Source: Hydrogenobacter sp.
GTDB lineage: Bacteria > Aquificota > Aquificia > Aquificales > Aquificaceae
Reading direction: 5' to 3'
Length of the DNA: 40,253 nt
NCBI GenBank assembly: GCA_028276405.1
Contig: JAPYWJ010000009.1
Span: forward strand, 1 to 40,253
Shown here: positions 1 through 40,253 of the stretch, piece by piece
Numbering within the stretch: the stretch's first letter is position 1
How the letters are laid out: each line of letters opens with the position of its first letter
The notes under the pieces: generated by a model
What the model was told of the DNA's origin: nothing
The model's database searches: none
What the model saw: the letters and a program-made list of their open reading frames with translations, nothing else
Made by a program: the position numbers and the translations under genes

Positions 1-102
1 AAGGAACTCCAGATGAAGTATTTAAAGAAGGGTATTCGTATAAGCGACTCTGACTTGGTTAATAAGGCTGTAGAAGAGTTTTATTTGAAGTATAAGGACT
101 AA
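1..102 (+). CDS. C-terminal end of a small protein, possibly ribbon-helix-helix type (partial)
   Basis: Frame 1 is open from the window edge to a TAA at 100-102, giving 33 residues that end EEFYLKYKD. The stretch KGIRISDSDLVNKAVEEF has the look of the helical part of CopG/Arc-type ribbon-helix-helix DNA-binding proteins, where an S/T-x-S/D-x-LVNKAV helix is common. The N-terminus lies outside the window, so length and start are unknown. The palindromic AT-rich repeats that begin 4 bp downstream would suit a DNA-binding partner, but that link is inference. It could equally be an unrelated small protein. Confidence 0.4.
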   Translation, partial: KELQMKYLKKGIRISDSDLVNKAVEEFYLKYKD

Positions 103-105
103 TGA

Positions 106-350
106 TTAATAAGTTAGCTTATTAGCTGACTGATTTGTTAATAAGCTAATAAATCAACCACAGCTTTGTGAAGTAGAGAAATAGGCTTCTGTCTCTGGCG
201 TGAAAAAGTGTTAATAAATTAGCTTGCTTATATATTAATTTGTTGGTTTGTTAATACAGTCCGACCTTCTATATGGATATGCTTGTTATAGTGAGTGGGT
301 GGTATGATAATAAGTTAGCTAATTGGTTTGTTGATAAGTTAGCTTATTAA
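106..350. repeat. AT-rich palindromic repeats, iteron- or operator-like
   Basis: A 20-bp motif close to TTAATAAGTTAGCTTATTAA recurs at 106-125, inverted and degenerate at about 138-152, at 211-230 (one arm decayed), at 308-324 (shortened) and at 331-350. The arms TTAATAAG and CTTATTAA are inverted repeats. A second motif, TGRTTTGTTRATA, occurs at 131-143, 244-256 and 324-336 and runs into the palindrome in two cases. Such arrays serve as operators, partition sites or replication iterons; which applies here cannot be decided. No gene is visible within the region. Confidence 0.6.
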
Positions 351-552
351 TCTATTATACGGAGGATGCTTTTAACTAAAAATCCTTCGTCGGGACGTTC
401 ATCCAACTTTTAAAAATGCTGTTCTAAAAATACAAATCCCATTGGTGCACAAGAGTTTTAAAGCTGAACATCTAACCCTAATGTTTGTTAGCCTACAGTT
501 CAAGCTTGAGTGGGGTAGTTTACGCTAAAATTTACTTTAGGAGGGATAGACC
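351..552. other. Non-coding stretch before the 553 gene
   Basis: No convincing gene is seen. The 14-mer GCTGTTCTAAAAAT at 418-431 is repeated exactly at 40234-40247, beside the repeat element at the other end of the window. A small GC-rich palindrome CGTCGGGACG lies at 388-397. The 3' end holds the Shine-Dalgarno sequence of the following gene (AGGAGGG at about 539-545). Confidence 0.4.
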
Positions 553-1140
553 ATGAGAGAAGAAGACTTCAAAAACATGCTTTTGGATCTTGCAGTAGAA
601 ATGGTAAAAGACCCTTATGCCTGTGTGTCCGATTACCTTCTTATTTTGGGCAAGCTTTATGAGATAACGATGTCTGACATAGGGGCAAGAAGGGAAGCCG
701 TAAGGCTTATAGAGGCGTTTTTGGAAGGCCGAAAAAGCGGAAAACCCTGGCAAGGCTTCAGCGGGCTGGTGTTTGATTTGTCAGAAGTATTAAGAAGAAT
801 ACGCAAGGAAGAGGAAGAAAGAGAGAGAGAAAAAAAGAGAGAAGAAGGGTTTATGGGCCTTCTGCCCGAACTTGTTAGAGAAATGGCAGCACTCTTCACC
901 ACTCCTGACTACCCTGATTGGCTGTTGCGGTGTTCTGATCTTCTGCAGAAGTTGTACTACATTGATGCGTCAGAAAACGAAGAAGCAAGGGAGGAAGCGG
1001 TGGCGGTCTTAGAGGAATTTTTACACAATCGGAAAACCCGTTCCGGAGTAGAGAGGAAAAGCTTTGGATGTCTGGAGGAAGAACTAGAGGAGATAGTAAG
1101 GAGATTACCTCCTCAGCCACAGGAAAACAGCCTTACATAG
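553..1140 (+). CDS. Hypothetical protein with an internal duplication
   Basis: The 195-residue, highly charged, probably cytoplasmic and helical protein has no signal peptide or membrane segment. Its start is supported by a strong AGGAGGG site 7-8 bp upstream. Residues about 5-85 and 100-187 are two copies of one domain: both carry LL-x(2)-LxxEM, a DYLLxLGKLYEI / CSDLLQKLYYI segment, an ARxEAVxxxExFLxxRK block and a terminal LEE(V)xRRL helix. An Arg/Glu-rich linker (about 80-100) joins them. I do not recognise the family. The gene lies in a sparse, repeat-rich strip, suggesting accessory content; function unknown. Confidence 0.7.
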   Translation: MREEDFKNMLLDLAVEMVKDPYACVSDYLLILGKLYEITMSDIGARREAVRLIEAFLEGRKSGKPWQGFSGLVFDLSEVLRRIRKEEEEREREKKREEGFMGLLPELVREMAALFTTPDYPDWLLRCSDLLQKLYYIDASENEEAREEAVAVLEEFLHNRKTRSGVERKSFGCLEEELEEIVRRLPPQPQENSLT

Positions 1141-1290
1141 GTGGATAGGTGGAAGGGTTGGTTAATGGGTGGTGGATAGGTGGAGAAGGTGGATTGTTTT
1201 GTGGTCGGGCAGGTGAGAGAGGTGGGAGGGTGAGGGTGAGTAGGAGTTATTGAGGCGGTGGAGAGGGTGGAAGGGTGAGGGAAGCATCGG
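1141..1290. repeat. G-rich, strand-asymmetric degenerate GGTGG tract
   Basis: About 145 bp on the plus strand are almost free of C and made of degenerate GGTGGATAGGTGGA / GGGTGAGGGTGAG units. It lies between two convergent genes and has no coding potential. Several G3 runs are close enough for possible G-quadruplex formation in DNA or RNA. It does not end in a T-run, so it is not a standard terminator. Confidence 0.6.
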
Positions 1291-1605
1291 TTATTCAGGC
1301 TTTTCTATTTTCTCTACTTTAGTGGGTGCTGTATGAACAAAGCCTATTCGGTGGTGTGCTATGTATAGAAGCTGTGCTTCGGCTATGTGTTGAGTTCCTA
1401 TAATCCTTACATTGGTCAAAAGAAGATAGCTTGGTTCTGCTACTATGCAATCTCCTTCTATTATAACAGGTCCTACATCTTTGATAGTTACCCTTTTACC
1501 CTCAAAGATTTTTAGGGGATGCTCTTTCTTCTGCTGAGGCGGTTTAGAATGACCGCTTTGTTTTTGGGGCTCCTGATGCTTGCTTGTGGACTTTTTTTCA
1601 GTCAT
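1291..1605 (-). CDS. Small basic protein with a possible Sm/LSm-like beta domain
   Basis: The product is 104 residues. The first 30 are a low-complexity tail rich in Lys, Gln, Pro and Ser. From about residue 32 a beta-rich segment follows: KIFEGKRVTIKD, then VIIEGDCIVAE, then LLLTNVRIIG, then ALLYIAHHRIGFVHT-like strands. This spacing of short strands around a V-x-GDxxV turn and an LLLTNVRI strand is reminiscent of LSm/Hfq-type folds, but the match is by eye only. A TATAAT/TATTAT-like -10 box sits 9-14 nt upstream of ATG with no clear Shine-Dalgarno, so the mRNA may be nearly leaderless. It could instead be an unrelated small beta protein. Confidence 0.55.
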   Translation of the reverse strand: MTEKKSTSKHQEPQKQSGHSKPPQQKKEHPLKIFEGKRVTIKDVGPVIIEGDCIVAEPSYLLLTNVRIIGTQHIAEAQLLYIAHHRIGFVHTAPTKVEKIEKPE

Positions 1606-1881
1606 GTTGGTAAAATAATATTATAAGGCAAACCTTGGGTGAGAAATTCTGAGAAGCTGGAAAAATCCTCTGACAAAGAGCTCTCAATGAGCAGGGGTTT
1701 ATAATACCTTAAGTTGATATCTTCGCCAAAAACTGGTTTATAATAGAAGAAGGTTTTATTTTGAGGGTTCCACTGGGACCCTTGTTCAACTTGGCAACTG
1801 AATATGGGTTAGTGTACCCTTTCGGTGGGCTGTTTCAATTTTGAGAGGGTTAAGAGTTTGATTTTTAAGCTTTTGGGAGAT

Positions 1882-2049
1882 GTTTTAAGCCCACCGTGTG
1901 GGATGGTGATGCGTGAAGCTTTAAGCCTCACGATTGCTAAAAACTCTTGTAGGCTCCAAGCCCACCGTGTGGGATGGCGATGGAACTTTAGCTCCTCATA
2001 CGAACTGAAATGATGATAAGTTCCAAGCCCACCGTGTGGGATGGTGACA
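1882..2049. CRISPR. Decayed CRISPR-like direct repeats (three copies)
   Basis: Three copies of an approximately 30-bp repeat start at 1882, 1953 and 2020, with periods of 71 and 67 bp. The consensus begins GTTCCAAGCCCACC and ends GTGTGGGATGGTGATG. It has an internal hairpin CCCAC-CGT-GTGGG. Intervening sequences of 41 and 37 bp are unrelated, as expected of spacers. A fourth truncated copy is at 2659. No cas genes are in the window, and the outer bases of the repeats differ, so this is best read as an eroded array or a CRISPR-like repeat rather than an active locus. The minus-strand reading frame through it, with repeated IPHGGL, is a by-product. Confidence 0.5.
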
Positions 2050-2085
2050 AAAGTGTTGCAAATGGGTTTCACTTAGCAAGAGTTC

Positions 2086-2160
2086 AGGACATTAATTTTC
2101 ATGAAAAATTCATTTTGTGTTTCCTAAAATGAAAATCATCAAAACCCTATAAGGAGGTTT
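2086..2160. promoter_or_regulatory. AT-rich inverted repeats upstream of the secreted protein gene
   Basis: The leader of the 2165 gene holds TTTTCATGAAAA (a perfect 12-bp palindrome near 2096), a CATTTT...AAAATG inverted repeat and ATGA-AAA-TCAT. These could be operator sites or part of the promoter. No clean -35/-10 pair is identified. The rest of the 1606-1881 interval shows no gene or structure that I can support. Confidence 0.3.
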
Positions 2161-2164
2161 AGCC

Positions 2165-2467
2165 ATGAAGAAGCTAACAGCACTAGCCGTAGCCCTTGCC
2201 TTTGCAGGCATCACCTTTGCCCAACAAACCCAATCGGGCAGTTCTCAGGGACAGTATCCTATTGGTGGTGGAAAAAAGTACAAGAAGTGGTGGTGCAGCC
2301 AAAATTGGGAAAAATGCAAGCAGATGGAATTAGAGAATCTTTCTGCAAAAAAAGAGTGCTTGGAAAAAAGCCAAAACTATGAGGCTTTTAGGAGCTGTAT
2401 GGCTCAAGTTAGAGAACAAAGAAAGCATGAAATTAAAGAGATGAAGAAGGAAGAAATGAAGCAATAA
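2165..2467 (+). CDS. Small secreted cysteine-containing protein of unknown function
   Basis: The 100-residue precursor has a clear signal peptide (MKKL, hydrophobic core, cleavage after TFAQ-type site at about residue 19). The mature part is a Gly/Ser linker followed by a charged helical segment with four cysteines in two pairs, CSQNWEKC and C-x12-C, and a Lys/Glu-rich tail. Such paired cysteines in helices suggest a disulfide-stapled helical hairpin in the periplasm, broadly like Spy/CpxP-sized proteins, though no family motif is recognised. A strong AAGGAGG site precedes ATG and a rho-independent terminator follows, so it is a single-gene unit. Confidence 0.7.
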   Translation: MKKLTALAVALAFAGITFAQQTQSGSSQGQYPIGGGKKYKKWWCSQNWEKCKQMELENLSAKKECLEKSQNYEAFRSCMAQVREQRKHEIKEMKKEEMKQ

Positions 2468-2479
2468 CAGAACAGGCAT

Positions 2480-2504
2480 GGGGGCGTAAGCCCCCCCTTC
2501 TTTT
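2480..2504 (+). terminator. Rho-independent terminator after the 2165 gene
   Basis: A GGGGGC-GTAA-GCCCCC stem-loop (2480-2495) is followed by CC, then TTCTTTT. It lies 13 bp after the TAA of the upstream gene. Confidence 0.75.
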
Positions 2505-2523
2505 ATGAACAAGGGGGTAAATC

Positions 2524-2611
2524 ATGAGGAAGTTCTTAGTTCTAGCTATTATCTCCTGAGGAACAAAAGAAAAGACATCCTCCAAGTATTGACGGGCTTT
2601 CTTCTTACTAA
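2524..2611 (+). pseudogene. Remnant of a small secreted peptide gene, frame broken
   Basis: After a GGGGG-type ribosome site, ATG at 2524 starts MRKFLVLAIIS and then meets TGA at 2557. In the -2/+1 frame the sequence continues as PEEQKKRHPPSIDGLSSY to a TAA at 2609. Together these look like a signal peptide followed by a hydrophilic tail joined across a frameshift. The flanking CRISPR-like fragment suggests a decaying region. A short 11-residue peptide or chance similarity cannot be excluded. Confidence 0.3.
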
Positions 2612-2640
2612 AGAGAAAGGGACGGAACTTTGAATTGATT

Positions 2641-2681
2641 AGCCCCCGTGTGGCTGGGGTTCCAAGCCCACCGTGTGGGAT
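2641..2681. repeat. Orphan copy of the CRISPR-like repeat plus a degenerate half-copy
   Basis: GTTCCAAGCCCACCGTGTGG begins at 2659 and matches the three-copy set at 1882-2049 through GGGAT, after which similarity stops. A diverged unit, AGCCCCCGTGTGG, lies immediately upstream at 2641. Between 2612 and 2795 nothing else is seen. Confidence 0.5.
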
Positions 2682-2795
2682 TTCCTATTCTTTCCTGTAG
2701 AGGAGTTTTATTACCTATACCTAGTTCTAAGCTCAGGTAGCTTGTTTGTTTCTGATAGCGATCAAAGCGTTTTGGCTGTTTTTATAGATGTTTCT

Positions 2796-4355
2796 TTAAC
2801 CTTGAGTATAGTTTTCCAAACCGTACTCCCTCATCTTACGCCAGAGAGTGGTTCGGTGTATGCCAAGCACTTTAGCCGCCAAGCTCCTGTTTCCTCCCAC
2901 TTGCTCTAAAACCCTTTTGATCTTCTCCTTTTCCTCTTCCTCCCGCCCTTGGTGGTCCAACTGGAGGTCTTCCACCCTTATCATGGAACCCTTTGCGGTA
3001 ATAACCGCCCTCTCTATTATGTTCTCCAGCTCCCTTATGTTTCCGTAAAAGGGATAAGAAAGTAGCATTTTCATTGCCTCGGGGGAGATGCCCTTTAGCC
3101 TTCTGTTGTATTTTTTGGAGAACTTCTGAAGAAAGTGTTCCACCAATATGGGAATATCCTCCCTCCTATCCCTCAGAGGTGGAATGGTTATTTTTATCAC
3201 GCTCAGCCTGTAGTATAGGTCTTCCCTAAATTTGCCCCTTTGAACCATTTCCCATAAGTTTTTGTTGGTGCTAGCTATGATCCGAACGTTGGCTTTGCGA
3301 AATTTGGTGTCTCCAAGTCTTTCAAACTCCCTGTCTTGAACTAAATGCAAAATCTTTGCCTGAAGGCTCATGGGCATGTCTCCTATTTCATCCAAAAGTA
3401 GCGTTCCTCCCTCTGCCAATTCTACCTTTCCGGGTTTGTCCTTTATGGCACCGGTGAATGCGCCCTTCATGTAGCCAAAGAGCTCCGCCTCTAAGAGCCC
3501 CTCCGGTATTGCACTGCAGTTGATCTTCACAAAGGGTTTGTCCCTTCTGGGAGAAAGGTAATGTATGTATTTAGCCAAAAGATTTTTACCCGTTCCCGTC
3601 TCTCCCTCTATTAACACGTTGGTATCATACTCCGCCACGCTTTGGGCAAGCTCAAGGACCTTTTGCATAGCCTTGCTTTTGAAAACAAGGGCGTTTTCTT
3701 CCCCGAGAGTGCAGCTCAGCACCTCCTGAATAGGATGCAAAGATACCACATACCCAAAGCCGGAGCTCATAGGGGACACCAACACAGAAGCCTTCTGCTT
3801 TCCGCAGGGTGTTTCCACATAAACATCCGCCCTTTCACCCTCCGGCGGTAGCTCCTCCAAGGAGAGTTCTATAAGCTCCTTTATGTTTTTACCTACCAAG
3901 CTCTCTTCCTCTTGCCTGCATAGCATCCTGTGGGCTATTTGGTTGTGCTCCAGCACATAGCCCTCTTTATCCACCACAAGGATGGCTTCCACTATGGAGT
4001 TGAGTATGGCTTCCTTGTGTGCCCTTTGCCTTTCTGCCTCCACTATACAATGGACCACATTGCTAACATCCCTGAAGGTTTCCACAAAGTAGGCATTCTT
4101 TACAAAGCTCATGCTCCAACACACATGCCTGCCAGACGCAGTCTCCACATCATAAACCTGAACACCCTCTCCCTCCTCCTTTACAAACTTTGCAGGACAG
4201 CTTTCGCAAATAGAAAAGAGCCCCTTGCACCCTTCCCCTATTTTTAACTTGTCTCCTAAAATCTCTTTGGCAGATGAGTTTGCATAAACTACCCTTAACT
4301 TTTGGTCTAAGACAAGGACCCCCTCAAAAAAACTTTCAAAGACCTCAAAGTCCAT
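2796..4355 (-). CDS. Sigma-54-dependent transcriptional activator (PAS-PAS-AAA+-Fis)
   Basis: The 519-residue NtrC-type enhancer-binding protein has two N-terminal PAS-like domains (about 1-105 and 110-215) and no receiver domain. The AAA+ domain (about 222-460) has Walker A GETGTGKN at 251-258, the sigma-54 contact motif GAFTGA at 298-303 and Walker B LLLDEIG at 319-325. A Fis-type helix-turn-helix ends the protein (NRSLAAKVLGIHRTTLWRKM). PAS1 has Cys43, Cys50, Cys53 and Cys79, which might hold metal, an Fe-S cluster or sense redox. It is the last gene of a four-gene operon whose promoter is a sigma-54 type, so it probably activates its own operon. The gene starts 6 bp after the SCP2 stop. 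Confidence 0.9.
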   Translation of the reverse strand: MDFEVFESFFEGVLVLDQKLRVVYANSSAKEILGDKLKIGEGCKGLFSICESCPAKFVKEEGEGVQVYDVETASGRHVCWSMSFVKNAYFVETFRDVSNVVHCIVEAERQRAHKEAILNSIVEAILVVDKEGYVLEHNQIAHRMLCRQEEESLVGKNIKELIELSLEELPPEGERADVYVETPCGKQKASVLVSPMSSGFGYVVSLHPIQEVLSCTLGEENALVFKSKAMQKVLELAQSVAEYDTNVLIEGETGTGKNLLAKYIHYLSPRRDKPFVKINCSAIPEGLLEAELFGYMKGAFTGAIKDKPGKVELAEGGTLLLDEIGDMPMSLQAKILHLVQDREFERLGDTKFRKANVRIIASTNKNLWEMVQRGKFREDLYYRLSVIKITIPPLRDRREDIPILVEHFLQKFSKKYNRRLKGISPEAMKMLLSYPFYGNIRELENIIERAVITAKGSMIRVEDLQLDHQGREEEEKEKIKRVLEQVGGNRSLAAKVLGIHRTTLWRKMREYGLENYTQG

Positions 4356-4361
4356 TAAGTT

Positions 4362-4751
4362 TTATTTTATGTCCCAGTCGGTGGGAATGTTGCCCATCAT
4401 CTTTAAACTGCCCTCAAAAGCGGACATATACTTCATGGCGGTGATCATGGAGCCCTTGAACTTTAGCCTTTTGGTTAGCATGGCAGCCTTTGGTCCCATA
4501 TCTCCCGTGGCGAGCTTCTTCCAATTATCCAAGCTTGCCCAGAGTTCAAAGTCGTAATCCATTGAGTCTGCCCTTCCTGCTTCAACTGCCTCTCCATTTT
4601 TCACTATAAGATGGACCGCATCTCCCTCTTTCCCCTCTATGTAATACTTTATGCTGGCGGAAAAGTCCTTTAGCTCCTCTTTGAGCTTTTGATTTTTGTT
4701 CCATTCCTCTTTGTAAGCCTTTATCCAATCTTCCGAAAGGAACTTGTGCAT
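4362..4751 (-). CDS. SCP2 sterol-transfer-family protein
   Basis: The 129-residue cytoplasmic protein has the SCP2 pattern: an N-terminal helix (EDWIKAYKEEWNKNQ), a beta segment with HLIVKNGEAVEAG, a D-Y-D-F-E-LWASLDNWKKLATG strand-helix element and a C-terminal KLKFKGSMITAMKYMSAFEGSLKMM helix. SCP2 domains bind lipids or hydrophobic ligands. It is the third gene of the sigma-54 operon, between the DUF2173 pair and the activator. It has an AAAGGAGG-type ribosome site. A possible attenuator stands between it and the DUF2173 genes, implying lower expression. The substrate is not known. Confidence 0.75.
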   Translation of the reverse strand: MHKFLSEDWIKAYKEEWNKNQKLKEELKDFSASIKYYIEGKEGDAVHLIVKNGEAVEAGRADSMDYDFELWASLDNWKKLATGDMGPKAAMLTKRLKFKGSMITAMKYMSAFEGSLKMMGNIPTDWDIK

Positions 4752-4764
4752 TTTCTCCTCCTTT

Positions 4765-4789
4765 AAAAAGGGGGCGGGTGTGCACCCGC
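4765..4789 (-). terminator. Intrinsic terminator/attenuator inside the sigma-54 operon
   Basis: Read on the minus strand, GCGGGTG-CA-CACCCGC (4789-4774) is followed by C4 and a T5 run (about 4769-4765). It lies in the 44-bp gap between the second DUF2173 gene and the SCP2 gene, where partial read-through would set expression ratios. Confidence 0.6.
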
Positions 4790-4795
4790 ATGGTT

Positions 4796-5131
4796 TTACT
4801 TACCTGCTACTTCCCTTAAAGCCTTAAAGACTTCGTTAAAAGACACCTCGTCGTTGTTAACAAAGACGCCCACATTGCCCACTACGCAAACCGAATACTT
4901 GGGACCGGTCAGAGCCCAGCCCATCAGAGGTGTCCATTCTTGACCAGAGAAGGCGGTGTAACCTTGGGTTTGCATCTCTGCCATCATTGTGTTGGCAGCA
5001 CACATCATCGCAGCCATCGCTGCGTGCTCTTCGGATATGTTGCCCTTGTAGGCAATTAGCTTACCATCGGGAGAAAACTCTCCTGCAGCCCAAACGCCCT
5101 TTACACTCATGAGTTTGTCCAAGTCTGCCAT
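4796..5131 (-). CDS. DUF2173-family protein (second paralogue)
   Basis: The 111-residue protein starts at ATG 5131, preceded by AAGGAGGTGAGAACC; the upstream in-frame GTG is part of that leader. It shares its whole length with the gene just upstream: LDKLMSVKGVWAAGEFSPDGKLIAYKG, an AAMMCAANTMM helix with one Cys, then SVCVVGNVGVFVNN and a C-terminal helix. The alpha/beta pattern and length fit DUF2173, a family without a known function that I recall from sulfur- and hydrogen-oxidising bacteria. It has no signal peptide. The tandem pair suggests a heterodimer or two subunits of one device. Confidence 0.75.
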   Translation of the reverse strand: MADLDKLMSVKGVWAAGEFSPDGKLIAYKGNISEEHAAMAAMMCAANTMMAEMQTQGYTAFSGQEWTPLMGWALTGPKYSVCVVGNVGVFVNNDEVSFNEVFKALREVAGK

Positions 5132-5146
5132 GGTTCTCACCTCCTT

Positions 5147-5488
5147 TTAGATGTATTTGGATAAGGTTTCAAAGACCTTGTCAAAGTCAGCCTTAGAAAG
5201 CTCCACAAAAACACCCACATTGCCCATTATGCAGGCGGCGTATTTTCCACCAGCCACCGCAAAGCCAACTACTGGGTAAAAACCCCCTTCACCAGTGTAT
5301 GCACTCCAGCCCTTTGCTTGCATGTTGCCCATGAGCTTGTTGGCAGCGCACATCATGGCTGCAATCTCGGCAGACTTCTCGTCAATGTTGCCGTAGTAGG
5401 CAATCAGCCTACCATCATCTGCAAATTCCCCAGCTGCAACAGCGCCGGGTATGGACATAAGCTCTTTGAGCTTGCTTAGCGTTGCCAT
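5147..5488 (-). CDS. DUF2173-family protein (first paralogue)
   Basis: The 113-residue protein is the first gene of the sigma-54 operon, with a strong AAGGAGGTGGG site before ATG. It is paralogous to the 4796-5131 gene: LKELMSIPGAVAAGEFADDGRLIAYYG, EIAAMMCAANKLM, then YAACIMGNVGVFVELS. The conserved Cys in AAMMCAAN and Cys-x-x-GNVGVF are shared by both copies. The function is unknown. The position directly behind a -24/-12 promoter and ahead of an intra-operon attenuator implies that these two proteins are the main products made when the activator fires. Confidence 0.78.
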   Translation of the reverse strand: MATLSKLKELMSIPGAVAAGEFADDGRLIAYYGNIDEKSAEIAAMMCAANKLMGNMQAKGWSAYTGEGGFYPVVGFAVAGGKYAACIMGNVGVFVELSKADFDKVFETLSKYI

Positions 5489-5525
5489 AGACCCACCTCC
5501 TTAAAGGTTTTTCACTTTATATACA

Positions 5526-5541
5526 TGCAAAAATAGTGCCA
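5526..5541 (-). promoter_or_regulatory. Sigma-54 (-24/-12) promoter
   Basis: Reading the minus strand, TGGCAC-TATTT-TTGCA matches the sigma-54 consensus TGGCACG-N4-TTGCA at nearly every fixed base with correct GG/GC spacing. It lies 38-53 bp upstream of the first DUF2173 ATG. The NtrC-type gene at the end of the same operon is independent support. Confidence 0.8.
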
Positions 5542-5604
5542 AAAAGATACGGTTTTAAAAGGCTTTATTCTTAAGCTTTTTGAAAGGGTATCCTTTTAGA
5601 TAGC

Positions 5605-5688
5605 GTTGCATGTTGCAACATATGATGCAACAGTTGAATGCATCAAAAAAAAAGATGCATTGAAACCAGAATAACCCGCAAAATTTGC
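5605..5688. promoter_or_regulatory. Nested inverted repeats, candidate enhancer (UAS) for the sigma-54 activator
   Basis: Between 60 and 160 bp upstream of the -24/-12 promoter is a cluster of related palindromes: GTTGCAT 5605-5611 with ATGCAAC 5625-5631; TGTTGCAACA (perfect) 5611-5620; ATGCATC 5638-5644 with GATGCAT 5654-5660 across an A-tract; and GCAAA-A-TTTGC 5678-5688. A further perfect AATTTTGCAAAATT lies at 5721-5734. The shared TTGCA core and the distance are typical of binding sites for Fis-type HTH activators of sigma-54 RNA polymerase. Confidence 0.6.
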
Positions 5689-5755
5689 AGATTCTACCCA
5701 AAGAGGGGGTAGGGTGGTGTAATTTTGCAAAATTACAGGTGGTCTATTTTTATTA

Positions 5756-5843
5756 CGGAGGGGGAGGGATTCGAACCCCCGGTGGGCTGTTAACCCACTG
5801 GTGATTTCAAATCACCCGCCTTCGTCCACTCGGCCACCCCTCC
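5756..5843 (-). tRNA. tRNA-Ser (UGA anticodon)
   Basis: The 88-nt minus-strand cloverleaf has acceptor stem GGAGGGG/CCCCTCC, a D-arm beginning TGGCCGAGTGG, and an anticodon arm GGTGA-TTTGAAA-TCACC giving anticodon TGA. It has a long serine-type variable arm (GTGGG...CCCAC) and a T-arm GGGGG-TTCGAAT-CCCTC, with discriminator G. The 3' CCA is not encoded. Confidence 0.95.
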
Positions 5844-5950
5844 TGATAATCAATTAAAGAATATAAAGGATTTGTATTTTAACACATGTATGATTTTTAT
5901 CATAATAAGCTATCAAAAGATGGCATTTGTGTTATCTTAACCAATAGGTT

Positions 5951-7849
5951 ATGGATAGAAAGGTAAAGATATTAGTAGATGGCAGAGAGATACAAGCTCA
6001 AGAGGGAAAGTTTTTACTTGAAGTCCTTTTAAAAGAAGGTGTAAGTGTACCTTACTTTTGCTACCATCCTAAGCTTAAGGTGATAGGTGCCTGTAGAATG
6101 TGCATAGTCTATAATGAAAAGACAGGAAGGCTTATAACTTCTTGCAATACAAAGGTTGAAGATGGTATGATCATATCTACACAGCACGAGCTTGTAAAAA
6201 ACAATCAAAGGTATCTTCTTCAGGCTTTCATGACAAGACATCCTCTTGACTGTCCCATTTGTGATAAGGCAGGCGAATGTGATCTTCAGAATCACGGAGC
6301 CATATTTGGACCCCAAAGGCAGATAGTTCCCGTTTCAGCCCTTGAGAAAGAAAGGCACTATACAGATTGGGAAAGCGACTTTCTTGAGTACTACACAAAC
6401 AGGTGTGTAGTTTGCTATAGATGTACAAGGGTTTGTGATGATGTAAATGGAGCTCGGGCTCTCTATGTGGAAGAGAGAGGCTTTCACGCTAACATAGTCC
6501 CCACTGTAAGACCTATAGATACATCTTCGTGCGAGATGTGTGGTCTTTGTGTTTATGTATGTCCTGTGGGCGCTATCATTTCTAAGCCTTTCAAGTACTG
6601 GAGCAGAAGCTGGCTTTTGAAAAAAGACAGAACAGTGTGCCATGTCTGTCCTGTTGGGTGTGAGGTTCAGTTAGAGTATGGCATAGGAGACTGGCGATCA
6701 AAGGAAAAGGTCTATAGAACTAAACCCACAGATGATCTCCATATATGTGCAAAAGCTTTCTTTGGCTACGATGCTCATAATACCAACAGACTTTTAAAAC
6801 CTTACATGCATAATAGAGAGGAAAGCTCGGGAAATGTAGCCAACTTCTTAGCAAGTCTACTAAAAAACTATGGGGAAAATACTGCCATTATATTATCTTC
6901 CTATCTTAGCAATGAAACCCTCGCGATTTTGAAGACCATAGCGTCAGTGGGCGGGTCCTATGTGTCTTCTACCCTTAGTGCGGATTTCTATGCCTTTCTG
7001 GAGGGATACGGTGATTATACACCCATTTACATAGACCATATAAGGTCAGCGGATCACTATGTGCTCATAGGAGAAGACATAACATCAAGCGCACCGGTTC
7101 TTTCTTACTACATAAAGGGGAAGGTTTACAAATACGGCGGAACTTATAAGGACGCTAAGTTTAATCCCATAATCTTTGAAAACTTAGAGGAGCTATACGA
7201 AAGCGTGCCAGGTGGGGGCGTTATAATAGTAAATACTACTGGGATTGTTGGAAAATTCGCTAATAACCTTGGTGAATTTGTAAGAAAGTTATCACAGGAT
7301 AAAAATTATAAGGTGCTTGTGCTTCACAAAGATACCAATTACTTAGGAGTATATAAAACCTTTGGAAGAGATACACTTTCAGATCTGGGTGCTTTAATGA
7401 AAAAAATTTCTGAAGGTGGTATAAAGAACCTTATAGTTTTCGGAGAAGAGCTGATGGATTATTACGATAGGCAGGAGCTTGAGCAGTTTTTTGATAAGCT
7501 TGAAAAACTCATAGTTTTTTCCCCTTTTGCGGATGGGCTTTCACAGCTGGCAGATGTAAAGGTGCCCATGAACCTGTATGGTGAAACTCAAGGAAGCTAT
7601 CATACTCTTATGGGTTTGCAAAAGGGCAAGAGATTTCTACCTTGGTCTTTCAAGGAGGAGATCTTTTTTGCGGACCTTTTGGAGGGCTTACCAAAAGTTG
7701 CTAGGGAAATAAAGGTTATAAAAGGCGAAAACCCTTCAATAAAGCGTTCTGTGCATCTTTATGCAAGCAACTGGATAACAGACAGGAGTGAAAACCTCAA
7801 AAAACTGTACGAAAAGAACCCCATATGGACAGAGATACCCTTATCATAA
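5951..7849 (+). CDS. nuoG: NADH dehydrogenase-type subunit G (multi Fe-S protein)
   Basis: The 632-residue cytoplasmic electron-transfer subunit has an N-terminal [2Fe-2S] ferredoxin domain (Cys37, 48, 51, 65). The NuoG-specific HxxxCxxCxxxxxC site follows (His97, Cys101, 104, 110), then two CxxCxxCxxxC/P clusters (Cys152/155/158/162 and Cys194/197/200/204) and a Cys230/233/237/266 set like the [4Fe-4S] of molybdopterin oxidoreductases. The C-terminal molybdopterin-like part is present but short (E. coli NuoG is about 900 residues). It probably passes electrons from NuoE/F to complex I or another module. It overlaps the transketolase start by 25 bp. There is no Shine-Dalgarno; a TATCTT box lies 12 nt before ATG. 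Confidence 0.88.
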
Positions 7850-9804
7850 ACACCATACGCTTTTTGAGTGTGGACCAAGTAGAAAGAGCAAGGTCTGGCC
7901 ATCCTGGAATGCCTCTTGGTGCATCACACATAGCATACCTTGTATTTGATAGGTTTTTGAGATTTAACCCAAAGGACCCAAACTGGATAAACAGAGATAG
8001 GTTTGTGTTATCTGCAGGGCATGCCAGCGCTATGCTCTACTCACTCCTCTTTGTAATGGGATACGACCTTAGTCTTGAAGACCTAAAAGCCTTTAGGCAG
8101 CTAAACAGCAAAACACCCGGTCATCCAGAAAGCCACATAACACCCGGTGTAGAGGCTACTACCGGACCTTTGGGACAGGGTATAGGCAACGCGGTAGGTA
8201 TGGCTATTGCAGAGAAGTATCTATCAAACCTTTTTAACAGAGAGGGGTTTCCTATAATTGATCACTACACCTTTGCGTTGGTAAGCGATGGAGACTTAAT
8301 GGAGGGTGTCTCGTGCGAAGTAGCACAGCTTGCGGGACACTTTAAACTTGGTAAGCTAATAGTTATCTGGGATAACAACAGGATCTCTATAGATGGACCT
8401 ACATCTCTTGCGTGGTCTGAGGATGTGTTAAAAAGGTTTTCTGCTTTTGGTTGGCATGTACAGGCTGTGGAAGAGGGTTACAACTTAAAAGAGATAGAGG
8501 ACGCTATAAAGTCTGCAATGGAAGAAAAGGAAAAGCCTTCTTTTATATCCATCAGGACGCATATAGGATACGGCAGTCCCAAGCAGGATGACGCAAGCGT
8601 TCACGGTGCTCCCTTGGGTAAAGAGCTTGCCCTTGAAACTAAGCGTAAGTTTGGTTGGAGTGAGGAAGAGTTCCATGTGCCTGATGAAGTGTATGAGTAC
8701 AGAAAAGAGAAGATACAAAAAGGTGCAAAAATCCAACAAGAGTGGAACACCCTCTTTCAAGCTTACCAAGAAACCTACCCTGACCTTGCAGAAGAGCTCA
8801 TCAGCGCTTTTAAAGGTGAATGGGGAGAGGACTACAGGAAACATATACCCCTTTTTACAGAACCTATGGCTACGCGTCAGGCAAGTGGAAAAGTGCTAAA
8901 TGTCATAGCAAAACACATACCCACTATGATAGGAGGCTCTGCGGACCTTTCTGAATCCAACAACACTTACCTGCACGGTATGGGAGACTTTCTTGCGGAT
9001 AATCCAACAGGAAGGAACATACATTACGGTGTGAGAGAGCACGCTATGGGGACAATACTCAACGGTATGGCATATCACGGCGGAATACTTCCTTACGGTG
9101 GGACCTTTTTGATATTTTCAGATTATATGAGACCATCTATAAGGCTCGCAGCTATGTCAGGGCTTAAGGTCATATATGTCTTTACCCACGACTCTATAGG
9201 TTTGGGAGAAGACGGTCCTACACACCAACCTATAGAACAATTAAGTTCTTTACGGCTCATACCAAACCTATGGGTATTAAGGCCGGCAGATGCCAACGAA
9301 GTATCTATAGCGTGGGACATGGCTTTACAAAGAAAGGGTGGACCCGTTGCCATAATCCTAACAAGGCAGAAAGTACCTATTATAGACAGAAAAAAGTATT
9401 CCTCCTTTGAAGGTGCAAGAAAGGGTGCGTATGTTCTTGCGTATACTCAAGGTGAGCCAGATGTAATAATTTTTACAAGCGGCTCAGAGGTACATCCTTG
9501 CTTATCAGCCCTTGAGATATTAGAAAAGGAAGGTATAAAGGTAAAGCTTGTAAATATGTTTTCTTTTGAGGTTTTTGAGCTTCAAGACAATGAGTATAAA
9601 AGGCATGTGCTCACTCCTGAAGTTAAAAGGAGAGTAGCTGTAGAAGCAGGAAGGGGTATGTGTTGGTACAAGTATGTAGGAAGTGAAGGATTAGTCATAG
9701 GCATTGAGGAGTTCGGAAGGTCTGCCCCTGGTGATGTGCTGATGGAATACTTTGGCTTTACTGGTGAAAAGATAGCCAAAAAGATAAAAGAGTTTTACTT
9801 TTGA
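7825..9804 (+). CDS. tkt: Transketolase
   Basis: The 659-residue, full-length TPP enzyme exchanges two-carbon ketol units between sugar phosphates in the pentose phosphate network. Visible signatures are the N-terminal [15 protein letters not shown] block, the TPP motif from GDGDLMEG through WDNNRIS, the [16 protein letters not shown] segment and the pyrimidine-binding YGVREHAMG motif near residue 400. [15 protein letters not shown] and the C-terminal EAG...W...G segment also match. It starts inside the nuoG 3' end (25-bp overlap), so it is translationally linked to that gene. Its stop overlaps the convergent lpxC stop by 10 bp. Confidence 0.97.
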
Positions 9805-10628
9805 GATAACTCAAGGGTTTGGTGGAGTTTTAAGCGACCTTTCAGAAACTTGACAAATAGATAATTGAGCGTGTGGCCACCTCTGTAAGATACTATCCGC
9901 CCTTTTATCCTCTTTCCAATAAGAGCCAAGTCCCCTATAAGGTCCAAAAGTTTGTGTCTGAGGGGTTCATCTTCAGAGCGCATACCACCTTCGTTGTACA
10001 CAAAACCTTCACCTAACAGCAAGGCATTTGTCAGGCTTCCTCCTTTTGCCAAACCCTTTCTGCGCAAGTGTTCAAGCTCGTAATCATAACAAAAAGTTCT
10101 TGCAAAAACTATATCCTTTACATTTCCGTTAAACTCCACAAGCCTTTCTTCAAAAAATCCGTTGATACCTCCCACATAAGCTACCGAAAGGTTTTCGTGC
10201 GGTAGTGCCTTAATGTATCCTTTAGAGTTTCTTACCTCAAAACTTGAGTTGATCTCCAAGATATCAGCAAGCGTTGGTAAAACTATCACTTTATCCTTTA
10301 ACATTTTGTAGAAGTAATACCCGCTTCCGTCAAGAATTGGTACCTCAAAACCTTTTAAAAACTCAACAGTGGCATTGTCTATCCCTAACATAAAAAAGAC
10401 CGCCATAAGGTGCTCTACTGTTTTTATGATGATACCATCTTTACCCAAATCCGTTGAGTGGTCCGTATTTACCACAAACTCCAACTTTGCTGGCACATAG
10501 ACACCAGCTTTTAAAAACCTTATCCCTACATGCTCTTTCTCTGGATGCACCACTATTTTAGAATACTCACCTGAATGTATGCCTATACCTTCAAAAGAGA
10601 CGCTTTCTTTTAAAGTGCGCTGGTTCAT
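9795..10628 (-). CDS. lpxC: UDP-3-O-acyl-N-acetylglucosamine deacetylase
   Basis: The 277-residue zinc amidase catalyses the committed step of lipid A synthesis in the cytoplasm, showing a lipopolysaccharide-bearing outer membrane. It begins [15 protein letters not shown], the usual LpxC N-terminus. The zinc ligands are His73 in TVEHLMA and the His/Asp of [13 protein letters not shown]; the late [13 protein letters not shown] segment carries the catalytic His. The length matches the family (about 280-305, at the short end). It is the second gene after hemD (8-bp gap), transcribed from the repeat-element promoter at 11492-11520. Confidence 0.95.
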
Positions 10629-10636
10629 GTACTTTT

Positions 10637-11353
10637 TTAATGCAATCTTGATGCCAATGACTTTATTAAGCTCACTGCGCTCTCTACGCTTTGTTTTTCA
10701 GGCAAAAGACAGGATAGACCAGATAAGGATGTGAGTTCCTCTTTTGTAGTTTTGCCAATACACACTATCTTTTTTTTCTTTAAAAGCTTTGTGCCTTCAG
10801 GTTTTGGTAAATTTGCAAAAAAACCTTTAACCGCGGAAGGACTTGCAAAAAATATAAACTCCCCTGCGGAGAGCCTTTTCAAAAAGTCTTCTCTTTCGTA
10901 AAGTATGTGCTCAGTTGTATAAACATTCAAAGGATAAACACTAAAGCCCATATCCCTAAGCCATCGTATAAGCTCTTCCCGACCTTCTTGCGAACGCGGT
11001 AATAGCACCTTACCCCTCTTTTCCTTTTCCATTAAAAGCTTTATCTCTTGAGCATAATATTTCTCAGGAATTTGGTAAACTTTATATCCATAGCTCTCTA
11101 CCGCCTTTTTTACCGCTTCCCCCACCACTATTATCTTTTCATTCCCCCTTAACTTAGCTTTTTCAAAAAAATACTTCACCGCTTTTGCACTTTGGAATAT
11201 AACAAAATCAAAGGTTTCATCTATGGGTTCAAAATCAATGGGTGCGGTTTTTATCAAGGGTAGAGCAATTACGCCCAAACCTTCCCTTTCAAAAAGCTCT
11301 CTGTCTCTTTCTATGTCTTCTGGACTTCTGGTAAGTATAACCTTGTGCATCAT
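10637..11353 (-). CDS. hemD: Uroporphyrinogen-III synthase
   Basis: The 238-residue protein has the HemD pattern: N-terminal VILTRSPED, FDFVIFQSAKAVKYFF, then VVGEAVKKAVESYGY, LLPRSQEGREEL and FIFFASPSAVKGFF, with a C-terminal IGKTTKEEL block. It cyclises hydroxymethylbilane with inversion of ring D for heme, siroheme and cobamides. Sequence conservation in this family is low, but the motif order is convincing. The start is one of two adjacent ATG codons (11353 or 11350). The first is formed at the junction with the repeat element, whose terminal GGTGGAG is the Shine-Dalgarno. No other heme gene is adjacent. Confidence 0.88.
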   Translation of the reverse strand: MMHKVILTRSPEDIERDRELFEREGLGVIALPLIKTAPIDFEPIDETFDFVIFQSAKAVKYFFEKAKLRGNEKIIVVGEAVKKAVESYGYKVYQIPEKYYAQEIKLLMEKEKRGKVLLPRSQEGREELIRWLRDMGFSVYPLNVYTTEHILYEREDFLKRLSAGEFIFFASPSAVKGFFANLPKPEGTKLLKKKKIVCIGKTTKEELTSLSGLSCLLPEKQSVESAVSLIKSLASRLH

Positions 11354-11527
11354 GGTGAACTACTCCACCTTATAGAAGATGGAGCTTCCTGCTTCACAGA
11401 GGTTTTCACCTCTCCCCCCTGCGCCGGCCACACCCAGGCTTAACTTCGGACTGTTCCAGCCCTAGGTTCCTTGATTATCTGGACATCTATTAGTATAGTC
11501 CAAAATAAGAACCCTGTCAAGTCTTTC
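11352..11527 (-). mobile_element. Solo IS605/omega-RNA-like element, copy 1, driving hemD-lpxC
   Basis: The element is homologous to 40076-40230. Read on the minus strand it holds a consensus promoter, a conserved GAACAGTCCGAAGTTAAGCC block, a stem-loop AGAGGT-GAAA-ACCTCT (11413-11398), GAAGCAGGAAGC, a terminal hairpin CTCCATC...GGTGGAG (11384-11363) and then GTAGTTCACC at the hemD ATG. The GAAGCAGGAAGC / hairpin / GTAGTTCAC order resembles the right end and guide-RNA scaffold (omega RNA) at the 3' end of IS200/IS605 tnpB elements (family knowledge, recalled). No tnpA or tnpB is present. Compared with copy 2 it has about 12 extra bp (GC-rich, near 11420-11435). Confidence 0.6.
11492..11520 (-). 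promoter_or_regulatory. Consensus sigma-70 promoter inside repeat element copy 1
   Basis: On the minus strand TTGACA (11520-11515), a 17-nt spacer and TATACT (11497-11492) match the vegetative consensus. Transcription would start near 11485, giving a leader of about 130 nt before hemD. Confidence 0.75.
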
Positions 11528-11566
11528 GCAATTCATCTCCACCTTACAGAAGGTGGAGACTTCTTG
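11528..11566. repeat. Second, different IS605-type end hairpin
   Basis: A perfect 10-bp stem TCTCCACCTT/AAGGTGGAGA with loop ACAG (11536-11559) is flanked by GCAA...TTGC. On the minus strand it reads GCAAGAAG, hairpin, GATGAATTGC, the same plan as the element end next to it but with different terminal bases. It lies upstream of the hemD promoter and before the divergent sugar dehydrogenase gene. Confidence 0.5.
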
Positions 11567-11591
11567 CGGATTTGGGTTAAAAATATTCTAG

Positions 11592-12902
11592 ATGATTGAC
11601 TACGGGGACCTTTTAGAAGGTAAAGAGAAAATATGTGTAGTGGGACTTGGTTATGTGGGTCTTCCTCTTGCACTTGCTTTTTCCAAACACTTTAAGGTTA
11701 TAGGTTATGACAAAAAGAGTTCCAGGATAAGTGAGCTAATCTCTGGTTTGGACACAACAGGAGAGGTTTCTAAGCAAGAGATTACTTCCTCTAATATAGA
11801 TTTCACTGACGATGAAAGGCGTATATCTGAAGCTAGGTTTATAGTGATTGCTGTGCCAACACCCGTGGATAAAATAAAAAATCCAGACCTTTTCTTTTTA
11901 AAAGAGGCTTCCATGACGGTAGGAAAGTATTTGAGGAAGGATAGTGTGGTAGTTTATGAGTCTACGGTTTACCCGGGTGCCACTGAGGAGGTGTGTGTCC
12001 CTATACTTGAAAGGCAGAGCGGTCTTAAGTGGAAAGAGGGCTTTTTTGTAGGTTATTCACCGGAAAGAGTAAATCCGGGTGATAAAGAGCATACGGTAGA
12101 AAAGATAGTTAAAGTAGTTGCTGGGGACACGGAAAAAACCCTTGAGCTAATGGCTCGTGTGTATGGTAAAGCTATAAGAGCAGGTATTTACAAGGCACCC
12201 AATATAAGAACCGCAGAAGCCGCGAAGGTTATAGAGAACATCCAAAGGGACATAAACATAGCGCTCATGAACGAACTTTCCATGATATTCAATAAGCTTG
12301 GTATAGACACAAAGGAGGTCCTCAAAGCTGCCAGCACCAAGTGGAACTTTTTGAGGTTTGAACCGGGTTTGGTGGGTGGCCACTGTATACCCGTTGACCC
12401 TTATTATCTTGCCTACAAATCTTTGCAGGTGGGACATATCCCAGAGCTTATATTAGCAGGCAGAAGGATAAACGAAAGTGTACCCTTTTATATTGCTAAC
12501 CAAACGGTAAAGCGGATTATAAAAGCCGGCAAAAGGGTAAATTCCGCAAAAGTCCTTCTGATGGGTATTACCTTTAAGGAAAATGTACCAGATATACGAA
12601 ACAGCAAAGTGTATGACCTTTACAAGGAGTTAGAAGAGTTTGGCATAGAGGTTTATGTGCATGATCCAATAGCAAGACGGGAGGAGGTAAAGGACGAGTA
12701 CGGAATAGAACTTTTGGAAGATATAAAAGCACAAGCACCCTACGATTGCGTAGTTATAGCTGTCAGGCATAAGGCTTTTCTAAATATAGACCTATCTTTT
12801 TACGCATCTCTTATGACAAAACCGTACATCCTTATTGATGTAAAAGGTATCTACGAAAAGTCTAAAGCGCAGGAGGAAGGTTTTATTTACTGGAGCCTAT
12901 AG
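11592..12902 (+). CDS. Nucleotide-sugar dehydrogenase (UDP-HexNAc/UDP-glucose type)
   Basis: The 436-residue enzyme performs NAD-dependent four-electron oxidation of a UDP-sugar to the uronic acid for surface polysaccharide synthesis. It has an N-terminal Rossmann motif VVGLGYVGLPLALAFS, the central AEAAKVIENIQRDINIALMNE helix and the catalytic Cys (about residue 264) in GGHCIPVDPYYL. The C-terminal NAD-like half has MGITFKENVPDIRNSK. The pattern is nearest the WbpO/TviB (UDP-N-acetyl-hexosamine 6-dehydrogenase) branch, but substrate assignment is inference. No Shine-Dalgarno is seen; a TATTCT box lies 3-4 nt before ATG, so the start signal is unclear. Its end overlaps the convergent DUF2227-like gene by 6 bp. 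Confidence 0.9.
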   Translation: MIDYGDLLEGKEKICVVGLGYVGLPLALAFSKHFKVIGYDKKSSRISELISGLDTTGEVSKQEITSSNIDFTDDERRISEARFIVIAVPTPVDKIKNPDLFFLKEASMTVGKYLRKDSVVVYESTVYPGATEEVCVPILERQSGLKWKEGFFVGYSPERVNPGDKEHTVEKIVKVVAGDTEKTLELMARVYGKAIRAGIYKAPNIRTAEAAKVIENIQRDINIALMNELSMIFNKLGIDTKEVLKAASTKWNFLRFEPGLVGGHCIPVDPYYLAYKSLQVGHIPELILAGRRINESVPFYIANQTVKRIIKAGKRVNSAKVLLMGITFKENVPDIRNSKVYDLYKELEEFGIEVYVHDPIARREEVKDEYGIELLEDIKAQAPYDCVVIAVRHKAFLNIDLSFYASLMTKPYILIDVKGIYEKSKAQEEGFIYWSL

Positions 12903-13376
12903 CACGCGCCTTAGGCTGAAAACCACATCCAAAAGCACATGGAACACTTCAGAGACAAAAAGTCCCAGGAGGAAGTAAAAACTCGCAGGACTGCTCGCTA
13001 ACTTTTCCCAAAATCCCGCAAAGTCAAAAGAAAAAAGTGCCTTATCAAGACTTATCTGACTGAGCATCCCTAATACTACAAAGTACAAAATAAACGCAAG
13101 AAGGTTCAAGTAAAACAGTCTAAGTAAGGTTCCCAAGATGGGTATGTGGCTCAAACCTCTATGTTTGGACTTTTTTTGATAGGGTAGCCATATGACTTTA
13201 AGGTATCCCCATCTTTTGGAAGGTTTTGAGTGTTTAAGGTCAAGGTCTGGTGATAAAAAGAAAGTGCCTATTAGGTAGCCCAAAGTGAAAGGCAGGTAAA
13301 ACTCCTTAGGTATAAAGTAAAGAGCTGCAGGCATAAGCAACATGTTTATCATATCGTGGCTTTTACCAAGAGCCAT
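12897..13376 (-). CDS. DUF2227-like membrane metal-binding protein
   Basis: The 159-residue protein has several hydrophobic segments (about 10-45, 85-110, 130-150). Conserved His/Asp features are typical of the membrane-bound metal-dependent hydrolase-like families: KSHD near residue 7, SPDLDLKHS near 45, KHRGLSHIP near 72 and EVFHVLLDV near 145. I assign it to DUF2227 or its YdjM/DUF457 relatives; no substrate is known. It is the last gene of the minus-strand run, overlapping recJ by 14 bp at its start. Confidence 0.7.
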   Translation of the reverse strand: MALGKSHDMINMLLMPAALYFIPKEFYLPFTLGYLIGTFFLSPDLDLKHSKPSKRWGYLKVIWLPYQKKSKHRGLSHIPILGTLLRLFYLNLLAFILYFVVLGMLSQISLDKALFSFDFAGFWEKLASSPASFYFLLGLFVSEVFHVLLDVVFSLRRVL

Positions 13377-15015
13377 TTAGTTCCTCCACATCTACAAGAT
13401 GGAAAAGCCTAGCCTTTCTTGTATCTATGCTGTAGGCTATCTTTCTTATAGAGCCGGGAAGCTCTTCCCATTTATCTCTTAGGATTGCGTCATAACTAAC
13501 AAAGGTTATGTTGTGCTGGGCTCTTAAAATAAATCTCCCGTTGATAATTTCTACTTTTTCTATTCTCATGGGCGGGGACACAAACAAGGGTGGGGGGAAA
13601 CCCTCACCATAAGGCTCTAAGCTTTTCAAAGCTGATATTACCTCCTGGTCTACGCGTGTAGGGTCTAAAATCATATCTATGTACAGTCTGGGCTCTTCTT
13701 TTTTTATCTGGGAGAATACCTGTTCCACCAATGTTTCAAAAGTCTGAACTTGCTCCCTTCTTATGGTGATACCAGCAGCACTTGTGTGCCCTCCCCATTT
13801 TATATACATATGAGCCAACTTTTTGAGACCTTCGTAAACATTTATGCCTTCCACACCCCTCACGGAAGCGGTTGCCAACTCCTTTCCTACGGAAAAAACA
13901 GCGGAAGGTTTTGAGAGAAGGTTTGAAAGCCTACCTGCCACTATTCCGGCTACACCACTTGCCCACTCACCCATACGCACTACTAAGAAGTTCCTCTCCT
14001 TTTGAGAACTGACTTCACTTATGGCTTTCTCAAAGGCTATGTTGGAAATGTGCTTTCTTTGTTCGTTAGCCTCTTCTACCTTTTTAAACCACACCCTTGC
14101 GGTGTTTATGTCTTTTGAAAGCAGTAGGTTCATGGATATCTTTGGTCTGGAAACTCTGCCCGGTGCGTTGAGTCTTGGCGCTACGGAAAAGGTAATGTCC
14201 TTTGAAGTAACCTCACCTTTTATACCTATGCCTTCTAAAAGCATCTTTATACCGTACGATGTGGTTTCTCCACCTGCCAGTATGTAGTTGAGCATCCTTA
14301 TGCCATTTGATACCAGTATGCGGTTTAGAGGGTTAAGGGGCATCATATCCGCAAGAGTGCCTATAGCGGTTAGATACAGATAATCCCTTACATCAAGTTC
14401 CACATTAAGTTCTCTGTTTAATCTCGCGGTAAGGTAAAAGCAAAGGGCAACAGAAGAGATCTCTTTAAGCTCGTTAGGCGCCCCTTGGTCTATCTTTGGG
14501 TTAACTATCAGTGCAGGAGGGAGCTCTTCGTGAGGGTTGTGATGGTCTATGATGATGGTCTCTATAGGGGAATTTTTGAGCTCCTCTATAGCTGTGGTGC
14601 CGTTATCAACCGTTATGAGCAGTTGAGCGTATTTGGCAAAGGTATCTACGAGATCTTTTCTAAGACCGTAGCCCGTCTGTCTTGTAGGAAGCACAGGATA
14701 AACTTTTGCATCCGCCTTTTTTAAAAAATCATAAAGCATGACAGTTCCAGTTATACCGTCAACATCGTAGTCTCCGTATATGATGATCCTCTCTTTCTTC
14801 TTCACACTTCTGATTATTCTTTCTACCGCTTGCTCCATGTTAGGAATAAGGTGGGAAGGTAGCAAGTTTTTCAGCTTATTGTCAAACACCTTATCGTCTA
14901 CATTCCTGTTAGCAAGAAGCTGAGCTACTAGGTACCCATACCTCTCTTGTAGTTCCTTCTGGGGCTTTATAAACTCGCTTAAAAGAAGCCACTCTCTACC
15001 GGATATACCTTTCAT
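13363..15015 (-). CDS. recJ: Single-stranded-DNA-specific exonuclease RecJ
   Basis: The 550-residue DHH phosphoesterase degrades ssDNA 5'-3' in recombination and repair. The catalytic motifs are YGDYDVDGITG and IIIDHHNPHE, followed by DHHA1 features ASGVAGIVAGRL, KWGGHTSAAGI and a C-terminal OB-like region. I place the start at ATG 15015 (MKGISGREW), preceded by GAGGAG at good spacing. The longer frame to 15087 adds 24 residues that lie wholly inside murC and do not look RecJ-like. The start overlaps the murC stop by 20 bp. Confidence 0.95.
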   Translation of the reverse strand: MKGISGREWLLLSEFIKPQKELQERYGYLVAQLLANRNVDDKVFDNKLKNLLPSHLIPNMEQAVERIIRSVKKKERIIIYGDYDVDGITGTVMLYDFLKKADAKVYPVLPTRQTGYGLRKDLVDTFAKYAQLLITVDNGTTAIEELKNSPIETIIIDHHNPHEELPPALIVNPKIDQGAPNELKEISSVALCFYLTARLNRELNVELDVRDYLYLTAIGTLADMMPLNPLNRILVSNGIRMLNYILAGGETTSYGIKMLLEGIGIKGEVTSKDITFSVAPRLNAPGRVSRPKISMNLLLSKDINTARVWFKKVEEANEQRKHISNIAFEKAISEVSSQKERNFLVVRMGEWASGVAGIVAGRLSNLLSKPSAVFSVGKELATASVRGVEGINVYEGLKKLAHMYIKWGGHTSAAGITIRREQVQTFETLVEQVFSQIKKEEPRLYIDMILDPTRVDQEVISALKSLEPYGEGFPPPLFVSPPMRIEKVEIINGRFILRAQHNITFVSYDAILRDKWEELPGSIRKIAYSIDTRKARLFHLVDVEELNGSW

Positions 15016-16354
15016 AAAACTCCTCACACCACTTGGATATACTGCCGGCACCCATGAAAAGTACAACATCTGTATCTTTTGTAGCATCTCTTATGGCAGA
15101 AAAAAGCTCCTCTTTATCTTCAAAAAATTTACACCCTACAGCTTTTGCCAGATCCATGCCAGAAACGCCATAAGAGTTCTCCTCACCTGCTGAGTATATC
15201 TCTGTCAAAAAGCACACATCGGCGGATTTTAGGACCTTTACGAATTCTTCAAAGAGATAATAAGTTCTTGAGTATCTATGAGGTTGGAAGATAAGCAAAA
15301 GCCTTCTGTGTGGATACATTTCCCTAATAGCCCTTATGACCGCCAAGATCTCTGTAGGATGGTGTCCATAATCGTCATAAACAGGACTACCATTAAAGTA
15401 GCCTTTGAGTTCAAGCCTTCTTTCTGCATTTTTAAAGCTTTGCAAAGCTCTATTTATTATGTCTACGCTTATGTTCATCTGTAGACTTACCGCTATACAG
15501 GCAAGTGCATTATAAACATTGTGCTTCCCTGCAACGGACATTTGAATTCTTCCCATAGGCTCTTCACGGTAAAAAAGGTCAAAGCTGTAGCATCCTGCGT
15601 GTAAGCTCAAATTCTTAGCCATAACATCAGCGTTTCTTTCTATACCAAAGGTTATAAGGGGTCCTTTCACTTTTTTCATGATCTCTCTTGAGTTTTCATC
15701 GTCCGCGTTCATCACGCAAAAGCCGTAAAAAGGTATGCTGTTAGCGAACCTAAGAAAGGCACTCTTTATGTCTTGGATGTCTTTATAATATCCAAGATGT
15801 TCTTTGTCTATGTTTGTGATCACTGCCACTGTGGGAATGAGTTTAAGAAAAGAACCATCGCTTTCGTCCGCTTCTGATATGATAAGGTTATCCTTGCCAA
15901 GCCTTGCATTGCTACCAAACTTCTGAAGTACACCCCCTATTATCACCGTGGGATCATAACCAGCATCGTGCACCACATGAGCTATCATGGATGTTGTGGT
16001 AGTCTTACCGTGTGAACCGCAAACCGCTATACCTTCCTTTAGTCTGAATAACTCTGCCAGCATCTCCCCCCTTGAAATGACCGCAAGTCCCATCCTCTTA
16101 GCCTGAACTATTTCTGGATTGTCTTCGGATATAGCAGAAGAGTAGATCACCACATCTGTGTTTTCTACATTTTCCGCTTTGTGCCCTATGAAGATTTTTG
16201 CCCCTTTTTTTCTCAAAAGGTCCACATTTTTGTTCTCTTTAATATCTGAACCTGATACCTCATAACCCATCTGTAATAAGATTTGAGCTATACCGCTCAT
16301 ACCTATACCGCCTATGCCCACAAAGTGAAACTTTTTTATTCTTTCTCTGAACAT
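14996..16354 (-). CDS. murC: UDP-N-acetylmuramate--L-alanine ligase
   Basis: The 452-residue Mur ligase adds L-Ala to UDP-MurNAc. It has N-terminal FVGIGGIGMSGIAQIL, the ATP site GSHGKTTTTSMIAHV, central EADESDGSF and NIDKEHLGYY, and a C-terminal DDYGHHPTEI block. The length is normal. A TATAAT box lies 8 nt before ATG (16368-16363) with no Shine-Dalgarno, so it probably has its own leaderless promoter within the minus-strand run, in addition to read-through from the efflux genes. Confidence 0.97.
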   Translation of the reverse strand: MFRERIKKFHFVGIGGIGMSGIAQILLQMGYEVSGSDIKENKNVDLLRKKGAKIFIGHKAENVENTDVVIYSSAISEDNPEIVQAKRMGLAVISRGEMLAELFRLKEGIAVCGSHGKTTTTSMIAHVVHDAGYDPTVIIGGVLQKFGSNARLGKDNLIISEADESDGSFLKLIPTVAVITNIDKEHLGYYKDIQDIKSAFLRFANSIPFYGFCVMNADDENSREIMKKVKGPLITFGIERNADVMAKNLSLHAGCYSFDLFYREEPMGRIQMSVAGKHNVYNALACIAVSLQMNISVDIINRALQSFKNAERRLELKGYFNGSPVYDDYGHHPTEILAVIRAIREMYPHRRLLLIFQPHRYSRTYYLFEEFVKVLKSADVCFLTEIYSAGEENSYGVSGMDLAKAVGCKFFEDKEELFSAIRDATKDTDVVLFMGAGSISKWCEEFYERYIR

Positions 16355-16362
16355 GGACTAAA

Positions 16363-16368
16363 ATTATA
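16363..16368 (-). promoter_or_regulatory. -10 box immediately upstream of murC
   Basis: TATAAT on the minus strand is followed by 8 nt and then the murC ATG, with no Shine-Dalgarno between. This is the arrangement expected of a leaderless transcript. A clear -35 is not identified. Confidence 0.5.
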
Positions 16369-16373
16369 AAAGC

Positions 16374-16874
16374 TCACTCCTCTTTTATGGTCAAAAGTAC
16401 TTGAGGTAGCATGGTACCGTTCACAAATATGCCTTCTCTTATGAACAGCTTCTTTATAACTCCGTTAGTTGGTGCCCTTATGGTGCAGTACTCCATTAGT
16501 TGGTCAAGTTCTTCCATTTGTGCCTTAATTTCTATGTACTTTTGCTTTTCTTTTTGGTACTTATTTTTCCAGTCTTCATATTCGCTTTTTGAAAGAAGGT
16601 CCCTGTTGAAAAGCTCTTCGTACCTTTTAAAGTCCTTCTCTACCTTTTCTAAGTTAAGTTTTTGGCTCTCAAGCTGAGCGCTGAGCTTTTCTTTTTGCGC
16701 TTTGTAGAGTGCTGGGTCTATCTCCATCAAGGTTTGACCTTTGTAAACCCTCTGCCCCTCTTTTACATAAACTTTCTTGACTTGACCTTTCACTATGGTG
16801 GAGACTTTTATCTCCTTTCCGAAAGATAAACAAAAGCAGATCAGAAGAAGGCTAATCAGTCGTGATAAATTCAT
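16374..16874 (-). CDS. Miniature periplasmic adaptor (HlyD/membrane-fusion type)
   Basis: The 166-residue protein is read from ATG 16874 (MNLSRLISLLL), which starts a signal peptide; the longer frame to 17030 only repeats the tolC antisense region. The mature protein is a first lipoyl half (KGQVKKVYVKEGQRVYKGQTLMEID), one alpha-helical hairpin of about 85 residues and a second lipoyl half (IRAPTNGVIKKLFIREGIFV). It stops there, lacking the beta-barrel and membrane-proximal domains found in usual adaptors of 300-400 residues. It overlaps the tolC-like gene by 23 bp, so the pair probably forms an export conduit. No inner-membrane pump is nearby. Confidence 0.75.
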   Translation of the reverse strand: MNLSRLISLLLICFCLSFGKEIKVSTIVKGQVKKVYVKEGQRVYKGQTLMEIDPALYKAQKEKLSAQLESQKLNLEKVEKDFKRYEELFNRDLLSKSEYEDWKNKYQKEKQKYIEIKAQMEELDQLMEYCTIRAPTNGVIKKLFIREGIFVNGTMLPQVLLTIKEE

Positions 16875-18132
16875 CGCTCTTTTCAAGTACGAGGAACGGA
16901 TCAAGCCCCGCAAAACTGTAAAGTTTTGCAATGAATATAAGTATGTCATACTTTGCTTGCATAAGCTGTCTTTCTGCTTCTGACTTTTCTGCCATGGCGT
17001 ATCCAAGGTCAAAGGCAAGTTCCAGCTCATACTCGGACCTCCTGAGGGTTAAATTTTCTTCTGCGAATCTATTTCTTGCAAGGGCATAGTCCCACTGAGC
17101 TAATAGATAAGAATACCTGTAGTCTGCCGAATTTGAGATAAGCTTAAACTCGTTTATGGTGTCTTCAAGTTCTACCTGTGCTATTTTTTTGTAGGATGTA
17201 AGGCTTTCAACTCTGTACAGAGAGGAAGGATCAAACAACGGCACGAATATCTCTACAGCAGCTCTCCAACCATTTTGGTTAAAAGCTCTTATTTGGGGTG
17301 TACCTGTCCTAATGGAGTTTCCTATTTCTCCTCTTAGTTGTACTCTTGGTGCCATGATGTTCTTTGATTCTTCTATCATCTGATCGTAAAGGTTCAGTTC
17401 AAGCGTCTTTATCTTCACTACAGGGTTATTTTTGAGAGCTTGCTGTAAAAGTTTCTCCTTGTCTATTTGTCCCATCTTGGGTTTAAAGTCTAAGTCCTCT
17501 ACATCCACAAGAGTGTTCATGTCTATGCCTGCAAGCTTTTTTATCTCAAGGAGTGTCTTGTTATACTCGTACTGCGCGTGCATAAGGTCCTTTCTCTTCT
17601 CCCTGTATATGCTTTCAAGTTGATACACTTCTAAATTCGTAGAGATACCCAGGTCTTTTTTCTGCTTTGCCCTGTCGTAGCGCACATAGGCTATTGCCAT
17701 CTCCTCTCTTTTTACTTCTGTGAGTTTTTTATACAAGCTTGCTTTTACAAAAAGCTCAAGTATCTTAAGTTTTATGTCTCTGTCTAACTGTTTTAGTGCT
17801 TCCTTTTTTATCTCATGCTTTAGCTCCGCACTCTTTATTCTTGATAGCGTCTTCCTGTATTCATAAAGAACGCTTACCAAACTGATACCAAAAGGTTTTT
17901 CCCATTCATGGGCTTCTGAGTTATATACGATACCCGCTCCTAAGTTTATGTAAGGTAAGAAGTAATTTTTCGCTTCTTGTATCTGGAAGTTTGTAGATTC
18001 TACTTCGTATCTGAGTTTTTTAAGTTCTGCGTTGTTTTTTAGTGCCAGCTCGTAAGCCTTCTGAGGTGTCAGTTTTATAACTTCCTGTCCGAAGGCAAAA
18101 GAAAGTAAAAATAAGCTAATAAGGAGTATCAT
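16852..18132 (-). CDS. TolC-family outer-membrane efflux protein
   Basis: The 426-residue protein has a signal peptide (LISLFLLSFAFG) and two repeats of long amphipathic helices. The N-terminal LTPQKAYELALKNNAELKKL hallmark and the second-repeat features around NNPVVKIKTLELNLYDQMIEESKN are typical of OEP proteins. It would form a trimeric outer-membrane channel. It overlaps the mini adaptor at its end and the thioredoxin-like gene by 4 bp (ATGA) at its start, indicating coupled translation. Confidence 0.88.
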   Translation of the reverse strand: MILLISLFLLSFAFGQEVIKLTPQKAYELALKNNAELKKLRYEVESTNFQIQEAKNYFLPYINLGAGIVYNSEAHEWEKPFGISLVSVLYEYRKTLSRIKSAELKHEIKKEALKQLDRDIKLKILELFVKASLYKKLTEVKREEMAIAYVRYDRAKQKKDLGISTNLEVYQLESIYREKRKDLMHAQYEYNKTLLEIKKLAGIDMNTLVDVEDLDFKPKMGQIDKEKLLQQALKNNPVVKIKTLELNLYDQMIEESKNIMAPRVQLRGEIGNSIRTGTPQIRAFNQNGWRAAVEIFVPLFDPSSLYRVESLTSYKKIAQVELEDTINEFKLISNSADYRYSYLLAQWDYALARNRFAEENLTLRRSEYELELAFDLGYAMAEKSEAERQLMQAKYDILIFIAKLYSFAGLDPFLVLEKSDEFITTD

Positions 18133-18623
18133 TTACTGTTTTCTCTTATGAACTTGATGAGATTTGTGTTTTTGTAGTGTCCTTCCACCACATACCTTCC
18201 TATTAGGATAAACTCTTTTGGTTCTATGTAGCCCGGAACCTTTGCCACTATATTGCCCTTTTGGTCAAAAAACATAAAGACAGGCGTTAGTCTTACTCCG
18301 TATTTGTGAGCAAACTGTTTTTCCGTCATTTTTTCGCCGCCTAAGTCAACCACTTCGTTGGAGCCTCTTATATCTACCTCCACCATGTAAAAGTGCTTTG
18401 TAAAGTAATCCTGCACGCTTCTGTCCTGAAAAGTGATCTTTCTCATCTTGTCGCAAAAAGGACAGCCCTCTTGATGGAACATTATGAAAAGATACTTTCC
18501 TTCCTTCTTTGCATCTTCAAGGTCATCTTTCAAATTCAGCATAGAAGGTTTTAAAAAGGGAATACCTGCGGATATACACACCAACGGTAAAAGTAAAATA
18601 AGAGCATAGGCATACTTTTTCAT
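18129..18623 (-). CDS. Exported thioredoxin-like protein
   Basis: The 164-residue protein has an N-terminal signal peptide or anchor (ALILLLPLVCISAG) and a thioredoxin fold with CPFC at Cys54-Cys57 in FHQEGCPFCDKM. The cis-proline region VRLTPVFMFFD and FDQKGNIVAKVPGY complete the fold. This is the thioredoxin-2/SoxW-like type found in periplasmic redox maintenance. It sits between mtnB (4-bp overlap) and the tolC-like gene (4-bp overlap). The partner is unknown; it may reduce or form disulfides in exported proteins. Confidence 0.85.
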   Translation of the reverse strand: MKKYAYALILLLPLVCISAGIPFLKPSMLNLKDDLEDAKKEGKYLFIMFHQEGCPFCDKMRKITFQDRSVQDYFTKHFYMVEVDIRGSNEVVDLGGEKMTEKQFAHKYGVRLTPVFMFFDQKGNIVAKVPGYIEPKEFILIGRYVVEGHYKNTNLIKFIRENSK

Positions 18624-19237
18624 GTTGTGCTACCTCCGTATATTATGGCAAGTTTAAGCTCACATTCAAGTATGAATTCTAAAGCCTCAAGCTTCATAAG
18701 GGCTCTTTGTATGTCCTTAGCCCACACATATACTCCATGGGACCTTAGTAAAAAGCCTGCATACTTTGATGGTCCTTTAAGCTCCTCTTTTACTCTTTTT
18801 GCAAGCTCAGGCATGTCCTGGGAATTTTCAAAGATAGGAAGAATAAGTTCTGCATCGTGCGTGTCTATACCTTCAAAAGCTTTTAAGAGCTCATAACCTT
18901 GCAAGCGTGTCTTGCTATCCTTTACTAATTTTGAAAAAACCGTGGCGTGAGGAGAATGAACATGCATAACACACCTTGCGGAAGGTATGCATTGGTAGAT
19001 AACTGCATGTAGTAGCGTCTCTGCAGAGGGTTTTCCTTCTCCAGATAGAAGGTTTCCTTCCATATCAACAAGAACAAAGTCTTTTGGGCTTATCTTCCCT
19101 TTGTGTTTGCCTGAGGATGTTATGAAGAAGCTTTTGTCATCCACTTTTAAGGAAAAGTTTCCACTGGTTGCAGGAAGCCACCCCCTTAAATAGAGATCTT
19201 TTATAACCTCTGCAAATTCCTTAAGGCTTTCTTTCAT
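18620..19237 (-). CDS. mtnB: Methylthioribulose-1-phosphate dehydratase (class II aldolase family)
   Basis: The 205-residue zinc enzyme belongs to the aldolase class II/adducin family. It has N-terminal LYLRGWLPATSGNFSLK, ITSSGKHKGK, the metal ligands in VMHVHSPHATVFS, a catalytic GYELLKAF segment and a C-terminal LLRSHGVYVWAKD. GNFS, SSGKHKG and RSHGVY match MtnB of the methionine salvage pathway better than FucA/AraD. No other salvage gene is adjacent, though the neighbouring aminotransferase could in principle act on pathway intermediates. It overlaps the thioredoxin-like gene by 4 bp. Confidence 0.85.
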   Translation of the reverse strand: MKESLKEFAEVIKDLYLRGWLPATSGNFSLKVDDKSFFITSSGKHKGKISPKDFVLVDMEGNLLSGEGKPSAETLLHAVIYQCIPSARCVMHVHSPHATVFSKLVKDSKTRLQGYELLKAFEGIDTHDAELILPIFENSQDMPELAKRVKEELKGPSKYAGFLLRSHGVYVWAKDIQRALMKLEALEFILECELKLAIIYGGSTT

Positions 19238-19245
19238 GGCTTTTC

Positions 19246-20463
19246 TTAGGCACTTGAACTACTCTTAGTCTTGAACTTTTCTAAAGCTTTTTTCATGCCC
19301 CTTACCGCCTGCCTTATACGGTGCTCGTTTTCTACAAGAGCAAACCTCACATAACCTTCCCCATACTCACCAAAACCTATGCCCGGTGAGACTGCCACCT
19401 TTGCCTCTTTGAGCAAAAACAGGGAAAAGCTTAAAGAGTCCATATCCACCCACTGGGGTATCTTTGCCCATACAAACATACTTCCTTTTGGTTTTTTTAC
19501 TTCCCAGCCGATCCTGTTAAGCCCTTCTACGAGTACATCCCTCCTACTTTTGTAGATCTCTCTGTTTTTCTCCACTATCTCGTAAGGGCTTTCAAGAGCT
19601 ATTATGGATGCTACCTGTATGGGTGTAAAAACTCCATAGTCTAAGTAACTCTTTAGGTGAGCCAGATTCTTTATAAGGGTCTCGTTGCCTACTACAAAAG
19701 CCACCCTCCAACCTGCCATAGAAAAACCTTTGGACATGGAATAAAGCTCTACCGCTACATCCATAGCACCATCTACCTGAAGGATGCTAGGTGGAGTATA
19801 ACCATCAAAACCAATGTCCGCATAAGCAAAATCATGCACTATCCATACACCTTCTTGTTTGGCGAGTTTTACCACTTGCTTAAAGAAGTCCAGGTCCACG
19901 CACAGGGTAGTAGGATTGTGAGGAAAGCTAAGGACTATAGCTTTTGGCTTTCTAAAAGATGTCTTTATAAGGTCGTAAAGTCTCTTTATAAAGCTTTCTG
20001 TGAGGTCTTCCTCTGGTAGTAGGGGGACAGAGATGGCATCTGCGTTGCATATAATAGGAGCGTAGTAATGTATGGGATAAGTGGGGTTTGGAACTATGAC
20101 TGTGTCTCCAGGTTCAAGCATGGCAAGCATAAGGTGAGAATAGCCTTCTTTTGCACCTATGGTCATTATAGCGTTCTTCTCTGGGTCCAACTCCACGCCA
20201 TACCGTCTTTTGTAAAAATCACATATGGCTTTTCGGAGTCTTGGTATCCCTTTTGATGCAGAATAACCGTGCACACTGGGTCTTCTTGCAACTTCGCACA
20301 GCTTATCTATTATGTGCTCAGATGGAGGAATGTCCGGATTTCCCATACCCAAGTCCACTATATCCTCACCTTCTCTTCTGAGCTTATACTTTAGCTCGTT
20401 TACCATTGCAAACACATACTTAGGTAGTTTTTTAACCTTTGGAAACATCCACTCTTCACTCAT
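19246..20463 (-). CDS. PLP-dependent aminotransferase class I (AlaC-like)
   Basis: The enzyme is about 405 residues from ATG 20463 (MSEEWMFPK); the upstream in-frame TTG at 20481 is less likely. It shows [24 protein letters not shown], an [11 protein letters not shown] segment, SFPHNPTT, the [13 protein letters not shown] segment and the PLP-lysine in [16 protein letters not shown]. This is the alanine-synthesising / LL-DAP-aminotransferase-like branch of class I. Glutamate-pyruvate transamination is likely but not proven by sequence. It overlaps the end of the DksA-like gene by 8 bp and sits 8 bp before mtnB. Confidence 0.9.
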
Positions 20464-20821
20464 TTTCTGCTTCCTCTTCAAGTTCTTTACAATTTATACA
20501 CATGGTGGTTACTGGTCTTGCTTTTAGCCTCTCAAAAGGTATCTCTCTCCCGCAGTTCTCACAGATTCCGTAAGTCATATTTTCCATCTTAAGAAGAGCG
20601 TAATCTATTTTTCTTAGGAGTTTAAGTTCTCTGGTCTTTACCCTCTGGAGTTGAAGGTAGCGTTCCATTTCTATGTTAGCCCTGTCTATCTCGTCTCCAC
20701 CTTCAAAGGTTATGTTGGAAGGATCTTTTATCTGCTCATCAGCAGATTTAATGATCTTCTCCCTTATGGATAAGAGCAGACCCTTTAGCTCTTTTATTTG
20801 TTCCTCTGTAAGATGGTGCAT
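20456..20821 (-). CDS. DksA/TraR-family zinc-finger protein
   Basis: The 121-residue protein has a long helical N-terminal half (coiled-coil-like, with [12 protein letters not shown]) and a C-terminal zinc finger CENC...CINC with the usual spacing and the [14 protein letters not shown] signature. DksA-type factors bind the secondary channel of RNA polymerase and modulate initiation, often with ppGpp. The acidic residues at the coiled-coil tip look shifted, so a DksA-like or TraR-like role is inference. A TATAAT box 6 nt before ATG suggests a leaderless mRNA. It heads the long minus-strand run and is divergent from reverse gyrase. Confidence 0.88.
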
Positions 20822-20827
20822 ACTTAA

Positions 20828-20833
20828 ATTATA
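20828..20833 (-). promoter_or_regulatory. -10 box immediately upstream of the DksA-like gene
   Basis: TATAAT on the minus strand lies 6 nt before ATG, so transcription would start at or next to the A of ATG. There is no Shine-Dalgarno. The 75-bp divergent region also holds the reverse gyrase promoter (TATAAG at 20881-20886, 10 nt before its ATG). Confidence 0.6.
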
Positions 20834-20896
20834 TGCTGGATGAAAAGTTAAAGTTATGGCAAAGATCTCTAAAGATTTGCTATAAGATAGTAAAAC

Positions 20897-23800
20897 ATGA
20901 TAAAAAGTGTTCTGCTTAGACTTTGTCCCAACTGCGGAGGAAATATTAGTGCAGACAGGTTGCTAAAAGGTCTACCTTGTAATGTTTGTATGCCAGATGA
21001 GGAAAAACCGCTATGTTCCACGCTCAAGGAAGGAGAGCTTAAGAAACTCTGTCATGTGGAAGAGCAATTAAAAGAGTGGGAAGAGGTTTTTGAGAGGCAC
21101 ATAAAATCAAAGCCGTGGAGCTTGCAGTTTGCGTGGGCTAAAAGGGTTTTTTTGGGAAGTTCCTTCGCTCTTTTAGCTCCCACCGGTGTTGGCAAAACTT
21201 CTTTTGGTTTGTCTATGGCTTTCTATCTTGCCAAAAAAGGGAAAAAGTCTTACATAATTTTGCCTACCAAACTGCTGGTAAATGAGGTAAGCAAACGCCT
21301 AAAGAGGATGAGGATTAAAGATTCAGCCCTTCTTACCTTTGGTGATGAAGAAGGGAAAAAGAAGGAGGAAAAAAAGGAAAGATTGGTAAAAGGAGACTTT
21401 CTCATACTTGTTTCTACCTCCATGTTCCTTTATAGGAACCATCAACTTATTCCCAAAGATATGTCTTTTGTGTTTGTAGATGATGTGGACTCTTTTTTAA
21501 AAACCGCTAAAAATGTAGATAAAGCTCTTTATCTTTTGGGCTTTAGTGAGGAAGATATAGAAAAAGCTATGAGCTTGATAAGGCTAAAAGAAAAGTTCAA
21601 AAAAACGCAGGAAGACTGGGAAGGGATAAAAGAGCTTTCGCAGGAAGTTAGAGAGCTGTCAGGAAAAGTAAAGGGTGTGCTTGTAGTATCTTCTGCTACA
21701 TCAAACCCACGCTCCAGCAGGATAAAACTCTTTAGAGAACTTTTGGGTTTTGAGGTGGGAACGCCCACTTTTTACCTCAGGAACATAGTAGATGCTTACG
21801 CGCCGTACCAAGAGCAAGACCTTTCTAAATGGATAAGAAAGCTGGGCAAAGGTGGGCTTGTCTTTTTATCTTCTGATAAAGGAAAGGATGAGGCGTACAC
21901 TCTTGTAAAGAGCCTTGAAGAAAAAGGTATAAAAGCTGTCCCTTACGAAGACTTAGATGAAAAGCACCTCTCTGACTATGAAAAGGACAAAATAGATGTG
22001 ATAGTGGGTATAGCTTCTTACAGAAATCCTCTGGCAAGGGGTTTTGATATGCCTCATGTGGTCAGATATGCTCTTTTTTACGGCGTTCCCAAGGTGGTAA
22101 TATCTCTAAGTTTTGAAAAGAGCCTTTCTCACTTGCTTTGGGCTCTTTCTTCTGTTAGATATCACATTGCAAAACACCTAAGCCAGCACATACAGAAAGT
22201 GGATAGCTGGATATCCAAGCTAAAAAGGTATCAGTATATAAACGAAGACTACCTAAAAGAAAAAAGAGACCTTAAAGAGAGGATACAACAGCTCAGAGAG
22301 GAAATAAGGCAGTTCCTAATGAGTCAAGAAGTCATCAATATCATTGAAACTTCGGAAGATCTCACTCTTAGGCTTGTGAACGGAGATTATCAGATGGTTG
22401 TCTCGGATGCAACGGGCTACCTTCAGGCAAGCGGAAGGACCTCCAGAATGTTTGCTGGTGGTATAACAAAAGGTCTTAGTCTCCTTTTAGTTGACGACCA
22501 AAGAGCCTTTAATCATCTCAAAAAAAGGGTAAGGTGGTTCAGCGAAGACATAGACTTTGTTTCCATCTCCTCTGTAGACTTGGAAAATATCCTTTTGCAG
22601 ATAGATACAGACAGAACTAAGGTAAAAAATTTTCTTAGAGGGGAAAAAGCTCCAACGCAAACAGACCTTCTAAAACCTGTGCTCATAGTTGTTGAATCAC
22701 CAAACAAAGCAAAAACAATAGCTAACTTCTTTGGGAAGGTGGTAAGAAGAAGAATAGGACAGCACGAGGTCCTTGAAACATCTCTTGAAGACAGGTATCT
22801 TATGATCACCTCTTCTTTGGGTCATGTCCTAGACCTTAACAAAGAAGAGGGTTTCCACGGTGTTTATGTAAATGAAGAGATAGTGCCTGTTTATGAAAGC
22901 ATTGAAGGAAAAGAAGAGCTCATAAAGAGCATAAGGAGGATGTCCCTTGAGGCTATGCAGGTGCTTATAGCAACAGACCCAGACACAGAAGGAGAAAAAA
23001 TAGGCTGGGATCTTATGCAGTTACTAAAACCCTATGTGAAGGACATAAAGAGAATGGAATTTCACGAGGTGACCAAAAAAGCCATAGTTAAAGCCATAAA
23101 AGAACCCAGAGACTTTAACACTAACTTGGTAAAGGCTCAGGTGGTGCGAAGGGTTGCAGACAGATGGGTGGGTTTTGAGTTTTCCCGGTTTTTACAACAG
23201 GCTTTTGGCAAAAGCTGGCTCTCCGCAGGCAGGGTTCAAACACCCGTGCTTGGTTGGATCATAGATAGGGAAAAGGAATACAGAAAGAGGATATACAAGG
23301 TTTTTATAAGGATAGAAAAGGACGGAAAGATCTTCAAAACAGAGTTCAGTTTTGAAAACAAAGATGCTGCAAAAGAGTTCTACGATAGGCTAAAGTATCT
23401 TGAATTTCGTGTGCTTGAAAGCAAAGAAGAATACAGAAACCCACCCCCTCCTTATACCACAGACAGTCTTTTGAAAGATGCCAGCGATAGGTATAAGTTT
23501 TCTCTGCCAAAGACTATGAGCTTAGCTCAGACACTTTTTGAGCTCGGTTTCATAACCTATCACAGGACTGATTCTAGTAGAGTTTCTGACTACGGTATAA
23601 GTGTAGCCAAAGAGTACATAAAGGAAGAGTTGGGAGAAGATTACTTTAAGCCTAACCGCTTTGCAGAAGGTGGGGCGCACGAGTGTATAAGACCCACAAA
23701 ACCCATGGATACAGAAGAGTTAAGGTCTTTTCTTCTAAGCGATCAAGCAGAGAACCTTACAAGGGAACACTTAATGCTATACGACCTTATCTTTAGGCGA

Positions 23801-24337
23801 TTTATGGCAAGTCAGACAAGACCTGTAAAAGTAAGATCCCTTGAAGTACTTGTAAAAGCGGGTGAGTTTGAGCAGAAGCACACACTGACAGTGGAAGTCC
23901 TCGAGGAGGGTTGGAACAGGTTTCTGTACTTAGAGACGCATCCACACATAGAGGGTAAAGTCCCAGCAGAGGGCATAAAAGAGCTAAAAGAACTTCCCAA
24001 GGCATTTCTCTATACTCACGGAGAGCTCGTTCAGGAAATGAAGAAAAGGGGTATAGGCAGACCGTCCACTTACGCAACTATAGTGGAAAAGCTCTTGGAG
24101 AGGGGATATGTGATAGAAAGGAAAGGATTTTTGATACCCACAAAATTGGGCAAATCCGCTTACGAATACCTGAGCAAAAGGGAAGGTATAAGAGAGTTTG
24201 TCTCGGAAGAATTTACAAAAAAACTGGAAGGCCTCATGGACATGGTAGAAGAAGGCAGTGCGGACTACGAAAACATACTTAAAGATCTATACAGAGTTAT
24301 AATGTCTTTAGAACTCCTTTTGGAGGTAGGAAGATGA
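20897..24337 (+). CDS. rgy: Reverse gyrase (helicase-topoisomerase fusion)
   Basis: The 1146-residue enzyme introduces positive supercoils and is the hallmark of hyperthermophiles. The N-terminal zinc finger is Cys10/13/28/31. The SF2 helicase half has Walker A APTGVGKTS at about 94-102, DDVD (FVDDVDSFL), SSATSNPR and QASGRTSRM. The topoisomerase IA half begins near residue 594 with LIVVESPNKAKTIANFFGK, has the Toprim acidic DPDTEGEKIGWD and the active tyrosine near 889 in GFITYHRTDSSR. The second zinc finger expected inside the Toprim region of many homologues is absent: no Cys pairs occur there. It is followed by two genes in the same direction, the first overlapping by 4 bp. Confidence 0.97.
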   Translation: MIKSVLLRLCPNCGGNISADRLLKGLPCNVCMPDEEKPLCSTLKEGELKKLCHVEEQLKEWEEVFERHIKSKPWSLQFAWAKRVFLGSSFALLAPTGVGKTSFGLSMAFYLAKKGKKSYIILPTKLLVNEVSKRLKRMRIKDSALLTFGDEEGKKKEEKKERLVKGDFLILVSTSMFLYRNHQLIPKDMSFVFVDDVDSFLKTAKNVDKALYLLGFSEEDIEKAMSLIRLKEKFKKTQEDWEGIKELSQEVRELSGKVKGVLVVSSATSNPRSSRIKLFRELLGFEVGTPTFYLRNIVDAYAPYQEQDLSKWIRKLGKGGLVFLSSDKGKDEAYTLVKSLEEKGIKAVPYEDLDEKHLSDYEKDKIDVIVGIASYRNPLARGFDMPHVVRYALFYGVPKVVISLSFEKSLSHLLWALSSVRYHIAKHLSQHIQKVDSWISKLKRYQYINEDYLKEKRDLKERIQQLREEIRQFLMSQEVINIIETSEDLTLRLVNGDYQMVVSDATGYLQASGRTSRMFAGGITKGLSLLLVDDQRAFNHLKKRVRWFSEDIDFVSISSVDLENILLQIDTDRTKVKNFLRGEKAPTQTDLLKPVLIVVESPNKAKTIANFFGKVVRRRIGQHEVLETSLEDRYLMITSSLGHVLDLNKEEGFHGVYVNEEIVPVYESIEGKEELIKSIRRMSLEAMQVLIATDPDTEGEKIGWDLMQLLKPYVKDIKRMEFHEVTKKAIVKAIKEPRDFNTNLVKAQVVRRVADRWVGFEFSRFLQQAFGKSWLSAGRVQTPVLGWIIDREKEYRKRIYKVFIRIEKDGKIFKTEFSFENKDAAKEFYDRLKYLEFRVLESKEEYRNPPPPYTTDSLLKDASDRYKFSLPKTMSLAQTLFELGFITYHRTDSSRVSDYGISVAKEYIKEELGEDYFKPNRFAEGGAHECIRPTKPMDTEELRSFLLSDQAENLTREHLMLYDLIFRRFMASQTRPVKVRSLEVLVKAGEFEQKHTLTVEVLEEGWNRFLYLETHPHIEGKVPAEGIKELKELPKAFLYTHGELVQEMKKRGIGRPSTYATIVEKLLERGYVIERKGFLIPTKLGKSAYEYLSKREGIREFVSEEFTKKLEGLMDMVEEGSADYENILKDLYRVIMSLELLLEVGR

Positions 24338-24735
24338 TCTTACACCCGCTTTTTGCTTATGCTACTGTACTGTTAGCCCTTGTAGTTTTTGTGCTTTATA
24401 TTCTCAGTTTAAGTCTGCTAAAAAATAGTCAAGGTTTTAAATACGCACTTATCTTACACGGGTTTCTTATAGTGGTAGCGTTATTATCCGTGCTTGGAGG
24501 ATTTTCGGTCTCTGCTGTGCCTTTGGTGCAGTCTAAAGCTCCCTTTATTTGGATGTTTCCTCACAAGTGGAACGGCATACTTCTTTTACTCTATACACTT
24601 TTTTCCTTCCTCTTTTTATGGTTCAAGGGAGAAAACGCAGGTAAGAAAGGGCTATTGGTGAGTATAGTTGGGGTCCTTCTGGTACTCTTTCAGCTTTTTA
24701 CTGGGTGGATGCTAAGGCTTGTATTTTTCTCGTAA
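24334..24735 (+). CDS. Four-helix membrane protein of unknown function
   Basis: The 133-residue protein has four hydrophobic segments (about 5-28, 38-60, 78-95, 105-128). Histidines near membrane faces (HPLFAY near residue 4, ILHGF near 42, HKWNGILLLLY near 77) recall small heme-binding or DUF420/DUF2231-type membrane proteins, but I cannot name a family. It starts within the reverse gyrase stop (ATGA overlap) and ends 20 bp before dxs. No role in DNA topology is implied by the position alone. Confidence 0.65.
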   Translation: MILHPLFAYATVLLALVVFVLYILSLSLLKNSQGFKYALILHGFLIVVALLSVLGGFSVSAVPLVQSKAPFIWMFPHKWNGILLLLYTLFSFLFLWFKGENAGKKGLLVSIVGVLLVLFQLFTGWMLRLVFFS

Positions 24736-24741
24736 AAGTCC

Positions 24742-24747
24742 TATATT
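24742..24747 (+). promoter_or_regulatory. -10 box immediately upstream of dxs
   Basis: TATATT followed by 8 nt and ATG, without a Shine-Dalgarno, indicates an internal leaderless-type start for dxs besides read-through from reverse gyrase. Confidence 0.45.
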
Positions 24748-24755
24748 CATAAGCT

Positions 24756-26642
24756 ATGCTGGATAGGTACCGTATACTCAAAGAATACACAGGTCCCATA
24801 GACTTAAAGTATATGTCTTATCAAGAGCTGATAGAACTTGCACAAGAGGTAAGAGACTACATACTGGAAGTGACAGCAAAAAACGGTGGGCATGTAGCTC
24901 CCGGTCTTGGAGTTGTAGAACTTACTATAGCTCTTTTGAGAGCTTTTAATCCCCCTTCTGATATAATAGTTTGGGATATTGGACATCAGGCGTATCCGTG
25001 GAAAATACTCACAGACAGAAAAGAGAGCTTCCCCACCCTAAGGCAGTATGGTGGTATATCGGGTTTTCTCAGAAGAGAAGAGAGCCTATACGACGCTTTT
25101 GGTGCAGGGCATAGCTCCACATCCATTTCTGCAGCGCTCGGTTTTAGAAAGGCGATGGACTTGCTGGGTCAAGAAGGTTATGTGGTTGCAGTTATAGGCG
25201 ATGGTGCTATGACCGCTGGCATGGCTTTTGAAGCTTTAAACAATGCGGGACATCTCAGACCTAAACGCTTTATAGTGATACTCAATGATAATGAGATGTC
25301 CATATCTCCTAATGTAGGTGCCATATCCACTTATCTTAGTAAGATTCTTAGCGGAAGATTTGTTCAAGAAACAAGGCAAAAAGTAAAGCATCTGCTAGAA
25401 CACATAAGCGGTGCTAGTAGAATAGTCAAGCTTACTGAGGAATTTCTAAAAGGACTCATATCTCCCGGAATAATATTTGAAGAGCTAGGTTTTAATTATA
25501 TAGGACCAGTAAACGGTCATGACCTTTCCGCTCTTGAAAAGACTGTTGAGAATATAAAGCTCATAGAGGATCCTGTGCTTCTCCACATATACACCAAAAA
25601 GGGTAAAGGCTACAAGCCAGCAGAAAACGACCCAGTCACATGGCACGGTGTGGCTCCTTACAAAAGGGAGTCAGGAGAGTTTATAAAAAAACCTTTACCC
25701 CCTACATGGACCTCTGTTTTTGGTAAAGCAGTAGTTGAACTTGCAGAAATGTTTCCCGAGCTAGTAGTTATAACACCTGCCATGAAGGAGGGATCTGGGC
25801 TGGTAGAGTTTAGTCAGAAGTATCCCAACAGGTTTTTTGATGTAGGTATAGCAGAACAGCATGCGTGCACCTTTGCCGGAGGACTCGCTGCTCAAGGGCT
25901 TAAACCTATAGCTGCTTATTACTCCACCTTTCTACAGAGAGCTTACGATCAGGTGATCCACGATATAGCTCTTCAGAACCTTCATGTGGTGTTTGCTATA
26001 GACAGAGCAGGACTTGTAGGAGATGACGGACCAACACATCACGGGGTTTTTGACCTCTCTTATCTTAGATGCGTTCCCAACATGGTAGTTTCTGCTCCAA
26101 AGGACGAACAAGAGCTCAGAGACCTTCTTTATACAGCTCTTGAGTGGAAGGGACCCTTTGCGGTAAGGTATCCGAGAGGTCCAGCTTACGGAGTGCCTAC
26201 AGAAGGTTTTAAAAAGATACCCGTAGGAAGCTGGGAAGTTTTATCAGAAGGGGAAGATATAGTCATTCTTGCAGTGGGATACACTGTATATCAGGCACTA
26301 AAGGCGGCTGAACTTCTTAGCAAAGAAGGCATAAAAGCGGGTGTTATCAACGCACGCTTTGTGAAGCCCATGGACCATGTCCTTCTTACGCATCTGTGTG
26401 AAAAGTATCCCCTTTTTGTGACGGTAGAGGATAACACTGTGGTTGGCGGTTTTGGTTCCGGAGTTCTTGAGTGGCTCTCTCAGAAAGGCATATTAAAAAA
26501 GACGCTACTCATAGGTCTTCCGGATAAGTTTGTAGAACACGGAAATCAAAACTTACTCAGGGACTTGGTAGGTATATCTGCAGAAGGCATAGCCAAAAGA
26601 GTAAGCGAGTTTGTAAAAAAGTCAGAGTTTCACATGCTTTAA
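24756..26642 (+). CDS. dxs: 1-deoxy-D-xylulose-5-phosphate synthase
   Basis: The 628-residue TPP enzyme condenses pyruvate with glyceraldehyde-3-phosphate, the first step of the MEP isoprenoid pathway and a feed to thiamine and pyridoxal. It shows GGHVAPGLGVVELTIAL, the DIGHQAYPWKILTDR segment, the TPP motif GDGAMTAGMAFEALNNAG with LNDNEMSISPNVG, and the transketolase-C region FDVGIAEQHACTFAGGLA. DRAGLVGDDGPTHHGVFDL and a C-terminal VTVEDNTVVGGFGSGV complete the family pattern. The length is standard. Its end overlaps the convergent epimerase gene by 21 bp. Confidence 0.97.
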   Translation: MLDRYRILKEYTGPIDLKYMSYQELIELAQEVRDYILEVTAKNGGHVAPGLGVVELTIALLRAFNPPSDIIVWDIGHQAYPWKILTDRKESFPTLRQYGGISGFLRREESLYDAFGAGHSSTSISAALGFRKAMDLLGQEGYVVAVIGDGAMTAGMAFEALNNAGHLRPKRFIVILNDNEMSISPNVGAISTYLSKILSGRFVQETRQKVKHLLEHISGASRIVKLTEEFLKGLISPGIIFEELGFNYIGPVNGHDLSALEKTVENIKLIEDPVLLHIYTKKGKGYKPAENDPVTWHGVAPYKRESGEFIKKPLPPTWTSVFGKAVVELAEMFPELVVITPAMKEGSGLVEFSQKYPNRFFDVGIAEQHACTFAGGLAAQGLKPIAAYYSTFLQRAYDQVIHDIALQNLHVVFAIDRAGLVGDDGPTHHGVFDLSYLRCVPNMVVSAPKDEQELRDLLYTALEWKGPFAVRYPRGPAYGVPTEGFKKIPVGSWEVLSEGEDIVILAVGYTVYQALKAAELLSKEGIKAGVINARFVKPMDHVLLTHLCEKYPLFVTVEDNTVVGGFGSGVLEWLSQKGILKKTLLIGLPDKFVEHGNQNLLRDLVGISAEGIAKRVSEFVKKSEFHML

Positions 26643-27590
26643 CCAGTTCCAGTTGGCAACAGTCCATTCAACGGTTCTCTTTATACCCTCTTCAAGACTA
26701 ACTTTTGGCATCCATCCTAGAACTCTGTTAGCCTTTCCTATGTCAGCCCAAGTAGCTTTCATGTCTGCCTTGTGAAACTCTCCGTATTCTAAAAGAGCCT
26801 TTTTGCCCGTATATCTTTCTATAAGCTCAATAACATAGGAAAGACTGTGAGGTTTGTTGCTTCCAAGATTGAATATATCATAGCCTACCGTGTTAAGAGC
26901 CAGAATAGTGCCTTCTGCTATGTCATCTATGTAAGTGAAGTCTCTGCTTTGACTACCATCACCAAAGATCTGCAAGGGTACTCCCTCAAGAACCCACTTG
27001 ATAAACCTAAAAATGCTCATATCTGGTCTTCCTGCCGGTCCATAAACGGTAAAGTAGCGAACTACAGATACATCTATTTTGTAAAGGTAATGGTAGGTAT
27101 AAGCCATAACCTCTGCGGACTTTTTGGAAGCTGCGTAGGGAGATATGGGTGTATTTACAGGAAGGTCTTCTTTGAAAGGCATTTGCTGTCCTGCATATAG
27201 AGAAGAGGTAGAAGCAAGGACAAACTTTTTTACCTCATGCTCTTTACACATTTCAAGAAGGTTCAGCGTCCCAAGAGCGTTAGTGGTCATATACACAAAA
27301 GGGTTTTCTATGGAATACCTCACTCCTGCTCTTGCTGCCTCATTTATTACAGCATCAAAAGTATACCTTTTAAACACTTCCCTAAGGGAAGGGAGGTCTT
27401 CTATGTCTGTTTGATAAAAGGTAAAGTTCTCGTAATTTTTAAGAAGGTCCAGTCTGTACTCTTTGAGCTTAACATCGTAGTAATCATTAAGGTTATCTAT
27501 ACCTACTACCTTATGCCCCTTTTGGAGCAACTTTTCACAAACCTTCCAGCCTATGAATCCAGCACACCCAGCAACAAGAAAGCTCTGCAT
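26622..27590 (-). CDS. UDP-sugar 4-epimerase (UDP-glucuronate/UDP-glucose type)
   Basis: The 322-residue extended short-chain dehydrogenase has Rossmann motif GCAGFIGWKVCEKLLQKGH, then VGIDNLNDYYDVKLKEYRLDLL. That segment is characteristic of UDP-glucuronate 4-epimerases (GAE/Cap1J type). Catalytic Ser-Thr lies in STSSLYA and Tyr-x3-Lys in PYAASKKSAE, followed by RYFTVYGPAGRPDMS. It probably supplies sugar precursors for surface polysaccharides, fitting with the nucleotide-sugar dehydrogenase at 11592. It is a single-gene unit divergent from dnaG; the 30-bp gap must hold both promoters. Confidence 0.85.
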   Translation of the reverse strand: MQSFLVAGCAGFIGWKVCEKLLQKGHKVVGIDNLNDYYDVKLKEYRLDLLKNYENFTFYQTDIEDLPSLREVFKRYTFDAVINEAARAGVRYSIENPFVYMTTNALGTLNLLEMCKEHEVKKFVLASTSSLYAGQQMPFKEDLPVNTPISPYAASKKSAEVMAYTYHYLYKIDVSVVRYFTVYGPAGRPDMSIFRFIKWVLEGVPLQIFGDGSQSRDFTYIDDIAEGTILALNTVGYDIFNLGSNKPHSLSYVIELIERYTGKKALLEYGEFHKADMKATWADIGKANRVLGWMPKVSLEEGIKRTVEWTVANWNWLKHVKL

Positions 27591-27606
27591 TATAATAATC
27601 TTACCC

Positions 27607-27612
27607 TATATT
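27607..27612 (+). promoter_or_regulatory. -10 box immediately upstream of dnaG
   Basis: TATATT lies 8 nt before the dnaG ATG with no Shine-Dalgarno. The 30-bp divergent gap to the epimerase gene leaves little room for any leader. Confidence 0.5.
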
Positions 27613-27620
27613 TATAAACC

Positions 27621-29165
27621 ATGCCCCACAGAGAGGATATTCTTAAAAAGATAGATATCGTGGATGTCATATCCTCTTACATAGACCTCAAAAGGGTGGG
27701 AAGTAATTACAGTGCGAGATGTCCCTTCCACCCAGACGATACACCTTCTTTTTTCGTATCACCTTCAAAGGGTATATTCAAGTGTTTTGGGTGTGGTGTA
27801 GGTGGTGATGCCATAAAGTTTGTCTCTTTGTACGAAAACATAAGCTACTCGGAAGCTCTCCTAAAGCTTGCAAAAAGGTACAACATTCCCATCAAGTTAA
27901 AAGAAACTAAGAGATCTACTAAAATGCTTCAAATTCTTGAGCTGGTAGCGAACTATTATCACAACGCTCTTGGAAGTGTACCTAGGGTTGTAGATTATCT
28001 CAAAAGTAGAGGTATATCTTCAAAAAGCGCTCAAAAGTTTATGTTGGGATATTCCCCTTCCTCTGAAGACTTGGTAAGCTTTCTTAAAAAAGAGGGCGTT
28101 CTTGATGCTTACGAAAAGACAGGAAACTTGATCAAGCTCGATGAAGGGCTCTATAGAGATCTCTTTGCAGGAAGAATCATAATACCTATAAGAGACGAAA
28201 GGGGAAACTACATAGCCTTTGGTGGGAGACTCCTTCAGGAAGGACAGCCCAAGTACATAAACTCACCGGAGAGCGAGTTTTTTAAGAAGAGGTCTGTTGT
28301 GTTTGGCTTGCACCAAGCAAGGGAATACATAAAGGAGATGGGATTTGTAGTTATAGTTGAAGGTTATTTTGATGTGATCGCTATGCATCAAGAAGGCTAC
28401 AAGAATACTGTGGCACCTTTAGGCACATCTTTTAGCCAAGATCATGCCATCATTCTCTCCAAATACACAAAAAACGCAGTGCTACTTTTTGACGGTGATA
28501 ATGCGGGGAAAAAAGCGGTAAGACTTGCAACCCCTCACCTGCTTTCCCAAGGTATTAATGTAAAGGTGGCGTACCTTCCAGAAGGTGAAGACCCAGACAC
28601 TATGGTAAGAAAAGACAAAGAAGGTTTACACACACTTGTTCAGCATGCGCAAGACATATTCCAGAATTTGATAGAAGAGATCAAGGAAGGTAAAAACTCC
28701 GCTCTGAAGGACTTTCTTTATTATGCAGGTTTTGTAAAGGACAAGGTTTATCAGCACGAGCTTATAAAGTCAGTAAGCTCCGTTTCAGGCCTTCCTGTAA
28801 GCCTTCTTTATGAGCAGATACCCAAGGTTCAAAAGGTAGAAGAGCAAGATGAAGCTTTGGATTTAACTTATGCAGAAAAAGTATTTTTGTTAGGTCTTAT
28901 GAGGTTAGGAAAGGAGGAATATCTGAAAGAGGTATTACTCTCACCCAAAGCCATGCAAATAGCGGAGTATATACTAAGCGGAGATTATCACATGGTGCCA
29001 GAGAGCATAAAGAACACGAAGGTTTATGACTTGGAATCAGCCTTTGAAACCAGTTATCATCTTCTTAAAGTAGAAAAGTCCCATTTTACTGAAGGCACAA
29101 GGAGCATAAAGGAAAAGAGAGAGGAAAAAGATATTAAGACGGTGAGGTTTAGAAGAAGATGCTAA
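27621..29165 (+). CDS. dnaG: DNA primase
   Basis: The 514-residue primase synthesises RNA primers at the fork. The N-terminal CHC2 zinc-binding domain has CPFHPDDTPSF and KCFGCGVGGD. The central Toprim fold has VVIVEGYFDVIAMHQ and LLFDGDNAGKKA, with the polymerase-domain LKSRGISSKSAQKFMLGY before it. The C-terminal helicase-interaction part is short (E. coli DnaG is 581 residues). It ends by overlapping the upstream extension of nuoE. DnaG with nuoE/nuoF is an odd pairing, but tightly packed mixed operons are usual in this group. Confidence 0.96.
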   Translation: MPHREDILKKIDIVDVISSYIDLKRVGSNYSARCPFHPDDTPSFFVSPSKGIFKCFGCGVGGDAIKFVSLYENISYSEALLKLAKRYNIPIKLKETKRSTKMLQILELVANYYHNALGSVPRVVDYLKSRGISSKSAQKFMLGYSPSSEDLVSFLKKEGVLDAYEKTGNLIKLDEGLYRDLFAGRIIIPIRDERGNYIAFGGRLLQEGQPKYINSPESEFFKKRSVVFGLHQAREYIKEMGFVVIVEGYFDVIAMHQEGYKNTVAPLGTSFSQDHAIILSKYTKNAVLLFDGDNAGKKAVRLATPHLLSQGINVKVAYLPEGEDPDTMVRKDKEGLHTLVQHAQDIFQNLIEEIKEGKNSALKDFLYYAGFVKDKVYQHELIKSVSSVSGLPVSLLYEQIPKVQKVEEQDEALDLTYAEKVFLLGLMRLGKEEYLKEVLLSPKAMQIAEYILSGDYHMVPESIKNTKVYDLESAFETSYHLLKVEKSHFTEGTRSIKEKREEKDIKTVRFRRRC

Positions 29166-29176
29166 GGGAAATAATT

Positions 29177-29182
29177 TATAAT
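29177..29182 (+). promoter_or_regulatory. -10 box immediately upstream of nuoE
   Basis: TATAAT is followed by 9 nt and the ATG at 29192. The longer reading from ATG 29159 would translate this box as IYN, so the promoter helps decide for the shorter start. Confidence 0.55.
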
Positions 29183-29191
29183 TTTAATACC

Positions 29192-29656
29192 ATGTTGGAA
29201 GAGGGTCTTCTTAGCAGGTTAAAGGAGCATGCGGATTACTTTCCTAAGAAAGAACAGGCTATACTTATGTGCCTTCACGAGGTGCAAAACTATTACGGGC
29301 ACATACCCCAGTTTGCTCTTGAGGAGGTTGCCAAACTTCTTGGCTTGCCACTAAACCATGTGGAGAATGTGGTGTCTTTCTACGACATGTTTGATAGGGG
29401 TCAGCCTGCAAAGCACAGGATAAGGGTGTGCGTAAGCATAGTATGTGAGCTTATGAACAAGGACAAGCTAATTAAGGCCATTAAAGAGCTTTTGGGTATA
29501 GATTTTGGTCAAACTACTAAAGATGGACGTTTTAAGCTAATAGCGGTTCAATGCTTAGGTGCGTGCAGTGAAGCACCCTTTTTTATGGTAGACGAGGACG
29601 CTTACAAATTTGAGAGTAAGGAGAAACTCCATGAGATCCTATCCCGTTATGCCTAA
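29192..29656 (+). CDS. nuoE: NADH dehydrogenase-type subunit E
   Basis: The 154-residue thioredoxin-like [2Fe-2S] protein partners NuoF in the NADH-input module. The ligands are Cys pairs in VCVSIVCELM and QCLGACSEAPFFMVD. The N-terminal helical bundle has CLHEVQNYYGHIPQFALEEVAKLLGLP and VENVVSFYDMF, both typical. I prefer ATG 29192, which follows a TATAAT box and begins where homologues usually begin, over ATG 29159, which lies inside the dnaG end. It overlaps nuoF by 26 bp. Confidence 0.93.
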   Translation: MLEEGLLSRLKEHADYFPKKEQAILMCLHEVQNYYGHIPQFALEEVAKLLGLPLNHVENVVSFYDMFDRGQPAKHRIRVCVSIVCELMNKDKLIKAIKELLGIDFGQTTKDGRFKLIAVQCLGACSEAPFFMVDEDAYKFESKEKLHEILSRYA

Positions 29657-30917
29657 CATATACACGGAAACCACTTTGGATATGCTTTTAAGAAGAGCAA
29701 AAAAACCCAGGGTGCATACCGTAGAAGACTATCTGCGGGACGGAGGTTATCAAGCTCTTGAGAAGGCACTTAATATGGACCCTCAGGAGATAATAGAATG
29801 GGTGGACAAAAGCCAGCTCAGAGGTCGCGGTGGTGCAGGTTTTCCTACTGGCAAAAAGTGGAAGTTCGCGGTTCAAAATCCTGCTCCCAGGTATCTCATA
29901 TGCAACGCGGATGAGTCAGAGCCTGGGACATTCAAAGACAGAGTGCTCATAGAAAGAGATCCTCACCTTCTGATAGAAGGTATGATCATATCCGCCTATG
30001 CTATTGGTGCTAACGAAGCTTTTGTATACATAAGAGGGGAGTATCCCGCAGGCTACTACATACTTAGGGATGCCATAGAAGAGGCAAAAAAGAAGGGTTT
30101 TTTGGGAAGGAACATACTGGGAAGTGGTTTTGACCTTGAAATATATGTGGCAAGGGGTGCGGGTGCTTACATATGTGGTGAGGAAAGCGCTTTGATAGAA
30201 TCTCTTGAAGGCAAGAGAGGTTTTCCGCGTACCAAACCCCCATTCCCTGTGCAGTATGGACTCTTTGGAAAGCCCACAGTAGTTAACAATGTAGAAACCT
30301 TGTGCAACATACCTTTCATCATAAAGCTCGGTTGGGAAGACTACAGATACATGGGACCCAGTGATTATCCCGGACCAAAGCTTTTTCCTGTAAGTGGTAA
30401 GGTTAAAAAACCTGGTGTTTATGAACTTCCCATGAACACCACTTTAAGAGAAGTAGTCTACAAGTATGCAGGAGGGACTATAAATAACAAGAAAGTTAAG
30501 GCTGTGTTTTCTGGTGCGCTTGATTGTTTTTCTTGGGAAGAGTTAGATACGCCCATGGACTATTCACCCTTCGGTTTTGGAGGAACAGGAACGGTGATAG
30601 TGCTAACAGAGGAAGATGATGTAGTTAAGATGTGTTTAAAGGTGGCGGAGTTTTACGCTCATGAGAGTTGTGGGCAATGTACACCCTGTAGGGTAGGCAC
30701 CTACGAACAGGCAAACCTACTGCATAGGATAATTCAAGGCACGGCAACAGAAGGGGACTGGGAAGGCTTTGATTTTGTAAACAGGTTCATACAGCCTACT
30801 TCCATATGTGGTCTTGGTGCAGTGGCAGGAAGGCTCATAAGACAAACCATGAAGAAGTTTCCTGAAGAATGGGAAAAATACAGAAAGTTATCTACCGAGT
30901 CTTCTCTTAGCGTTTAA
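29631..30917 (+). CDS. nuoF: NADH dehydrogenase-type subunit F
   Basis: The 428-residue flavoprotein oxidises NAD(P)H. FMN/NADH site RGRGGAGFPTGKKW, ICNADESEPGTFKDR and ARGAGAYICGEESALIESLEG are diagnostic. [4Fe-4S] cluster N3 is bound by ESCGQCTPCRVGTYE plus a late Cys in TSICGLGA. The start is set at ATG 29631 with AAGGAG upstream; the frame extends to 29610. No membrane subunits (nuoH, L, M, N) are in the window and nuoG is 23 kb away, so the module might feed complex I or a soluble partner such as a hydrogenase or heterodisulfide reductase-like enzyme. Confidence 0.96.
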   Translation: MRSYPVMPNIYTETTLDMLLRRAKKPRVHTVEDYLRDGGYQALEKALNMDPQEIIEWVDKSQLRGRGGAGFPTGKKWKFAVQNPAPRYLICNADESEPGTFKDRVLIERDPHLLIEGMIISAYAIGANEAFVYIRGEYPAGYYILRDAIEEAKKKGFLGRNILGSGFDLEIYVARGAGAYICGEESALIESLEGKRGFPRTKPPFPVQYGLFGKPTVVNNVETLCNIPFIIKLGWEDYRYMGPSDYPGPKLFPVSGKVKKPGVYELPMNTTLREVVYKYAGGTINNKKVKAVFSGALDCFSWEELDTPMDYSPFGFGGTGTVIVLTEEDDVVKMCLKVAEFYAHESCGQCTPCRVGTYEQANLLHRIIQGTATEGDWEGFDFVNRFIQPTSICGLGAVAGRLIRQTMKKFPEEWEKYRKLSTESSLSV

Positions 30918-30928
30918 ATTTATAATCC

Positions 30929-31351
30929 ATGACCAAGGTTTGGGGATTTGAAGATGTAGAGTCTGCACGAGAATACTTAGCTAAATACCTGCTTAACTAC
31001 ATACACATGGAGCTGGAGACTCTGCCAAAAGAAGAGTGGGGAAAAACCCTTACAACATGGGCTAAGATATGCATGTTTGCAAGCACCCTTTTGAATAAGA
31101 AGGACCAAGAAAGGGAAGAGCTCTATAAGAAGTACGGCTTTGATCAAGTGATGATAGGCATAGCGGAAGATGTAAGACATACCCTTTTGGGTGCATACTC
31201 CTTGGGCATACTAAAGGATGGGGAAAAACCTTACCAAGTGATACCCAAGGGGGTGGATTTGGTGCTACAAAAGGAAGAGCTTCTAACCTCTTACAGTTTA
31301 AAAAAGGAAGTCCTTGATTATATTAGAGATTTTTTTAGGAGAAATAGATAA
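30929..31351 (+). CDS. Hypothetical helical protein
   Basis: The 140-residue, mostly helical, cytoplasmic protein has no signal peptide and a single cysteine. Conspicuous stretches are VWGFEDVESAREYLAKYLLNYIHMELE, a central KYGFDQVMIGIAEDVRHTLLGAYSLGIL and a basic C-terminus (DYIRDFFRRNR). I do not recognise the family. It lies 11 bp after nuoF and its stop overlaps the mnmA start (TAATG), so it is co-translated with mnmA. The context offers either a redox or tRNA-modification link, neither of which can be supported. Confidence 0.6.
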   Translation: MTKVWGFEDVESAREYLAKYLLNYIHMELETLPKEEWGKTLTTWAKICMFASTLLNKKDQEREELYKKYGFDQVMIGIAEDVRHTLLGAYSLGILKDGEKPYQVIPKGVDLVLQKEELLTSYSLKKEVLDYIRDFFRRNR

Positions 31352-32415
31352 TGAGAGTAGCGGTGGGTATGAGTGGAGGAGTGGACAGTAGCGTGTCCGC
31401 TCTTCTTATGAAACTTGCGGGGTACGAAGTTATAGGTGTGACTCTAAGGTTTCATACCCTTCCAGAGAGTTGCAGTGTAGATGATCTCAGGGTTTGCTGT
31501 TCGCCGCAAGATGTTAAGGATGCAGCTAAAGTGTCTGAAAAACTTGGTATACCTCACATAACCTTGGACTGGGAGAGGATATTTAAAAGCAGGGTCATTG
31601 ACTACTTTGTAAAAGAATACTTGGAGGGTAAAACTCCAAATCCTTGTGCGGTATGCAACAGAGATGTAAAGACGGGTTTTTTGGCAAAGTATCTGAGGGA
31701 GGTAGCTCAGATAGACAAGCTTGCCACAGGTCATTATGCAAAGATTTTGGAGTACAGAGGAAGAAAGATGGTAGCAAAAGCAGAAGATAGGAACAAAGAC
31801 CAATCTTACTTTCTTGCGCTAATGGAAAGAGATGTCCTTGAACTTCTTGAGTTTCCCATTGGGTCTTACACAAAGGACCAGGTTAGGAAGATAGCTCAGG
31901 AGTATAACTTGCCAGTAGCCCAAAAGAAGGACTCTCAAGAAGTTTGCTTTCTTATGGGTAAAAAGCCAGGTGAGTTTCTCAGAGATTTTGTGGACACTAA
32001 AGAAGGTATCATAACAGACACTCAAGGCAAGGTGTTGGGAAAACACACGGGCATATACAACTTCACTATAGGACAGAGGCGTGGCCTTAGATTATCCATT
32101 GGTAAACCCCTTTATGTGATAGACCTAGACGAACAAAACAACAGGATAATCGTGGGAGAAAAAGATGAGCTCTACAGAAATAGCTTAAAGCTCTTATACT
32201 TGAACGCACACCTACCCATAAAGGAGTGGGGAGATGTGTATGCGGTGGTGCGCTACAGGTCAAAACCTGTCAGAGTAAGAGACATAAGGGAAACCCAGGA
32301 CGGTGGTTATTTCGTGGAGTTTGAAGAAAGAGTTTGGGGCATAACTCCCGGACAAGTGTGCGCCTTTTACGAGGGAGATGTACTCTTAGGTGGAGGTGTG
32401 ATCGCTAAGGAATGA
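31351..32415 (+). CDS. mnmA: tRNA-specific 2-thiouridylase
   Basis: The 354-residue enzyme adds sulfur to U34 of Lys, Glu and Gln tRNAs. It has the N-terminal PP-loop MSGGVDSSVSALLMK, the catalytic Cys in TPNPCAVCNRDVKTG and the second in DSQEVCFL. TGHYAKI, KDQSYFLA, NFTIGQRRGL and a C-terminal beta-barrel region are also present. The length is normal. Thiolated tRNAs stabilise decoding at high temperature. It overlaps its upstream neighbour by 1 bp and rlmB by 4 bp (ATGA). Confidence 0.96.
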   Translation: MRVAVGMSGGVDSSVSALLMKLAGYEVIGVTLRFHTLPESCSVDDLRVCCSPQDVKDAAKVSEKLGIPHITLDWERIFKSRVIDYFVKEYLEGKTPNPCAVCNRDVKTGFLAKYLREVAQIDKLATGHYAKILEYRGRKMVAKAEDRNKDQSYFLALMERDVLELLEFPIGSYTKDQVRKIAQEYNLPVAQKKDSQEVCFLMGKKPGEFLRDFVDTKEGIITDTQGKVLGKHTGIYNFTIGQRRGLRLSIGKPLYVIDLDEQNNRIIVGEKDELYRNSLKLLYLNAHLPIKEWGDVYAVVRYRSKPVRVRDIRETQDGGYFVEFEERVWGITPGQVCAFYEGDVLLGGGVIAKE

Positions 32416-33122
32416 TAGTTTATGGAAAGAATCCGGTGATAGAAGCTCTAAGGTCTGACAAAGATATAGAGAAGGTGCTTGTAGCTCATGACTCCCATCC
32501 ACCTTATCAGGTGGTAAAGCTCTGCAAACAGAAAGGTATAAAGCTACAAAAAGTTCCAAGGGAAAAGATAGAAGAGCTCGCAGGTACAAAAAAAACCCAA
32601 GGCATTCTTGCTATCATAAGCCCCATAAAGTATGTGTCACCTGAGGAGATTTTTAGAAATGCCATAGAGAAAAACTCTTTTTTTCTGGTTCTTGACCACA
32701 TTACAGACCCACAAAATGTAGGAAATCTTTTACGAACTTGTGAAGTTTTTGGTGGAGTGGGAGCTCTTTTACCCACTCACAGATCAAGCCCTATAAATGA
32801 AGTAGTGGCAAAAGCTTCGTCGGGTGCAGTGTTTTACCTTAAGCTTTCAAAAGTTGCTAACCTTTCAAATTCTTTGAGGGAGTTCAAAAAGCAAGGGGGT
32901 TGGATAATATCTGTAGAAAGAGGAGGAAAAGATATAAGAAGCTTTTCTATACCGTTGCCCTGTGCCTTAGTTTTAGGGTCAGAAGGAGAAGGTGTTTCCA
33001 AAAACATATTGGACATATCTGATACAGTGGTATCCATACCTATGGTGGGGAAGATAAACTCTTTGAATGTATCTTCCGCTGGAGCTCTAGCCATGTGGGA
33101 GTGCGTAAGAAGTTTTATATAA
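32412..33122 (+). CDS. rlmB: SPOUT rRNA 2'-O-methyltransferase (TrmH/RlmB family)
   Basis: The 236-residue SPOUT methyltransferase has an N-terminal substrate-binding domain starting VYGKNPVIEAL. The TrmH motifs are LDHITDPQNVGNLLRTCEVFG (motif 1), LVLGSEGEGVS (motif 2) and IPMVGKINSLNVSSAGAL (motif 3). The GKNPVIEAL start is typical of RlmB, which methylates G2251 of 23S rRNA, though other TrmH substrates are possible. It is the last of the translation genes before the zinc uptake set. Confidence 0.9.
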   Translation: MIVYGKNPVIEALRSDKDIEKVLVAHDSHPPYQVVKLCKQKGIKLQKVPREKIEELAGTKKTQGILAIISPIKYVSPEEIFRNAIEKNSFFLVLDHITDPQNVGNLLRTCEVFGGVGALLPTHRSSPINEVVAKASSGAVFYLKLSKVANLSNSLREFKKQGGWIISVERGGKDIRSFSIPLPCALVLGSEGEGVSKNILDISDTVVSIPMVGKINSLNVSSAGALAMWECVRSFI

Positions 33123-33132
33123 TTAAGTGTGT

Positions 33133-33142
33133 TATAATTATA
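33133..33142 (+). promoter_or_regulatory. -10 box and palindrome ahead of the zinc uptake set
   Basis: TATAATTATA is a perfect 10-bp palindrome that includes a TATAAT box 12 nt before ATG 33151. Its position and the AT-rich dyad resemble Zur-type operators (TGTTATAATATAACA-like), so zinc repression is a reasonable guess. Confidence 0.4.
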
Positions 33143-33150
33143 GCCAAAGT

Positions 33151-33417
33151 ATGAGAAGATTAGCACCTCTGCTCTTTTCTTTCCTGCTTCTGTTTGTGGA
33201 TTTTAAGACCTTAGAGCACCATCACAAAGACCATCAGCTCCACCAGGATTGCCAACTTTGTATAATCCAACATCAACCCCAGCACAAAGAGGATGTAAAA
33301 CTCCAGCCAAGGTTTGAAAGTCTTGTCCTTTTTATAGAGAAGGAAAAAACCCAAGAAACCACCCCAAAGCTCGAAATACCCCATAACTATCCCATCCGGG
33401 CACCTCCTGTGGGCTAA
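33151..33417 (+). CDS. Small His-rich exported metal-binding protein
   Basis: The 88-residue precursor starts with a signal peptide (MRRLAPLLFSFLLLFVDF). The mature part has a dense metal-binding cluster: EHHHKDHQLHQDCQLCIIQHQPQHK. The C-terminus ends IRAPPVG, like the RAPP ends of small DUF2946-type proteins near metal transporters. It heads the set porin-ZnuA-ZnuB. It may buffer or relay zinc in the periplasm (inference). I chose ATG 33151, 12 nt after TATAAT, over the upstream ATG at 33127. A stem-loop with a T-run overlaps its stop. Confidence 0.65.
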   Translation: MRRLAPLLFSFLLLFVDFKTLEHHHKDHQLHQDCQLCIIQHQPQHKEDVKLQPRFESLVLFIEKEKTQETTPKLEIPHNYPIRAPPVG

Positions 33418-33440
33418 GGCTTTCCACAGACCCTTTTTTT
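33407..33440 (+). terminator. Stem-loop and T-run between the His-rich gene and the porin gene
   Basis: CTGTGG (33407-33412) pairs with CCACAG (33424-33429) and is followed by ACCC and T7. It may act as a partial terminator within the zinc set. Confidence 0.5.
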
Positions 33441-33467
33441 CCTAAAAAACCTCAGGAGGTGTTAACC

Positions 33468-34904
33468 ATGAAAAAAACTCTGCTTTTACTATCCATCTTT
33501 AGCTTTGCCTTTGCCCAAGAGAGCTTAGAAGAACTAAAGCGTCAGCTTGAGGAACAAAGAAGGCAAATAAGAGAGCTTGAAAAGAAGATAGAAGCCTTAG
33601 AAAAGCAAAAGTCAGAAGCTAAGGAGGAAGTCAAAGAAGAACAAAAACCAGCACCCGCCGACAGAACACTACAACTCAGAGCTAAGTATGAGGAAAGGCT
33701 AAAGGCTTTTCAAGTATACCCCTTCAGGCAAACCGCTTTCCTTCCTGACCTCTCCCTTATAGTGGATACCTCCCTTGTGGGAAGGAACAAAAACGACCAA
33801 GAGCTCAAACGCTTAGAAATTCCTGGGCTTTATCATAGGCATGGGAGTGAAGAACATGGTATTCTCAATAAAAATAGAGGCTTTAACCTCAACTACGCAG
33901 AGCTTTATCTGTATGCCCCCGTGGACCCATACTTTGACCTGTATGCAACCATTCCCTTCTCCGAAGATGGCTCAGAAGTTGAAGAAGCTTACGCAGTCAC
34001 CAGAGGACTTCCCTTTGGCTTTCAGTTCAAGGTTGGAAAGTTCAGAAGCTCCTTTGGAAGGCTAAACGCCCAGCATCCCCATGTGTGGGACTTTGCCAAC
34101 CAACCCCTTGTTTATAAAGTCTTCTTGGGAGATGACGGACTAAAGGAAAAGGGAGTTCAATTAAACTGGCTGGCACCCACACCCTTTTACTTGCTCTTTG
34201 GCGTGGAAGTTTTGCAGGGAGAAAACGAGCAAAGCTTTGGCACAGAAGGGTTTAAGGTGAATACTAAAAAGGATGGCTCAGGAACCGATATAACCATAGG
34301 AGACACCAAAAAGCCAAACCTTTATGTGGGCTTTGTAAAGACCTCCTTTGATGTGGGTGATCTCTCTGTCCTGACTGGGCTTTCCTTTGCAACGGGGCAC
34401 ACTAGGATAAACCACCTTGATGATGAAGACCCCCATGCCTTTGCAGGAAAGACCAAGCTTTACGGCTTTGACCTAACCGCCAAATACTTTTTAGACTCTT
34501 ACAGGTACATCTCCTTTCAAGGGGAATACCTCTACAGAGATCAAGAGGGAACCAGATACGCATACGATGATGCTGGAAACTTGATAACACCCAGCATCAA
34601 GAAAAAGCAAGGAGGCTTTTACTCTCAGGTGGTCTGGAGGTTTGCCCAAAGGTGGAGGACTGGTTTTCAATACAATCTCATAAACAAAAACGATGTGAAG
34701 GAGAATGGGGTAAAGATAAACCTGTCAAATAACCTTCCTGCCTACTACGCCATGTTGGAATACAATCCCACCGAGTTCTCCCGCATAAGGCTACAGGTGG
34801 GACAAAACAGGGCATTCTTCCAGGATGGAAGTCGTAAGACCGTCAATGAAGTCATTTTGCAGTTTAACTTTGCCATAGGTGCCCACGGTGCCCATCCTTT
34901 CTAA
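33468..34904 (+). CDS. Outer-membrane beta-barrel protein of a metal-uptake locus
   Basis: The protein is about 478 residues from ATG 33468 (MKKTLLLLSIFSFAFAQ), which follows AGGAGG at good spacing; an ATG 9 bp upstream is less likely. The signal peptide is followed by a coiled coil (about 20-55, SLEELKRQLEEQRRQIRELEKKIEALE) and then a domain rich in alternating aromatic strands. Strand features include NYAELYLYAPVDPYFDLYATIPF, FKVGKFRSSFGRLN, and a terminal EVILQFNFAIG followed by HGAHPF. It is probably a porin for zinc or another metal, because it sits between a His-rich exported protein and ZnuA. Confidence 0.75.
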   Translation: MKKTLLLLSIFSFAFAQESLEELKRQLEEQRRQIRELEKKIEALEKQKSEAKEEVKEEQKPAPADRTLQLRAKYEERLKAFQVYPFRQTAFLPDLSLIVDTSLVGRNKNDQELKRLEIPGLYHRHGSEEHGILNKNRGFNLNYAELYLYAPVDPYFDLYATIPFSEDGSEVEEAYAVTRGLPFGFQFKVGKFRSSFGRLNAQHPHVWDFANQPLVYKVFLGDDGLKEKGVQLNWLAPTPFYLLFGVEVLQGENEQSFGTEGFKVNTKKDGSGTDITIGDTKKPNLYVGFVKTSFDVGDLSVLTGLSFATGHTRINHLDDEDPHAFAGKTKLYGFDLTAKYFLDSYRYISFQGEYLYRDQEGTRYAYDDAGNLITPSIKKKQGGFYSQVVWRFAQRWRTGFQYNLINKNDVKENGVKINLSNNLPAYYAMLEYNPTEFSRIRLQVGQNRAFFQDGSRKTVNEVILQFNFAIGAHGAHPF

Positions 34905-34916
34905 GGAGGTATAGCC

Positions 34917-35789
34917 ATGAGAATGTTAGCCATACTTTTACTACTTTTTAGCTTTAGCTTTGCAAACCTAAAGGTGGTTGCCACTTACCCTTGGATCGGA
35001 GAGCTGGTAAAGGAGATAGGAAAAGACAGAGTGAGCATATATGTGATCGCCAAAGGAACGGATGACCCCCACTTTGTGGTGCCAAAGCCCTCCCACATAG
35101 CCAAGATGAGAGACGCAGACCTTCTTATAATGCAGGGGGCAAGCCTTGAGGTGGGCTTTTTGCCACCTCTTTTACAACAATCCAACAATCCCAAAATCCA
35201 ACCCGGAAGGCAAGGCCTTTTGGATTTATCAGAGTTTGTGAAGATCATAGAAAAGCCAGTAAGCGTTTCAAGAGCCATGGGAGATGTCCATCCAGAGGGG
35301 AACCCTCACTATCAGCTTGACCCCCACAACATACCAATACTGGCAGAGGTTATAAAAGACAAGCTTTGCCAACTTGACGAAGGCAACTGTGTTTATTACA
35401 AAGGAAACCTTGAGGACTTTCTAAGAAGATGGGACGCAAAGCTAAAAGTGTGGGATAAGGGTTTTTCAAAGCTCAGAAGTGTGAAGGTTATTGAATACCA
35501 CAAACTCTACGACTATCTCCTGAGCAGATACGGAATGGTGTTGGTGGGCACTTTGGAGCCCCTTCCGGGCATCCCTCCAACCGCCAAGCATATAGAAAGT
35601 CTCATCTCTCAGGCACAGGGGGTAAAGTTTATCCTTCAGGATGTCTATCATGAAAAGAGGACCGCGGAGTATGTAGCTAAAAAACTAAACGCCAGAATGG
35701 TTATTTTGCCTCACGATGTGGGTGCGGTGCCAGAAGCCAATAACCTTTTCTCACTGTTTGATGAGATCCTAAGGAGGTTAAACCCATGA
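34917..35789 (+). CDS. znuA: Zinc/manganese-type ABC transporter substrate-binding protein
   Basis: The 290-residue cluster A-I binding protein has a signal peptide (ILLLLFSFSFA). Metal ligands expected in the family are visible: His52 in DDPHF, His near 130 in NPHYQLDPHN, His in EYHKLYDY and the late LPHDVGAV segment. The long His-rich loop of typical ZnuA proteins is missing, so manganese or another divalent metal is possible. It has a strong AAGGAGG site. Its stop region overlaps the permease start by 4 bp. Confidence 0.85.
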   Translation: MRMLAILLLLFSFSFANLKVVATYPWIGELVKEIGKDRVSIYVIAKGTDDPHFVVPKPSHIAKMRDADLLIMQGASLEVGFLPPLLQQSNNPKIQPGRQGLLDLSEFVKIIEKPVSVSRAMGDVHPEGNPHYQLDPHNIPILAEVIKDKLCQLDEGNCVYYKGNLEDFLRRWDAKLKVWDKGFSKLRSVKVIEYHKLYDYLLSRYGMVLVGTLEPLPGIPPTAKHIESLISQAQGVKFILQDVYHEKRTAEYVAKKLNARMVILPHDVGAVPEANNLFSLFDEILRRLNP

Positions 35790-36514
35790 CGGATATCCTT
35801 TTTCAATCTCTTCTTCTTTCCCTTGTGCTTCTTGGTATCCACGCTTACTTTGGTATGCAAATCGTAGAAAGGGGGATTATATTTACCGACATAGCCATAG
35901 CGCAAGCCTCTGCTGTGGGGCTTGCCCTTTCTCTTTTTCTCTACGAAAAACCCTCTTATACGATCGCTTTGGTTTTTGCTCTTTTTTCTAGTCTTTTGAT
36001 AGCTCTTTCCCAGAGAAAAAAGGATTACGCAGAAGCCTTTATAGGTCTTTTGTATGCCCTTGGATTTTCTTCCGTTGTGCTTATACTTTCCAAATCTCCT
36101 CACGGCACAGAAGACTTCATGAACTTGATAGCAACAGACATACTCTTTGTCCCAAAAGAAGAAGTCATCAAAACAGCTTTTATCTACAGTGTATTGGGTT
36201 TTTTGCTTTACTTTAGGTCTCGTTTTTTAAAGGGACTTCTTAAAGAGCTATCTTTTTTTGTACTTTTTGCATTAACAGTGACAAGTTCAGTGAAATTAGT
36301 GGGTGTGCTGATTGTTTTTTCCATGCTTGTTTCTCCCGCTCTTGTGACTAAGCTTTTGGGAAAGGGGCTGGTTTTTGCGTGGGTTTACGGAGCAGTAATA
36401 AACACTGTTGGCATCTTGCTGTCCTTTAAGTTTGACTTTCCCACGGGGTTCAGTTTAGTGTTTTTACATTCCTTATTGGGAATCCTAGTCTTTCTTTTTA
36501 AAGTTTTCATATAA
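35786..36514 (+). CDS. znuB: Metal ABC transporter permease (ZnuB/MntB type)
   Basis: The 242-residue integral membrane protein has about seven to eight hydrophobic segments. The family motif is seen in FGMQIVERGIIFTDIAIAQASAVGLAL and VGVLIVFSMLVSPALVTKLLG, typical of ABC-3 permeases. It overlaps znuA by 4 bp. The ATPase that must power it is not encoded next to it; the following gene is on the other strand. The 3' end overlaps the convergent glycosyltransferase by 30 bp. Confidence 0.88.
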   Translation: MTDILFQSLLLSLVLLGIHAYFGMQIVERGIIFTDIAIAQASAVGLALSLFLYEKPSYTIALVFALFSSLLIALSQRKKDYAEAFIGLLYALGFSSVVLILSKSPHGTEDFMNLIATDILFVPKEEVIKTAFIYSVLGFLLYFRSRFLKGLLKELSFFVLFALTVTSSVKLVGVLIVFSMLVSPALVTKLLGKGLVFAWVYGAVINTVGILLSFKFDFPTGFSLVFLHSLLGILVFLFKVFI

Positions 36515-37510
36515 TTTTAGCCCTTCTTTTACTAAAAGAGGTATGTCCTTTTCTGAAGACAGAACATTACACGACACCCAAGAATGTTGATGGTAAGAAT
36601 AAGGAAAGTCTTTTACAAACACAGCCAATGTAGGCACTCTAAGAGCCACTGACATGTGGTAAGGTCCGCTGTCTGTAGACACAAAAAGCCTGCAAGACTT
36701 TATAAGTCCCGGAAGTTCTAAAATATCTGTTTGTCCTGCAAGATCAATAGCAGGTAGAGGATAGTCTTTGAGAAACTCTTGGTTTATGTCTTTTTCAAAG
36801 CTCGCACCCGTTAAAATTAAGAGCGCGTTGGTTTTCTCCTGCAACTGCTTTAGAACTTCTCTCAAAAGACTCAGTTTAGGCCTCTTCCAAAGTGCATCTG
36901 GTGTACCACAACCTATATTAAGACCAATAAGCTCCTTGTCTTCAGGAATGGAAAATCTTTTTCTAAAGCTATTTCTAAACTTTACCGCCTCTGGTGTCTC
37001 TTCAAGCTCTATAGGAATGCCTCCTCTTTCTATACCCAAAGCCTTCAAAACTACAAAGTACCTGTCTGTGTAATCCCGTATCTTGAGTTTTCTTGATGGT
37101 TCTGATGAGATGCTGTAAAAGTATTTTCTAAAGGGTATCTCTGCAACTCCCAAAGACCTTATACCGTACTTTACTTTTGCGTAAAGGCAAAGGAACGAAG
37201 ACTTAAGACCATGAGGCTCAAAGTCAATAATAAAGTCAGGGCTTACCCTTTTTACAACACGGTCAAACTCCTTGAATAATCTAACCCAATCGCTTATACC
37301 TTTAATGTTTTTGTCTATAACATGAAAGGAAGAGAGTAGTTGATGTCTTGATATGAGCCTTTCCGAGACCGCTCCTTTGTCTTTGGTGAGAAACAAAAGG
37401 TGAAGTTCCGCATCAGGAAAGTGGTTTTTTAAGGCTCTCCAACTTGCACTACCTCTTAGCATGTCTCCAATACCGGCGGAGTGTCCCATAAGCATAAGGA
37501 TCTTCCGCAT
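36485..37510 (-). CDS. Glycosyltransferase family 9 (heptosyltransferase-like)
   Basis: The 341-residue GT-B enzyme resembles LPS heptosyltransferases. It begins ILMLMGHSAGIGDMLRG (the usual GIGD loop) and has an IDFEPHGLKSSFL segment, LNIGCGTPDALWKRP, and the C-terminal nucleotide-sugar site CRLFVSTDSGPYHMSVALRVPTLAVF. It would transfer a heptose or similar sugar to LPS or another surface glycan. It is last of a three-gene minus-strand unit behind gspE and the PilM-like gene (1-bp gap). Confidence 0.88.
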   Translation of the reverse strand: MRKILMLMGHSAGIGDMLRGSASWRALKNHFPDAELHLLFLTKDKGAVSERLISRHQLLSSFHVIDKNIKGISDWVRLFKEFDRVVKRVSPDFIIDFEPHGLKSSFLCLYAKVKYGIRSLGVAEIPFRKYFYSISSEPSRKLKIRDYTDRYFVVLKALGIERGGIPIELEETPEAVKFRNSFRKRFSIPEDKELIGLNIGCGTPDALWKRPKLSLLREVLKQLQEKTNALLILTGASFEKDINQEFLKDYPLPAIDLAGQTDILELPGLIKSCRLFVSTDSGPYHMSVALRVPTLAVFVKDFPYSYHQHSWVSCNVLSSEKDIPLLVKEGLKLYENFKKKD

Positions 37511-37511
37511 T

Positions 37512-38666
37512 TTACTTTATCTCAAGCTCAAACTCTACGCTTCCTGTAGGTGTTTTCTTTATCTTCTGAGGATTTATCTGGTTTACTACTTCTTCTTTAC
37601 CTTCACCACTAATAGTCAATATCCCATTTGAAAACTCTATGGAGTAGACCTTTATATCTGGCTTTAGCTTCTGGGGAAGTTCTGAAAGCTTCTTTGTAAG
37701 CTCGTAGGGTTCTTCTGCAGAAACCTTTGACCTTACCTGATCGTAAAGGGACACTATGGGCGTGCCTGGAAAGGTTTTTTTAAACTCTTCTCTTTCCAAA
37801 CTTCTCAAACCATCCCAAGACCAAAGCATGCCCGTCAAAATGTAAGACCCCAAGAAAAGCAAAACACTTGACCCTGCCAGCAGGGATGCTGTCTTTAACT
37901 GTTCCTTTGAAATTTCTCTTTCCACAAAGTCTGGGTATGGGTTTTTAACAAAAAACTTTAGACTTGCACCAAAAGCTGTGTTAAGGGCAGGATCACAGTA
38001 ATGATTTTTAAGAGTTTTTGAGAAAAGCTCCTCTATTCCTTTTATCTTGGAACCACCACCGCTTAAAAGCACTTGCTTGTCCGTTAGGTTAAAACCCAAA
38101 GAGCTTAGTATCTCTTGTATACCCCTTTTGGCTTCTTCAAGGTCTAAACCTTTTTCTTTCTTTAGCTCCTCTGCTCTTTGAAAGTCTAAGTTTCTTGTCT
38201 CAGCGATAATCTGTGTGAGGAAGTCTCCTCCTTTCATCAAAACACGGTAAGCATGTAGCAAACCTCCCTTTATGCTTACTATAGTAGTTTTTCTTCTTCC
38301 CATGTCTAAAAGATAGGCATCTTCACAACCCATTACTTGCAAAACTCTTGTAAGAGCAAATACCTCAAGTTCTACATTAATGCAGTCTTTAGAAGGGTAA
38401 TCCCTATACACCCCTAAGAAAACCTTATCTTGATATACGGATAAATCCCAATTTACCTTTCCGTACTTTTGTTCCACATCAAGGGCATAGAAGTTTTTTA
38501 TATGGCTTATCTTTCTTGAAAAGGCTTGTTCTATTCTCACCAAGCAAAAGTCCGAAGGTATTACACATATTTTTCTGCCTGTTTTTTGTGTAGGGTTCCA
38601 TGTGTTCTTCAAAAACTGCTTCTCAACACTGAATGTCTTTTTCCCATCCACTGCCGTGTATATCAT
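37512..38666 (-). CDS. PilM/GspL-like secretion or pilus assembly protein
   Basis: The 384-residue bitopic protein has an N-terminal actin-like ATPase fold (about 1-250) with LLDMGRRKTTIV and VLLSGGGSKIKGIEELF, and an EVFALTRVLQVMGCE element. One membrane segment at about 265-290 (TASLLAGSSVLLFLGSYILTG) follows, then a periplasmic C-terminal domain of about 90 residues. This is PilM fused to a PilN-like part, the plan of GspL. With the ATPase GspE upstream (4-bp overlap) it is the inner-membrane platform of a type II secretion or type IV pilus machine. No pilin or PilC gene is in the window. Confidence 0.72.
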   Translation of the reverse strand: MIYTAVDGKKTFSVEKQFLKNTWNPTQKTGRKICVIPSDFCLVRIEQAFSRKISHIKNFYALDVEQKYGKVNWDLSVYQDKVFLGVYRDYPSKDCINVELEVFALTRVLQVMGCEDAYLLDMGRRKTTIVSIKGGLLHAYRVLMKGGDFLTQIIAETRNLDFQRAEELKKEKGLDLEEAKRGIQEILSSLGFNLTDKQVLLSGGGSKIKGIEELFSKTLKNHYCDPALNTAFGASLKFFVKNPYPDFVEREISKEQLKTASLLAGSSVLLFLGSYILTGMLWSWDGLRSLEREEFKKTFPGTPIVSLYDQVRSKVSAEEPYELTKKLSELPQKLKPDIKVYSIEFSNGILTISGEGKEEVVNQINPQKIKKTPTGSVEFELEIK

Positions 38667-40075
38667 TCTTCCACTTTTACCGCTCTTATGAGTTCCTCAG
38701 GTGTTGTTATGCCCTTTATAACCTTTTCAATGCCGTCCTCGTACATGGTTCTAAAGCCTGACTCTTTGGCTTTCTTTCTTATTTCGTTGGCATCTTGAGT
38801 TTTTATAATGAGTTGCTTTAGGTCATAGCTAAGCTCCAAAACTTCGTAAATGCCTGTCCTTCCCCTATAACCTGTTCCCATACACATATCACATCCCTTA
38901 CCTCTATAAAAAAGGTATGTTCCTTCAAGTCCAAGCTGGGATAGTTCTTCCTGTGTAGGTTCGTAAGGTTCTTTGCAATATTCACAGACTTTTCTCACGA
39001 GCCTTTGGGCAAGCACACCTTCCAAAGAAGAAGCTATAAGAAAGGGCTCTATGCCTAGATCAGAAAGCCTAGTAATGGCAGAGGGTGCATCGTTAGTATG
39101 CAGCGTGGAAAGCACCAAGTGTCCTGTGAGCGCCGCATGAACCGCTATTTGAGCTGTTTCGCTGTCTCTTATTTCCCCTACCATTATTATGTCCGGGTCT
39201 TGTCTTAGGATGGCTCTTAGCCCGCTGGCAAAGGTTAGTCCCACCTTTGGATTTACCTGTATCTGGCTAACTCCCTTTACCTGATACTCAGGTGGGTCTT
39301 CTATGGTTATTATGTTCTTCTCAGGACTTTTTACATGGAGGATCATGGCATATAGGGTTGTGCTTTTCCCCGCGCCTGTAGGTCCCGTAGCTAACACTAT
39401 GCCGTAGGGCTTTTTGGCAAGTCTCTTTACCTTTTCAAGATCATGTAAAGAAAGTCCCAGCTCCTCAAGAGTTAGCATACTTCCAGATCTGTCAAGTAGT
39501 CTAAGCACCGCTCTTTCTCCAAAAGTGGTAGGAACTATGGATACCCTTATATCCAAATCCCTTTTACCTATCCTGACTCTTATCTTTCCATCCTGAGGAA
39601 CTCTCCTTTCTGCAACATCCAAGTTGGCAAGTACCTTTATGCGTGAAATGACAGATTCATGCAGAGAGAGGGGTATACTCATGTAATCGTGAAGTCTTCC
39701 ATCAAGCCGAAACCTCACAAAGGACACATCTTCGTAAGGCTCTATGTGTATATCAGAAGCAGAAAGGGTGGTAGCTTTTATAAGTGCAGAGTTCACAAAA
39801 CCTACCGCTGGGCTCTTTTCCTCCTCAAGAAGTATATCCTTTTGCTCTCTGTCTTCTTCCGCAGCATTTTCTATATATACATCTTCCTGTGCAAGCCTCT
39901 TTTGTAGCTCTTTGGAAAACTCTTCTTCTTCAACTTCCAACACCTCAACGCTTTTACCAGTGATAAACCTTATTTCTTCCACAGAAAAGACATCATAACC
40001 TTTGGGAACAAGCAGTCTTATACGGTGTTGGTCCTCCTCAATGGGTATGAGCCTGTATGTTTTTACTATGTCCAT
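38663..40075 (-). CDS. gspE: Type II secretion / type IV pilus assembly ATPase
   Basis: The 470-residue hexameric ATPase has Walker A TGPTGAGKSTTLYAM, an Asp box in IEDPPEYQVKG, Walker B PDIIMVGEIRDSETA and the His box LVLSTLHTNDA. The C-terminal zinc-binding tetracysteine (CEYC...CDMC) is typical of GspE/PilB. The N-terminal domain is short (about 100 residues). Start ATG 40075 follows GGTGGAG, contributed by the repeat element at 40076-40230, whose consensus promoter should drive gspE, the PilM-like gene and the glycosyltransferase. Confidence 0.93.
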   Translation of the reverse strand: MDIVKTYRLIPIEEDQHRIRLLVPKGYDVFSVEEIRFITGKSVEVLEVEEEEFSKELQKRLAQEDVYIENAAEEDREQKDILLEEEKSPAVGFVNSALIKATTLSASDIHIEPYEDVSFVRFRLDGRLHDYMSIPLSLHESVISRIKVLANLDVAERRVPQDGKIRVRIGKRDLDIRVSIVPTTFGERAVLRLLDRSGSMLTLEELGLSLHDLEKVKRLAKKPYGIVLATGPTGAGKSTTLYAMILHVKSPEKNIITIEDPPEYQVKGVSQIQVNPKVGLTFASGLRAILRQDPDIIMVGEIRDSETAQIAVHAALTGHLVLSTLHTNDAPSAITRLSDLGIEPFLIASSLEGVLAQRLVRKVCEYCKEPYEPTQEELSQLGLEGTYLFYRGKGCDMCMGTGYRGRTGIYEVLELSYDLKQLIIKTQDANEIRKKAKESGFRTMYEDGIEKVIKGITTPEELIRAVKVEE

Positions 40076-40230
40076 ATGGTCAACTACTCCACCTTATAAA
40101 ATAGAAGCTTCCTGCTTTACAGAGGCTTTTGCCTCTCCACAGGTTTAACTTCGGGTTGCTCCAATTTTAGGTTCTTTGATTATCGGTCTATTAGTATAGT
40201 CCAAAATAGGAGTCCTGTCAAGTCTTCACA
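40076..40230 (-). mobile_element. Solo IS605/omega-RNA-like element, copy 2, driving gspE
   Basis: The copy is homologous to 11352-11527 over the whole length, from GAAGACTTGACAGG to GTAGTTGACCAT. The stem-loop AGAGGC-AAAA-GCCTCT (40136-40121) differs from copy 1 by a compensated U-A to C-G closing pair. The terminal hairpin is decayed (only CTTC pairs with GGAG), leaving the Shine-Dalgarno GGTGGAG more open than in copy 1. No transposase or tnpB is seen; sequence beyond 40253 is unavailable. Confidence 0.6.
40193..40221 (-). promoter_or_regulatory. Consensus sigma-70 promoter inside repeat element copy 2
   Basis: On the minus strand TTGACA (40221-40216), a 17-nt spacer and TATACT (40198-40193) are identical in layout to copy 1. 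The leader to the gspE ATG would be about 110 nt. Confidence 0.75.
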
Positions 40231-40253
40231 AAGGCTGTTCTAAAAATCTACCA

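Follow-up and report, generated by a model that had tools for sequence, protein, structure and literature searches.

The 222-bp unit directly upstream of hemD, on the minus strand of the 40,253-nucleotide stretch of Hydrogenobacter sp. DNA that was analysed (the window), is by sequence comparison a complete IS200/IS605-type element without tnpB (a solo element), and it is probably a guide-RNA gene for a TnpB protein made elsewhere in the genome as well as the likely promoter and leader of hemD-lpxC. TnpB is usually studied together with its guide RNA in one transcript. If the present interpretation is true, gene-less units, many in a genome and with a conserved promoter and 5' hairpin of their own, occur throughout the phylum, and guide RNA and nuclease are uncoupled, in a CRISPR-like manner, in very simple transposons. 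The hemD unit would then be a recent and testable case of a guide-RNA gene that becomes promoter and leader of essential genes, with the state before insertion preserved in sister species.

Borders, copies and the tnpB element

A sequence-only reading of this DNA had recognised the unit, which is real, but had made it too short, with an extent of 176 bp (11352-11527) that ended exactly on the hemD start codon. The ends of other copies and the empty sites place the borders at 11576 and 11355. The shorter version includes the promoter and the 3' block but omits the left-end hairpin (11558-11537), and the unit stops two bases before the A of the first ATG, the C at 11354 being flank. The promoter was correctly described: TTGACA (11520-11515) and TATACT (11497-11492) are separated by 17 nt on the minus strand and agree with the consensus in 11 of 12 positions. 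GAAGCAGGAAGC, the hairpin and GTAGTTCACC are all present as well, while the stem over GGTGGAG, earlier given as 7 bp, has 9-10 bp when folded (Table 1).

Table 1. Features of the hemD unit and its surroundings in the window
Feature	Position	Strand	Basis
Complete solo (tnpB-less) IS200/IS605-type element, 222 bp	11355-11576	-	Borders from two sister-species empty sites and the ends of other copies
Target motif TTTAA beside the left end; predicted to be the empty site's TAM	11577-11581	-	Sequence comparison
Left-end hairpin CTCCACCTT-CTGT-AAGGTGGAG	11537-11558	-	Sequence
Promoter TTGACA-N17-TATACT	11492-11520	-	Promoter scan; same place in solos of several genera
5' leader hairpin GTCCA[GATAATCAA]GGAAC	11466-11484	-	Other solos have the loop GAUARYCAA and a covarying stem
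Omega-RNA scaffold core and right end	11355-11464	-	Covariance model R1, E 6.8e-17 (the hemD copy is itself among the sequences used to build R1)
Right-end hairpin with SD-like GGTGGAG (11369-11363) in its 3' arm	11362-11385	-	Folding at 37, 70 and 80 C; covariation
Predicted 16-nt guide CATGATGCACAAGGTT, host flank overlapping the hemD start	11339-11354	-	Analogy with ISDra2
hemD (uroporphyrinogen-III synthase)	10637-11353	-	PF02602
lpxC, 8 bp downstream of hemD	9795-10628	-	PF03331
Second solo copy, left end lost, before the pilB/gspE-like gene	40079-40226	-	BLAST; sister empty site
pilB/gspE-like gene	38663-40075		T2SSE domain

TTTAA stands directly before every complete copy inspected in the same genome, and it is also found in the hemD and pilB empty sites. 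The left-end hairpin recurs at the left ends of other copies, that of a tnpB element (L010) included; the stem of the leader hairpin is partly broken in the hemD copy when aligned with the others, and the right-end hairpin has the final bases GTAGTTCAC.

The sequence-only reading knew of two copies. BLAST of the hemD unit against its own genome gives 27 places, several of them near-full, with five further solo copies and one intact tnpB element. The full or near-full solos lie on contigs C4 (hemD, and the pilB copy at 40079-40226), C16 with C32, C49, C33 and C50. The C16 and C32 matches (L002, L009) are the halves of one solo cut by another IS: they have CGAAAGACT in common, read as a 9-bp duplication, and a nearby open frame carries a DDE transposase domain. 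The C50 copy (L005) has had its promoter deleted, yet is identical to the hemD copy over 104 bp, and two minimal copies of 47-48 bp (L012, L016) have kept only their ends. Where genes converge on a right end (L003, L012, L028), the element supplies their C-terminus and an in-frame stop, with the tail VNYSTL or VNYPTL.

The tnpB element, on C33, has left end L010, right end L007 and a TnpB of 408 aa free of internal stops. Both ends of the hemD unit match it, the right end with 96% identity over 45 nt, and the scaffold core of the unit is homologous to the 3' end of tnpB plus the right end. The earlier suggestion that the 3' block is the right end and guide scaffold of an IS605-type tnpB element is thereby confirmed, in a genome where one tnpB gene does adjoin this same right end. 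Neither of the two sequence findings that were to count against it, a lack of additional copies and of a tnpB right end that matches, was obtained. The C33 TnpB has HTH, OrfB_IS605 and TNB domains, aligns with the TnpB structures 8h1j and 8bf8, and keeps the catalytic residues D189, E276 and D357 in the expected motifs; its sole matches in a scan of named genomes were in Thermoanaerobacter wiegelii (71%) and in a Clostridiales MAG (52%). Two further proteins of 529 and 517 aa (L029 on C37, L031 on C49) give weak TNB-domain matches, the latter below the curated cut-off, and apparently belong to other TnpB lineages.

A search for the Y1 transposase (PF01797) gave no match in the genome, although the enzyme is present in some relatives. 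Y1 is not required of a non-autonomous IS200/IS605 member, but present mobility of the hemD unit is unsupported. Genome G030 likewise has many solo and tnpB elements and no recognisable Y1 transposase.

Scaffold and solo units across the phylum

An alignment that joins solo and tnpB-linked right ends supports a fold with a first stem-loop, an enclosing CCUG/CAGG helix and the right-end hairpin. In this alignment 94.6% of cells are paired, eight pairs have two-sided changes, and the fold score, which none of 500 shuffles reached, is far above that of slid controls. When solos are taken alone, the enclosing helix still varies from CCUG/CAGG to CCCG/CGGG, that is, the scaffold helices covary without help from tnpB-linked copies. 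Covariation of the right-end hairpin by itself is no proof of a role as RNA, because this hairpin is also a TnpA-type feature of DNA, and the conserved hairpins could in part be due to selection by TnpA on single-stranded DNA and not on RNA. The covariation of the inner helices is not open to that explanation.

The scaffold model R1 has 103 matches in 28 of the 64 genomes of the family, and in the phylum the scaffold family extends to 66 of 136 genomes and 24 of 30 genera. Rfam had no match for the hemD unit at the gathering threshold and nothing usable at a loose one, where an SscA match at E 0.95 was taken as chance.

Eighty model matches were taken with their flanks and sorted into solo and tnpB-linked copies. 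About 32 have a TnpB zinc-finger or RDxN motif just upstream, where linkage was assigned by the zinc-finger rule, a rule of thumb, since a stricter motif rule under-counted linked copies. Among the rest are many compact units in which left-end hairpin, promoter, leader, core and right end follow one another; the remainder show decay, truncation at a contig end or a diverged type, which precludes an exact ratio of solos to tnpB-linked copies. A single genome, G008, accounts for over a dozen solos, which differ in their flanks.

In most solos, from several genera, about 7 nt (at most 11) separate the end of the promoter from a hairpin with the loop GAUARYCAA, which should place this hairpin at the 5' terminus of the RNA. 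The loop is present in its exact form in 25 solos, which represent six genera, and in none of the clearly tnpB-linked copies; in G120, which belongs to a different family of the phylum, a related leader stands upstream of a solo. The leader stem covaries, with a covariation score that none of 500 shuffles matched; the count of pairs with two-sided changes is by itself not significant (132 of 500 shuffles). This solo-specific leader hairpin is the least expected part of the case. Because this hairpin, which follows the promoter in many solos, is absent from clearly tnpB-linked copies, the solos look, in sequence, like a lineage of their own rather than like casual deletions of tnpB elements.

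It could instead be supposed that the unit is a passive MITE or PATE, a deletion derivative once mobilised by TnpA, the RNA features of which were inherited from tnpB and the guide of which has no present use. Such a derivative would fit a genome without TnpA and copies of about 48 bp reduced to their ends, and it would fit L005, from which it appears that loss of the promoter is tolerated, as this copy lacks it and is still identical to the hemD copy over the 104 bp. A passive element does not, however, account for the conservation across genera of a promoter and of a leader hairpin that is missing from tnpB-linked copies and has a covarying stem, nor for scaffold helices that covary in solos alone, and we consider it rather unlikely.

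Insertion at hemD and the new leader

In the sister species G015 and G006, with hemD sequences 89% and 85% identical to the present one, the hemD locus is uninterrupted. It there reads TTTTTAACATAATGC, while the present genome has TTTTTAA, the element and then CATGATGC; the empty site is thus TTTAA followed by CATAATGCAC, and the insertion is precise and without target duplication. Precise empty sites in sister species exist also for the pilB copy (TTTAACACATGG), for L003, L004 and L005, and for L002 (TTTTTAATGAGG), whose insertion broke up an overlap of stop and start codons. L002 also split the ATG of a membrane-protein gene, which leaves CTG or an upstream in-frame GTG as start. Among the five genomes of the genus, the hemD copy is confined to its own species and absent from hemD in the other four, and the insertion is by this comparison recent.

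L001, L002 and the pilB copy sit on starts and L003-L005 after TAA stop codons; most other copies are away from start codons, and the copies adjoin unrelated genes. Of the 23 intergenic TTTAA sites in the window, 1 abuts a start; inclusion of the two occupied sites makes this 3 of 25, and for the solos of this genome the figure is 3 of 6, so that enrichment at start codons is weak.

At hemD the insertion has separated the start codon from TTTAA and moved the old promoter region away, and hemD-lpxC is now most likely expressed from the promoter, leader and GGTGGAG of the unit itself. The region has three promoter-like sites, where 0.4 are expected in shuffles, and no terminator-like site was found between promoter and hemD, so that a reading of the unit as a terminator was set aside. 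GGTGGAG, in the right-end hairpin, lies 9 nt before the first ATG of hemD, and because the hairpin around it is predicted to be stable even at 70-80 C, translation of hemD may be limited. The start codon in the sisters corresponds to the second ATG (11350), the first ATG (11353) being ATA in both; the empty site of G015 has TATAAT before the gene, where the present genome has TAGAAT, 222 bp further off. The extra ATG and TAGAAT would fit an adaptation to the new leader, though both are single-base changes.

The pilB copy, where the unit likewise abuts the start codon, should in the same way serve as promoter, leader and Shine-Dalgarno source. Its promoter hexamers and the SD arm are kept and the opposite arm of the hairpin is mutated, a pattern of conservation that is suggestive, if based on few positions. 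In G026, a left end, a promoter and a leader remnant stand before a polysaccharide-export-like gene. The hemD, pilB and G026 cases, few as they are, point to repeated take-over of solos as promoter and leader. Type II right ends, for their part, terminate in GGAGGTCAC, with a full Shine-Dalgarno sequence outside the hairpin, which in G027 (L142) precedes the start of a deformylase-like gene by 7 nt.

The sequence-only reading had set a guide RNA used in trans against a transposon end co-opted as promoter. The promoter is, however, a standard part of solo units, and the two readings are not alternatives, because the solo's own promoter, landed on the hemD start, now faces hemD. One may go further and regard the unit as a host-domesticated leader, retained at hemD for its promoter and for a hairpin that sequesters the RBS, with no remaining role as a guide; its position next to the start codon, its consensus promoter, the SD within a stable hairpin and the pilB and G026 copies that look taken over would all agree with this. 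We hold it to be very unlikely, as the hemD copy occurs in one of five species of the genus and has an intact scaffold and right end, while most other copies are away from start codons and the excess at starts is weak. A riboswitch or other cis-regulatory leader was dropped because the same unit adjoins unrelated genes and lies at 3' ends; it is absent from hemD in the four other genomes of the genus searched.

Guide, target and relation to known systems

In ISDra2 about 16 nt of flank form the last part of the guide RNA, and the TAM is the insertion motif (PMC8612924). To apply this to hemD, take the unit to be a non-autonomous transposon of the IS200/IS605 type that has shrunk to a guide-RNA gene. 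Transcription from its sigma-70-type promoter would, by the sequence, run out through the right end, and the 3' end of the RNA would therefore be host flank, that is, the guide. TnpB from another locus, such as the 408-aa protein of C33, would load the RNA in trans, and cleavage by the complex would fall on a chromosome that has lost the unit by excision, at TTTAA followed by CATGATGCACAAGGTT; only such chromosomes would be cut, because the empty site alone joins TTTAA to the guide sequence. Repair from a filled copy would then restore the element. With no TnpA/Y1 in the genome, the unit may no longer be excised nor need retention, and the function may be a relic. Recognition of solo RNA by the C33 TnpB is less than certain, because most solos have a short or otherwise different arm where the tnpB-linked RNA has its long scaffold arm.

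The guide is identical, apart from one base, to the sequence beside TTTAA in the sister empty site. When up to three mismatches are allowed, its only match in its own genome is the junction of the element itself, which would be spared because it has TTCAC in place of the TTTAA TAM, and no TTTAA-flanked target was found there. The earlier proposal that the hemD start region is the guide thus stands as an overlap in sequence, but the overlap is simply the insertion flank, and the TAM-bearing target is the empty site, which this genome does not contain. The guide's match to the hemD start could also suggest a TldR-like repressor, in which TnpB and guide bind the hemD start region and control hemD. 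With neither a TTTAA-flanked match nor an inactivated RuvC, the C33 TnpB retaining its catalytic residues and the sole match being the junction with TTCAC, such a system can hardly be what is present.

According to one report, TnpB processes its RNA out of a longer transcript (PMC10278001). If TnpB trims the RNA of the hemD unit, the hemD start would leave the message, and TnpB and the ribosome would therefore compete for one RNA. We would entertain only tentatively, and with more doubt than belief, the wider proposal that solos are old, separately propagating guide-RNA genes marked by their 5' hairpin, a scattered guide set for TnpBs from other loci, and that, once a solo has come to lie on a start codon, TnpB loads and trims the RNA in competition with translation, the amount of TnpB thus setting the expression of the essential hemD-lpxC operon.

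Trans-acting omega-RNAs of IscB, guide RNAs coded apart from their nuclease, were reportedly described by Altae-Tran in 2021. They belong to the IscB/HNH family whereas the hemD solo belongs with TnpB, so that the likeness lies in a guide RNA apart from the nuclease. ISDra2 resembles the solos in a guide RNA that combines the element's 3' part with about 16 nt of flank, in a TAM equal to the insertion motif and in a related TnpB with the same catalytic residues, but its RNA comes from the tnpB-bearing element itself, while the hemD solo has no tnpB and has its own promoter and leader hairpin; the motifs are TTGAT and TTTAA, respectively (PMC8612924). In Halanaerobium hydrogeniformans, a 271-nt PATE-like element whose description predates knowledge of guide RNAs similarly has IS605 ends, the last part of tnpB, a full right end and no intact gene; it is a single copy with no promoter or leader reported, whereas the solos have many copies, a shared promoter and leader, and a phylum-wide distribution (PMC7290912). 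The RNA-guided repressors TldR share with the hemD unit the TnpB lineage and a guide RNA that touches host genes, but the C33 TnpB keeps its catalytic residues and its own genome has no TAM-bearing host target (PMC13418256). IStrons, too, are IS605-type elements, with an RNA that has a second fate in a host transcript; the hemD solo has no group I intron, and the second fate is that of a 5' leader (PMC4227781). In a partial coverage of the literature, none of the papers dealt with solo TnpB guide units.

Elsewhere in the window, positions 1877-2686 hold a GTTCCAAGCCCACCGTGTGGGAT-like repeat four times, with spacings of 67-71 bp among three of the copies; this looks like a short CRISPR-type array.
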